Of a stretch of DNA of 64,000 nt, positions 1-64,000 are shown piece after piece. The stretch covers positions 40,743,965 to 40,807,964 of the forward strand of contig CM026557.1 in assembly GCA_015143295.1 (NCBI GenBank), read 5' to 3'. The notes under the pieces are model-generated. The model had not been told where the DNA came from and ran no database searches. It saw only the letters and a program-made list of their open reading frames with translations. How positions within the stretch are numbered: the stretch's first letter is position 1; every line of letters begins with the position of its first letter. The translations under genes and the position numbers were made by a program. The DNA is from Tetracentron sinense (Eukaryota; Streptophyta; Magnoliopsida; Trochodendrales; Trochodendraceae).

Positions 1-899
1 CCCATTCTAAGACCAATAAGCGTGTGCGAGAGCAAATGCGAGGTATGAAAGAATGAGAGTTCTCAAAAACTCTCTTGTTGCGCTCTTTCCAAATTACCCA
101 CAAGATGGCCCCTCGAAGAACCGCTCAAATTGCCTTCCATGCGCTATCCTCACTAATCAAAACCCAACAAGATAAGAAGTTGTGAAAGGATGAAGGAAAG
201 ACCTAATCCACCCCTACTCGAGATAGAAAGTATCCCCAAATCACACCCACCATAGGGCAGTGTAAAAACAAGTGGTCCACCGTCTTTTCCGTGTGAAGGC
301 ACAAAAAACAACGATTAGCCAACCTCCATCCTTTAGATTTTAAGTGATCACAAGTAAGAATTTTATTCAAAGTCGCATTCCATAAGAAAAAGATACATTA
401 GAGGGAATTCCAGGATTCCATAATTCTATGAGGGAAAGGTACATAAGGAGTTGACCTAAGGGACTAGACTAGGGATCTAACTGAAAATCAACGATTGTTG
501 TCCCCTGGACCAAATTCTAATATCTCTAATCTGAGGCCTCAAAGGGACGGATCCAAGACGCATCAGAAGACGACTCAAATCTTCAACTTCCCAATCGTTG
601 AGGTCCCGTCTCAACTTCGGACACCACACCACCCCGAACCATGCACCTCAAAACAATCCTTCACTAGAGCGTCCCTATCAACCGCTAGAATGAAAAGACT
701 ATCATAATCATCCTTTAGTCTGGTAGAACTGCACCTAATGTCTTTCCAAAATCTAAAATTTGAACCCCTACCTACCTGATAACGAAAATACGACACAATT
801 AAACTGGCGACCCCCATGATACTCTTCCACAAGCCCACCCCGTGGGTGGATTTACCCCCTCCCCCCCTATTGATAAGCCATAAAAAAATAGGGTCATCA

Positions 900-1738
900 G
901 CTCTGGTAAGCATTCTACTCAAGGCCTCCGAGACAATAACAAAAAGGAACGGGGAGAGGGGGTCTCGTTGTCTTAGGCCTCTAGAACTTTGAAAATAACC
1001 CTCCGGACTTCCATTGAAGAGAATGGAAAAGGATGCCGTGGAAATGCATGATTTCATCCGGTATCACCATTTGAAACCAAAACACATCCTCCCAAGCACA
1101 TAATCTAAGAACTTCCAATTGACATGATCGTATGCCTTCTCCAAATTGACTTCACATAAGATCCCCGACACCTTTGACTGGAGGCACTCATCTACACATT
1201 CATTGGCAATCAGAATCCCATCTAGGATCTGTCTACCGCCCATAAATGCGCCTTGTTCTGGCAAGAAGATAGACTCCATTACCATCTTGAGGCGGCCTGC
1301 TAAGACCTTGGATATAATTTTGTAGACACTACCAATTAGACTAATTGGTCGAAACTCCTTTAAAGTCTGAGGCACCTTCCTTTTTTGAGATCAAGACCAC
1401 AAACGTGCTGTTAAGCACCCTATCAAAGGATCCCGAATGATACAGCTATGTCATCACTTCTAGGAAGTCCTTCCCCACTATATCCCAATAAGATCGGTAG
1501 AACTCAATGGTAAACCCATCAAGCCCTAGAGCCTTGTCCCTGGCCATGCCCCGCATAACCCTCGCAACTTCCTCCATCTCAAAAGGAACCTCCAAAGAAT
1601 TTCTTTGTGCAGGAGAGAGACTAGAGAATAGAAGGCCGTCCAACTTGGGACGCCATGGTTCCTTTTTCTTGTATAACTTCTTGTAGTATGACACAACACT
1701 CTCAGCAAGCTTGCCTCTCCCTTCTTTCCAAACCCCAT
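900..1738 (-). pseudogene. LINE reverse transcriptase remnant with deleted catalytic core
   Basis: Three fragments give RT blocks in order: GLDGFTIEFYRSYWD (about 1540-1490), RPISLIGSVYKIISKVLAGRL then QGAFMGGRQILDGILIANEC and NLEKAYDHVNW (about 1350-1110), and [20 protein letters not shown] (about 985-925). The usual RQGDPLSP block reads RQRDPLSP. Immediately after SEALSRML the frame jumps to LWKSIMG, which belongs far downstream in LINE proteins, so the segment with the catalytic YADD/FADD box is missing. Frameshifts separate the blocks. No activity is possible from this copy. Confidence 0.85.
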
Positions 1739-2049
1739 CTACCCTTAGTTTGGAAATGAAGTTTCATTTTTCTGTGGGAGTTGGCCATCCTATTGAAGAA
1801 CTTTGTATTTCGATCACCCTCTTTTAACCAATGTACTCTCGCCTTCTATTTCCAACTGATCTCTTCTACTCTCAGAGTGTTCACATATTCAAGTTTTTTC
1901 GTTTCCTTAGCACAACTTTCGGCATCAGAGAGGGGTCTCGATTCCTCAATGCTATCCAAAGCCCCAATGTCTCGTAAAAGGGAAGTTAATCTAACTTAAA
2001 CATTGCCAAAGACCTCCTTATCCACACCTTTAGTCTTAGCTTGAGGTCT

Positions 2050-2890
2050 TTAAGCTTAAGACCAAACTGGGTATTAGGGGGGCCCATCCACCGGGGGCAT
2101 GCCACACCTCTGCCACTATATCCTTGAATCGATCGCCCTCTAGTCACATGTTTTCAAATCTAAAAGGCATAGGACCTCCTCTAAAGCATCCAAACTCCAG
2201 AACGAATGGAGAATGATTCGATATCGGCCTAGAAAGAGTCGTTTAGATAGCATTTGGAAACTTGTTTTCCCAGTCGGGATTAACCAGATATCTATCTAAT
2301 CTGCTTGACCTCAAACTGAGTGAGACTAAGTGTACCGAGCCCCTTTCAAAGGAAGGTCAATGAGACCTTGACAAAAAATGAACGCTCCAAATCTCATCTT
2401 AGCATTGGTTGCACAACCTCCTTTTCACTCGATTGAATTCCTGATGCTATTAAAATCGCCACCCAAGCACCAAAGGGCATCCCACCTAACACTCGCATCA
2501 TCCAACTCAGTCCAAAAGATGGTACTATCGGCATTCCTGGATGGACCATACACCCCATATAATACCCACTGAAAATCATCACCTCTTAATCAAAATAGGA
2601 TGGATATCGAAAAGGCCCCCAATTTTGACTAGAACCTCTAACCTCTCCTTGTCCCATATTAGTACGATTCCCCCTAACACACCTAAAGATGAGATGGTTA
2701 GTCACTCCGAGACCGAGACACCCCAAATGCTCTGGATGGTATGTTTTCAAATTTCTTGGAGCTTGGATTCCTGAATGCACAAGATTGTAGGTCTCTTTGT
2801 TGCCACGAAGTTCTCAAGGATAATCCTTTTCTCTAACGTTCCAAGATAGGATAGATAGCCCCGTCATTTGGGAACTCTACGGCCCCGCCC
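2050..2890 (-). pseudogene. LINE apurinic-type endonuclease remnant
   Basis: Minus-strand reading gives pieces of the exonuclease-endonuclease-phosphatase domain of plant LINEs. WTELDDASVRWDALWCLGGDFN (shortened here: the LGGDFN core lies near 2455) is followed by LPLKGARYTWS near 2345. Upstream blocks near 2790-2600 are broken by stops. It is the 5' part of the ORF2 remnant whose RT lies at 1738-900. Confidence 0.75.
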
Positions 2891-4102
2891 TAACCTCAGA
2901 CTACACGAAACCCTGCGGGATGACTCTCTATCGTAGTTGACATTGCACTCCAATCTCCTCAACTCTGTTGCTGAGATTTCTCCCCGGCCTACTGCAAACT
3001 TTGCATGACCCTTATCGGAATCCACGATTTGATGACTCTGGAATAGGGCTCTAGCCTCAACCTCTCATCCCTCAAATGAGAGACCTAAAAACTTCCCAAG
3101 CCCTCAAGCTGGTTGACATCCCAATCAGAATCAGTTAGGGATTTTGAAGACAGAGCATTCAGTGGAATCTCCCTTGGAGATCTAAGATAGACGATGGGAA
3201 CTGAGTCCAAAGGCATTGACTCTAGTCTAGAGTCACCCTTAAAAAAATCACTAGAGCAAGAACCTGGGTACACCCCTACTGCAAGAACTCCTCCCTCATC
3301 TAAATGTGGTATCGTAGCTCCATGGGATTGCAAAAATGAATTTTTATTCTCACTGGATGAGCACAATAAACTCACCGCACCCACCCTATCCTTCTCCAGA
3401 GAGTGGATAGAATGGGTAGGGTAAATAGAGGGTGTAGTCGTTCCTTCCTTCCTTCCATCCACTGACCATGTATAGATGAATTTCCTATCAAAATTTTGCA
3501 TACGACCTTCAGGGTCGCTGGCACCTTTCATTGATTCTGGATCATTGCTATAATGCTACAACATTAATTTTTGAAAGAGTGCTATAGCTGGAAGCATCAC
3601 TTTCTAATCCAGATCTTTCAAGAGAGTTAGAAGTCCTCTCATCTTCTAATGGTGATCTATCATTGAGAAGCTAGCGGATTCGATTACCTTTCCAACTTGT
3701 GCAAAATTTATGAGGTTGGGAGCTTCCAATAACATCCTAGAATCCGTCAACGACTATCAGCGAAGAACTCCTTGATGACAAAGCAAAATCAGAAGTATGT
3801 ATCGGTCGGAAGGAAGGAACAAAGCGAACTAAATTGGGAGAACCACCTCATTAGAACGAGATCCACTGCCTATTTCAGCTTGTTCCTCTAAATTTGATCC
3901 AGGATGATCGCCCACGGTGCAAGTCACTAGTGAATCCTGCAGGCTGTGCCTGTGCAGAGAGTTCTGTAACTCCCTCATGTCACTCACTGCCAATATCAGT
4001 GTTGATCTTCAAATTGATTCCCTAGAGAGTTGTATTCGTCCAATTAAGTTGTTAATGGACATACCCTTCTCTAGATTAATTGGCGCCAATGATGGGAATA
4101 GC

Positions 4103-4353
4103 TAGTGGGGCGTTTGGATAGGATTTTATTAGCCAAAAATCAATTCTGATAAAATTAATTATGTAGAAATTATTGGTCAAATAATCATTTTTTCAAATAA
4201 TAGCGTTTGGAGATTAGGAAGTTGAGACACTCAACTTTGTATTCTCCGAGAACACTATTATTTGAAAAAATAATTATTTGACCATTAATTTCTACATAAT
4301 CAATTTTATCAGAATTGATTTGGCTAATAAAATCCAATCCAAACACTACCTAG
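4103..4353. mobile_element. Palindromic MITE of about 250 bp
   Basis: The two halves are near-perfect inverted copies. The left half reads GGGGCGTTTGGATAGGATTT, then a block with ATTAGCCAAA and CAATTCTGATAAAATTAATT. The right half gives the same blocks as reverse complement, ending ATCCAATCCAAACACTACC. Arms of about 95 bp leave a short centre near 4200-4250. CTAG occurs at both outer edges, but I cannot settle the target-site duplication or superfamily. GTTTGGAT-type ends suggest Harbinger or hAT. Confidence 0.8.
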
Positions 4354-5015
4354 ATATCAGTTGTCCGCCAAGACTTGATCAAATGGTGGGAATATTTGCT
4401 CAGACACGGATTGTCCGACAGTGTTAAGCCACTTTCTTGGTCGGACGACAACAATAATAGCAGTTGAAATCATTGCTCTTTTTCCGAAAACAAAATTAAG
4501 CAGAGTGATCTTCATACTTAATCTTCCAAAAATGAAGCCATTCCTGGCGCAGACTCTTACGCTACTCCACTGTATAGATGGAAATGTATGTTTTTCTTCA
4601 TAGGTCTGTCAAATATAATTGCAGCTGCTCTCTCATCTCATTGGACCTCAATAGGTGTAAGCAAAATGTACCGGATAATTTTCTTTTTTGCTGATCACAG
4701 TAAGAGAGAGATGATCCATCATCATTGCTATCAATAGACGATGAGGCATTTTCAGATTTTTAACAAAACTAAGGCTCATCATGAAAGTTTTGCGGGCTTG
4801 AGTAAGAACTTGAGACAAAAGACATGATGACAAGTGTGAGGACAGGTAAAAACTAGTCAATCATACCACCTTGAAGATCACAGTAAAAAAACAAGAAATA
4901 AAAGAAAAGGAAACAAAGACAAGAGAATTTGTGGAATGAAAAGGTAGTTACCAAGAAAATACCATCTTGTGAAGTATAATTGGGTGTGTCGGTCAAAAGA
5001 GAGGTGGTCTCAATG
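4354..5015. other. Intergenic, no gene recognised
   Basis: AT-rich sequence between the MITE and a LINE fragment. A serine-rich minus-strand reading around 4640-4760 has no recognised homology and is broken by stops. Nothing else supportable was seen. Confidence 0.5.
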
Positions 5016-5019
5016 TGTG

Positions 5020-6197
5020 GCCAATTAGGGACGTTAATAAGGCATAGTTGGGGAAATGATTATGGCGTTTTTGGGTAGAGAGTAATAGTTTGTGGAGAGG
5101 TCATCGTGGCCCGCCACAAGCAATGTGACCAATGGGAACCGAGCGCCTATGGACTCTCATGTGATAGGTCTGAGGAAGAAATTGTGACGAGTTGGGCCGA
5201 TTTTGTTAATCCTACTAATTACTAGGTTCCTTATAGTGTTATAGGCGATGGGGAGGAGGTTAACTTTTGGTCAGATCTCTAGTGTGGCCCCAACACCTTG
5301 AAACACGATTTTAAAACCTTCCATTCGATATCCCTCAATCAAGAAGCACAAGAGACATCTATATTCGAAAGGAGGGCTGATTCAGTAGTGTAGGTTCAAA
5401 CATCACCTAAACAATTGGGAAGTGCAATTTTATCGAGTTCATGTTTGGGTGGGAATCTGTTCATCCTATCTCTTCTGTTAGTCTAGGGACAACAAAAGTT
5501 GGTTTACATTTAGGCCCTTTCTGTAGGCATTGAGCCCTTCTTTTTATCTTACTTTTCCCCGTCGGGTTGCGTGTCCCGATGTGCCTTCAAAGGTATCCTT
5601 TTCCAGTGGAAAATTTTTCTAGATAAGAACATGACTCTAGATCATCTCCAAAAAAGAATCTGGAGTTTACCAAATCATTGTTATTTGTGTTTGGTATAGG
5701 AGGAATCTGTAATCATATGCTCTTACAATGTACCTTTGCAATGGGCCTCTAGTATTATTTTCTTTTCCAAATTTGTATCGCCCGAGTCTTTCTTTGTTCC
5801 TTCCATAGCTTCTTTCTTGTTAGCATTCAGTCTCTCTGGGTTGCTAGGTGAATATTTTGTGGGCCCTCCTTCTAGGAGCGATTCATGGGCTATCTGGAAT
5901 GAGAGAAACAGACAATTTTTTTAGGATTCTCCATTGCCTCTAGATAAAGTTTGCGCCCGTACACGTAATATGTTGCTAGAATGGGTCTTCATCAGGAATG
6001 ATGTTGTGGAGTTGGGGTTCGATGAGCTTATTTCATAGCGTGGATTACATTGTGAATAAATGTGTTTCCCTTAGTTAAATTCTTCGCTTGTGTTTTTTTC
6101 TGTTTCTTTGGTTTAGCATTTGTGAATTTGTTTGCTTCTGTTTTAGTTTCATTAATGAAATTGCTTTACCGATCCATACATATATATATATATATCA
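5020..6197 (+). mobile_element. 5'-truncated LINE, zf-RVT region and 3' end
   Basis: Plus-strand readings give the C-terminal part of a LINE ORF2: GDGEEVNFWSDLWCGPN at about 5245-5295, DKNMTLDHLQKRIWSLPNHC at about 5625-5685, HMLLQCTF near 5715, and AIWNERNRQFF at 5890-5924. The 3' end is AATGAAATTGCTTTACCGATC followed by a (TA)n tail at 6178-6196, which is how many plant LINE ends look. Several frameshifts are present. It faces the LINE at 1-3531 from the opposite strand. Confidence 0.8.
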
Positions 6198-7402
6198 TAG
6201 TAAAAGTTGCCTAGATAATGAATGAAGGCCTTGTTTGGTTAAACTTCTCTGAAAAGTGACTTTTTAACTCCATTCTTTGCAAAATGTGAGCCAATGAGAG
6301 TGTGGTGACTTTCCTCAAAAGTTGAAACATTCCATTTTAGTGAAAGTCAATGGAATTCACCCCTGTCAGCTTCCCTTAAAAATAAAAATTTAGACTTCTA
6401 TGCATTAAATGAACAACAAACTACATGCAATTTTTTACAACTCTTAACTTTCATAAAGAAAGAAGTCATGTCAGTCTCCAAATTTATCCAAACACAACGA
6501 AAACATAGCTACACTCAACATATCTTCCTTCTTAGAGGTTTTTTCTTATGTTCGATCAATTCTTCTGTTTGGAGGTTGGCATGTCTACGTTCAACTGATT
6601 CTATAATCAACAATCGTACCCAAACTTGGGTTAAACAAGGACTAGATAAAAGTATAATAAGGCACTTTGATAAGTCCTAAAAGGGTAAAAGCTTGAGGTG
6701 GGATGAGGAAATAGGGTTAGGTTTGTGAAGGCGAATTATATAGTAATCCTAAGCTTATGAGTCTTAGTCCGGATAGCATAGGTTCTAACCACCCCTTGCG
6801 AGTGGATTCACTCTTCATGACACAAGGGAAAGAGTTTGGAAGTGGGAAAATAATATGCCTTTCTTTATTCTTCCCTTTTATGGTAATTCAATTGGCCCAA
6901 TACTGCATGTTCCTAGATAGATTTCAAGCATTTTGAGATGTTTATTGCGTCCAAAGATAGAAGCTATATTTTCGGTGGATGAATAAAATAAATTTCTACT
7001 GCAGACCACCTTATCCATAGAAGGTAGTTCTTCCTAATAAGTGTGTGGTTGGCAAGAAATATAGTGCTAACCGCATTCATTGTGAGGTTGCATGTGGTCA
7101 CATGGCCATTAGTTAGATATTCAACGATAAGCCAGCTCCTATATTGGTCACAAATCAAAATTCACACCATTTGGAAAGATTCTCAAGACTCAAACAGGAA
7201 GGGCCTTTGTTCTAGAGGTCGAATGGGTTCTACAAGTGATCTGGATGGCACACATGGTCATTGGTCTAAATCGTTCAAATGTTAGAACATCTCTTGTATA
7301 GGCTACATAAGAAAAGCACACATTCAAAGATCCTAACAGTACAATTAAAAATACTCATTTCAGTGACTATAAGGGACAACGTCCAAAAACTATTGGGCAG
7401 CA
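6198..7402. other. Intergenic or TFIIB intron, no gene recognised
   Basis: AT-rich sequence. It begins with a TTGTTTGGTT-type motif (about 6230) that resembles MITE ends, but I could not pair it. No coding homology was found on either strand. In particular, no TFIIB exon is visible here. Confidence 0.45.
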
Positions 7403-7689
7403 ATAGATTGGCCGAATAGTTTTTTTTTTTTTGATCGGCAATCCAAGCAATTCATAAATAAACATAAAGCAGATACAAAGAAACATAAAACGCATAGTTC
7501 ATGAGAATGTGAACCGATGCGAGACATAAAATAAAAGGAAAAACATGAAACCCCATGCTAACCCCCAACAGGATGCCCCCAAAAGCATCATAGAAACCCA
7601 GGAAGGATCATGCCTAATCCCACCCCATCCTACCTAACTGAGCACCACTCCAACATCAAAAACCGGATTTATAGATTGGCCGAATAATT
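7403..7689 (-). mobile_element. Short LINE-tailed retroposon with 19-bp target-site duplication
   Basis: ATAGATTGGCCGAATAGTT (7403-7421) recurs as ATAGATTGGCCGAATAATT (7671-7689), an 18/19 match. Between them is an insert of about 249 bp starting with a T-run on the plus strand, which is the poly(A) tail of a minus-strand insertion. The 3' end before the tail (GAATTGCTTGGATTGCCGATC on the minus strand) resembles the 3' end of the LINE at 6150-6175. This is therefore a 5'-truncated LINE, or a SINE using the LINE 3' end. Confidence 0.88.
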
Positions 7690-8037
7690 AGGATCGTCCA
7701 TATGGTTCAATGCAAGGCCGTGGCCAATCCAAAGGAAGTTCCAGATTGGTGATTAGATGAGCAGTTGTAGTCTCATCAGACATTAAATTAATATAATTTC
7801 ATCACACTCAATTCCATTTGGCAACTGATCAAAATAAAAAATACAAACATACAAGAAAATATAGCACTAAGTGCATACTTGTGAGCATAGAAATTAAAAT
7901 TAATGGCGTTCCTCCATTTAATTACTTCATACGTGTATGCAGATTTGTGTATACATGTGTGTGTGTGCATACAATGATCCCCAAGAATTGCAACATAACC
8001 AACACTCAAAGGTGATAATGGTAAGTAAATTACATAC

Positions 8038-9897
8038 CTTTATGGTCGCAACAAGGCCCAACCTGCAACACAAATTGGCTCCATCAGTTATATCTGGAGT
8101 TGCTTCCTTCCAGGAAATGGAAGCTTTTTAACAAGATAAAACTAAGAACATATCATCTAAATACTAGAAAAAGACAACAAACTCGATTTCGGAGTGTGAA
8201 TAATATCAATAACATGCAGAATACAAGTTTTAAATATCGTGGTTTCTAGGAATTGAGCATCGTAACAGAACTCAAATCCCCAAACAACACCAAGACATTT
8301 ATGTGTTACAAGTTCACTTCAATTGACCTTTCAAAAAAATTCAGGCATGCAGCATAGCTTGCCTGTCATAGATGCCTGCTGTACATGCTTAGACATTCAT
8401 ACATATTTACAAACAGTTTTCCCCCTGAGACAGACTCTAAGAGCATGTTCCAATTTTGGACCGACTCCAAAACAAATCTAGCAATATTATTTTTTATGTG
8501 CCAACTGTATTTTGGATTCCAATCATTTGGTTTATGACCCTAAATGTATATGGACCTAGCTTTCTACTCCTTAATCACCCTAGGGCTTTTTGAATATTGG
8601 TTAGGTTCCTATCATTTGATATTAGAGACTAACACCACATCTCGAGTTCGAGTAACGGAAAGGGCTACCTAGGAGGGCTACAAAAAAAGTCATGAGAAGT
8701 GCCCTAACTACGAAAAAATCTGGAGAAGTGCCCCCAGCTATGGGGAAAAAAAAATTCCCTAAGGAGTGCCCCGCCTCAGAGTGAAAGTCATCGTAGCTGC
8801 AGAAGCATGGTTGTATGTTACAAGTTACAACCCTATGGACCTAGCTTTTCACTCCTTAATCACCATAGGGCTTTGGGAGTATTGGTTAGGTTCCTATCAA
8901 TCGGGTAGCACCAACTTTGTGCCTCTAGTCTAGTATATGATTTCCAAGAGTTTATGGAGGCGACTTTTGTTTTTCTCTATCAATGTATTCCTCCTATTTG
9001 GATTTGCAAAACTGAGTCTTGCACCCATACAAAATTTCCCTAACCCCAAAACAAATTGTTCATTAGAACAGAAACCTTTCCAATGCTGAGAGCTGGGATT
9101 CTCTTACTGATGATTTGATCACAATCCTAAGCAAACCCATCAAGAGATATCGAACACCGCAAGTCCAAAATGGTTAAAAACGAAAATTGTAGAGAGAGAA
9201 ATCAAATCCCTAACCCTATGTTTGGTTGTCGAGAAAATAAGTAAAAACATGGAAAAGAAAAGAAAATTAGACAAAATACAACCAAAAATTGTATTAAGAA
9301 TCCAAAATTTTCTTTTCTTTTCCATGTTGTCATCAATTTTCTCGGCAACCAAACATGGCGTAAGTCTCAAACTCAATGAAGACCTCCCCATCCTCCTCCT
9401 AAATTAAATTCAAGTTACAGAGAATAATTAGGAAACGAATTCAAGCAAGAACCAGCAATAATAGTGCAGCAACGCATAAATCCCAGCTGCGAATTCAATT
9501 CAATTAGGGTTAAAAGAATATGAAAAAAACGCCCAAATGAGCACCTATCGGACATGGTAGCGATGGTTTTGAAGGCAAGTATGAGGGATCGATCAGGATT
9601 GGAGCCACGATTCTGCCATCGACCGAGAGACGATGAGAGAAAATCACCGGAAGCTCCGTTAGGTTTGGAAATAACGGTGGAAAGACCGCCGTCGGTAAGA
9701 AGAGGGTTTGAGGGACCTCCAACACGGACCGGATCGTTGTCGCCGGACTCATTGGCGAAGGTTCTCCACTCGGAGGTCTCATCAATGGAGTGTGCTTCAA
9801 GAACAAGGCCACATTCAGAGCAGACTGTGTCTCCAGCCGAATGATCGAACACCACTTCGGTGCTCTTCTTGCAATCAGAACAGTAAGCATCCGCCAT
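8038..9897 (-). CDS. TFIIB: Transcription initiation factor IIB, exons 1 and 2 only
   Basis: TFIIB bridges TBP-bound promoter DNA and RNA polymerase II in the pre-initiation complex. Exon 1 is 9897-9545 (117 codons plus two bases) and exon 2 is 8062-8038 (25 nt). Both join in phase with GT-AG borders: donor AG/GTGCTC at 9544, acceptor TTGCAG/G at 8063, donor AAG/GTATGT at 8037. The protein starts [11 protein letters not shown]. It has a zinc ribbon C6xxC9 and C26xxC29, the B-finger region [35 protein letters not shown], and exon 2 reads LGLVATIK. The ATG at 9897 gives the usual N-terminus; an in-frame ATG at 9912 would add five residues. The cyclin folds (the remaining two thirds, about 190 residues) are not found down to position 1. 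Either intron 2 exceeds 8 kb, filled by LINEs, or the gene is truncated. Confidence 0.93.
8547..8903. repeat. Direct repeat pair of about 70 bp in TFIIB intron 1
   Basis: The stretch CTCCTTAATCACC(C/A)TAGGGCTTT with flanks up to GGTTAGGTTCCTATCA occurs at about 8553-8618 and again at about 8838-8899. The roughly 220 bp between contain repeated AGAAGTGCCC and GGAGTGCCCC motifs. A local duplication or an insertion with a long target duplication would explain this. Confidence 0.7.
9216..9360. mobile_element. Small palindromic MITE in TFIIB intron 1
   Basis: Left end ATGTTTGGTTGTCGAGAAAA, right end (reverse complement) ATGTTTGGTTGCCGAGAAAA. Arms of about 60 bp include CATGGAAAAGAAAAGAAAAT on each side. 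The same family, in longer form, occurs at 20978-21232. Confidence 0.85.
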
Positions 9898-10130
9898 TGA
9901 TCCAACCTCCAAGGTTTGTTAATCTACTGATCTTTCAGTGATTGAATTTGGAATGATTTGGAGATTTTGGAGATCTGTTCTTCGTCTGAGAGGAGCAGTG
10001 AAGGGAGAGTTACGTTTCTCCTCTCTCTCTCTTACTAAATTTATGGAGAAAAATAGAATTTATAAGAGGGAGTTAGGAAGCTCATGTGATTTTCACTTCT
10101 AGTCTAAGTGGGTTACGGAGTGTTTGGATA
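9898..10130 (-). promoter_or_regulatory. TFIIB 5' leader and proximal promoter region
   Basis: Directly upstream of the TFIIB ATG on the minus strand. It is rich in CT/GA, with a (CT)n run at 10017-10032, typical of TATA-less housekeeping leaders. No clear TATA box was found. The role is inferred from position. Confidence 0.4.
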
Positions 10131-10450
10131 CATGAGTGCTCTTATCTGTGTTTTGAAAAGTCCCGGAACATTAATGTTTTAGAAGAAGAGGCAGGAGTCT
10201 AAAAAGAGAGGAGAGGAGAGGAGATGAGAGATGGTTTCTAATCCTTTTACTCGATGATATCTTTGATTTATCAAGTTCAGGTTAATTAGAAGTTCTATAT
10301 CTATGGAACTTAAAATTTTCATATTTGTAGAACTTTTGCACTCTATGGAATAATATAGTTCTAGACATCAAGTAAAATAAAATTAAGTATGAAATAGTGA
10401 AAGTTCTAGACTTTAAAAGTTCCACCAAAAGCAAAGTTCTTAGACTTTAG
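10131..10450. repeat. Copy of a dispersed MITE family, edges uncertain
   Basis: About 300 bp here align with the element at 20230-20546. Shared blocks include CATTAATGTTT, GGAATAATATAGTTCTAGACATC and TTCCACCAAAAG. Terminal repeats are less well preserved than in the second copy. Confidence 0.75.
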
Positions 10451-10758
10451 GGAATGTTTGGACATATGGGTATTCTAGTCCAATATTTGAATAAGGTATT
10501 AAACAATTGGGGAATGCTATCCACCACTAGTCTTTTTTACCCCTTATGTATCAAATATCATCCTATTAAGTCTAAGAGTATTTTGGTATATTCAGAGGTG
10601 AGAATTCATTAAATAAGAGAGAATAAAAAAACGTTTCCTTTTCGCATTTAACATGTTTCCTATGAATATACTAAATTACCATTAACTTTAGGGGGTTTTG
10701 CTAATTAATGTTGGGTAAACCATAGCAACACCATATATATATATTTTTTGCCTTTATG

Positions 10759-11037
10759 TAGGGGTGTCAATGGGCTGGGTTGGGCCTAGACCGGCCTAGG
10801 CCCAACTAAGCCCAATTAATAAACGGCGGGTCAGCCCACTTATTAATCAGGTAGAATCGGGCCGACCCGGCACATCTAAAAATCATGATCAATTTTTTGC
10901 CTATAAACTAAACGAGCCTAATCGGGCCGGGTTAGTCGAGCTAAGCCCAAATAGAAGCCTATTGAAATTGGCCACGAGCTTTAGACTCCATGCCAACCCA
11001 ATTAATGAGCAGGCCGGCTAACCCATCGATACCCCTA
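10759..11037. mobile_element. hAT-like non-autonomous element, TAGGGGTGTCAA ends
   Basis: Left end TAGGGGTGTCAATGGGCTGG; right end as reverse complement TAGGGGTATCGATGGGTTAG. The interior is rich in GGCCCG/CGGGCC blocks (GGGCCGACCCGG, GGGCCGGGTT). This type is widespread in plant genomes as a short hAT derivative. The 8-bp flanks do not match, so the superfamily is from end sequence only. Confidence 0.65.
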
Positions 11038-11424
11038 TCTAATATGCCTGGGTGAAAAAACCCAAACTTAGGCCACTTATAAATGAGTTTTATGGACATT
11101 CTGGTTTTGTCTGTTGAGCTAGTCTAAAATAAGAGTTCTAGATCCAATCTATAATTCTTTTTTGGATGTTGCTAGCCCCAGTCGCAAATCTACCAAAGAC
11201 GCAACTGGGACCATCCAAATGTCAAACATTCTTTGAAATTTTTTTTTAAAACCATTAAAATAATAAAACACCTCCAAGTGCTAGGCCCATTTTGCATCTA
11301 TGGAAGATTTTGGAGTAAATGCGATTGGGGCTAGCACTTTTTTTTTTCCAAACTCTTACAATGGGTACTTGGCATTGCAGTTGGTTGAAAAAACAAAATT
11401 TTCATATAATGAATTTATTGTTTA

Positions 11425-12299
11425 TCTATCTATCTATACTATATACTATAGAAATAGGATGCCTAGGTGGCATCCTCTTTGATCTCCATTTTAAGATTTG
11501 TGATGCCACATCATCACATAGTGGGAGTCATAAATACCATCTCTTAACTTCTCATTTTCTTTTCCCATTCTTAACTCTCTCCCATGCCCCAATAGAGTCT
11601 TCTACTCAACAAAGATCTCTCTCTCTCCAAGTCCCAACTCCACTAAAGTGAGACTCACAAATACCCTCTCTTAACTACCACTTTATACCTTTTTTTTTTT
11701 TAATATTAAAAAAAGAAAAACCAAGAATGGGTGGATGAACCTTAGGGGTGGGTGGATTTTAACAATAGTTAAGGGTTTTCAAAAGGGACACGTGGTGACC
11801 TGAGGGGTGATTATAGGATTTTCCAAATCCGGTTATCACTGTAGAGGATTTGGTCTCTTGATATATTTATTTTATGGTTTATATCAACTGAATTTCATAG
11901 AAGATGACAAACCTTACAATTTTTTTCCTGTTGACTACTTTCTTAAATTTGTACTATTCTCTTACCAAGTTTATTTACTTTTTAATCAAATGATTTTGAG
12001 GGTGCTTGATGTTTTGGTTTTAAGGTTTATATACCAACTAAAGTTTCAGATTTTAGATTTTAATTACAAATTCTTTCTAATTTTTTCTCATTTTCACAAT
12101 TGGTTGGTAGATTACATTAGATACATATAGAGTTCATGGTTCTCCGGTTAATGTATTTTTCGTTTCATATCTCATTAGTTGTGATGATTTTCCTTCCTTT
12201 CTTGCACGCGAATACAAACACACATATCTTAAAATATACGAACATGCATGTTTATCTCATTCTACTTTGTGCCCATGCATTGCATGGGGGTTTTGCTAG
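11425..12299 (+). mobile_element. Non-autonomous Helitron A
   Basis: The 5' end TCTATCTATCTATACTATA follows a host A (11424). The 3' end has hairpin CCCATG-CATTG-CATGGG at 12272-12288 and ends CTAG at 12296-12299 before a host T. A short inverted motif GGATGCC..GGCATCC follows the 5' end, as in element B. No coding sequence was recognised in the 875 bp. Confidence 0.75.
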
Positions 12300-12517
12300 T
12301 ATTAGTTCTAAGGTGATAGGAAAAGTATGGACACTTGTTGCCATCATAGTAAGAGCTTGAAAGTTTGCATATGGGCTAGCCTTACTTACCATGAAAACCA
12401 AGTAGGTGGGTGGACATGTGGCGGCCTTAGAGAGGGTTATATATGGACATGTGGCAGGTTTAGAGGATTAAGGATCCTAATTTATTTCTCCCACTAATCC
12501 TTCTCTCTTAATTTAAA

Positions 12518-12544
12518 CTAGTAAGAAACCCGTGCAATGCACGG
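12518..12544 (-). mobile_element. Helitron D 3' terminus, minus strand
   Basis: CTAG (12518-12521) next to a hairpin CCGTGC-AAT-GCACGG (12530-12544) is the reverse complement of a Helitron 3' end. The body should extend to higher coordinates, but I could not place its 5' end before Helitron B begins at 13620. The stretch 12545-13619 contains a short plus-strand reading ESYVKTIQEKMPKLRGC near 13070-13120 of unknown origin and nothing else recognised. Confidence 0.7.
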
Positions 12545-13619
12545 AAATAACAAAAGACAAAAAGAAGTGGTATGACAATAATAAACTTGTTTAAAAAAAA
12601 GACTAAACTAATTAAGTAAGAAAAAAATTGAATAAGAGTTCATGGTAGCCATTCATCCATGCTCCAGTGCAAAACAATATGAATAAGAAAAATAAAATTT
12701 TGAATTTTTCTAGCCAGTTCAGCATCCAAGCAAATATCAGGAACCCATCAAGAGGGCTTTTTCACCATTTCGTATACAAAAACCATCAAGTAAAAAGAGG
12801 ATAGAATCGGCGGAGTATTGCCACAATAGAAATTTGGCCCTGGAATGTTGTTGTTTGCTGTTGTCTTGTTGTCCCTCCTTCCCAACAGTTGCAACACAAA
12901 TCCTCTTGGTGATAGAAGCACTATAGCAAATGATATAATCTCCTCTACCGATTCTGTTGTGCCAGTGTTGAAGCCAAAGCCTACTATATGGTCGATCAAT
13001 GGTTTTTCTAAGTTTATGCACTAAGGGGTTGTAGCATATTGAAGGCAAAGAAGAGAACATGAATGAATTGGAGAGCTATGTGAAAACAATTCAAGAAAAG
13101 ATGCCAAAATTGAGAGGATGCGCACATAAGAGGTTGGAGGCTCTAAAGCTTAGCATTAAGGCACTCACCTGAGGCAAGACCTCTTTACGCAAAGTCCTTG
13201 GTAGCTGCCTTCATTGTAAGCTATCTAGTAAAATCACCTATATATAAGTAGACATGTTTGTAACTGATAAAACTCTTTAAATGATGGTGAATCCCATAAT
13301 GAAAAATCTTTCCATGCTAATAAGTAGTAACCGAAAAAAAAATACTAAAGATGGGTTATGGCTTATGGAGTCCATAACTGAAAGAACTCTTTAAATGCTA
13401 GTAAAGATTGATTTGTCCAATTTAAAAGGTATGAATTTGGGGAGAAAATTAGGGAAATAGAAAAGGTAAATCTTTTGTATCTTTAAAAGATAACAATAAG
13501 AATAAATGGAGAAAATTAGGGAAAGGTATGATAAATGCTCACAATAACTAAAGGAGAGGTAAAACCATTTGAATAAATGCCCCCACCGCATCTGTTTCAT
13601 AGGTAGTAATTATTACCCA

Positions 13620-16290
13620 TCTATCTATCTATCTACTATACTAAAACAGAGTTAGTTTGCTCCTATGGATGCCACCTAATCGATTCTCTTGATGCCACAT
13701 AGGACTCCTTTTCATTTGTGAGGCCACATCATCAATTTAAATTCAATTGGTGGGACTCACACTCTCTCTTAAAACCTTCTCTTTAATGTGAGAAACCCTA
13801 TCATAAGTTATTCCTCCCCTTTTCTATCTCTCTATTAAATCCTTTGACAGTTACGAAAGGGAGGGGTGGAGCTGGAGCTGAGTGGGTGCATGTGCGCTTA
13901 ATATGAAACGCCACCTCTCACTTATTTATCTCTCTATTGTGGGTGACAGTAATGAGAAGGGTGTGTGCTTAATAAGAAAAGGAAAGGAAACATCACCTCT
14001 CTCTCCTCTTTATCTCTCTACCCTTTAATCTTCAAACGAATTGAACACCGTTTGGCCTCCTCTCTATCTTTAAAATTGTGAGTAACTGATGCGCCATGCC
14101 ATATCAGAGACTCCTATTTAAAAACGTTTTAGGTACCGGTTGATGTTGTACATGTCTCATTTGATCTAATGTGTCTGAGGGCCCTCTCTAGAAGTACCGC
14201 TCTCCCTCCCTCTATCTATTGTATCAACAAACTGAAAATAGTTTCCTTTTTGTTTTATTTTGTTTCATTTTTCTAAGGTATTTTTGTTTAATCTAAGATG
14301 AGTTTTAAGCAATTTTTTGGCTTTTGACAGATTTTGGTGATCTGAAGTATGTAAGGATCGATGGACCAGTTATTTTTGTTAGGCCTCCTCTTAGGGTTTC
14401 AGATTATGTACTTGTTGTTTAGATGTCATCGACAACACTGGCTACTGTCTTGCAAGCCATCAGAGATTTCTCTCATGCAGTCAAGCTCCCTAGCTCAAAA
14501 TGATTTGTTCATAGCAATTTAGGTTGTGTTACTATAAAATCCATCATCAACAGGATTTAAAACTAAGCCATGATTTTTTAAAGAGGGTGTATCTATACTA
14601 CACATGATCTTAAATACAAGAGTTCTCTCAATAACTTCCCTCTCATTACAGAGGCAACAATCCCCCACCCCTCAACTCCTTTACGTTTTTTTTTTAATCT
14701 TAAAACCCCCTCTTATAACCGAAGCATTTCCTTTTCTTTTGACTTTTTATTCTTAATTATGGCTTCTCTTTATTTTCTTTCCCTTATCACCTTCCCATTT
14801 GGAGTAACTTTAAGATTGTGATTGCCACATATCCTTTGATTTTGTAACCGTTGATGAAATTATTGAGAGAGGAGGGGGAGGGCTATGTGAACATCCTTTA
14901 TTCCCTCCGTTTGAAACGGACGAGAAAGGGCACATGGCAACTTTAGAGGGATTTAACTTTGCCAACAAAACAGATGTAGAAGTCAAATGCACCAACCATG
15001 ATTCAAAGAAGGGGTTAAGAGAATTCATGGTGGAGATCTCAAGCATGGGAGGCTCCAACATAAGAACTTAGTCCAAATGTGAGGCTGGTGCAAGAAAGGC
15101 AATGAGCTCATGCTTGTCTACGATTACATGCCCAACGGTAGCCTCAACCGTTGGATCTTTGATGTTGCAGAGGGCTTGAACTACCTAGCTACACCATGGT
15201 TGGGACCATGTAGTGCTCCACCGCGAAATCAAGTCCAGCAACATTTCACTAGATGCATATTTGCAATGTAGACTCGGTGACTTCGAGCTAGCTTGCAAAG
15301 TTTTACCAGCACGGGCAAGCCGCGAATACGCGAGTGGTTGGTACACTCAGGTACCTTGCGCCGGAGCGGTAGTGGGGCTGTACGGTGAATGATGTTTACA
15401 GTTTTGGGGTGATGGTGCTTGAAGTGGCCTGCGGAAGGAGGCCGATTTGGCAGAGAATAAACAACCAAGTATGACACAAGAAGGAGATAATTAGGAGGAC
15501 CATATATTGTGTTGTGATTGTTATATTTTTTAATTTCTATTGCTTATGATTTGGTTTAGTAGGCGTCTGAGGGAAAAAATTGGTATATTCCACACTCTAT
15601 TTGTGTTGCCATCAATTCCAATTAAAGATAATTTATTATATATTTAAGTTATTGAATAATTGTTTCTTTTAGTTCATATTTACTTCTTTTAAATCTGATA
15701 GATGTTTATCTGGAAGCTAATGTCAAAACTCTTTTTTGAATCAATGGAGAGGTTTGTATATTTTCTGTAACAAACAGAAAGGAAGTTTTTTTTTAAAGTT
15801 ATCATTCTTCTTGAATCATTTAATTTCTACATGGCAATTATGTCTACAAATATTCATAAAGCAATTCTCTCTCATAGTAAAATTTCATTTATTTTTTCTT
15901 TTGTCATGTTAGTTAGTTATCATATAATTTGAAAGATAACATATGGGCTATGATTTGCATTATTGAAATAGAAAGAAAGCCATCATTTGTGTCTAAACTA
16001 ACATTATTGAAACAAATTAGCATTTATCAATATATATTGAAATGAATGAATTAATATTCTTTTAATTTTGTTTTTGGTTTTGTGAAAGAAAACAGAGAGA
16101 TGCAATTCAGTGTTGTGATGTTGTATGCTTTTTTGACTTTTAGAAATTCTAGATTGGGTGATTATAAAGGTATTAATTTTTTTCTTCAGACCAATAAAAA
16201 TTATTTAATTGTCATTTTTATTCAATATCGATTTAAAATTATACTTATTTTATTTTAACATTTCCGTGCATCGCACGGGCTTTTTACTAG
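13620..16290 (+). mobile_element. Helitron B carrying a kinase gene fragment
   Basis: The 5' end TCTATCTATCTATCTACTAT follows A at 13619. The 3' hairpin CCGTGC-ATC-GCACGG lies at 16264-16278, and the element ends CTAG at 16287-16290 before T. Length is 2671 bp. The ends match those of element A in design. It carries no Rep/helicase, so it is non-autonomous. Its interior holds a receptor-kinase pseudogene at 14935-15465. 13620-14930 and 15470-16260 otherwise show only AT-rich sequence. Confidence 0.78.
14935..15465 (+). pseudogene. Receptor-like kinase domain fragment (lectin-RLK type)
   Basis: Three-frame reading gives kinase blocks in order: EVKCTNHDSKKGLREFMVEI, GRLQHKNLVQM-stop-GWCKKG, LVYDYMPNGSLNRWIFD, then VAEGLNYL, HREIKSSNISLD, RLGDFELA, TRVVGTLRYLAPE and NDVYSFGVMVLEVACGRRPI. 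Block order and wording are those of L-type lectin receptor kinases. The ATP-binding N-lobe start is missing, about 20 residues between WIFD and VAEGLNYL are deleted, and there are stops and frameshifts. The catalytic HRD reads HRE and DFG reads DFE. It lies inside Helitron B, consistent with transduplication of a host gene. Not functional as kinase. Confidence 0.85.
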
Positions 16291-16419
16291 TTTAATGTGA
16301 AAAAGAGAGGACTTTATGAGAGAAATAGAAAAAGAGAGTGTAAGAGACCCTCAATAATTGCCACGTGTCCTAAACATAATCTGAAGCCGCCATGTGTTCA
16401 CCCACCTGCTTGGGTGGAA

Positions 16420-16570
16420 ATAAATTAGGAGCACTCCTCTCTAATCAAATAAGAGTGAAGGATTAGTGGGAGAAATAAATTAGGAGCACTTCTCAATTCT
16501 TCTTCTTTATTTTCATATGTAGAATTAAATAAATTAGGAGCACTCCTCTCCCACTAATCCTTCACTCTTA
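16420..16570. repeat. Inverted repeat, TAAGAGTGAAGGATTAGTGG arms
   Basis: Arm at about 16448-16472 is the perfect reverse complement of 16544-16568 over about 24 bp, with ATAAATTAGGAGCACT also repeated around it. A related copy of the arm lies near 12478-12510 next to the Helitron D end, and GCCGCCATGTG (about 16365) mirrors CATGTGGCGGC (about 12415). The Helitron block is thus flanked by inverted relatives of one sequence. Confidence 0.7.
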
Positions 16571-17262
16571 TTTTAAATCTCCTCGTGAATGCAAAGGAGA
16601 GGAGTGCGGGGTTGTTAGGAAAGAGAGAGAATAAACTTTACTACTCAAATCAGCCTTCCACTCACGCCACCTAATTTCCCTCATCCTATTATGTTTATGT
16701 AAGTTACAATTATTCACATCTTTAAATTAAAACATCATTAATTCATGCCTCTTAACTTTTCTCTCTCTATTCTATAAGATGCAATTGTTCTCCTCTCCCA
16801 AACCACACACCTATTCAAGTAACATCTTTAGAAATACCCTCACCTCTCATCCTCTCTCTATGAAAGGAGCAGCAGCCTGCAATTTATATAATTCTACATA
16901 TGAAAATAAAGAAGAAGAATTGAGAATGAAAGAGAGTTTCAAATTTATAGGTTTTTTTTTTCTTTTACTTTTTTTTTTGGGTACAAGTTGTAGTGTATTG
17001 AGACGCTAATTCTTCCTTGCTTTAATTTTGAAACACAATGTTTTGATCAATCAGTATTATTGTAATATCTACTATTTCTTTTTTGTTCATTTTGCCGAGT
17101 ATGGAAGTCCTATTATTTAGACCCTATGGAAGGTCTTATACTCAGCAATAGAGCATTTTAAATTATTTCAAAATGCCCATGTTCGAAAATTGTAGCTATG
17201 AGCGATAGTGCAAATTAAAACTATGTGATGCATTTTCTTTAACTATTGCTGCTGCTCACTAG
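16571..17262. other. AT-rich spacer, no gene recognised
   Basis: Low-complexity CT- and T-rich stretches. The plus-strand reading at 16779-17009 has no recognisable domain. Confidence 0.4.
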
Positions 17263-17565
17263 CAAAGATCAACTCCTACAAGAGGCTGAAAGAGGTACAA
17301 ATTTTCGATGGATATTGCAGGAGACTCTAGCATTCAAGCCCACGTACAAATACAATATTGGAAGTAACAACTACTATGCGAGTTACAAGGTAACCATGTC
17401 CTCGCTATCTTCTTACTCCAGATATATGTCTCTAGGTAGCTTTGAGATTTTATGCAGATTTCTCTCAAGTATGATTTCAGTCATACAGTGTTATCTTGCC
17501 TTGCATGTTTCTTTTTCTCAGGTAAGATCACCGTCATGGACAAAAAATATTTTGTACAATTTAGG
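17263..17565 (+). pseudogene. Two-exon fragment of an inositol polyphosphate 5-phosphatase
   Basis: Exon one (17263-17389, after acceptor CTCACTAG) encodes KDQLLQEAERGTNFRWILQE then FKPTYKYNIGSNNYYASYK. A GT-AG intron of 132 nt follows (17390-17521). Exon two (17522 to about 17565) encodes VRSPSWTKNILYNL, followed by another GT. These match the C-terminal catalytic motifs of 5-phosphatases (consensus PPTYKY..SNNYDTS and R.PSWTDRIL). The wording resembles the plant 5PTase11 class, which is an inference. The key D of WTDRIL is changed (WTKNIL). No upstream domain is present. A Helitron 3' end lies 600 bp downstream, so capture is likely. Confidence 0.8.
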
Positions 17566-18156
17566 TTAGTTTAGTGAAGTTGATGGAATGTTACACTCTT
17601 ATGAATCGATTATATTGCATCCACAGTTCTGATCATAAATCAATGAAAGCTCACCTCTGCTTAAAAGCTAACATAATACCATCACCTATCCATAGTGACT
17701 GTGGTAGTATAATTAATAGGATTGGTAGAAATTTCTAGAAGGTCATTTACGGAATTTTTGAGAAATTCATAAAAGATAAGATGCAAAAGAGACACACTAC
17801 AGTTGATTTTTTTTAACGAGGAGAAGATGAAAATAAGAGTGTGTCAAAAGTTCATCAGGGCATGATCTTATTCAGTTAAGAAGTAGCATCCCTAAAGAAC
17901 TACAACAAGATAACTAATTATAATAACATGAAACTTAGGTTATTCTTCCAAAGTTGGGATTTGAATAGTGTTATGAATAAGTCTTTATTTTTTTATTATT
18001 TAAATAAAATAAAATTTTTATTCACAGGTTGTATTTTGCGATGTAATTTCAAAGACTAATTTTATTGTTATTTTTTTCTTTTCTTTTTGGAGGAACAACT
18101 TTATTAGTATCAAATATCTTCTATTTAGCCTTCTAATATTAACACACATTAATTTT

Positions 18157-18193
18157 TTGACATTTCTGTGCATTGCACGTGCTTCTTTACTAG
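18157..18193 (+). mobile_element. Helitron C 3' terminus
   Basis: GACATTTCTGTGCATTGCAC followed by GTGCTTCTTTACTAG/T matches the 3' end of Helitron B (GACATTTCCGTGCATCGCAC..TTTTTACTAG in shape), with stem GTGC-ATT-GCAC at 18168-18178. Its 5' end could not be assigned. The 5-phosphatase fragment is probably part of it. Confidence 0.7.
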
Positions 18194-20226
18194 TTTCTGT
18201 AAAAATATGTAGGAATAAAAAAAGTGAATTAATAAAATTTTGAGTTATAGAAACATTCAAACAAAATTTTAATATGTAATTAATATATTAAGTACATAAA
18301 TATATGATGTTATTAATAAATCAACTAGTATTTACTCCGTCTAGTCAACCAATTTAAACTGAGCCCTATTTATAAACATTTGTGATTGATCAAACCAAGC
18401 AAAACCGACGAAAGGGAAAAAAAATTGAGGTCCAATTCATGGGCTATATTTTGTCTACATCCTATTGATATTGTTTCTCCTCAAAAGTTTAGATGGGCAA
18501 TTGCGCACTATTAAATAATTAAATAACATAGTATAGTTTTTTTTTTTAAGTTAGGAGCAGCTGCCCTTGACTCCATGAGCACTTGTCAGCGAAGTTTCAA
18601 CCTAGCGTGTGCAAGTTTGTCATTTGAATAGGTCACCATTGTCAGAAATGATGAGAGGTGGATTGAGACAATAATAATAATAATAATAATAATAAGAAGA
18701 AGGAGAAGAAGAAGAACCAAGTATATGGTGAACTGATTCGAGTGCAGCTCATCACTTAACCAGTAACAAAAAAGCCTAATCCAGTTTAGATCATATTGCT
18801 GGATTGAGCTTTACTTGTCCTTTTTTTTTTGGTTCGAGATATACGTTTAGGCCGCAACGCCAATTAGGTGTTAGTATTTGTTCAGTTAGTGGGCGGGTAA
18901 AGAGTATATACAAACTCCCACCCTCTCGTGGGCCCATTTATTGGACCTTTTTTTTAAAATGAGGGTTAAACCCAAGTGGAGGTCTCCTTCTTATAGGGCT
19001 ATTCTTCGGGCGGGTAAGGTTGGGTTGAGGTGAGATTGTTAGGCCCTCATTCAGTCTATTTATTCTGGGCTTGAACCGAGGCCAGGCCCGAACCTTTATG
19101 ACCGAGTTCAGGCGAAGTCAGAATTTTGAGTTCCTTGGCTACTGGTAAAAGCTTAAATGCACTTGTCCAATATACCGTTAACACTGAAGATTGACTTTCA
19201 ACCCATAAATGCTTCGAGTGAATGCAAAGCTAGTTCAAGTCAACCTATGCTTTGTGTCTAGAATGCTACTAAAACACTCATATATCATTCATGAATGAAG
19301 AGGTATAAAGGATGGCTTGCTACTAAAACACTCTTATTTATTCATGAATGAAAAAGGTCTAATGGATGGCTTGCTGGAGGTTTTAGTGAGCACTCCCTCT
19401 AGAAAAATGATAAATTTCTTTTAGAATTTTGACTGTGATTATGTTTATTAAGAGACTTATTGCAAATTTTTATTCCAATCAGATATTTTCAGATTGCCTA
19501 CTTTGATTCTACTTGGTCAACATCAATCTCCTGTCATTCATGGGACCTTATCTAAATTATAGAAACCTATGATTTTCCAACCTTTAATGAGATAGTCTAG
19601 AAACATCCCGTCACCATGTTTTTTCATGTCTCTCAATAGACCTATTTTGACATTCAACCGTTGAAATTGAAAATAACCTTGAGTTCTAGGGGGAGCGCTC
19701 ACGAGAGGTTCTACTGGACAGGCGTTCACTAAAACATGTATAGAGTTCCTACTAAAACTCAACACGTGACAGGTTGATTTAGAATCCAACCGTTAAATAT
19801 TAAATTTTAGTGAGTCCCTTTGAGACATATGGAAAATAAATCGGACTAATCAGACATTTTTATAACATCCGATAAAAGGTTGAAACATCAAGGATTTCTA
19901 AAATATTCAAATGAATAATAAGATATTAATGTTGACAAACTAAAGTTTAATCAAACGACTTAGAAATGTCCCACTGATATTTTTGTCAAATGTCTCTTAC
20001 AAAATTTACAAAATTCATCTTGATATATATCCAACGGCCAAAATTAAAAAAAATTTAAAACTTCTAATGAGCGCATCCATTAATACATTTCTCTCTACAT
20101 AGCGTAAAGGCATTTAAGTACATAAAAATTTAGAGATTAGTTTGGTCAGTTTTCCATTCAAACTTTAACAGAAGCATCCAATGAAATTGTACATAAAACT
20201 ATGCATAAACAATAGGAAAATTTCTA
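18194..20226. other. Intergenic, simple repeats only
   Basis: Contains an (AAT)n/(AAG)n microsatellite at 18671-18717, a tandem duplication of about 55 bp (CTACTAAAACACTC...GGATGGCTTGCT) at about 19266-19375, and GGGC-rich remnants near 19010-19110 that resemble the hAT-like element at 10759. No gene recognised. Confidence 0.5.
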
Positions 20227-20229
20227 TAA

Positions 20230-20546
20230 GGTTCCGTTCTTTTGGTGAAACTTTTAAAAGTCCGGATCATTAATGTTTCGGAATAAGAGGCAAAAGTATG
20301 AGAAAAGAGGGGAGAGGGTTTCTAACCATTTTACTTGATGGTATCTCAGATTTATCGAGTTCAATTAAATTAAAAGTTTCACATTTATGAAACTTAAAAA
20401 ACCTAAAATTTTTGTTGGAATTTGAAATATCCATATTTGTAGAACATTTACACCCTATGGAATAATATAGTTCTAGACATCAAGTAAATTAAGCATGAAT
20501 CAATGAAAGTTCTAAATTTTAGATGTACCACCAAAAGAACAGAGCC
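20230..20546. mobile_element. Tourist-like (PIF/Harbinger) MITE, TSD TAA
   Basis: Left end GGTTCCGTTCTTTTGGTGAA; right end as reverse complement GGCTCTGTTCTTTTGGTGGT. TAA flanks both sides (20227-20229 and 20547-20549), the target duplication of PIF/Harbinger elements. 317 bp. An older relative lies at 10131-10450. Confidence 0.88.
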
Positions 20547-20977
20547 TAAAAGAAATTATCTATCAACTGAGTTTCCACCGCAACCTTTTTATAAAATAGG
20601 CTAAATCTAGCGGCTGGTATGCTAAATCCCAGAACAATAAAATAGAACAAAAGAGACATGAAAGAGTGGAACTTCCGCTGTCTTTGATTGGCAATCTTTT
20701 TTATATTCGTCATGCTGACGCCGCCATCGCTGCCTTTGATTCCCTTGTTTTTTTAAGAAAAACATTTTTTCATAGTGATTCATTGATCCGCGTTGCTGCC
20801 TTTTGAATTTCTATGCGGCTCTCAGCATCTTACAATTATACTGTGCACTCCGAGGTATCAGCAATGATGCCTCCTACATTTCACGCCATACAATTTATTC
20901 ACCCAAGTTTCAATCCAAACCGTTCAATCTATACTTTTGGATATTTCTAACGTTATAATCAATCAAATGATCTAAAT

Positions 20978-21232
20978 GTATGTTTAGTTGTCGAAAAAAT
21001 AGGTGAAAGCAAAGAAAAAAAATAATTAAAATTTTAATATATTTTTTAAGACTTTGCTACTGAGACCCCTTTAGGGCCGAGACCACCAAGACTGTGCTCT
21101 ACCGTGTTCTAAGAGCACGGTCTCGGTGGTCTCGGCCCTAAAGGGGTCTAAGAAGCTTTATCCTATTTTTTTAATTCATACAATTTTCTTTTATTTGATC
21201 TCTTTTCACATTTTCTTGACAACTACATAGGG
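20978..21232. mobile_element. MITE with a second hairpin nested inside
   Basis: Outer ends ATGTTTAGTTGTCGAAAAAA and (reverse complement of right) ATGTAGTTGTCAAGAAAATG are the family seen at 9216-9360. A separate GC-richer hairpin interrupts the centre at 21063-21149. Confidence 0.75.
21063..21149. repeat. Strong 37-bp stem hairpin
   Basis: Arms 21063-21099 and 21113-21149 pair at 35 of 37 positions around a 13-nt loop. The arm contains CCCCTTTAGGGCCGAGACCA. Base composition differs sharply from the AT-rich surroundings. Confidence 0.9.
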
Positions 21233-21239
21233 CATCTGC

Positions 21240-22532
21240 CGGGCCCAACTTTTGGTATCAATATCTCTTTATCAAAAATAAAAATAAAAATAAAGGGATA
21301 ATTTGGGCCATTTTAACGGTATACGGTATTCTAATAGTTTGGTTCTCTTTTTAAATATCTAGTCTGGTCCGCCTAACCTTAACTCACCATAAAAAAAATT
21401 AAAATAAATAATAATAATAAGAACAATGTCAAGTGAATCGTCTTTAATACTTCTGTTGACTGTTGAGCACTAGATATTATCTGATTTTTTTTTTTTGGGT
21501 GTGGGGTGTCTCGAGAGGCTCGTCTCAAGAAGACAGGATTAAGATCAAACGAATATTTAATTTAATCCAATTGGAATTAAACAAAGGAGTAGCCAGTTTT
21601 CTTCACGAATTACACTAAAGTGCTTACATTATTAAGTATTTGTCACATGGAGGCCTACAGTTGGTTTTTGCTCATATGTTGTTAACATTTCATAAAATAG
21701 GGTGTATGAGTATAACTGTATATCTTTTTCACATGTGTTTCTTTCCGTGTGTATATGAATGTAATAATAAACACTTTTATTAAAATTATGTAAAATTAAA
21801 TAAAATAATTCAATGAATCAAGCTTAAGTGAACCCACTCAATATGACTTCAATAAAGTTCGAGTTGGAAAGGAGCTCGATCAAGCTTGTTCAAACCAAAC
21901 TTAAGCTAAAATATTCGAGCTCGAGTCAAGCTCCAGCCAAACTCAAACTTAACCAAGCTCAGCTCAGATACACCCCTAAACGTGAGTCCCAATTTGAAAA
22001 ATACTTAAGAATGTGGGTACTTGAATGCAATTAGTTAAAAAGGAATAATAGTTTATCATGCTGCAGCAAACACATGGCCATAGGTACTCATTTGTAAAGA
22101 AATGATTAGATTAAGGTTATTTCCTGGAATTTGAACTGTTGAGGCCCCAGCTCCACTAGAACGAAGCCAACCCAAGACCTAGTACTCTACAACACGCATT
22201 TGACTGTTTCCAGCACACCACCACATACAGCTCTCCTCCATTGTTTTCTTCTCTAAACCGTAAACCCATAAGAAGAAAAAGAAGAATCCCAGAAACTACA
22301 CCCCCACAAAGGAAAAACACCTACTCTCCTCGTATAAGCCTTTCTTCTGGTTTTCGTTCAACATCACACACAGCTGTTCTACTCTGACTCTCTCTCTCTA
22401 AAGCCTTAAAAAGGAATAGAAGAACAACCCCTGAAACCATCCCACAGAGCAAAAGGCCTGTCCTCTTCGTATAACCCTTGTTTTCCATTAAAAACCAGAG
22501 CTCTAAAGCAAGCTTAGTAAAGAGAGGAAGAA
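21240..22532 (+). promoter_or_regulatory. Upstream region and 5' leader of the GT61 gene
   Basis: AT-rich intergenic DNA to about 22170, then a CT/CA-rich stretch (22190-22530) that looks like a leader. No convincing TATA box. Nothing coding. Confidence 0.35.
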
Positions 22533-24339
22533 ATGGTTCATTATCATAGGTATCATCAGTTGAGAAAAGGTGAAGAAGTTGGAGAAGATGATGAAGAGTC
22601 CCAAACCTTTGTTTTAGATTGTGGGGACTCTGTTTCTTACAAGAGAACAAGACCCCATATTTTACATCTTCTCTTCCTCTTCTCTATTGTCTCTTTCAGC
22701 TTAGTCTTGGTTCCTGAGCTCTTCAGCTCTTCTTCCCATCTCTCTCTTCTATGTAAGTTTTTTTCTCTCTCTTTTCTGGGTGTTCCATATTTCTTTTTCT
22801 ATATTCCTGTCTCTTAATCTCTCATTCTTACTCTCTGCAGATTCATTGGGGGTAGAAAATGAGAGTTTGATTGGTGAAAGAGAAGCAAATGCTCCCCTTT
22901 GTTCTGCAATCTCTAATGGTATGTATTCATTCTTTATTATTTAATTTTTCCTGTTGTTTTGCAATTTTCAATCAAAGTACTGAAACAGAGTGAAGAAAGG
23001 GGTGTTGTTTATTTTTTGATTAAGTTCTAAATTTTTATTCTTTTGGGGTGTAAATACAGGAAGCATTTGTTGTGATAGAAGCAGTATACGTTCGGATATC
23101 TGTTTCATGAGAGGGGATGTAAGGATACATTCTGGTTCCTCCTCAATCTTCCTTTATAGTTCTGAAAACAACAATGGTGTCTTTGATTCCCAAGAAGAGG
23201 AAGGTGAGCTACAGCACGAAAAGATTAAACCATATACTAGAAAATGGGAGACTAGTGTCATGAACACCATTGATGAGCTAGACCTTATTACCAAGAAAGG
23301 TAATTTGAGGAGCCACCATCCCTGTGAGGTTCAACACTCTGTTCCAGCTGTAGTTTTCTCGACGGGAGGGTATACTGGTAATGTTTACCATGAGTTCAAT
23401 GATGGGCTTCTTCCATTGTACATCACTTCACAGCAGCTCAACAAGCAGGTTGTGTTTGTAATGCTTGAATACCATGAATGGTGGATCACCAAGTACGGCG
23501 ATATCCTCTCACAGCTCTCTGATTATCCCCCAATTGATTTTAGCCAAGACAAGAGGACCCATTGCTTCCCCGAAGCCATTGTTGGGCTTAAAATCCATGA
23601 CGAGCTCACTGTGGATTCTTCACTAATACAGGGGAACAAGAGTATAGCAGATTTTCGAAACCTTCTTGATCAAGCATATCGGCCTCGAATAAGCGAATTA
23701 ATTCAAGAGGAAAGAGTGTTTTTATCCCCATCACCCTTAGTATCATTAGAGGAAGGGGAAGAAGAACAGGAAGAGAGATTGAAGAAGCCAAAACTTTTGA
23801 TCTTATCTCGAAATGGGTCGAGGGCGATTACAAATGAGGATGAGATGGTCAAATTGGCTGAGAAAATTGGCTTTCAAGTTGAAGTATTGAGGCCAGATCC
23901 GACAACAGAGCTGGCAAGGATCTATCGGGCTCTCAATTCAAGTGATGTCATGGTCGGAGTTCATGGCGCCGCCATGACACATTTCCTCTTTATGAAGCCT
24001 AGCACTGTCTTCATCCAAGTGACCCCACTAGGAACTGATTGGGCTGCACAGACTTACTATGGTGAACCTGCCATGAAGCTTGGCCTCAAATATGTAGGCT
24101 ACAAAATCCTCCCAAGAGAGAGCTCTTTGTATGGTGAATATGGTAAGGATGATCCTGTACTAAGAGATCCCGATAGCGTGAACGCAAAGGGGTGGGAATT
24201 CACTAAGAAGGTCTATCTGGATGGCCAGAACGTGAGATTAGATCTCAGACGATTTGGAAAACGATTGGCTCGAGCCTATGTTTACTCCATCTCCAAGAGG
24301 AACTGGCTTTATAGACAGCAATCACACAAATTTTCATAG
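22533..24339 (+). CDS. Family 61 glycosyltransferase (DUF563), Golgi type II membrane protein
   Basis: Three phase-checked exons: 22533-22752, 22841-22918 and 23060-24339, with GT-AG borders (T/GTAAGT, CTGCAG/A, G/GTATGT, TACAG/G). They encode 525 residues. An acidic cytosolic tail of about 40 residues (GEEVGEDDEE) precedes one hydrophobic segment, ILHLLFLFSIVSFSLVLVP, a signal anchor for Golgi type II topology. The lumenal domain has CDRSSIRSDICFMRGDVR, VVFSTGGYTGNVYHEFNDGL, and the family signature VGVHGAAMTHFLFMKP, then GTDWAAQTYYGEPAMKLGL. Plant GT61 members add arabinose or xylose to xylan, or act on N-glycans as core xylosyltransferase. This sequence is of the xylan type (XAT/MUCI21-like); the exact sugar cannot be told. 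Complete, with no disabling change. Only one gene is present, so no cluster. Confidence 0.95.
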
Positions 24340-24560
24340 CTTCCATTGTTTCTCAATTCCATGGCTCTTCTTTGTCCATTGTTCTTTGAGTTCTTGTAAG
24401 AGTCCTAGATTTTGAAGCACAGTAAGATGGTTAGAGGATTGTGTATGTAGAGATTAATTATTTTGTATGTCTTCTTCTGTACATGTGTAGCAACGACTTA
24501 GCATCTTTTTTGCACTAAATTGTATGAAACAACTATTCAATTCTTTTATTCAGAAGCCTC
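24340..24560 (+). terminator. GT61 3' UTR and probable polyadenylation region
   Basis: Downstream of the TAG stop the sequence turns T-rich with TTGTATGT and TGTACATGTG motifs near 24465-24490, typical of plant far-upstream elements. No AATAAA was seen; the end point is inferred. Confidence 0.35.
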
Positions 24561-24598
24561 CATCACTTGTAAATTTATGGTTACTTCAATCAACTATA

Positions 24599-26065
24599 TG
24601 TAGGGTTAATCCAATGAACTGTGATATAGTAGTTCTATAGGGAAATTCTTAGTTGTTTTGTGAAACACTAAGCTAAACCTCAGATTGACGATGCTTTGAC
24701 AATGGGCATTGCATTGCAGAATGTGACTCGCCTCTAATCTTGCTTTACCATATCGATGGTGGTTTGAACATTTCTTTTAAAGATTTTCATTGGGTGATTA
24801 CAATTTGTATGTACTACCCATTTTTATATGCAAAGTTTTGAGCGATTGTTAAAATTAGGGGCGAATGGAACCATAAGGATTACTGTTAGCTAAGTTACAT
24901 GGATTACGACATGAGTGTTGGATCCGGATGCAAAGTGTTGAACTCAGCAAACCCTAGAAGGATCAAGGACTAGGGGGTATTTCAATTTTTTAGTGCATGG
25001 TCAATTGGGAATGTAAATTGTATTCACCACCTATAAACCTTCTAAGGGATAAACCAGAACGCAGATTTAGTCCATGTCAACTTATGTTGTGTAAGTAGCG
25101 GAAAGAATGAAAGACAATTCATAAGTGTCCAATGGGCAACAAGAATTTGACATGTCGGACACAAACTCGTCACCCGTTTAGAAGAGTCCACACAACATTG
25201 ATTGTTAATGAATTCTCTTTTCTTACTTATCTTCTTCCTTTGTTTTCACGTTGCCATCGACCTTACAATCATATTTTTGCAGATCTACTAGTATTAGAAT
25301 AAGTCGTAAATGATGGTGAGAATCTCTGATACAACAGATTAAAATAAAAGATATATTAGAAGGTGGGAGCATTTTCATGTGCTTGCCAATTCAGCACTGA
25401 AGTTTGAAGGCTAAACGCCCTAATATTGTACTTCAGAATGGGAATCCAAGAATTCTTAGACATCTAGGGGATGTTAGTTTGCCATTATAGGCAGAGTTGT
25501 GTAGGGTTACTCCAATGACCTGTAATGTAGTTATATATAGGAATTCTTGGTTGTCATGACGATGGTCATGACGATGGAATGTGACTCCTCTCTAATATTG
25601 CTTTACCGCGTCAAGAATGGTTTGACCATTTTTTTTTAAGGGTCTGTTCTTTTGCTAGGCTTATAAAGCTTGGTACTTTACACTTTGTCATGATAGTTGG
25701 TGAAATTCGAGTGACTTTGTCAAGGTTTTTAAGAAGATTAATTCTTACTATCATGGTATTTCAAGTCTTACCATTTTTTTTATGAGATTTGAAATCACTC
25801 GTTTTGCTGTATTTAAAATCTTACGAGAATTGCAACCCAATAGATGAAAAGCATCGATGCATCTAGTTCTTAAAAACAAAATGCATATTGTCCAATAAAA
25901 ATTCGATGTGTTGGATTTGGACATGTGCGTCTGACATAAAACACACCACCCGTCTTGAAAAGTCCCCGCAACATAGACTTTTAGTGACTTCTCCGCTCTT
26001 GTTATATTCTTCCTTTGTTGTCACGTACCCTATAATCATGTTTTCACACACTACTAGTATTAGAA
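24599..26065. repeat. Diverged tandem duplication downstream of GT61
   Basis: Unit 1 (about 24599-25300) and unit 2 (about 25499-26065) share, in order, TGTAGGGTTA.TCCAATGA, GAATGTGACTC.(C/T)TCTAAT, TTGCTTTACC, CACCCGT.T, TATCTTCTTCCTTTGTT and CTACTAGTATTAGAATA. Between them, 25290-25480 carries a copy of the dispersed repeat also found at 41830-42010 and 43165-43320. Confidence 0.8.
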
Positions 26066-28465
26066 TATGAGTAACACTTCCATACCCTTAGGGTACCAAA
26101 GGGTTAAGTACCTAAGAATCGTGGCCGTTCATCTGGCCACGATTTCTCCTTGTGACTGGCAGTAGCCGGTCTCAACTCTCACCCCAGAAATTTGGCGGGA
26201 GAGAAGCACTTCCATAGCTCCACTCAACCCCCTGCTCTCTCTCTCTCTCTCTTTCTACCTACGATTTGGAAACCCCTCCTCTCACAGCTCTCTCTCATCA
26301 CTCTACTCTCACGGCTCTCTCTCTCACCATCTCGCCCTCTTCACCATCTCGAGATCAAGCAATAGTAGCACCCCTCTTTGTCCCTGCAACACGAAAGCTC
26401 TCCTGGATGTGGATGTGAAACCGTAAGAAAATTTTCTCTCTCAATTCTTCACATCATTCTCTGAAGTGGGAAAGATAAGTTTTGTTTCCTGCCATTACCA
26501 CATGAAGCTCTGGTATTTTTTTTCTTTATCTCTTTCCATCTTTTATGGCTGCCAAATATAATGTGCATTTAGGTTTAATCCAGAATTTTTAAGGCTTTGC
26601 AAGCCCAGAAACTGATATGATCTAAGGGCTGAAAATCTAAACTTTTAATGGTGAGGTTAGGCCTAAAATTGTGGCTGTTTTTGAGACTTATTTTGGACTT
26701 TTATAAGAATTTTCAAAGACAGTTTGTTTTAATGGCTTTTGAACCTTAATTTTGGACTGTCATATGGGTGGTATAGGAGTTAAAACCCAGTTTTTTTGGG
26801 GTTGTTGCATGCCCGAACTAAACTCTTAAATCCCAGATTTTTGAAGTTGTTTTAACGGCCAAAATTTAGCAAATTATGGGTTGTGTTATGGTTTGACTCC
26901 AAATTAATTTACAACCCAGAATTCAAAGGTTTTCAACTTACAAGGTTTTGACGACTTAATTTTGGACTATATTGTGTGGTCATTGTAGGAATATGCACAC
27001 CCATGTCTGAGTTATGAACTGTTCTACAACCCCGAATTTGACCCTTCTAGATTTTAGGTTTATCAAGAGTCTTAGTTTAATCCAAATGAATACATATATG
27101 CCATTGTTGCAGGAATATTGAGATTCCTTTACTTGGAATGCTAGTCTTCAACTCTCTAGTCTCTCCCCTTCTAGGCCACTAGATGGAGAGCTTTCCTTAT
27201 GCCTCTTTAATGTTTAAGGTATAAGGGAGTGTTGGGATTTACTCCCATATATATATAAACTCTCAATAAAATCCTAGCCCATCAAAGACTCTAGGTCCAC
27301 AATAATGGAATGTGATTATGCTACCTAACTTGATACTTACAATTCACATCTAAGTGGGTATGTCCAATGAACCTTAATGATCACCGATCCCTCTCCACAG
27401 TTTCAACATTTTCTTCATTTTTTACTAGAGCTCTTTCATGTTGGACCTTAATTGCACCCTCTTTCACCATGTTGTACTTATGGTTTTATTGATTATAAAA
27501 CTTCTCATTAGTGTTTTACCTAAGAAAAGTGGCCAATAATCAATTCTTATAAGGTAAGAACCTCATTTCCCCTAGTTTTCTCAGTTCTCTACTAGTGCTC
27601 TTTCTTGTTGCAGTATAATTACACCCTCTTACATTATGTTGCACTTATGATTTTCTTTTTTATTATAAAACCTCTAAGTAGTATTTCTCCAAAGAAAAGT
27701 GGCCAATTTTCTATAGTTTGAGTTACATCATTTCTTCTCTCTTCTTTGTATTTCATTTGTTCTCTCTAATTCAAATTTTAGATTTGTCATCCTTGGGTTG
27801 TGATACTAATTTAAATTTCTTGTTACATCACTTATTTGCAGACTATATCAAAATGTTTTTCATATTGATGTGTTTGAATTGTGACTCAGGAAAGAAGACT
27901 AGTCATCCTGGAGTGTTGCTTGCTTCTAATGGTAGTCTAGGAGCGAAGGCATGAAGGAAAATATAGGGAGCATGGAGAGAGGAGGGGTGTTGCATCTAAT
28001 GGTAGCCTGGGGCTCAAAGAAATGATTGGCTGTATAAGAATTTTGGGGAAAGAAACGAATGACTCTATATGAATAGCTCTATTTTTTTAGAACTCTTGTA
28101 AACTTGAATTTAACATTAAGGATCATGTGATTTTGTAATTGGTGAGAATTGCTTAAATGTTATTTGTTGGGATTGGCACTTGCGTTACACAATAACAAAA
28201 TGGCTCTCAGGTGGATGTATGAACTTTTTAATGTAATAAACTACAGCTTTCCGATACAATCTCATTGTACCTTTTAGCAACTATAAAATGATATACTGGA
28301 TTAACAAATATAGCTAGTATGGATTGTTGGTCACCCGAAAGCAAACATGGGGCTATAATGTAGGTGCTGAAACTGAAAGCAGCTATATCATCATCAAGAT
28401 ATGTCACTCGAGTGGTTTAAGACTACTTCATAATGACCCTAGAAGTCTAAATTTCATTTCTCCTT
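26066..28465. other. Unclassified intergenic block
   Basis: Starts with a hairpin AATCGTGGCC-gttcatct-GGCCACGATT (about 26117-26145) and a (CT)n-rich leader-like stretch (26220-26350). Near 27420-27530 and 27590-27710 lies a tandem duplication ending AAGAAAAGTGGCCAAT. A C/T-rich leader followed by intron-like sequence suggests an untranslated transcript or a gene fragment. No coding homology was recognised. Confidence 0.4.
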
Positions 28466-28469
28466 AAAA

Positions 28470-31400
28470 AAGAACCCATTTTTTTTCATGAAAAGACTTA
28501 AATGTACCCCTTCGAGTAATAATAACCTTGGGTGCAACTCTTTCGAGGAGGGGATCATTTATGAGTAAAAATTGAGATACATTTAAGCCTTTCATAAGAA
28601 AAAATTGGATCATCTTTGAGTAAAATTGAATTTTGGACTCTTAGAGCCAACTTCGGTCTGTTTCCGAGGCCTCAGAGCTAATTGGAGTTGCACCTCAGTT
28701 GCATCGTCCTCAATAGAGTTGCACCCAAGGTTTTTTTTACTTATTGTGATACATTTAAGCCTTTTATAAAAAAAAATAGGATCATCTTTGAGTAAAATTG
28801 GATTTTGGCTTCTTAGGGCAAACTTCGGTCTGTTTCGGAGGCCTCAGGGATAGTTGGAGTTGCACCTTATATGCACCCTCCTCAATAGAGTTGTACCTAA
28901 GATTTTTTTCACTCATTGGGATATATTGAAGCATTTCATCAAAAAAAATGGGGTCATCTTTGAGGAAAACTGGATTTTGGACTCTTAGGACAAACTTCGG
29001 TCTATTTCGGAGGCCTCAGGGCTAGTTGGAGTTGCACCTTAGTTGCACCCTCCTCAATAGAGTTGCATCCAAGGTTTTTTTCACTCTTTGGGATATATTG
29101 AAGTCTTTCATAAAAAAAAATGGGGTCATCTTTGAGGAAAATTGGATTTTGGACTCTAGGGTCAACTTCAGTCTGTTTCGGAGGCCCAGGGCTAGTTGGA
29201 GTTGCACCTCAGTTGCACTCAAGGTTTTTTTCATTCATTGAAATATATTGAAACTTTAAAACAAAAAAAATGGGGTCATCTTTGAGGAAAATTGGATATT
29301 GGATTCTTAGGACAAACTTCGGTCTGTTTCGAAAGCCTCAGGGCTAGTTGGAGTTGCACCTCAGTTGCACCCTCCTCAATAGAGTTGTACCCAAGGTTTT
29401 TCTCACTCATTGGGATATATTTAAGCATTTCATTAAAAAAAATAGGGTCATTTTTTAGGAAAATTGGATTTTGGACTCTTAAGGGAAACTTCGGTTTGTT
29501 TCGAAGGCCTCAGGGCTAGTTGGAGTTGCAACTCAGTTGCACCTTCCTCAATAGAGTTGCACTCAAGGTTTTTTATACTCATTGAGATAAATTTAAGTCT
29601 TTCATAAGAAAAAATAGGATCATTTTTGAGTAAAATTGGATTTTGGACTCTTAGGATAAACTTCGGTCTGTTTTGGAGGCCTTAGGACTAGTTGGAGTTG
29701 CACCTCAGTTGCACTCTCCTCAATAAAGTTGCACCCAAGGTTTTTTTTACTAATTGGGATACATTTAAGCCTTTAATCTAAAAAAATAGGGTCATCTTGA
29801 AGGAAAATCTGAATTTGGTCCCTTAATGTCAACTTCGATCTATTTTCGAGGCCTCAAGGCTTGTTGGAGTTGCACCTCAGTTACACTGCCCTCAATAGAG
29901 TTGCACTCAAGGTTTTCTTCACTCATTGGGATACATTTAAGCCTCTCATCAGAAAAAATGAGATCATCTTTGAGTAAAATTGGATTTTGGACTCTTAGAG
30001 CCAACTTCGGTTTGTTTTCGGGGCCACAAGGTTAGTTGAAGTTGCACCTCAGTTGCACCCAAGGTTTTTTTTACTCCTTGGTATATATTTAAGCCTTTCA
30101 TCAGAAAAAATGAGATCATCTTTAAGTAAAATTATATTTTCGAATCTTAGAGCCAACTACGGTCTTATTTCGAGGCCTCAGGGCTAGTTGGAGTTGCAAC
30201 TCAGTTGCACCGTCCTCAATAGAGTTGCACCCAATGTTTTTTTTCACTAATTGGGATACATTTAAAACTTTCATTAGAAAAAATGGGATCATCTTTTTAG
30301 TAAAATTGGATTTTAGACTTTTAAATCCAACTTCGGTCTGTTTCCATGGCCTCGGGGCTAGTTGGAGTTGCACCCTCCTTAATACAGTTGTACTTAATAT
30401 TTTTTTTACTCCTTGTGATACATTTAATTCTTTCATCAGAAAAAATAAGGTCATATTTAAGGAAAATCCGGATTTGGACTCTTAATGTCAACTTTGGTCG
30501 GTTTTTGAGGGCTCAGGGCTAGTTGGAGTTGCACCTTAGTAGCACTCTTATAAATAGAGTTGCACCCAAGGTTTTTTTCACTCATTGTGATACATTTAAA
30601 TCTTTCATCAGAAAAAATGAGGTCATATTTAAGGAAAATCCGAATTTGGACTCTTAATGTTAACTTCGGTTTGTTTCCGAGACCTGAAGGTTATTTTGAG
30701 TTGCACCTCAGTTCTACCATTCTCAATGGAGTTGCAACCAAGGTTTTTTTCACTCCTTGAGATATATTTAAGCCTTTTATCTTAAAAAATGAGATCATCT
30801 TTTAGAAAAATCTGAATTTGGTCTCTTAATGTCAATTTCGGTTTGATTCTAAGGTCTCAGGGCTTGTTGGAGTTGCACCTCAGTTGCACCGTTCTCAATA
30901 AAGTTGTACCCAAGTTTTTTTTCACTCATTGGGATACATTTAAGCCTTTCATCAGAAAAAATGGGATCATCTTTGAGTAAAATTGGATTTTGGACTCTTA
31001 GAGCTAATTTTGGTCTGTTTCCGAGGCCTTGGGGCTAGTTGGAGTTGCACCGTCTTCAATAGAGTTGCACCCAAGGTTTTTTTCACTCTTTGTGATACAT
31101 TTAAGCCTTTTATAAGAAAAAATGAGATCATATTTGAGTAAAATTGGATTTTGGACTCTTAGAGCCAACTTCGGTATGTTTCTGAGGCCTCAGGGCTAGT
31201 TGAAGTTGCACCTCAGTTGCACCGTCCTCAATAGAGTTGCACCTAAGGTTTTTTTTACTCTTTGGGATACATTTAAGACTATCATTAGAAAAAATGGGAT
31301 CATCTTTTAGTAAAATTGAACTTTTGACTTTTAGAGCCAACTTCGGTCTATTTCCAAGGCCTCGGGGCTAGTTGGAGTTGCACCTCACTTGCACCCTCCT

Positions 31401-32435
31401 CAATAGAGTTGCATATAATATTTTTTTCACTCCTTGTGATACATTTAATCACTTCATTAGAAAAAATAGGGTCATATTTAAGGAAAATCCGAATTTGGAC
31501 TCTTAATGTCAACTTCGGTATGTTTTTGAGGCCTCAGGGCTAGTTGGAATTCCACCTTAGTAGCACTCTCATCAATAGAGTTACACCCAAGGTTTCTTTC
31601 ACTCCTTGGGATACATTTAAGCCTTTCGTCAGAAAAAATGGGGTCTTATTTAAGGAAAATCCGAATTTGGACTTTTAATATCAACTTCGGTCTGTTTCCG
31701 AGGCCTGAGGGCTACTTAGAGTTGCACCTTCCTCAATAGAGTTACACCCAATGTTTTTCTCACTCCTTGAGATACATTTAAGCTATTTATTTAAAAAAAT
31801 GAGGTCATCTTTAAGGAAAATCTGAATTTGGTCTCTTAATGTCAACTTCGGTCTGTTTCCGAAACCTCAGGGCTTGTTGGAGTTGCACCTCAGTTGCACC
31901 GTCCTCAATAGAGTTGCACCCAAGGTTTTTTTCATTCATTGGGATACGTTTAAGCCTTTCATCAGAAAAAATATGATCATCTTTGAGTAAAATTAGATTT
32001 TGAAATCTTAGAGCCAACTTCGGTCTGTTTCCGAGGCCTCAGGGCTAGTTGGAGTTGCACCTCAGTTGCACCGTCCTCAATAGAGTTGCACCCAAAGTTT
32101 TTTTCACTCATTCGGATATATTTAAGCCTTTCATCAAAACAAATGGAGTCATCTTTGAGAAAAATCGGATTTTGGACTCTTAGGGCAAAGTTCGCTCTGT
32201 TTCGAAGACCTCAAAGGTAGTGGGAGTTGCACCTCAGTTACACCGTCCTCAATAGAGTTTCACATAGGGTTTTTTTCACTCCTTGAGATATATTTAAGCA
32301 TTTGATTAGAAAAAATGGGATCATCTTTGAGTAAAATTGGATTTTGGACTCTTAGAGGCAACTTCGGTCTGTTTCCGAGGCCTCAGGGCTAGTTGAAGTT
32401 GCACCTCGTTGTTCCCTCCTCATTAAGTTTCCTCA
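28470..32435 (+). repeat. 172-bp satellite array 1, about 23 units
   Basis: The marker CTTCGGTCTG recurs from 28651 to 32362. Steps are mostly 172 bp, with variants of 151, 161, 174 and 182 bp; the 161 form lacks a CTCAGTTGCACC segment. A unit reads GGCCTCAGGGCTAGTTGGAG, TTGCACCTCAGTTGCACC, TCCTCAATAGAGTTGCACCC, an A/T-rich half, then TTAGAGCCAACTTCGG. Two subtypes (GAGCCAACTT and AATGTCAACTT) alternate. The first partial unit (28470-28556) is inverted. All open frames here are by-products of the unit length. Confidence 0.95.
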
Positions 32436-33320
32436 TTTTTCTCTCAAAAAGTCCTCTTTAAGTGTTAGAAACCTTGGACCCCCAAAAATTGGGTATATAA
32501 GGTGTTTGGGTTGTGAAAAAACCTGAATTAAAGATGTTTGTGCAATCTCACTCGAGTGGGTTGCTCCCGGGACTGAAAAAACGCATTGTGGTCAATCTCG
32601 CTCAAGCGAGATTCCATATCGCTCGAGGGAGATTTTCTGCAAAAACGTGCTGCAGCGTTTTGGCCGTAACTTTTGACTCCCTTATCAGATTTTGACGATT
32701 CAACTTGCGTTGGACTCGTATTTCAAAGGGAAACAACTTTCATATTTTATATAACTCCAAAATTTGAGATTTTAATTACCTAAATGGGCTTTAAAGCCGA
32801 CTGGTCTGGAAATGGGTTTCAGCAGTCCGGATTTTCAGCTGATCCGATTTCAGAAATCCAACTTTTAACTGGACCCCAACTCAAAATCTGGAAAAATGGT
32901 AAACATTAACCTTGAAGAGGGTTCCAATATCTTTCCAAAAATTGAGGAATCACTTGATTCCGATAAGAGGTGACAAAACTAGAGTTTTCTCAAGTTAATG
33001 GTATGCGAGGACATTTTTCTTTTCTTCAACTTTGATCATATTTTGATCAGTTAGAGTGTTTCACACTTTTGCCTTAACACCCTTAATCTATTCATAAAGG
33101 TCCTTAAGAACCTTAAACACATACCATGACATAGAGTGTGTTAACACTCTTTCAACCCATATTGAACTCTAACACATGTAAGGAACCCCTTTCCCATTTC
33201 TTTGACATATATTTACAGTATTTCTACTCTTAGTTTGACCCTCATGCACACCTACAACACCGTTGGGTTCTAAATTCGCACTGAGGGTATTTTATATCTT
33301 ATACTTTTAGATATTTAGAG
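32436..33320 (-). mobile_element. Older LTR, minus strand, truncated and split by a younger LTR
   Basis: On the minus strand the sequence runs from 34610 (ATAGAACCCC start) to 34492, then continues at 33320 down to about 32436. The break is the solo LTR 33321-34491. It is homologous to that LTR: both hold CCAACGCAAGTTGAATCGTC, GGAATCAAG(T/C)GATTC and GAACCCTCTTC in the same order. A TATA-like TTATATA lies at 32500-32494. About 330 bp of its 3' end are missing, and satellite resumes on both sides, so it sits within the array. Confidence 0.82.
32549..32634 (-). promoter_or_regulatory. CTCGAG-type palindromes of the older LTR
   Basis: Three palindromic sites: CACTCGAGTG (32549-32558), AATCTCGCTC-AAGCGAGATT (32594-32613, one central mismatch) and ATCGCTCGAGGGAGAT (32618-32633). 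Centres lie 50 and 21 bp apart, just upstream of the TATA on the same strand. The 33-bp spacer between sites two and three (in minus-strand order) corresponds to the spacer in the younger LTR. Confidence 0.85.
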
Positions 33321-33853
33321 TGTAGAACCCCGGATCTTGATGGCCATGTATGACGAATGATATCATATACTAAAGCATGTAAGAATGTATTTATGGTGTA
33401 TAGGTGTTTGGAATGAAATAGGCAAGAGTATAGAATACTCTTGAGTATTGACAAGGGTTATGCCTTGGCATACCCTCGACTCTAAATAGCCCTAGCGTTC
33501 ACACCGCTCGTCGGAATCAAGCGATTCTTGGATTTTTGGAAAGGTAATTGAACCCTCTTCGGGGTTCATGTTGATCACTTGTCTTGGTTTTGAGTTGGTG
33601 TTAGGTCAAAAGACCGATTTCTGAAGTCGGGTCGGTTTAAAATCTGGATTGACGAAACCCAATTTCGGATCAGTCAGGTTTAGGGGCAAAATGGTCCAAC
33701 AAAAAGGAAGAATTGGAAGTTGTGAAAAACATAAAAGTTGTTCTCCTTCGAAATATGAATCCAACGCAAGTTGAATCGTCAAAATCGGACAAGCAAGTCA
33801 AAATTTATGGCCGAGATACGAAAACCCAAAAATGCTGAAGCTTTCTGCAAAAG

Positions 33854-34041
33854 TTGCGATCGCTCGTAGGGACCCTACGAACGATCGTAGCGGAGCTACG
33901 AACGATCGTAGAGTTGCTACGATCGATCGTAAAGCCCCAGAAATGCTGGAAACTCTCGGGTGAAACTACGATTGATCGTAGGAAGCTACGATCGATCGTA
34001 GAAGGCTACGATCAATCGTAAATCGCTACGAACGATCGTAG
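33854..34041 (+). promoter_or_regulatory. Phased array of eight CTACGATCGATCGTAG palindromes
   Basis: Sites begin at 33854 (degenerate), 33875, 33896, 33917, 33966, 33986, 34006 and 34026. Each is 16 bp, CTACGAWCGATCGTAG with minor changes. Centres are spaced 21, 21, 21, 49, 20, 20 and 20 bp, giving two groups of four split by a 33-bp spacer. They end 57 bp before the TATA box of this LTR. Spacing near two helical turns puts all sites on one face of the DNA. Confidence 0.95.
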
Positions 34042-34097
34042 ATACGCGATTTTACTTTCTTGGATGCGATTTTTTAGGGGTTTTTCACCCCTTACAC

Positions 34098-34106
34098 TAT
34101 AAATAG
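34098..34106 (+). promoter_or_regulatory. LTR TATA box
   Basis: TATAAATAG in the U3 end of the solo LTR, 57 bp downstream of the palindrome array. Confidence 0.8.
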
Positions 34107-34610
34107 AAGACTTTAGGAGGATTTTTGGGTTACCCTAAACCAAGGAAAGTTCCTAGAAAGAGAAGGAAATGATCTTGAGCATTCCAAAGAGGGTTTTGCT
34201 TGAAACCAAGAAGAGCTTCAATCAAGGGTTGGATCTTCCCTTTACTTTTGTATTTTGATAGGTGGGCATGTCCACCTTTACTTTTGTGATGTATGTACAA
34301 ACTTGGAATACACAGCATGTATAGAAAAGAAATTTTTGGATTACGCTTCCGCACATTGGTTTAAGCTTCCGCCTTATTCATGATTATGTTTGTCATGACT
34401 TGGATGTTATTACAGGATGGTTTGGTATCGGATATGGCACATCACGAGCCAAAGTATCCCTAACTCCCAGGGGGTATTTCGGGTCGCGACATAGAGTATC
34501 ATTATACTCTTGTTTTGAAACTCAACATATCTCACTTCAGTTACCTCAAAGAAGCCCTGTAGACTAACACTATTCACATGAACAGTGTCTTCAAGTTTTG
34601 GGGTTCTATA

Positions 34611-34675
34611 TTCGGTCTGTTTTCGAGGCCTCAGGGCTAGTTGGAGTTGCACCCAAGGTTTTTTTTTCACTCATT
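34611..34675 (+). repeat. Detached piece of satellite array 1
   Basis: TTCGGTCTGTTTTCGAGGCC, then TCAGGGCTAGTTGGAGTTGC and ACCCAAGG follow directly after the start of the older LTR. Same orientation as array 1. Confidence 0.9.
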
Positions 34676-35449
34676 GGGTATTTATTTTGACGGCCCTTTA
34701 ATACGATGAAGATTCATCCATCTACTATAAATAATGGGTAGTAAGGGTATTAAGCACACATAAGTTAAATTTTAGTCCTATATAATTGAATAGGAGAGCA
34801 TTTTCATTCATAGTGTTAGATTCATAGAATTCAAAATGTCATTAAAACCTGAGTAACATATAGATTGATGTTAGCAAATAGATCACAACAAACTATGCTT
34901 CCACCTCGATTTATTGAATTTTGTTATGAACAATTGATAGGATAATAGGATAAGGACAATATGACAATTACAAAGCTTGAATTTTCTTTTGCAATGGGCT
35001 TAGAAACTCCGAATACCTTAGGGCTAGTTTTGTTACCAATTCTTGAAGCTTCAGATAATCCCTCAAGTGTCTCCCATCTCGACATAGTAAAGGACATGTG
35101 CATTCATAATATGTAAAGTATAATAAATATTTATTTGTTTCCAGGATAATGAAATGCTTGGGTGCCTGAACTCAGTTGATGAACATCAGAAAGTTAGAAA
35201 ATCATTAATCATAAAACATTTGTGAAGCCACGGATAGGCTGAGATATCTCATGTCCGGTAATGCATCGGATAGGAACTTGAGCAATTCAAAACTACAAAA
35301 AGAAAAGGGCATTCTGTACTTTTCATTTACAAACGTTAGAAATTACACAGAGCCTCGACGTCAAAAATAAATTGTCATTTATGTGCTACTTTGTATCAAA
35401 ATGAGCCAACAAAAACTCGGCCCAAAAAGTCTATACACCAAAAAAAGGA
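34676..35449. other. Spacer between satellite arrays, no gene recognised
   Basis: AT-rich. No coding homology or terminal repeats were seen. Confidence 0.4.
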
Positions 35450-35860
35450 TAAAATCCTGCGACTAACTAAGTCCTAGCAGCAACATCAGCATCACCAGCA
35501 TCAGACAGGGGTCTCGGCTTACACGTTCTGCCATCTAGTTCTATTTTTTTTTTAATCTGTGCCCTCTTCTCGAACAAACAAACCGACATACGGTAATAAC
35601 ATCACCTCTGATGCCCAGATAATGTAACCTTGAGGCTAACAACCTCTAAGGCATACCACATTGTCCTTTCGCATGCTAAACGCCATGCTCCTAGCATATA
35701 AGTTGTAGAACTCACGACTTTCCGCTTCTGATGCGAACTCAAGTTCCAAACAGCTTCATACTTAATACCATTGACAAAATCATCGAGACATGGCTCGTCA
35801 TGTAGATCAACACTTCATCTTCATCAATGTCATAGTGAGTAGATGGCCCTACCATGTTTA
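35450..35860 (-). pseudogene. FAR1/FRS-type zinc-binding domain fragment
   Basis: Minus-strand frames give DEPCLDDFVNGIKYEAVW, EFASEAESREFYNLYARSMA, FSMRKDNVVC and, in another frame, VITVCRFVCSRRGHRLKKK. This is the order of the FAR1 DNA-binding domain (F.S..EA..FYN.YA...GF.VRK ... RRFVCS.EG.R), which derives from MULE transposases and occurs in FHY3/FAR1 regulators. Two frameshifts and stops interrupt it, and the transposase core is absent. It lies midway between the two satellite arrays. It could be from a host FRS gene or from a transposon. Confidence 0.78.
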
Positions 35861-36249
35861 ACAACTTCTACAACTGAGATCTACAACAACACATAGAAAA
35901 TATAAAACACATCAATAAGTCATCAACACCTCATAAAGCATGTTAAAATATCCACAGGTACAAAATGTAATTTATCATTGCAAAATGTTATTTATCATAT
36001 AAAGTTCATATAGTAAATAAAATCATAGGTGCAATGTGTGTCATGAGGGTGCAACTACCAAAAGCTTATTGAGAATATAGAAAATTTGATTATGGCACCA
36101 TTAACTATAAGAATAACACTAGATAATGCAATTGATTATACAAGGGTGCAACAAGGGTGCAATAAGGGTGCAATCTGACACAACTTGAAAGAAAGTATTC
36201 AAAATAGTGCAAATAAAGTAAACAAGGCCACGTTCCATTATATCCATTT
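35861..36249. other. Spacer with GGGTGCAA motifs
   Basis: AT-rich; several GGGTGCAAC motifs near 36040-36170 foreshadow the satellite but are not full units. Confidence 0.4.
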
Positions 36250-39200
36250 GGTGCAACTCATTTGAGAAGGGTAGACCTAAGGTTCAACTCCAACTAGCCG
36301 CAAGGCCTCCGAAACAGACAAAAGTTTCCCCTAAGAGTCCAAAATCCAATTTTCCTCAAAATTCACCTCATTTTTTTCTAATGAAAGACTTAAATATATC
36401 CTAAGAAGTGAAAAAACATTGGGTGCAATTCTGTTCAGGAGGGTGTAACTGAGGTGCAAGTCCAACTATCCCCGAGGCCTCCGAAACAGACTCAAGTTGG
36501 CTCTAAATGTTCAAAATTCAATTTTACTAAAAGATGATCCCATTTTTTCTGATGAAAGTCTTAAATGTATTCCAATTAGTGAAAAAAACCTTGAGTACAA
36601 CTCTATTGAGGATGATGCAACTGAGGTGCAACTCCAACTAGTCTGAGACCTCGAAAACAGACCGAAGTTGGCTCTAAGAGTCCAAAATCCAATTTTACTC
36701 AAAGATGATCCCATTTTTCTGATGAAAGGCTTAAATGTATCCCATGTAGTGAAAAAAATATTGGGTGTAACTCTATTGATGAGGATGCAACTAAGGTGCA
36801 ACTCCAAGTAGCTCTGAGGCCTCCGAAACATACCGAAGTTGATTTTAAGAGTCTAAATTCTAATTTTCCTTAAAGATGACCCTATTTTTTCAAATGAAAG
36901 GCTTAAATGTATCTCAAGGAATGAAAAAAATCTTAGCTGCAACTCTATTGAGGAGGGTGCAACTGAGGTGCAACTCCAAGTAGCTCTCACGCCTCGGAAA
37001 CAGACCGAAGTTGACATTAAGAATCTAAATCCGGATTTTTCTTAAAGATGACCCCATTTTTTCTGATGAAAGGCTTAAATGTAAGCCAAGAAGTGAAAAA
37101 AACTTTGGGTGCAACTCTATTGAGGAGGGTGCAACTAAGGTGCAACTCCAAGTAGCCCTGAGACCTCCGAAACATACTGAAGTTGACTTTAAGAGTCTAA
37201 ATTCGAATTTTCCTGATGAAAGGGTTAAATGTAACCCGATAAGTCAGAAAAACCTTGGGTGCAACTCTATTCAGGACGGTGCAACTAAGGTGCAACTTGA
37301 ACTAGTCCTAATGCCTCATAAACACACCGAAGTTTACATTAAGAGTCAAAATTTGGTTTTTTCTTAAAGATGACCCCTATTTTTTCTATTGAATGGGTTA
37401 AATGTATTCCAATGAGTAAAAATAACCTTGGGTGCAACTGTATTGAGGAGAGTGCAACTGAGGTGCAACTCTAAGTAACCCTAACACCTCGTGAACACAC
37501 CGAAGTTGACATTAAGAGTCTAAATTAAGAGTTTTTTCTTAAAGATAACCTCATTTTTTATGATGAAAGAGTTAAATGTATTCCAATGAATGAAAATAAC
37601 CTTAGGTGCAACTGTATTGAGGATGGTGCAACTGAGGTGCAATTCCAAGTAGCCCTAACGCCTCGTGAACACACCGAAGTTGACAGTAAGAGTCCAAATT
37701 CAGTTTTTCCTTAAAGATAACTCCATTTTTTTTTATGAAAGACTTTAATATATTGCAGGGAGTGAGGAAAACCTTGGGTACAACTTTATTGAGGAGACTG
37801 CAACTGAGATACAACTCCAAGCAGCCCTAACGCCTCGTGAACACACCGAAGTTGACATTAAGAGCCCAAATTCAGTTTTTCCTGAAAGATGATCCCATTT
37901 TATTTGATGAAAGGCTTTAATTTATCATAATGAGTGAAAAAAGCTTTGGGTGCAACTTTATTCAGAAGGGTGCAACTGAGGTGCAACTCCAAGTAGCCCT
38001 AAGGCCCCGTAAACCCACCGATGTTCACATTAAGGGTCCAAATTCAGATTTTCCTTAAAGATGACACTATTTTTTTTTCATGAAAGGCTGAAATGTATCA
38101 CAAGGAGTGAAAAACACATGAGATGTAATTTTATAGAAGAGGGTGCAACTGAGGTGCAACTCCAAGTAGCCCTAAGGCTTCGTAAACACACCAAAGTTGA
38201 CATTAATAGTCCAAATTTAGATTTTCTTTAAAGATGACCCCAATTTTTCTGATGAAAGGGTTAAATATATTCTAATGAATGAGAAAAACCTTGGGAGCAA
38301 CTCTATTGAGGAGTGTGCAACTAAGGTGCAAGTTGAACTAGCCGTAAGGTCTCGTAAAGATACTCCAGTTCATATTAAGAGTTAAAATTCGGTTTTTAAT
38401 TGAAGATGACCCCATTTACTTTGATGAAAGGCTTCCATATATCCCAAGGAGTGAAAAAATCCTTGGGTACAACTTTATTGAGAAGGGTGAAACTTCAAGT
38501 AGCCCTAAGGCTTCGTAAACACATCGAAGTTGACATTAAGAGTCCAATTTCAGTTTTTCATGAAAGATGACCCTATTTTTTCTGTTGAAATGGTTAAATG
38601 TATCCCAATAAGTGAAAAAAACTTTGGGTGCAACTCTATTGAGGATGGTGCAACTGAGGTGCAACTCTAAGTAGCCCTAACGCCTTGTGAACACACCGAA
38701 GTTGACCTTAAGATTCATAATTCGATTTTTCCTTAAAGATGACCCCATTTTATTTCATGAAATGCTTTAATATATCGCAAAGAGTTTTTTTACTTCTTTG
38801 GTACAACTCTATTGAGGAGGGTGCAACTGAGGTGCAACTCGAAAAAGCCCTAACGCCTCGTGAACACACCGATTTTTCCTTAAAGATGACCGAATTTTTT
38901 CTGATGAAATGGTTAAATGTATCCTAATGAGTGAGAAAAACCTGGGGTGCAATTCTATTGAGGAGGATGCAACTGACGTGCAACTCTAAGTAGCCTTAAG
39001 ACCTCGTAAACACACTGAAGTTGACATTAAGAGTCGAACCTCGGTTTTTCTTTAAAGATGACCTCATTTTTTCCAGTGAAATAGTTAAATGTATCCCAAT
39101 GAGTAAAAATAACCTTTGGTACAACTCTATTGAGGAGGGTGCAACTGAGGTGCAACTCTAAGTAGCATTAACGCCTCGTGAACACATCGAAATTGACATT

Positions 39201-40900
39201 GAGGGTCCAAATTCGGTTTTTCTTTAAAGATGATCCCATTTTCTTTGATGAAAGACTTTAGTATATTGCAAGGAGTGAAAAAAACCTTGGGTGCAACTCT
39301 ATTGAGGAGAGTGCAACTGAGGTGCAACTCCAAGTATCCCTAAGGCCTCGTAAACACACCGAAGTTGATATTAAGAGTCCAACTTTGATTTTTCCTTAAA
39401 TATGATCCTATTTTTTCTGTTGGAATGGTTAAATGTATCCCAATAAATGAAAATAACCTTGAGTATAACTCTATTGAGGAGGGTGCAACTGAGGTGGAAC
39501 TCCAAGTAGCTCTAAGGCCTCGTGAACACACCGAAGTTCACATTAAGAGTCCAAATTCGATTTTTTCTTAAAGATGACACAATTTTATTTAATTAAAGGT
39601 TTTAATATATCGTAAGGAATTAAAAAAACCTTGGGTGCAACTCTATTGAGGAGTGTGAAACTGAGGTGCAACTCCAAGTAGCCCTAAGGTTTCATAAACA
39701 TACCTAAGTTGACATTAAGAGTCCAAATACGGATTGTCCTTAAAGATGACCTCATTTTTCCTGATAAATTATTAAATGTATCCCAGTGAGTGAAAAAAAC
39801 CTTAGGTGCAACTCTATTGAGAACGGTGCAACTGAGGTATAACTCGAATTAGCCGTAAGGCCTCGTAAACATATCCAAGGTTACATTAAGAGTCCAAATT
39901 CGGTTTTCCCTTAAAGATGACCTAATTTTATTTGATGAAAGGCTTTAAGATATCCCATTGAGTAAAAAAACTCTTAGATACAATTCTGTTGAGGAGGGTG
40001 CAACTGGGGTGCAACTCAAAGTTGTCCTAAGGCCTCGTAAACACACCAAAGTTGATATTAAGAGTGGGTACTTCGAATTTTTCCTTAAAGATGACTCCAT
40101 TTTTTTATTGAGTGGGTTAAATGTATTCCAATGAGTGAAAAGAACATTGGGTGTAACTCTATTGAGGAGGGTGCAACTGAGGTGCAACTCCAAGTAGCCG
40201 TAACGCCTCGTGAACACACCGAAGTTGACATTAAGAGTTCAAATTCGGTTTTTCCTTAAAGATGACCTCATTTTCTTTGATAAAACTGTTTTAATATATC
40301 GCAAGTAGTGAAAAAAATATTGCGTGCAACTCTATTGAGGAGTGTGCAACTGAGGTGCAACTACAAGTAGCCCTAAGGCCTCGTAAACAAACCAAAGTTT
40401 ACATTAAGAGTCTAAATACGGGTTTTCTTTAAAGATGACCCTATTTTCCTGATGAGATTGTTAAATGTTTGCTAATGAGTGAAAAAACCTTTTGTGCAAC
40501 TCTATTAAGGAGAATGTAACTAAGGTGCAACTCGAACTAGCCATAAGGCCTCGTAAACATACCCAAGTTGACATTAAGAGTCCAAATTCAGTTTTTCCTT
40601 AAAGATGACCCCATTTTCTTTGATGAAAGGCTTCAATATATCACAAGAAGTTGAAAAAGGCTTGGGTGCAACTCTATTAAGGAGGGTGCAACTAAGGTGC
40701 AACTCGAACTAGACCTAAGGCCTCGTGAACACACCGAAGTTGACATTAAGAGTCAAAATTCTAATTTTCCTTAAGGATGACCCTATTTTCTTTGATGAAA
40801 GGCTTTAATATATCTCAAGGAGTGAAAAATATCTTGGGTGCAACTCTATTGAGGAGGGTGTAACTGAGGTGGAACTCCAAGTAGCCCAAATTCAATTTTT
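36250..40900 (-). repeat. 172-bp satellite array 2, inverted, about 27 units
   Basis: The same monomer as array 1, read on the minus strand; each unit starts GGTGCAACTCTATTGAGGAG on the plus strand. Steps are about 170-172 bp. The first units (to about 36700) have the GCTCTAAGAGTCC/CAGACCGAAGTTGG form of array 1. Distal units change to TCGTAAACACACCGAAGTTG and CTCGTGAACACACC. Short deletions occur near 37200, 38480 and 38870. Confidence 0.95.
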
Positions 40901-41814
40901 TCATTAAGATAAGTCTTTTAGCCTAATTGCAATAACTTCAGATTTTCTAGAGACACCAGAATGGGTGCAACACGTGGAGATTTTGATATTTTAACATAAT
41001 TAATCACCACCTTGCATATATGGAATATTGAGACTTAAATGTAGCATTTCTATTTCATTAATCTCAAACCACGTATTGATAAATGATTGTACAACTATGT
41101 CCATAACAATGGAAAACAACTGATCATTATTAATACCTAATTTCTCCTAAAATTTCAAATATGTCTCCTGTAAATGAGTTTGTAATTAGACTAAGGAGTA
41201 AAAATAAATGTTTTTATTCAGAATACAAATAATAAGTTAAATGCTCACACCTAATTTCCTCTCAAAAAACAAGTTTGTCCTTCTAAAGGTGTAAGAATAG
41301 GAAGAAGAATAAGGAGGTTTAGTGCTCACCATCATCTACATTGTCCCACCACCTTGGATAACAAATTGGGTTGAGAGAGAAATGTTATTCAAAGGAATAA
41401 CACCAATATTGTAACAAGAGAGAGATAGCTCTGTAAAAAGAAACTTTCTCCTCTCCACCTTCAATACTAAATGGACTTGAGAGAGAGAGCAAAGAGAGTG
41501 AGAGAGCTCGGTTTTCAGAGAGCAAAGAGAGAGAGAGAGCTCTGTGACAAGAAACCAAATGGACTTCAGAAGAGAGAGAGAGCAAAGAGAGAGCTCGAGC
41601 TCAAGCTCGGTTTTCATGTTCCCTCCAACTCGTTTCCTCTTTCACGCAGGATCCTCACCGGTTACCTATTATGCACCCTGTTTGCATAAAAAAACATGCA
41701 AAAATACTTAACTCATTAACCAACTTGTAAACAAATCCCAACCATCCATCTTTAGATTGGATGGTTGGGATATATGGGTATTGTAACAATAGATACCCCA
41801 AGTGTATTGAAAAA
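40901..41814. other. Flank of array 2 with GA-rich low complexity
   Basis: 41470-41615 holds repeated GAGAGAGAGAGCAAAGAGAG and GAGCTCGGTTTTCA blocks. Open frames across it are composition artefacts. No gene. Confidence 0.6.
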
Positions 41815-42830
41815 AAATCCTTAGAATATTTGGTAAAGTTTTGTGAGAATCTTTGACACAAAAAAGATTAAAAATAAGAGATATATTAAGAAGTGGGAGC
41901 TTTTTCATGAGCTTGCCAATTCAGCACTGAAGAAGTTTGAAGTTTAAAAGCCCTAATATTATACCTCATAAAGGGAATCCAAGAATTCATATAGAAATCT
42001 AGGGATGTTTGTTTGCCATGATAGCACTATTCCAGTAGAGTTCAGTTTTCAATCTTTTCCTCTACCTTGAATCATCTAACATGATTTTGAGTAGACTCTT
42101 CCCATACTGATAATTCCTAATGTCCTCTCCAAAAAAAAGTATCTAACATGATCTCCAATAAATTATTCCCATGCAAAAATAGACTTAATTTGTGGGAGTC
42201 ATTTAATAGTCCAGGCACATGGGTTTGAATTAGGGTCGGGTCCCGTTTTGCAGTGCATTGTTGGGTCAGATAATGTGGATCTGAATAAGCTCTCAAGTCT
42301 CAGTTATGGGTAAGTCAGGCCTAGACACAGACCCAACTCCATGTATGTTGCAAGATTAATGTTATACCCAAACAGAAGATATGTGGATCACATGGGGGTT
42401 AGAGATGGACTCCTACAGTTAAATGGCTAGACCTAAACCATGGACATTGATTCAACCAGTATCCCACAACCTACTACAAAATCTGACCGACCCCAGATAT
42501 GAGTCGGGCTTAATATGCTCCAACTAGATCTGATCCTCTTTTTTTTTTGGTTCCAATGGATCATATTTAAGATCCAAATCAACTAAGATGGATATAGACA
42601 GTTGGATATGGAATCAAAAAGCAGGAATCAACCCATTTCCCCATATCTTGTACCCATATTCAAAGCTATGTTCTAACTCATACAGTAGACTTTTAGTTAA
42701 TAATCCAAACTCTGCAAATATTGGGCTAGCCCTTGGATTGGGATTACAATTAAACTGACCCTTTATTTCAGGAATTATGACAGCATAATCAATCCAAATC
42801 ATACCTAACTTGCTAAGGAATAAAATTATT
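41815..42830 (+). repeat. Dispersed duplicated segment, copy 1
   Basis: Aligns collinearly with 43165-43980: AAGAGAT(A/G)TATTA, GAGCTTGCCAATTCAGCAC, AGTATCTAACATGATCTCC, GTCAGGCCTAGACACAGACC, CAACCCATTTCCCCAT, CTAACTCATACAGTAGACTT. It has an extra part at 42010-42060 and 42380-42600. A third partial copy lies at 25290-25480. No protein homology. Confidence 0.85.
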
Positions 42831-43164
42831 TTCTAACTTCAGTTCCCATAGCAATTTAAAATTTTCACAATTTCTTGTAGACTTGGGAATCTCTCAGGTT
42901 ATAACTGGTCTCTTTAACCTGCCTTTTCCATCCATGCTAACGTCAACACTAACAGAAAACTAAGGCAAGGACAAATGTCATTTCCAGATATATAACCGGT
43001 CTCAGACCCATTGATAACCTGAGAGAATCCCAAGTCATTCTTGTATCAAAGAGATCTTAAATTGGATTTTAGTAATGCTCTTGGGCTTCATATTCAAACT
43101 TTCTGAATTTCCTCATGTCAATTAATACATGAGTACATACATACGACAACCACTAGTATCAGAA

Positions 43165-43985
43165 TATTTGGTATTTTGTGATAATCTTTTATACAACAAA
43201 GATTAAAATAAGAGATGTATTAGGAATTGGGAGCATTTTCACGAGCTTGCCAATTCAGCACCGAAGAAGTTTGAAGTTTAAACGCCCTAATATTATACCT
43301 TGTAAAGGGAATCCAAGAAAATATATAGGTTGGCTAGCGTCCCGAGTTTGCTCTTGTGGTCGTGTGTTCAACTCGCACTCCTCAGCTTACCTTAGTATCA
43401 GTGGGGAAAATTCTGAGTAGGTCGGTACAGATATCCAAAGGGACTAGTCCTTGGCTTGAAGGCTTAATTTGGGACATGCACCTTCCATTAACCCCAAAAA
43501 AAATATATAGATTTTGAGTAGATTCTTCCCATCCTGATAGTTCCTAATATCCTTTTATGTGCAAGTATCTAACATGATCTCCAATAAATTCTTCCCATGC
43601 AAATAGACTTAATTTGTGGGAATCATTTAATAGTACTGGCACAAGACTTTGAGTTTGGGTCGCAGTACATTAATGGGTCAGATAATGTGGATCCGAGGTA
43701 TGGCTAAGTCAGGCCTAGACACAGACCCAATTCCATGTATGTTGCAAGATTAATGTCAAACCCAAATAGAATATATTTGGATCATATAGGGGTTAGGAAC
43801 CAACCCATTTCCCCATTTCTTGTACTGACATTCAAAGCTTTGTTCTAACTCATACAGTAGACTTTTAGTCACCGATCCAAACTCTGCAAATATTGGACCA
43901 GCCCTTGGATTGGGATTGCAATTACCTCACCCTTTATTTCAAGATTTATAAAAACAAAATCAATCTAAATCATAACCTGAAGATG
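43165..43985 (+). repeat. Dispersed duplicated segment, copy 2, interrupted by a SINE
   Basis: Copy of 41830-42830 with about 80-90 percent identity by eye. The SINE at 43328-43503 interrupts it. Confidence 0.85.
43328..43503 (+). mobile_element. tRNA-derived SINE with TSD
   Basis: GTTGGCTAGCGTCCCGAGTT head, B-box-like GTGTTCAACTCGC at about 43363-43375, and a short A tail. AAAATATATAG occurs before (about 43318-43327) and after (about 43499-43510). The homologous site in copy 1 (around 41990) has no insert. Confidence 0.8.
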
Positions 43986-43992
43986 ACATTAA

Positions 43993-44020
43993 CTAGTAAG
44001 TAGCCTGTGCAATGCACGGG
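43993..44020 (-). mobile_element. Helitron E 3' terminus, minus strand
   Basis: CTAG at 43993-43996 beside a hairpin CCTGTGC-AAT-GCACGGG (44004-44020, one mismatch). Body on the higher-coordinate side, 5' end not found. 44021-44700 shows nothing else recognisable. Confidence 0.6.
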
Positions 44021-44712
44021 TAATTTTCATTTCAAACTAATAAATAATTTCTGTAAAGCGCCTCATATATTTTCCATTTTATAAGAGCCTGGAATCAATC
44101 AAGGATCAACGAAAAATTATTTCTATGGATTCAATATTGAATCCATACAAGTCCCAACCAAAACCATCAAACTACACAAATCTCATTTTGAGTTCTATCA
44201 TTCTAGCCTTAACGAAGAAGGAAGAATAGACTATAAGGCACAATGGGAAGAGAAACATGTTTCACATGTCAATGGATTCTGATCCATCTGATCTGGACAT
44301 TCAAGGTGCAAGAGGAATGCAGATTGGGATGATTTATAGTAAATAAAATATTTTAATAATCCTATATATAATATCATTTTTCAACTAATAGATTATAGTA
44401 TTAGCCTTGCAAGTAGGAGTTTAAAATCTTTGTTTCCTACCAAGTAGCCGTTATATTTGAATATTCAAATGTTATAAGCCTGCTCCCCCATGTATGACAT
44501 TTACATGACCAGTCCACCACCCACCCTCACAAGCACATACTACAAATTCAAATGCATGAATCATGGGTGCCTCGGAAGGTGAACCTACCCGACTCTGCCA
44601 CAATTTTCTGAATTATTCCACACATGGTTTTTGGTTTCTGTCTTTCTATTTTTAATTTGATACTGATACTTGTTTCGATACTATTTTTCTATGTTAATAG
44701 AACTACACACGA

Positions 44713-44868
44713 TGGGCTTGTCCCAGTGATTGTGTATCTCTCTTTGGGGAGGTGTGACTGAGTTCGAGTCTTGGTGTGGCCGTTGAGCGCCTACCATGAG
44801 TTTTAACCCTTAACTCCTAACCTTAGATAAATGATTAGCGCTTACCAAAAAAAAAGAAAAAAAAAAGA
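44713..44868 (+). mobile_element. tRNA-derived SINE
   Basis: Head GATGGGCTTGTCCCAGTGAT with an A-box-like GTCCCAGTGATT, B box GAGTTCGAGTCT at about 44762-44773, then an A-rich tail at 44848-44867. The distance between boxes fits a tRNA-derived promoter. No clear target duplication. Confidence 0.75.
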
Positions 44869-45594
44869 ATAATGTGGCTACTAATTCACAATTTTCTCAT
44901 GATGATGTGGTTTCGAGCCTAGACCATTGTCGATGAATGCATGCACAAATTTGAATCAGTCACTCAATCTAGGAGTACTCCCAAATATACTCCCGAATCC
45001 TAATCGTCTATGGCTAACTATTAAGGGTTAGGATGGCTTGACTTATTTTCTCTTTTCTAATGTTATATCAACTTTAATCTTGACTCTTTAATAATTGAAT
45101 TAAAGGGTTGGGATCTGAGAGTATATTTGGGAGTCCGCTTTGCAAGTACACATACACTACAAATTTTATGTCCACATATGTGTAGGGTGTTGGTGGTTAA
45201 TTAAATTTATAAAAATGTTTAAAACCGGATCATTAGGATCTAGGTTATATTTTAATTGGAGATTAAAATCTCCATGATTTATTTGGATGGGTGTTTCAGC
45301 TCTTGGAAAAGAGAAAACACTCATTTGGTGTGGCTTTCCTTATTTCTTTAGTCCTACAACGGAAATGGAAAGAGATATCTATGAGATTATTTATCTCATT
45401 TGGTCTCTTAGTTTAAGCTTTATGGTGTGAAAGCTTTTCTACAAATTCTTTTAGATCATACCTTGGGTGCGCGAGCTGCACGGGTGCGAGTGCGGGTGTG
45501 GGCAAAGGGCTTTAAGCGTTATTAGGCGCACTTTGCACATTACACTTTGCACGTGCGCATCGTCACTAGTTAAAAAATTTAACCCTTAGGGTTA
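44869..45594. other. Intergenic, no gene recognised
   Basis: AT-rich; GTGCG-rich stretch at 45465-45560 of unknown nature. Confidence 0.4.
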
Positions 45595-46264
45595 ATATAT
45601 TTTTTGTAAAAACCTAGATTTAAAAAATAAATAAATAAACAAACCATTATCTATTTATTGATATGACAACTTCGCCTAATCTCATGAATGCAACTTTGAG
45701 GGGGCAAAACCTCCTTTAAAACGCTCATCTTTTTCTTCCTTCATCCCTAAATACCTAGTGTGAGTACCTGGATTTTAACCTCCCTTCCCGATCAGGATAA
45801 ATCCCGATAAGGAATAGTGATTCATTGTTATTGAAAAGAGAGTCGCCACCTATCTAGTTATGAGGGAAATAGGTCCCTAAAATTGTTGGATAAGGCTTAG
45901 TCTGAAAATCAGAGGTCAGGGTAAGGGATTCAGTTGAGTTAGGGGAAGGTGTTAGGCACCCCTAAACTCTCATTCGAAGATGGTTACCTACTCCCTAAGT
46001 CTGAATCAAATAAAGGAAACCATAAAGAAACTTGCAATTTTATCTATATGCTGAGCAATGTAATATTAAATGAAATACATGAATTGAGATGGAGAGAGTA
46101 GAAACGGAATAGGGATTCTATCCTAGGGAGAGCTGAACCCGATCAGGGTTGCCTACGTATCCACAGTTAGTGGAATCAAGCCACACGTAGTTCCGGAAAG
46201 GAGTTGATGGTTTGATTTGATTGGACTGATTTGCGGGTGATTGAAAGGTTTGAGGGTTGTTGCT

Positions 46265-46376
46265 CCTATTTGAGGAGCGAGGTGGCCTTTTAAGCTCGTG
46301 CTGAGGAGCGATGTGGCCTTTTAAGCTCGTGCTGAGGAGCGAGGTGGCCTTTTAAGCTCGTGCTGAGGAGCCTGGC
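46265..46376 (-). repeat. 31-bp minisatellite, 3-4 units
   Basis: Unit TGAGGAGCGAGGTGGCCTTT-TAAGCTCGTGC repeated nearly without change. Confidence 0.9.
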
Positions 46377-46426
46377 GAGGTAGGGATTTGAACTGAGGCT
46401 CTGACGAGGGTTTGAATAGATTGGGT

Positions 46427-46745
46427 TTAACTAGAGTTTAACTAGGGTTTACCTAGGGTTAACTAGGGCTTAATCAGGGTTTAACTAGAGTTTAACTAGG
46501 GTTTACCTAGGGTTAACTAGGGCTTAATCAGAGTTTAACTAGAGTTAACTGGAATTAACTAAGGTTAACTGGGTTTAACTAGGATTAACTGGAGTTAACT
46601 AGGGTTAACTGGGATTAACTGGGATTAACTGGGTTTAACTGGGATTAACTGGGATTAACTGGGGTTAACTAGGGTTAACTGGGTTTAACTGGGATTAACT
46701 AAGATTTAACTAGAGTTGACTGGGATTAACTGGGTTTAACTAGGG
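46427..46745 (-). repeat. 10-11-bp minisatellite, about 30 units
   Basis: GGGATTAACT and GGGTTTAACTA variants in tandem, with a higher-order duplication near 46435-46530. Confidence 0.9.
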
Positions 46746-46754
46746 CTTTAATCG

Positions 46755-47085
46755 GACAGAGGTTTGGCTAGGCAAGGCAAGTTTTGAACTGGGATTTTGG
46801 GCAGAGGTTCGACTAGGCAGCGCTAGTTTTTAACCGGGATTTGGGCAGAGGTTTGACTAGGCGAGGCTAGTTTTTAGCCGAGATTTGGGCAGAGGTTTGA
46901 CTAGGCGAGGCTATATTTGAACCGGGATTTGGGCAGGGGTTTGACTAGGCGAGGCTATATTTGAACCGGAATTTGGGCAGAAGTTCGACTAGGCAAGGCT
47001 ATATTTGAACCGGAATTTGGGCAGAGGTTCGACTAGGCGAGGCTATATTTGAACCGGAATTTGGGCAGAGGTTCGACAGGCAAGC
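46755..47085 (-). repeat. 44-bp minisatellite, about 8 units
   Basis: Unit contains GGGCAGAGGTTTGACTAGGC, GAGGCTATATTTGAACCGGA and ATTT. Units become more alike toward 47085. Confidence 0.92.
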
Positions 47086-47340
47086 AGTCTAAACTAAAAA
47101 TTAAAGACAAAACTAGAAACTAAGCAATTAATAAAGCTAAAAACTTGAAAGCAAGACTAGGGATAGAGGGATTACCTGCCCGAAAGTACGGCGAACTTTC
47201 GGACAAAGATGGATTCTCCAAAAAAACTAAAAATTTAGTGTTTCGGAAATGAAACTCGAAAAACCAAGGAGAGAGGAGTGAAAATGAATGATTTTTGAAG
47301 GAAGGGAGGAGGGGTATTTATAGGGTCTCGGAATAGTGCC

Positions 47341-47559
47341 CGCGCCTTTTTAAAGGGCGCGATTTATTATATTTTAATGAATAGTAAAGCGGTATGAACA
47401 GTGAGTCGGCAACGCGTCGGAAACGCGATATTTTTAAATCCGCGCCTTTTTAAACGGCGCGATTTTAATATATTTAATTGTGAACAAAAATAATAATAAA
47501 AAATGAAGTTTGCCATGGAAAAGGGGCCGAGATGGTCCCGCGCCTTTTAAAAGGGCGAG
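47341..47559 (-). promoter_or_regulatory. Three CGCGCC-GGCGCG palindromes upstream of the LTR TATA
   Basis: 21-bp palindromes CGCGCC-TTTTTAAA-GGGCGCG begin at 47341, 47441 and 47539, so spaced 100 and 98 bp. On the minus strand they lie just upstream of the TATA box at 47322-47315. Confidence 0.9.
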
Positions 47560-48570
47560 CTTGCCCCTTAGGGTCTGTTTGGCTCTTCAAAAAACTGATT
47601 TTTTGGTTTTTTTGTTTATACTCCTATTTGCCAAAAAACTGTTTTTATAGTCTTAAGCACATTTTGAGCCCAAAAATAGTCAAAATTGAACTGGTAAAAT
47701 CCAGAATAATATTTCAGATAAAACGTGGATTTTTCAGAACTTTTCAGGGGCGTTTTGGTCAATTTACACTCCAGGGGCATTTCGGTCAATTTCAACCGTT
47801 TTAAGTTTAATTTAACTCCAAAAATAGCCAAAATTTACCAAAAATTTTATGAAATCATTTTAAAAAAAATGAAAACTTTTTAGCACTTTTTCAGGGGTAT
47901 TTTGGTCATTTTTCACCCTAGGGGCATTTTGGTCAGTTTTTTACCTAATGGGCATTTCTCGGAAATCGAAGCACGTGAAAAGAGGGTTTTAAAAAATGAT
48001 TTTTAAAAGGGATTTTAGATGTATGTAAGGAGATAAAGGGGTGCAAAATTGGGGTGCTTACACCTAGACCCTTACTTATAGATTAATTTAATTACAAGAA
48101 AACCCATATAATTCAAATCCTAAGAAAACCTAATCAAAATATCTACCAAATCTCTTAATTTATTCCCTACTAAATAGGTTCCTAACATTCCATCTCCCTT
48201 GAAAGAACCTTGTCCACAAGGTTCAGAAACACCTTAATCTTTAGATCCCCACGTAGCAACAATGAAAACAAATGTTGTTGGGATAAAGCAGATCTTCCTC
48301 CTAATAACCATTTTGAGGGGGTTTTCCTCTGACCTTTAGCCTTCACAACATCAATCCTCCATTGAAACCCATAACCTTCAGCCTAAGAAAGTGCTCTTAT
48401 ACCAATTGTTACGTACCTGCATATTAATACAATAAAAAAACACGAAATAAACCACTATCTATTGATATGACCACTTCAAGGGGGCCTAAACTCATGAATG
48501 CCACTTCGAGGGGGTTAAAAGAGACAAGTGTTGATCTATGGATGCGATTGAACTCTCCCTGAGTTCAATC

Positions 48571-49930
48571 ACAATTGGCTTTGATTTGATCTCTTGCGGT
48601 AGACCTATCAAAAAACCCTTTAATAAGGGTACCCCTGCCTGACCTTACTCTTGAGAATAGGGTTAGGGCCTAGTCAATTCAAGCCCTTGAAGGGTTAGGG
48701 CAGTGTTAGGGTTGACACCTGCCCTACCCTTTGACAACCTTATCCTAACTCTACCCTTTAAAATTCTAATTCTAATCACTTGAAACCATAACCTTAAGCC
48801 CTTAGTTGGCTGATTCCCTAACCCTAACATGGTGATCATCCCTAACATTGATTACAACCTAGTTTGTTGTCAAAATAGGTTTTATTTTATCTAGTTTTAT
48901 TATTATACTAATTTTATTTTACCTTTATATTGATTTTAAATAATTTTAATTGGAATAAATGTTGGGTTGGCATTTGGTTTTTTAAAAAAATAATGTTATC
49001 TTGAATGAGAAAAAATTCGCAATTTTCTTTCCCGCCTTGTGGCCCTTCCCTGACCCTTGAGGGTAGGGTTAGGGTTTTGCTCTTATAAGTAAGGACTATG
49101 ACTGACCCCAGACCTGCCCTACCCTTTGATAGCTCTAAATCTAAGTGACAAAAACAATAAAGCAATATGTCTGGTGGTATGACATAGGCTCCATTTATTT
49201 AGAAATTATATAAATATAAATAAAAAAGAAGAAATGGTAAACACAAGTGCGCTGGTTCAAATCCAATGGAATACTCTCATTAATTATGAGTTTGAGCCCG
49301 CCTTGATCTTTCTGAAGTTCGTGGTTTGGGAGATATTGTGCATCGTCAATGATTAAACCCAATCTTAAAAAAAAACTGGGAGGGACACGAGTCACATAGA
49401 AAGAGAGAGAATAGTGGAGTTTCTCATTTTTCTTTCTTGATTTTTTTTTTACAGAATTCAAAAAGAAATTTAAAGTCATCCGCTCAAGCCCAACCAAAAA
49501 TCGAACCTATTTCATAGATATTGGGATTGGGATTGAGATTGAGATTGAGATTGAGATTGAAATTGATGAACAACCGATACTGATATTATTGAATAGAATC
49601 TATTTCTACTTTAAATACCATTTATGGGTATTTCAATCGAGATACCCAAATGGGGTGTCCACTATGTAGCGGGCTACCGTGTTCATACCTCCCCTTTTAA
49701 CTATAGTTAAACTAACTAAATTAAGATTAATATATATATTTTTTTTTATTCTAAAATTAAGATTAAAACCTTAGTTTTTTTGGTTAACTCAAGGACACCA
49801 CAAGGCTTCGATGGTAAGACAAAGGACACATCTAGTTAATAGGTGTTAAAAAGGGAGTGGACAGGACCCGTTAATCATTTCCCCAAACAAATAAATACAC
49901 AATTTAGCAATAAATAGGAAAATGCAGGTG
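48571..49930. other. Intergenic, CCCTAACCCT-rich and simple repeats
   Basis: Contains scattered GGGTTAGGGC and CCCTACCCTTTGA motifs (48655-49135), which look like parts of a decayed element. A possible SINE has B-box-like GGTTCAAATCC at 49253-49263 and an A run at 49366. A GGGATT/GAGATT hexamer repeat lies at 49522-49562. No gene. Confidence 0.45.
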
Positions 49931-49997
49931 AAGGCCCCAAGCCAAAGTCATCTCCCAAAAGATTCTCTTTCTTTCTTCCTCTCTAAGGTGTGAGTTA

Positions 49998-50030
49998 CTA
50001 AAAATAGAAGCTGTGAGTTACTAAAAATAG
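49998..50030 (+). promoter_or_regulatory. Two CArG boxes C(A/T)8G in a 23-bp direct repeat
   Basis: CTAAAAATAG at 49998-50007 and again at 50021-50030, each inside GTGAGTTACTAAAAATAGAA. The form with eight A/T is the preferred site of AGL15-class MADS proteins. They lie about 300 bp upstream of the MADS ATG. Confidence 0.75.
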
Positions 50031-50219
50031 AAAGCAGAGCGCCAAGACCCATCCACCCTTATATAGTAAATGATATACAACTGGCAAAAATACGGGGCAT
50101 GCAAGAGAATTGCCATGAAAAGGCCACCGTTAAAGGCTTGCCATTTCGGGTAAACGCTCTCAAACCCTTCTATCTTCTCCTCTATATTTAGCCACATTTT
50201 CCTTATTTAGCATTAAGAG

Positions 50220-50228
50220 TATATAAAT
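50220..50228 (+). promoter_or_regulatory. TATA box of the MADS gene
   Basis: TATATAAAT about 94 bp upstream of the ATG, leaving a short leader of about 65 bp. Confidence 0.7.
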
Positions 50229-50321
50229 GAGGCAAAAGAGAAAGATTTAAATAGATTGTTATTCATTTTGGCTGTGTTGAGAGTATTTCAGATTTGGGTG
50301 GGAGAAGGAGAGAATCAAGAA

Positions 50322-50600
50322 ATGGGAAGAGGGAAGATTGAGATAAAGAGGATCGAGAATGCGAATAGTAGACAAGTCACATTCTCGAAGCGCCGAGCTG
50401 GGTTGCTCAAGAAGGCTCGAGAGTTGTCCATTTTATGCGATGCTGAGGTCGCCCTTATTATATTTTCCAGTACCGGGAAGCTCTTTGAATTTTCGAGTTC
50501 TGGGTATGTTTCTATGCCTTTGATCATTCTTAGTGAATTGAATTTTCCTTCACTCATCTTTGAGTCTTTAGGAATTGAATAACTAGGCAACTATACGATG

Positions 50601-50652
<52 letters not shown>

Positions 50653-53600
50653 CGTCACCCTATATACAGGGGCGGAGCTAGGATTTTCTTGTTGTGGGGC
50701 ACACGATAGTTGATAAAAAATAATAATAATAATTGTTGATGATTTTGTGAAGAAAGATTAGACAGGTAGGAAATATTTTGGGTCTAGGGGGATGGGGCCC
50801 CCCGATTTTTTTTTCGACGACTAAGTTCTTGGGCCATTTCGTACCTATCTTACGAGTATTGATTCTCTTAGCAGACCATGCATTCGGCTACCCATCTTCA
50901 TTGGTCCACGTCTCATCTTTTAACACCCACTAAATATGGTTAAGATTCACTACCTCTAAGGTTCATCTAATTAACATTGATATTTAGGAAAAAAATAAAA
51001 GAAAAATTGACCTTAATTTAATTAAACTTAACCACAATTAAAAGGAGTGTTAGAAAAGACACTTGAACTGGCATTTGACTACTCTATAAAAAAAATACTA
51101 TTTTTTTCAAAAGTTTAGGGGCACCTGTCTCATTCCATGGATTTACCCCCCAAAAAATGATTTTTTAAAAGTTCAGTGGGGGCACGTGCCCCCACAGGCC
51201 CCCACCTGGCTCCGCCCCTGCCTATATATATGGTAATGCTAGCTCCACTTTCTTTCAAAAGTCATAGTAGGTATTGAAGAATCAGTATAGATTGAATTAA
51301 AAGAAATTGTATTGAGAAGTAATCTGTATGGAACTCTTGACGCCTCTATTTGTGTAAGGGGTCCTGGATACATAACTGCTCAAAACATCATCTCACTGCC
51401 TTTTGTGGAAATCGTTGATGCTACACAACATATAGCTAGCCTGATGGAACCAATGGATTTGTGTATTAGATTACAAATCGAGAGGAATCGGGGATATCAT
51501 ATCACTTTCTCCAAAGGAAAGATATGTGTTATTGTCTTCCATTGAGAGGAAGACGCGTGTTTTTAACCAACACATGTATTTCTCTTAAAGAAAGTGACTC
51601 TTGAAAGAAAGTGGAACTAGCATTATAAATATACATACACACACACACATGTTTGTAGATGTACATGTTTATGTTGATTCTTTTTGTTGATTGATATTGT
51701 GTATGAAGATTTTCTATCTATAATTTGTTCATGTCAATGGGATTCTGTTGAAGTCTATTAGAATTTGAAAAGGATGGAATGCGATGTTAACATGGTTTTG
51801 CTCAGGAAAAATCAAGATTTTGTCTGCACTTAGGATTCCGTAATTGTGTGCCTTAATTATTCTTTGGGTTAAATTATGCCCAAATTATCAAACTATGTTG
51901 CTAAGTATGGGCACATCTAAACGATAGCTTTGAGATTGTCCATTAAAGAGGCAAAAACTAATCAAAATTCTTAGAGAATAGTTGATATACTAAACGAAGC
52001 AAATGGATGTAAGAGGACATTTTCCACGGAATTGATTTATTTTCCCCTATTTTACGACGAAACAACAGAGTTTGTCGTGAATTACATCTTAAATGAGTAG
52101 CTTTTAGATTCCTCCACATGTGCAGCCTGAGCCTGCACTTCACGACATTCTCTGTTTTTCAACTTTAAGGTTGTGGATACTCTCTCAGTTCACCTAACAG
52201 AAAGGATAATTAGTTGTTGGTCTCTACACAATTTGGTCCGTACAATGTTATCTTGATTAACGGATACTTGTCTGTTTTCTGATCAAATATACAAAAGACC
52301 CTCCTTAGTTTGATCTCCAACACTTTGTTTCAAGCTGGAAAATATAGTGTTGAAGCTTAGAATGCTTATTGTCTGTTACTTTTTATTAAGGTGCCCTTTT
52401 ATTAATTGTTTTTTTGGGGTGTTAAGTACTTGTTTTAAGTTTATTTCTGTGTTTTGCACTCTATATTAAAGCTCCCATTGACATTTTCTCATTTCTTAAC
52501 AATTAAGCCCCATGATTTTTCTTGGGTTTCCTTCCATTGGAAAATTTTGATATCTAATATATTGAAGAAATCTTTGATGCGCACTAGGTGTTCTGCTGTA
52601 TGTTTTGCTCCACTAGTCGGTGCTTGTATTTGAATAATTTCTGTTCAACGCCAGCAATTCCCTCATTGTTATCCACCTTTTCTATCCCTTAGGCGTTGAA
52701 CATTTTCATCTTAGTCAATCATTCTCTCTGGTGAAGATGCTATTCATGATACTTCCATGGCACCATATCCAGATCTAGTAGGTTTAGGCCCCCTCTTCTC
52801 ACCTGCTGTCCCCTCATTTTTTTCCTGCATCTCTCGTTCTAATCTCTTATCTAGCATGCTAATACCTTTTCATTCTATTTCTCTCTTTATTTTACACCAA
52901 TTTTTCTTCTTCCTTGTGATCTTTCATTGAAAGTTTGTTAGAACAGCAGGTACATCCTCCAACTCTTCACGCCACTCTGATCACAACCTCTTTGACTCTC
53001 CTATCTTTATCATTGTGTTTATTTCTTCTGATATTTTTTTTTGGGCCAAATTATGGTCTTGGAAATTGAATTGTGACAACTATATTCTGTAGTCGCATTT
53101 CATTAAGCTTGGTATGCGGAAAATGGCATCGGTGCTTAATGTCCAAGGAATTTCCTCCCATTTTCTTGTTGATGAGAAAGATGCCAAACAATGCTAGACT
53201 GGTAAGCTAAGGATGCTGTCATCTTCTTCTGTGTACTTAATGTTATTTATTCCCAATCTCTGTCATCCTCATATTTATTTGACTAACAAGCAAATGTGTG
53301 AGCATGTGCAAGCCTTTAAGTTGGGGTAATGTCCTCTAATTTTTGTCTCTTTAAATTAGCATGAAGTTTGTGAATTTGGGATTCGTGAAATAGCTTAGAG
53401 TTATCCATTTCTTTATGATGTACATACTGCTATCGGGATTTGCACTGCATGTTTCAGTTTCTTCCTTTTTGAAATTGTAAGTTTATGTTTCATTATCTTT
53501 CATTCTTGATTCTCCTTAAATTGTCTCCACCTTCATCATCGGTGCCTTGTCCAAAGACTTGGGGTTGGCAGCCCGACTTGTCACCATTCCATTTTATCTA

Positions 53601-56600
53601 GAACCATATGCTAAAGTATTTGTTTTCAAATCTTTTGACTTTTCCGTCACTTGGATCTTATAAGTTATATGTTCATATAATTGGACACGTTCAATGAAGA
53701 CTACTAACGGCTCCAATGAGGAGTGAATTGGTGAGAGCTGAAGGCTCTAATAAATGTTATTACTGGATTTATAATAACTATTGTTGTAATATTGGCAATT
53801 CAGCAGTTAAGATAGTATTCATTGAGGATCATTTTAGATGCATCAGTAGTTATACCTCCCAGGCCTGATATTAAAGCTAGATATGGTATACTGACTTATG
53901 TTTATTGTTCTATTCTTTTTGAAGCATGAAACAAACACTTTCAAGATACAAATTCCCAGATTTTCCAGAGGCTTCTTTGGTTGAGTCTGAGGCAGAGGTA
54001 TTCCATGATAAATTTTTGGTTGATATTCTTAAATATATTTTACATTTATAAATATCTGCCTATCTGGTTATGTTTAACGTGGAATAAACAGTGGCAGAGT
54101 GGACAAGTTCCATTACTTACATCTCTAGTTGCTCCTTTCATGATCCTCTTGTGATAACTTCTTTTTTCCATCTCTCTCTCTTTGTTTTCCTATGGTGATA
54201 TTTCATTTCATTAGATTAGGTCTCTGTTTTGGTAATGGCCTTGTTTGTGATACAACTTAGAAGAAAATGCAATTTTAACTAACTTTTATATCTCATTCTC
54301 AATAAGAGTTTGTAAAATGTCTTTTAAATACTAAGCCCAACGAAATAGGTTTTTATCTTTAATTTAAAAAGTTATACAATGTCTTGTGACAATGAATGGA
54401 TTTTATTTGGTTCATCACATGTCTTTGGGTACAATCTTGTGACTCAAATATTTTTGGGCAAATGTAAAACATAGACAAATGATAAACAACAATTAAGTGA
54501 TTATCATTGCTACCAGAAGTTGACCTCATTCACTAGACTTGCAATAGTGTTTTTAGGGTTTGAAGAGGGGAGAAGAAGAATAGGAGTGTGTAATTCTCTC
54601 TACACAACTCCAAGACTTTTATTATTAAAATAATGTGTTGGACAATAATGTCCTTACACATTATCATTAAATACATAAGACTAAAATAGAAAGGAAGACG
54701 CATATACCCTTACATCCCTTTCTCAACAACTTGCTAGTCCACAACACCGAAAAATTGTAGGAAGGTAGCATACAGTTTTTCTAGTTTGAACCTGCACAAG
54801 TATAAAACATTTGTAGTACCCTTGCACAATTCTTCAGAGTTGAAGAGGGGGGGGGGGCACTTCACTCTTGATTAACATTTGCTTTTGATAATGATCAATG
54901 AGGGTGACATTTTGAGTAGCATGCCTGTCTTTGTGGTGTGTTGAGGAGTTCATTACAAGATAAATCAAATGATTTGTTGTGATTGGAAATGTTTGAAGAG
55001 GTATAAGGGTCAATACATTGAGGTAGGCAACTATTTTGAAGGAATTTCAAGATTTAGACCCTATCACCTTTTTAAGATAGTTGGAATCCAACTATAGAAT
55101 GTAGCTTATCAAAGTAATGACCCCATATTGGAAGAGGCTGGAAGAAGTGAAGTTAATGATGTTGATCCGCTTTTGGAAATCCAGATGTGTCACGGTCATC
55201 TCGTCCAGTGCGCCGCTGCACATGACCATGACCCGTGACTATGTACATATAAGTCTAGTAGATTGTTCAAAACTTGTCTGTAAATACGATTTGTACTTGA
55301 GGGTAGTTTAGGTACAAAAGTTTGAGTGGCAAAGTTGTAAATAGCTAGTATGACTCCCCCAACAGGGAGGATGTTTCCTTCTGAAATGGTCAACTGCTTA
55401 GTTTCCTACCATGAGGAGAGGTGAGCAAGGTGAGTCGTAGCCCATCTCCCTTGTAAAGTTCCTAGCAAGCTCAATCTCCTCATTATTATAGTTTGTAACA
55501 TTTTGCCTTAAGGATCAATAAAGCTACAAGTTGCCTTGGATTGCTTAAGTGTTGGTATGGGTTGCTTTACATTGTTCTTTATTGACTTAGTGTGCTTATC
55601 AAATATTCCTCGGGTGAGTGTATTGTGATTGGCCGACTTCCAGGTGTAGCCGAGTGCCGCACGGTTGCTTTGCAAAGGTGTTCGACTGTGATGCATGGCT
55701 AGGGCGAGGGAATCATTAGTGATGGTGGACTTAAAATTTTTTATAAATGATTATATATATATAAATATATTATAACTCAAAAGCTTTATAAAAAGCTACA
55801 CAACAAGTATATACCATTTAAAAAAAAAAGCATATACCAATATTATAAAAAAAAACTCGTTTGAGAGACATACCTATTAACCAAGTAACAAAAAATGGCG
55901 TTTCTTTTTTTTCAAAAATTAGTGTTTTATTTGCGAATTTTTGGTTTGCTGAAACATTCGGCGTTTAAATTGCGTTTTTTTTTTTTTAAAAGAAGCTATT
56001 TTTACGAATTATTCCCGACCTTTCCGAATAATTCCCGAATTATTCCAAAATTATTCAAAACAATTACTTATTTTGTATATATTTTAATCAAATTGTTCCA
56101 TATATTTTTATAATTATTAATTTACTTTTTATTTTTTTCCAAATTTTTCTGAACTTGATCCCTTCTGAATTATTCCCGAACCCCGACTTGGTCACTATGC
56201 CTATTAATCATCGTTGGCTAGTAAGTTTTCATCTATGTTTTTGAAAAAGCTACACAACATGACAAAAAGTTTCTAGCAATCCATATATATATATATATTG
56301 TATTGTTAAAATGGCACAACATTTTATTTTGTATTTTAAAAATGGCACAACATTTTTGTAGCACCATGTGCAAACTATACTGCTAATGTCACCATGGCAC
56401 GATATAGGCAAGTGCCAAGGAGTGTCATGCCATGCCATGGAGTATCGTGTCGTGCCAATTTGTTGGCATGCAAAATTTGAGAAAACTGAAGTGCCTAGGT
56501 AAGACACTAAAAGAATCCTAAAAAATAACCAAAAATCCAGAATAGGAGCCTCTCTAGCCTAACATAGATTTTTTTTTTGGGGGTTGGGGAGAACTCTGTC

Positions 56601-59600
56601 TGTATGGATGCTGACGTCATCCCCTTTTGGGTGTCATTCTCTCCTTTGGCCCTCTTTACGACCTATGTGATGTCCAAATTCTTAATTGCTTTGATACCAA
56701 GTAGAATTTAAGGTTTTATTCAAGTTAGGGTTTGTAAGAAGAAATAGGAGGGAAGAAGAAGATGAGAAGAGAAAGAGAGTGGTGTGTTAATGATCGACAC
56801 GTCCCCTTTTGTCTTTGTATTTAAAATATTAAGCAAGGTAAAGGATGCAAATGTTGGGGAAATAACAGAATAATACCAACGGAAAAGAATAAACCAAAGA
56901 CACACACAAGGGAAAACACAAGAGATATACGTGGTTCGGCAATAACCTACTAATTGGTGCTAATTGTTACATATTTATGCACCTCAAACTGCATCTGTTA
57001 ATCCTGTTGAGTCCCTTTATCCCTACGTTACTTCACTTGGGTATTTTTTCTAATTTCAGGTTCATGCAAAGAAAATGAAATTTAATTGAAGATTTACAAG
57101 CTCAAAAGACTCGAATGAACCTCAGCCAAGCAGAAATCCGAGCCTAGGAGAACAAGACGAAGAAAAATCGAATGAAAATTGCCCTAACCGATCGATCGGC
57201 CCAAATCTGGCTGATCGGTCGGACAAAGTTCCCCTCCTTCATTTTGAGTTACGTGAAAATCCCTTTCTAACCATTTTTGAGAGTTTCTAAAGCCAAAATA
57301 GCAGTGTTTCCTCTTCTCTATAAATAAGAAAGTGATACTCTCATAAAAGGGTTCTGAATTTTGGGGATTTGAAATGAAGAAGGCTTTGGAGATCTGTGAA
57401 GGTTGGAGGATGGGTTCTTCGCGTTCTTCGTGTTCCTCGTCGAAAGCGGTGTCTTTTGCCCTCAGCATGAACTAATCTCTTTTTTTAGGGTCTAGATGAA
57501 ACCCTAGCCAAGTAATTGTATCCCTTGTATTTTATTTAGGTTTTCTCATTTTTGTAAACAATGATTGTATAATGAGAGAGTTGTTCTTCAATCAATTTAT
57601 TCGAGTTTATAATAGATTTCAATATGATCTTATCATTGTCTTAGGTTTTATTGTGTTGAGATTAAAATCATCCATATCATCTTTCTGTGATTGTTGGTAT
57701 GAATTTTATGTAATGATATTATTCTCGAGAAATTGAAGTATAAGATCTTTTATACCTAGGGAAGACGAGTGATTTCACAACCCTAGTTTAGTGTGTATCA
57801 CTCGTACTAACCGAAGATAGGATATGCCTAGAGTTTGATCCCTCGAATCACTCTTGTTTTGATGAGTTGAGACTTGTAGTTGATCTCATTCCTATTGCTT
57901 ACACTTGATAGACTTGAATGAATGCATGTGGATTTAATTATGAAGCTAGTGATAGATTCAAACACCCTAAATTTTCTTTTACTGATATATCACCAAAAGC
58001 TCTTAGTTTAATTTGTAAAATAGAATCTGTTAGTTTAATTTCTAATCTTACAGTAAAATCAATCAATCTTGTTACCCATTGACTTAAAATTAATCTGGAG
58101 AAAAAGACAACGAAACTAGTGCAATCTTTTGTAGTTCGACACCGCATACTAGTTGCTATTCTACGGAATTGGAACTACTACGAGGTTTAATAAATTGACG
58201 ATCACTTGCCTACATCCACGGGTCAATATCCAATTGCTTCTTCTTTATTCAAAGAAACCTTGAGAAACCACCCCATACATGATACACACTCTCCTCTCTG
58301 ATTAAATCCCAACACAAGCCCAGAGCCCCTTGTACACCCCACTCAAGTCACCCTCTCAATCAACCCTAAGAACAATCTCTAATTATCCTCCCTTCAATCT
58401 TTTCCTAAGCCCTAGTATGCTTAAACCCTTTCTATTATTTTCGACTCCCCATGAGAACAATAGGGCTCTCCCTGAGAGCCCTAATATTCACTCTCTCATG
58501 ATTCCATGATCTTTCGATACAAACCCTAGACCCATAATCCCTTATTTATAGGCCTAAATTCGGAGTCCTAGACAATTAGAAAGTTTCTACTCGAATTAGG
58601 GGTTTCCCAAAACAAAAATAGACTTATTTCCGAAAATCTCTGCACCGCCGATCGATCGGTGCTCCTTGGTTTCGTCAAACTCAAGCCAACTTCTACAACA
58701 AATGCCCTTGTTACAAACACATAAATATAAAAGAGTTATGAGTTTTTTTTTTAGGCCCATTACAACAAGACTGAATACGGGCCACACAAATCTTATAAAA
58801 TTAATCATCTTTGAGATTAGCATTAACATTTAGAATTAATATATGTCAATTACTTCATTAGGTTATTACAGTGTTTTAAAAAGCATACGAGTCTTATGCC
58901 TCGCCGCTCGTCTCGGGGCGAGGCTTAAGGAAAACGCTTTGAGACTCAATCATGAGGCTTAAACCCCATGAGGTTCACATGAGGCACACGCCTCATGCCT
59001 TGAAGCTCGTTTATGTCTATGGGGTACATCTCATACATTAATTAAAATTTGGTTTTTAGTCACAACTGACTTAAATGTCCTTTTTTTTAAACTTATTATT
59101 TCTTTCAACTAATTTATATAGTATTTCCTATGTGTACGCATGCACCCCTAAGAACACACACAATATACACGAATATATATACTAGCAGAAACCTGTGCGA
59201 TGCACGAGTGTGAATAAAAAAATAAAAAATAAATCTCTACACTATCTCTCTATCCCTCTTATCACAATTTCCTAAAAATCTCTCCACATTCTCTCTCTAT
59301 CATTCTTATCTCTCTTTTGTCCCTCTCTTATCACAATCTCCTAAAATATCTCTCTACATTCTCTCTCTATCCTTCTTATCTCTGTCCCTTTTATCACAAT
59401 CTCCTAAAATCTCTCCATTTCTAGACGTGCCAAAGAGAGAGAAAACGGTTGATATTAGAGATAAAGTGGTGGAGGGAACAATCCCCTAAAATCCCTCCAA
59501 TGGTTTTTGAATTGAGAGGGAGACGTGTGTGAAGAGAGAGAGAGAGAGAGAGAGAGAGTTAATGGTTGAGATTAAAGAAGGGTGCCACGTGGCATCCTTA

Positions 59601-62600
59601 AAATAGAACTCATAGGATTCCTATGATTGAAGATTGGAGAGCAAAGAGAGGGTCAGGTGACACTTATTTCATTATATTATAATATAAATATGTATCTCTA
59701 TATATATGTATATACACTATAATCTTTCTTTAACTTTTTGAATTTTTTTACAATTTTTCTTATATTTTATTTATTTGTTAAAATAAGAGAGCATGTAGCT
59801 TTCTTGTGAGGCTTACGCCTTACGCCTCATGCTCTTGAAGTCCTAATGCCTTGCCTCACACCTTCACATTTTAAAACATTGGTTTATTTTTTTACTTTTT
59901 AAATTAATATATCATTTATATTGTTTGATGAACTTTAATTTATAATATATTACTTAGTGTTATTTGTACTAATTTTGCTTTCTTATTTAGTTTTTTGAAA
60001 TCTTATATAGTATTAATTATATCACATTGAAAGTATAATAATTTGTAAAATTAAAAATTAAAATATCCTCATGTGCCCCTGAATCTTTTTTTTAGGAGTT
60101 CATTGACCCTGTATCTAAGTCCGACACTGACACTTGTATCCGTGTTTGTGCAACATAGCTTATAACATATGGTTATTTTTTACACTATTCTGAGTTCTGA
60201 GTGTAATCATATCCCCTGTTAGATTTCCTGAAATGTCACTAAATATTCTATATTTTTCTTAATTTCTCCTCCTTTTTCCCTAAAAAATGAAATATTTATT
60301 TAAATTGAAAATATCCCGCGAAATTCCCATTTTCAAAGAGAGATATTTTTCAATTGAAACTGAAATTTGAAACCTTGGCTTCCTTCAAATTTATGGGAAG
60401 CATAGCCATGCGAAACTTGCATTTTTTTTTTTTGTGTCCTGGCCTCCAACTCCAAGCAAATGGTTTTTTACATATCTTGCACTTTCCTGAAATGACACTA
60501 AAAATTCTAGGTTTTCCTAATATCTTTTAACTTTCCTAAACAATGAAATAATAAGTTAAATTGCAAATTTCCCAAGAAATTCCTGTTTTCAAAGAGAGAT
60601 ATTTCTCAATTGAAAGTGAAATTTGAAACTTTGGTTTCCTTCAAGTTTGATGGAAAAGCATAGCCATATGAAACTTGCATATTATTTTGGGCCCCAGTGC
60701 TCCAAATCCAAGCAATGGTTGTTTTACATCTCTTGCACAGTTGCACGGACATGCCTCAATGATTAAGGTGTTTTTTTTTCTGTTTGTGACAGGATTCTGG
60801 AAGATGCTAAGTGATTCTTCATGCATGTAACTTAAGCATAGGTTTTGGAACATAAGATGGTAGTTTTTTTTTTTTTCCTGATTTGTAGATAGGATGGTAA
60901 TTTCAGTTCATAAGACCTATCCAGTGTGTATATACCTGCATATGGTCTATTTTAAGAATTTTCCTGAGTTTTATGTCATTCTTGTCCAAGTTGGTATATT
61001 TCTTCGGAATTCTCTTTGCTGTAAACAGGTGTTTGCTCTCTTGTTTCCCATATATTCACTTTAAGTTTATAAATACATACACACACACTTATTTTTTGAT
61101 TGGGGTCTCTTATCATGTCTTTTTCTACCCAAACAGAAGCAACAGTCTAAAGAGGTGAACATTCTGAAAGATGCAATTGTGAAGTTACGAATGGCTCACC
61201 TGTAGGTCTTCTTTTAAAGTTTTGTGAATTTGGTGGTATTCATTCATTGATTTTGGAATCTATATCAAAATCTTCTTGATTTTATCCATTCTTATTATTC
61301 TGATTCTGTAGGCGGATGACAGGTAAGGAACTAAAGGGCTTGAGCTTAAAAGACTTGCAGCATCTAGAACATCAATTAAGTGAAGGGATATTATCTGTGA
61401 AGGATAGGAAGGTGTTGTAGAGTATTTTTCTCGTTTCCTCTTTCATATGAAGCAAAACTAGTAGGTTTAGTTCTATTCAGTACTACATAAGCTAACATAT
61501 GGTTTCAGAGGTCTTAAGTGAAAGTTTTACTTTTTTCAGGAGCAGTTATTGTTGGAACAGCTAGAGCAATCAAGATTACAGGTATGCTAAATTACATTAT
61601 GGAATTGGCATTTGCTTATTTGATCTAGTGGTTCCTAAGGAAGTTTGCTTCCTTACAAGTTTCAATGAAAACTATATTGAAACATAAAAACAAGAATCAT
61701 TCTGATGTCATATGCAGGGGTAAAACCATATTCAAGTCTGTTAGCCTAGCACCTTTGGTTAAGGTCCATGTGCATACTGCACTTCAGAGTGGTGAGGTTC
61801 CAAATTGAGTTTTCAAATTGGACTCTGCCCCTTTACCTGCTCTTGGTGAAGTTATTATTGAACTAACGTTTTGAATGACAGAGCTACAATAAAAATCTAG
61901 TCAAAACCGTAGCATGTTAACGCAACAATTTTTCCTACAATTAATAATTTCACCAGTAACAGTTGCAAAATGGCATGCATGTTTCTTGGTATGAATTTCA
62001 ATTAATAAACTAGAACTTGTTCTTTTGAGTATTTACTTTGTTTTTTGATTCTTTAGGAACAACGGACCATGCTGGAGAACGAGACTTTGCGCAAACAGGC
62101 ATATGCCTACACTTTTTTTTATTGATTCAATTGCGAATCACCATGTAATAATTTGTCAAATGATATTTCAGTTTTAACATAATCTGTTATTTCCCTTAAG
62201 CTTTTGTAGGTCGAGGAGCTTCGAGGTTTGCTTCCTTCAACTGAACGCTCTACGCCACCTTCTCTTGAATTCGATCCTATGGAAAGGAAACCTTCCTTAA
62301 TAAAGCATGATGTTATAAGTTCAAATGTGGTTTGTAACTACACATTTGAGAAACAAGGAGATTCGGACACATCCTTGCACTTGGGGTACTGTTCAATCCT
62401 TTCTTTAAGCATGATCTTTTTATGAAATGCGGATCCTACTGTCCAATTTTCTTGTTTTATTTTATTTTTTAATGGAAAAAAATATTTCAGTCATGGGAAA
62501 ACAACATTGGAGGAAGCTTGCTCTAAAATTCTTTCATATTTTTGGGGAGAAATTCTAATGTGAAATAGATCCTCAAAAGGGTTTTAAAAACCATAAATGC

Positions 62601-63587
62601 TATATGTGTTAGTTTAGATAAATAAAAATGAGTATAAAAAGATAATGATTTTTTAAGTCTTGGTTAACTGGGGAGAACCCTATTTCTAAATAATGTCTGA
62701 GGTGAATGCCTTTGACATTAGGTGAGCCCAAGGCGTAAGGCATGTGTCTAATGTGGCGAAAGACTTAGGAGATTTGAGCCCCTAAGGTTGTGCCTAGGGG
62801 TCTTTTCCTTGAGCCTAGCTTTGAGGTGTAAGCCTAACATTCCTGTTAAGACACTTGTATATAAATCAAGATCCTATTACAATTTACAACAGTGAACACG
62901 ATTTGTACGATGTGGATGAGGTTCAATTCTTTGAGACCCTTTGTGAGCTCCATTGTAGGAAAATGTCTCAAAATTGTTGCATTGTCTACAAGGAAAATCT
63001 TTAGTGTGAAATACAAACTCAAAGGGATTTTAAAAGCCCTAAATATGTCAAACATAATAAATTAATAGTTAGTTAAAACAAATAACAAAATGGAAAAAAA
63101 ATTTAATGTCTTTTAATTCTCAATTATGTGGCTAGAACCTTATTTCTTTTTTGTTAATGTATGAAGACCATGCTTCATAAATAAAGTGGGCGTCACACGT
63201 ATGCCTTATATGAGCCTCACACTGAATCATGAGCCTGTAGGATTTAAGCCTCAAGTTTGAGCCTCGAGAAGCTTTCCTTAAGTCTTGCCTCTAGGCATTA
63301 GCCTAACAAGCCTTTTTAAAACACAGGTTGCATTGGCTCGTACTTTTTAACTTCCAAGCTGGGATTAGATGGAAATTGGAAGTCATATGAAATTTACGTA
63401 CTGTCTTGAGTGGCATCTTTACTGCCTTACACTTATCAAATGACAATTTTTGTCAGCTACTATTTCATTCAGTCTCATCTTATTTTCTCTGTTTTTCAGG
63501 TTTTCATCAGATGTTTATTGCAAGAGGAAAGCATCTGAGAGAGAATCTTGTTCCAACAATTCAGAGAGTCAAATGGCCCCACAGTAA
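50322..63587 (+). CDS. AGL15: AGL15-type MIKC MADS-box transcription factor, eight exons
   Basis: Exons: 50322-50503, 53925-53997, 61137-61201, 61312-61411, 61540-61581, 62057-62098, 62210-62385 and 63500-63587 (TAA). Lengths 182/73/65/100/42/42/176/88 keep phase and give 255 residues; 100/42/42 are the standard K-domain exon sizes. MADS domain 1-61 ([20 protein letters not shown], then [20 protein letters not shown]), exon 2 [21 protein letters not shown] domain from [19 protein letters not shown] to [10 protein letters not shown]-terminal LHLGF at 224-228, a variant of the LxLxL repression motif of AGL15. AGL15 acts in embryos and delays flowering and senescence. Intron 6 has a GC donor (62099-62100). 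Introns 1 and 2 (3.4 and 7.1 kb) are full of transposons. The nearest alternative is AGL18. Confidence 0.93.
50604..50652 (+). repeat. (TA)n(AG)n microsatellite in MADS intron 1
   Basis: About 27 bp of TA followed by about 22 bp of AG, directly before the hAT insertion. Confidence 0.95.
50667..51220. mobile_element. hAT non-autonomous element in MADS intron 1, TSD CCTATATA
   Basis: Starts CAGGGGCGGAGCTAGG and ends as reverse complement CAGGGGCGGAGCCAGG. The 8-bp duplication CCTATATA lies at 50659-50666 and 51221-51228. 554 bp, no transposase. Confidence 0.93.
51234..51625. mobile_element. TIR element enclosing plastid rpoA DNA, MADS intron 1
   Basis: Terminal inverted repeats of about 30 bp: AATGCTAGCTCCACTTTCTT (from 51235) and the reverse complement of 51595-51625, AATGCTAGTTCCACTTTCTT. 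The left repeat is followed at once by rpoA sequence. The right part (51502-51594) contains a further imperfect inverted repeat (CACTTTCTCCAAAGGAAAGA against CACTTTCTTTAAGAGAAATA). Superfamily unclear; TA at the outer edges allows a 2-bp duplication. Confidence 0.8.
51264..51501 (+). pseudogene. rpoA: Nuclear copy of a chloroplast rpoA segment
   Basis: Plus-strand translation gives [12 protein letters not shown], then [40 protein letters not shown] and [22 protein letters not shown]. This is the N-terminal domain of the plastid-encoded RNA polymerase alpha subunit, roughly residues 75-155 of about 340. A stop and a loss of about 15 nt follow ESV. Substitutions (for example R to L after GT, and G to R before LQIERNRG) show age. 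It lies wholly inside the TIR element. Confidence 0.9.
53998..56687 (+). other. MADS intron 2, first part
   Basis: Contains a G10 run at 54849-54858, a stretch at 55090-55530 that resembles LTR or leader sequence (AATAAA near 55518), and T-rich repeats at 55890-56170 with ATTCCCGAA motifs. None can be assigned. No coding homology. Confidence 0.4.
56688..58700 (-). mobile_element. Ty1/Ty3-type LTR with tRNA-Met primer-binding site, disrupted
   Basis: On the minus strand, an LTR body (about 58700 to 58200 and 56950 to 56702) is followed by TGGTATCAAAGC (56699-56688), 11/12 to the initiator-Met primer-binding site. TATAAATAAG lies at 58550-58541 and CCGATCGATCGG at 58648-58659. The typical ACGTGGTTCGGC / CCTACATCCACGGG pair flanks the inserted block 56965-58200. 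The upper edge is approximate. Confidence 0.65.
56965..58200 (+). mobile_element. Inserted LTR/leader fragment of another LTR retrotransposon
   Basis: Starts near TGTTACATATTTATGCACCT. It has palindromes CCGATCGATCGG (57188-57199) and CTGATCGGTCGG (57211-57222) upstream of TATAAATAAG (57319-57328). It ends with a CAATCTTTTGTAGTTCGACA-type region known from Tat/Athila-like Ty3 elements. It splits the minus-strand LTR 56688-58700. Ends and family are inferred. Confidence 0.6.
58869..59881. mobile_element. hAT non-autonomous element in MADS intron 2
   Basis: Ends CAGTGTTTTAAAAAGC and reverse complement CAATGTTTTAAAATGTG. Flanks GGTTATTA (58861-58868) and GTTTATTT (59882-59889) match at 6 of 8. 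Subterminal GAGGCTTA/ACGCCTCATG motifs on both sides. A Helitron is nested inside. Confidence 0.8.
59182..59700 (-). mobile_element. Helitron F nested in the hAT element
   Basis: CTAG at 59182-59185 with hairpin GTGC-GAT-GCAC (about 59195-59205) is a minus-strand 3' end. The other side has GGATGCCACGTGGCACCC-type sequence near 59580, as seen after the 5' ends of Helitrons A and B, and an AT-rich 5' end near 59700. (GA)n runs at 59536-59560. The 5' border is approximate. Confidence 0.65.
62500..63327. repeat. Duplicated hAT-related block in MADS intron 7
   Basis: About 62530-62850 and 62960-63327 share TAGTGTGAAATA-like, GGGATTTTAAAA.CC.TAAAT, AGAACC.TATTTCT and GAGCCT.A motifs in the same order. 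The second copy ends GCCTTTTTAAAACACAGG, the end of the hAT family at 58869-59881. Confidence 0.65.
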
Positions 63588-64000
63588 TACTTTCTTTGCG
63601 GTGTCTCTTCTGAAACACCTGCACTCATTTCAATTGTTTGAGCCAGCTTCTTTTTCATTGTTACATTCCAAATATAGGCTATTTGAAACAACCGATTCAA
63701 GTTTAACAGGCAGGCCAGCTCTCTTTTTTTGACATCGTGTGAAATGTGGCTTTATTAATGCAATCCTTGTGAACTTAGGACAAAAGTTTGATGGTTAATA
63801 GATTGGGTACTTATCTACCTATGTTCATATCCTCTTATTAAGAGTCCTTATTCATAGATAGATTGTATTTTGATAATTTGAAGGGGTGGAAAAAGCGGTT
63901 TATCATCAGATCGAGTTCTTACATGAGCTGGTTCACTTTGGTATGAAAAATGCTACAGATCATTTGGTTGATATCTGTGATTCTTTCAAAGAAAGTCCTG
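63588..64000 (+). other. MADS 3' UTR and downstream region
   Basis: Follows the TAA stop. The open frame 63406-63732 runs through exon 8 in another frame and is not used. A GTGTGAAATGTGGCTTTATT stretch near 63740 could be the 3' end. No further gene was seen to the window edge. Confidence 0.4.

Follow-up and report, generated by a model that had tools for sequence, protein, structure and literature searches.

Introduction

Arrays of palindromes in the LTRs of plant retrotransposons are known from the Sireviruses, a group within the Ty1/copia elements. The LTRs of Sireviruses contain palindromic motifs (RM) before the TATA box, next to CpG islands (PMC2829016). These RM differ between elements, are present in at least eight copies per element and, in the part of that account drawn on here, have a CGG-CCG core in all elements except Tnd-1. 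Among the Ty1/copia elements that were compared, the RM were called Sirevirus-specific (Bousios et al. 2010, PMC2829016). A second relevant system is that of Tnt1, Retrolyc1 and Retrosol, which have like bodies but different U3 regulatory regions, the U3 being regarded as a separate module (PMC1838419). A third is that of the VANDAL elements, which are DNA transposons with an encoded protein, VANC; the motif of VANC21 is 9 bp long, i.e., YAGTATTAC or YAGTATTAT (PMC5735166; PMC10398659).

Here, palindrome arrays are described from the LTRs of a retrotransposon family of Tetracentron sinense. Like the Sirevirus LTRs, as portrayed in the excerpted source, these LTRs have multiple near-identical palindromes before the TATA box, with a motif that varies between elements, and the motif of Tnd-1 (ACAATCGATTGT) has ATCGAT in common with one of the Tetracentron motifs (type A, see below). 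Unlike the Sireviruses, the Tetracentron elements are Ty3/gypsy by their domains and domain order (in two type A elements); their arms (TACGA, TGCGA, ACCGA, CAACG and CTCGC) are without the CGG-CCG core, type D starting with ACCG and ending with CGGT, so that CCG comes first and CGG last; and related LTRs within a single genome carry several different motif types. Because they are Ty3/gypsy, the Tetracentron arrays fall outside both the Sirevirus and the Tnt1 groups, though they may work alike. With Tnt1 they would have in common a U3 that evolves as a module, as is proposed below. The differences are that Tnt1 is a Ty1/copia element for which the available part of the account describes no shared palindrome geometry, and that in Tetracentron the conflict lies inside one LTR, between the sequence upstream and the sequence downstream of the array. 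With VANDAL, as presented in the sections of the sources used, the likeness is in noncoding tandem motif arrays that vary from one related element to another, their motifs changing jointly; the difference is that the encoded protein is known there, whereas none was seen among the main ORFs of two Tetracentron copies. The comparison with VANC may serve as a lead. Among the literature matches listed (open-licence papers), there was no description of such arrays in Ty3/gypsy LTRs, and a scan of viral contigs for the paired sites gave 0 matches.

Materials and Methods

The window, i.e., the whole stretch of 64,000 bp that was analysed, is C7:40743965-40807964 of the 1.16 Gb assembly of Tetracentron sinense, in which all of it was found. 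The motif of type A occurs at 10,555 places in the genome within one mismatch, compared with 12 places for its reversed control. Sixty-three loci were read: 44 chosen from the list of A motif places (4 + 20 + 20), 7 neighbours, and 12 blind pieces of 5 kb. These loci and the window were searched with four flank queries, giving 64 rows that represent 61 distinct LTR places including the two of the window. Both LTRs of several elements entered as separate rows, and all 61 LTRs except L063 and the window's two are on contig C1; the sample is biased to type A and to C1.

Trees were made for 57 LTRs (48 A, 6 D, 2 C, 1 B), from 330 bp upstream and from 190 bp downstream of the array. Two E LTRs (type E being unusable for the downstream tree), one LTR cut by the end of its piece (L056) and one A row whose upstream part is short were left out. 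The trees come from quick searches, have SH-aLRT support only and some long branches, and are based on short and diverged alignments.

Results

The Two Arrays of the Window

The window has two LTRs of this kind, a younger solo LTR on the plus strand (target-site duplication TAGAG) being nested within an older LTR on the minus strand (Table 1). The feature is real and well patterned. In the nested LTR, eight sites resembling CTACGATCGATCGTAG with at most 3 mismatches were found at 33854-34041 on the plus strand, where 0.04 would be expected from shuffles; mismatches number 0 in one site, 1 in five, 2 in one and 3 in one, and the distances between their centres are 21, 21, 21, 49, 20, 20 and 20 bp. 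The outer LTR has three AATCTCGCTCGAGCGAGATT-like sites on the minus strand, with centre distances of 21 and 50 bp. Both arrays are in the same place, i.e., between a 20-bp flank (CCAACGCAAGTTGAATCGTC) that is identical in the two LTRs and the TATA box, which in the nested LTR is 57 bp past the final palindrome. Thus, the palindromes, spacings, common flank and corresponding position reported in the initial annotation were all recovered.

Table 1. Positions of the features in the window (1-based; position 1 is the first base of the window).
Feature	Position	Strand	Basis or remark
Glycosyltransferase gene	23107-24339		100% identity to HHK36_011867 of Tetracentron sinense
Outer LTR remainder, type B, apparently 3′-truncated	32430..33315	-	
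TATA-like box (TATATA) of outer LTR	32494..32499	-	read from sequence
Outer palindrome 3, CAACCCACTCGAGTGAGATT	32544..32563	-	
Outer spacer	32564..32593	-	
Outer palindrome 2, AATCTCGCTTGAGCGAGATT	32594..32613	-	
Outer palindrome 1, AATCTCCCTCGAGCGATATG	32615..32634	-	
Conserved flank of outer LTR	32694..32713	-	identical to CCAACGCAAGTTGAATCGTC
Target-site duplication TAGAG, left copy	33316..33320	.	read from sequence, equals 34492-34496
Nested solo LTR, type A, TGTAGAACCCC...GGGTCGCGACA	33321..34491	+	start positions of matching copies
Conserved upstream flank, CCAACGCAAGTTGAATCGTC	33761..33780	+	identical in both LTRs
Palindrome group 1, four sites, pitch 21	33854..33932	+	
33-bp spacer	33933..33965	+	likeness to outer spacer weak
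Palindrome group 2, four sites, pitch 20	33966..34041	+	
TATA box TATAAATA of nested LTR	34098..34105	+	read from sequence
Target-site duplication TAGAG, right copy	34492..34496	.	
Outer LTR 5′ part, TATAGAACCCC...	34497..34610	-	ends where satellite resumes

Upstream of the arrays, the nested and outer LTRs are 73% identical over 353 bp (K2P 0.31), and the likeness of the adjoining 5′ flank was reached by 24 of 5000 shuffles in global and 30 of 5000 in local alignment. The 33-bp spacer between the palindrome groups had also been described as homologous. There is a likeness, but it is weak when taken alone, as 347 of 5000 shuffles reached the global and 3439 of 5000 the local score, and on these counts the spacer was dropped as strong stand-alone evidence. 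For the 3′ flank up to the TATA box, the local score was reached by 22 and the global score by 737 of 5000 shuffles; past the arrays, the resemblance between the two LTRs is loose.

At 10.5 bp per turn, the four sites of group 1 in the nested LTR have helix phases of 0, 0, 0 and 0 degrees and those of group 2 have phases of 240, 206, 171 and 137 degrees, so group 2 begins 240 degrees off group 1 and each successive site shifts by a further 34 degrees or so; the sites of the outer LTR are at 0, 0 and 274 degrees. A reading of all sites on one face of the helix, as first suggested, is ruled out by these phases of group 2 and is contradicted by the third outer site. The nested and outer motifs both have CpGs at -4, 0 and +4 and have CG.TCGA.CG in common, a likeness close to what chance gives (p=0.17 for the half-site match and p=0.036 for the CpG layout). 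Of the claim that the motif had changed everywhere while the geometry stayed, the switch of type on a kept layout stands, but the motifs are not wholly different, since CG.TCGA.CG is shared.

Array Types Across the Sampled LTRs

At least three sites were found in 60 of the 61 LTRs; the remaining one, L056, runs off the end of its piece, and its visible sequence is E-like. Five types of array were distinguished by their arms: A (TACGA N4 TCGTA), B (CTCGC N4 GCGAG), C (TGCGA N4 TCGCA), D (ACCGA N4 TCGGT) and E (CAACG N4 CGTTG). There are 49 A, 6 D, 2 C, 2 E and 1 B among the 60 LTRs. The 12 blind pieces had three such LTRs, i.e., two D and the cut E-like one, and no A; thus, the majority of A reflects the search route. 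Types A and C are only one base apart per arm, so a stepwise change between them would be easy; B and E are further off.

By the five-motif count, in which a lone A site passes as C and further types are invisible, no separate site of a foreign type was found in the 60 arrays. By eye, one of the nine sites in the C array of L019 is CTACGATCGATCGTAG, and 20 of the 335 sites in A arrays are half-hybrids of C and A. An LTR typed as D, L049, has the centres GAGC, GAGA, TCGA and TAGA. The number of sites per A array ranges from 4 to 10 (49 arrays).

The gaps between sites in A arrays are 19-23 bp in 223 of 290 cases and 47-53 bp in 52; nine are 16 bp and six are others. In C arrays, 11 of 15 gaps are 20-22 bp, 2 are 52-53 bp and 2 are 71 bp; in D arrays, 24 of 29 are 19-21 bp and 5 are 71 bp (by eye 20 + 51, with a decayed site); in E arrays, 11 of 13 are 21-23 bp and 2 are 33-34 bp, with no jump of about 50 bp; and in B, represented by the outer LTR of the window alone, the gaps are 21 and 50 bp. 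A pitch of about 20/21 bp is therefore common to all five types, and the jump of 47-53 bp is seen directly in A, B and C only. Within a copy, nearly all sites are of one type; from LTR to LTR the type changes and the pitch persists, as the initial annotation had anticipated. That annotation had named two signs that would speak against it: the first, mixing of types within an array, occurs in part (L019 and the 20 hybrids among 335 sites), and the second, random spacing, was not seen in these arrays.

Two further arrangements were observed. L007 (plus strand, at about 980-1200) represents an A-type subfamily in which two spacers separate three palindrome groups, the gaps being 21, 16, 49, 21, 50 and 21 bp. 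In L047 (minus strand, at about 559-900), the LTR start TGTAGAACCCC interrupts an E-type array, a nested insertion directly within the array.

Anatomy of the Sites

In the nested array of the window, 10 of 128 site bases are off the column majority, compared with 11 of 27 bases of the short linkers (Fisher p=7e-5). Conservation within type A was determined from 335 sites in 49 distinct A arrays, by a score that weights all 16 positions alike. Positions 2, 6, 11, 14 and 15 have the consensus base in 98-100% of sites and positions 3, 4, 5, 12 and 13 in 93-95%; the outermost positions, 1 and 16, have it in 75 and 79%, and centre position 7 in 55%. The central CpG (positions 8-9) is conserved in 88-92% of sites, so the looseness of the centre is mainly at one base. 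When C>T and G>A are set aside, position 7 has 152 changes, position 3 has 23 and position 10 has 22, and each of the remaining positions has at most 10. The centre is also variable in types C, D and E, where the contrast between arms and centre is partly built in, because the finder scored the arms only.

Conserved arms, together with a variable centre and variable linkers, fit an inverted-repeat site, and the type A unit could be such a putative site for a dimeric protein. A dimeric DNA-binding protein had been proposed from the palindromes of the window; the anatomy of the sites agrees with that proposal, and it is from this anatomy that we infer binding.

Element Identity and Coding Content

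Two elements with type A LTRs, L029 and L031, both encode Retrotrans_gag, RVP_2, RVT_1, RNase H, Integrase_H2C2 and SH3_Tf2-1, and in both the integrase follows the reverse transcriptase and RNase H, which is the gag-pol order of Ty3 type. The type A elements are Ty3/gypsy. A candidate chromodomain (PF00385) in L029 has E=2.5e-5 and 24.6 bits, just under the curated Pfam cut-off of 25.1, and none was found by a search of L031. The group is chromovirus-like and probably of the Del/Tekay type.

The ATG ORFs of L031 of at least 80 amino acids are gag, two pieces of pol, one ORF antisense to pol, and two ORFs at the 5′ edge of the fetched sequence. In a weak test, no VANC-like protein was seen among the main ORFs of the two autonomous copies, L031 and L029. 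Four other A-type elements (L025-L028) have direct repeats of more than 2.6 kb and no stop-to-stop ORF of at least 150 codons in the fetched stretches; by their sequence, they are apparently non-autonomous.

Conflict Between the Upstream and Downstream Trees

In the upstream tree, a single A clade is rejected (p=7e-6), as is a single D clade (p=0.002), and C forms a clade (98). In the downstream tree, D and C are clades (100 each) and a single A clade is compatible with the data (p=0.34). The types require 4 changes on the 5′ tree and 3 on the 3′ tree; no tree could need fewer than 3. In these bare change counts the conflict between the 5′ and 3′ trees is small, and C is a clade on both.

Some LTRs show the conflict individually. 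L049 is a mosaic, its closest LTRs being of type A upstream (81%) and of type D downstream (72%). L005, L006 and L013 are with D and E upstream and with A downstream, where forcing them with D is rejected only at p=0.0485. The outer (B) LTR of the window groups upstream with four A-type LTRs (SH-aLRT 99), and its best identity to any sampled row downstream is 51-55%. This outer LTR is only a possible recombinant, as forcing it with its four 5′ sisters on the 3′ tree is compatible (p=0.20) and its local likeness to the nested LTR up to the TATA box is that given above (22/5000).

In the sample, the array thus follows the downstream sequence better than it follows the upstream backbone, which goes against a replacement of palindromes between two constant flanks, the process originally envisaged. 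Since the array tracks the downstream sequence, recombination of modules explains the exchange of the palindromes as a set without coevolution motif by motif. On the simplest reading, recombination seems to move the array as one piece with the core promoter, and the breakpoints would lie within or close to the conserved upstream flank. What is retained of the original proposal is the exchange as a set on a kept layout; its mechanism is in the main replaced by module recombination.

Proposed Exchange of Promoter Modules and Alternative Explanations

For the directly observed arrays, their spacing and types, the conservation of the type A arms and the conflict between the 5′ and 3′ trees, the likely explanation is that palindrome modules in the U3 of Ty3/gypsy elements are read by a protein and have been exchanged, together with the downstream promoter, between LTR backbones by recombination. 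The arrays would be an enhancer or silencer module of U3, located upstream in the LTRs of a chromovirus-like Ty3/gypsy family of Tetracentron. The unit consists of two inverted arms, each about 5 bp long, on either side of a loose 4-bp centre; it is repeated every 20-21 bp (19-23 bp over the types), and in many arrays the units form groups about 50 bp apart. A sequence-specific and probably dimeric protein would read the sites and set transcription from the TATA box, which is about 45-57 bp downstream of the sites in the two LTRs of the window. The array and the downstream promoter would be swapped between backbones as one module, probably when reverse transcriptase switches templates at the conserved upstream flank. 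Repeat turnover together with selection on the arms would keep the sites of one module alike.

Possibly, the arrays act through RNA or silencing instead, hairpins of the U3 transcript feeding small RNAs or the arrays being targets of CpG methylation, a role that has been proposed for Sireviruses of maize. The RNA of the nested array is predicted to fold with -103.3 kcal/mol (z -9.4 versus shuffles) and the CpG observed/expected ratio is 2.13 in the nested array versus 0.72 in the rest of the LTR (bounded from 33137), so such a role is conceivable; in addition, palindrome-rich regions of Sirevirus LTRs are small-RNA hotspots in the portions of the reports drawn on here (PMC10760457, PMC5311732). 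A perfect hairpin, however, needs its centre, yet centre position 7 is the most variable base; hairpins need no fixed pitch of 20/21 bp, and the folding could be a by-product of binding sites; and the observed/expected ratio in the outer array is only 1.08. This explanation is considered unlikely.

Coevolution would be a different route to the same pattern: a subfamily-specific protein, either VANC-like and encoded by the element or zinc-finger-like and encoded by the host, would change with the motif, whereby specificity is switched and host control escaped. The five arm sequences in one place with a pitch in common are in its favour, as is the near uniformity of type inside each copy, and in VANDAL21, too, the tandem VANC targets vary from one subgroup to another and have diverged jointly, as reported in the part of the source used (PMC5735166). 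Against it, the switches between backbones are accounted for by module recombination, and the ORFs of L031 are those of gag, pol pieces, pol antisense and the two at the 5′ edge. Coevolution is therefore regarded as doubtful. So is a scheme in which the types are interchangeable cassettes on a common layout, each read by its own protein of the host or the element, specificity being changed in one recombination step. Least probable of all is a neutral turnover in which slippage and gene conversion amplified a chance palindrome without function, for although short tandem arrays expand easily and the A arrays vary in site number as given above, the linkers in the window array are unlike each other while the arms are conserved, and the several arm sequences are all palindromic, with the same pitch and in the same place.

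Palindromic LTR arrays are now seen in Ty3/gypsy elements, beside the Sireviruses of Ty1/copia, even if only host transcription factors act on them, and the case separates change of a motif from transfer of a motif. If the modules bind distinct proteins, related backbones in this one genome would carry no fewer than five promoter addresses, a natural set with thousands of sites of type A alone and with apparent recombinants. In that event, they would allow a direct test of retrotransposon escape by module swapping.

Limits of the LTRs and Surroundings of the Locus

The start of the nested LTR was set from matching copies: eight of nine matching rows (94.7-97.8% identity, two of the nine being one genomic place fetched twice) begin at 33321 and one begins at 33317. 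The rows of L026-L028, with 91-93% identity to the nested LTR, begin only at 33460. An earlier candidate start at 33137 was dropped, as the closest copies start at 33321, and the TAGAG at 33132-33136 was dropped as the left copy of the target-site duplication after those starts had been seen. The homology of the nine close copies to the nested LTR ends at 34240 (at 34230 for one of them). The stretch 34225-34491 matches only L051 (72%), which has a D-type LTR. Judged by these matches, the nested LTR with its L051-like 3′ part is a shortened or recombinant LTR. On the 5′ side of the outer LTR, 28 of 59 satellite matches have the satellite restarting at 34611.

Both LTRs are located inside a satellite array with a unit of 172 bp. 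The 172-bp arrays at 28410-32429 and 36245-40887 that flank the LTRs have opposite orientations on either side, and a minisatellite cluster with units of 31, 10 and 44 bp is located at 46271-47081.
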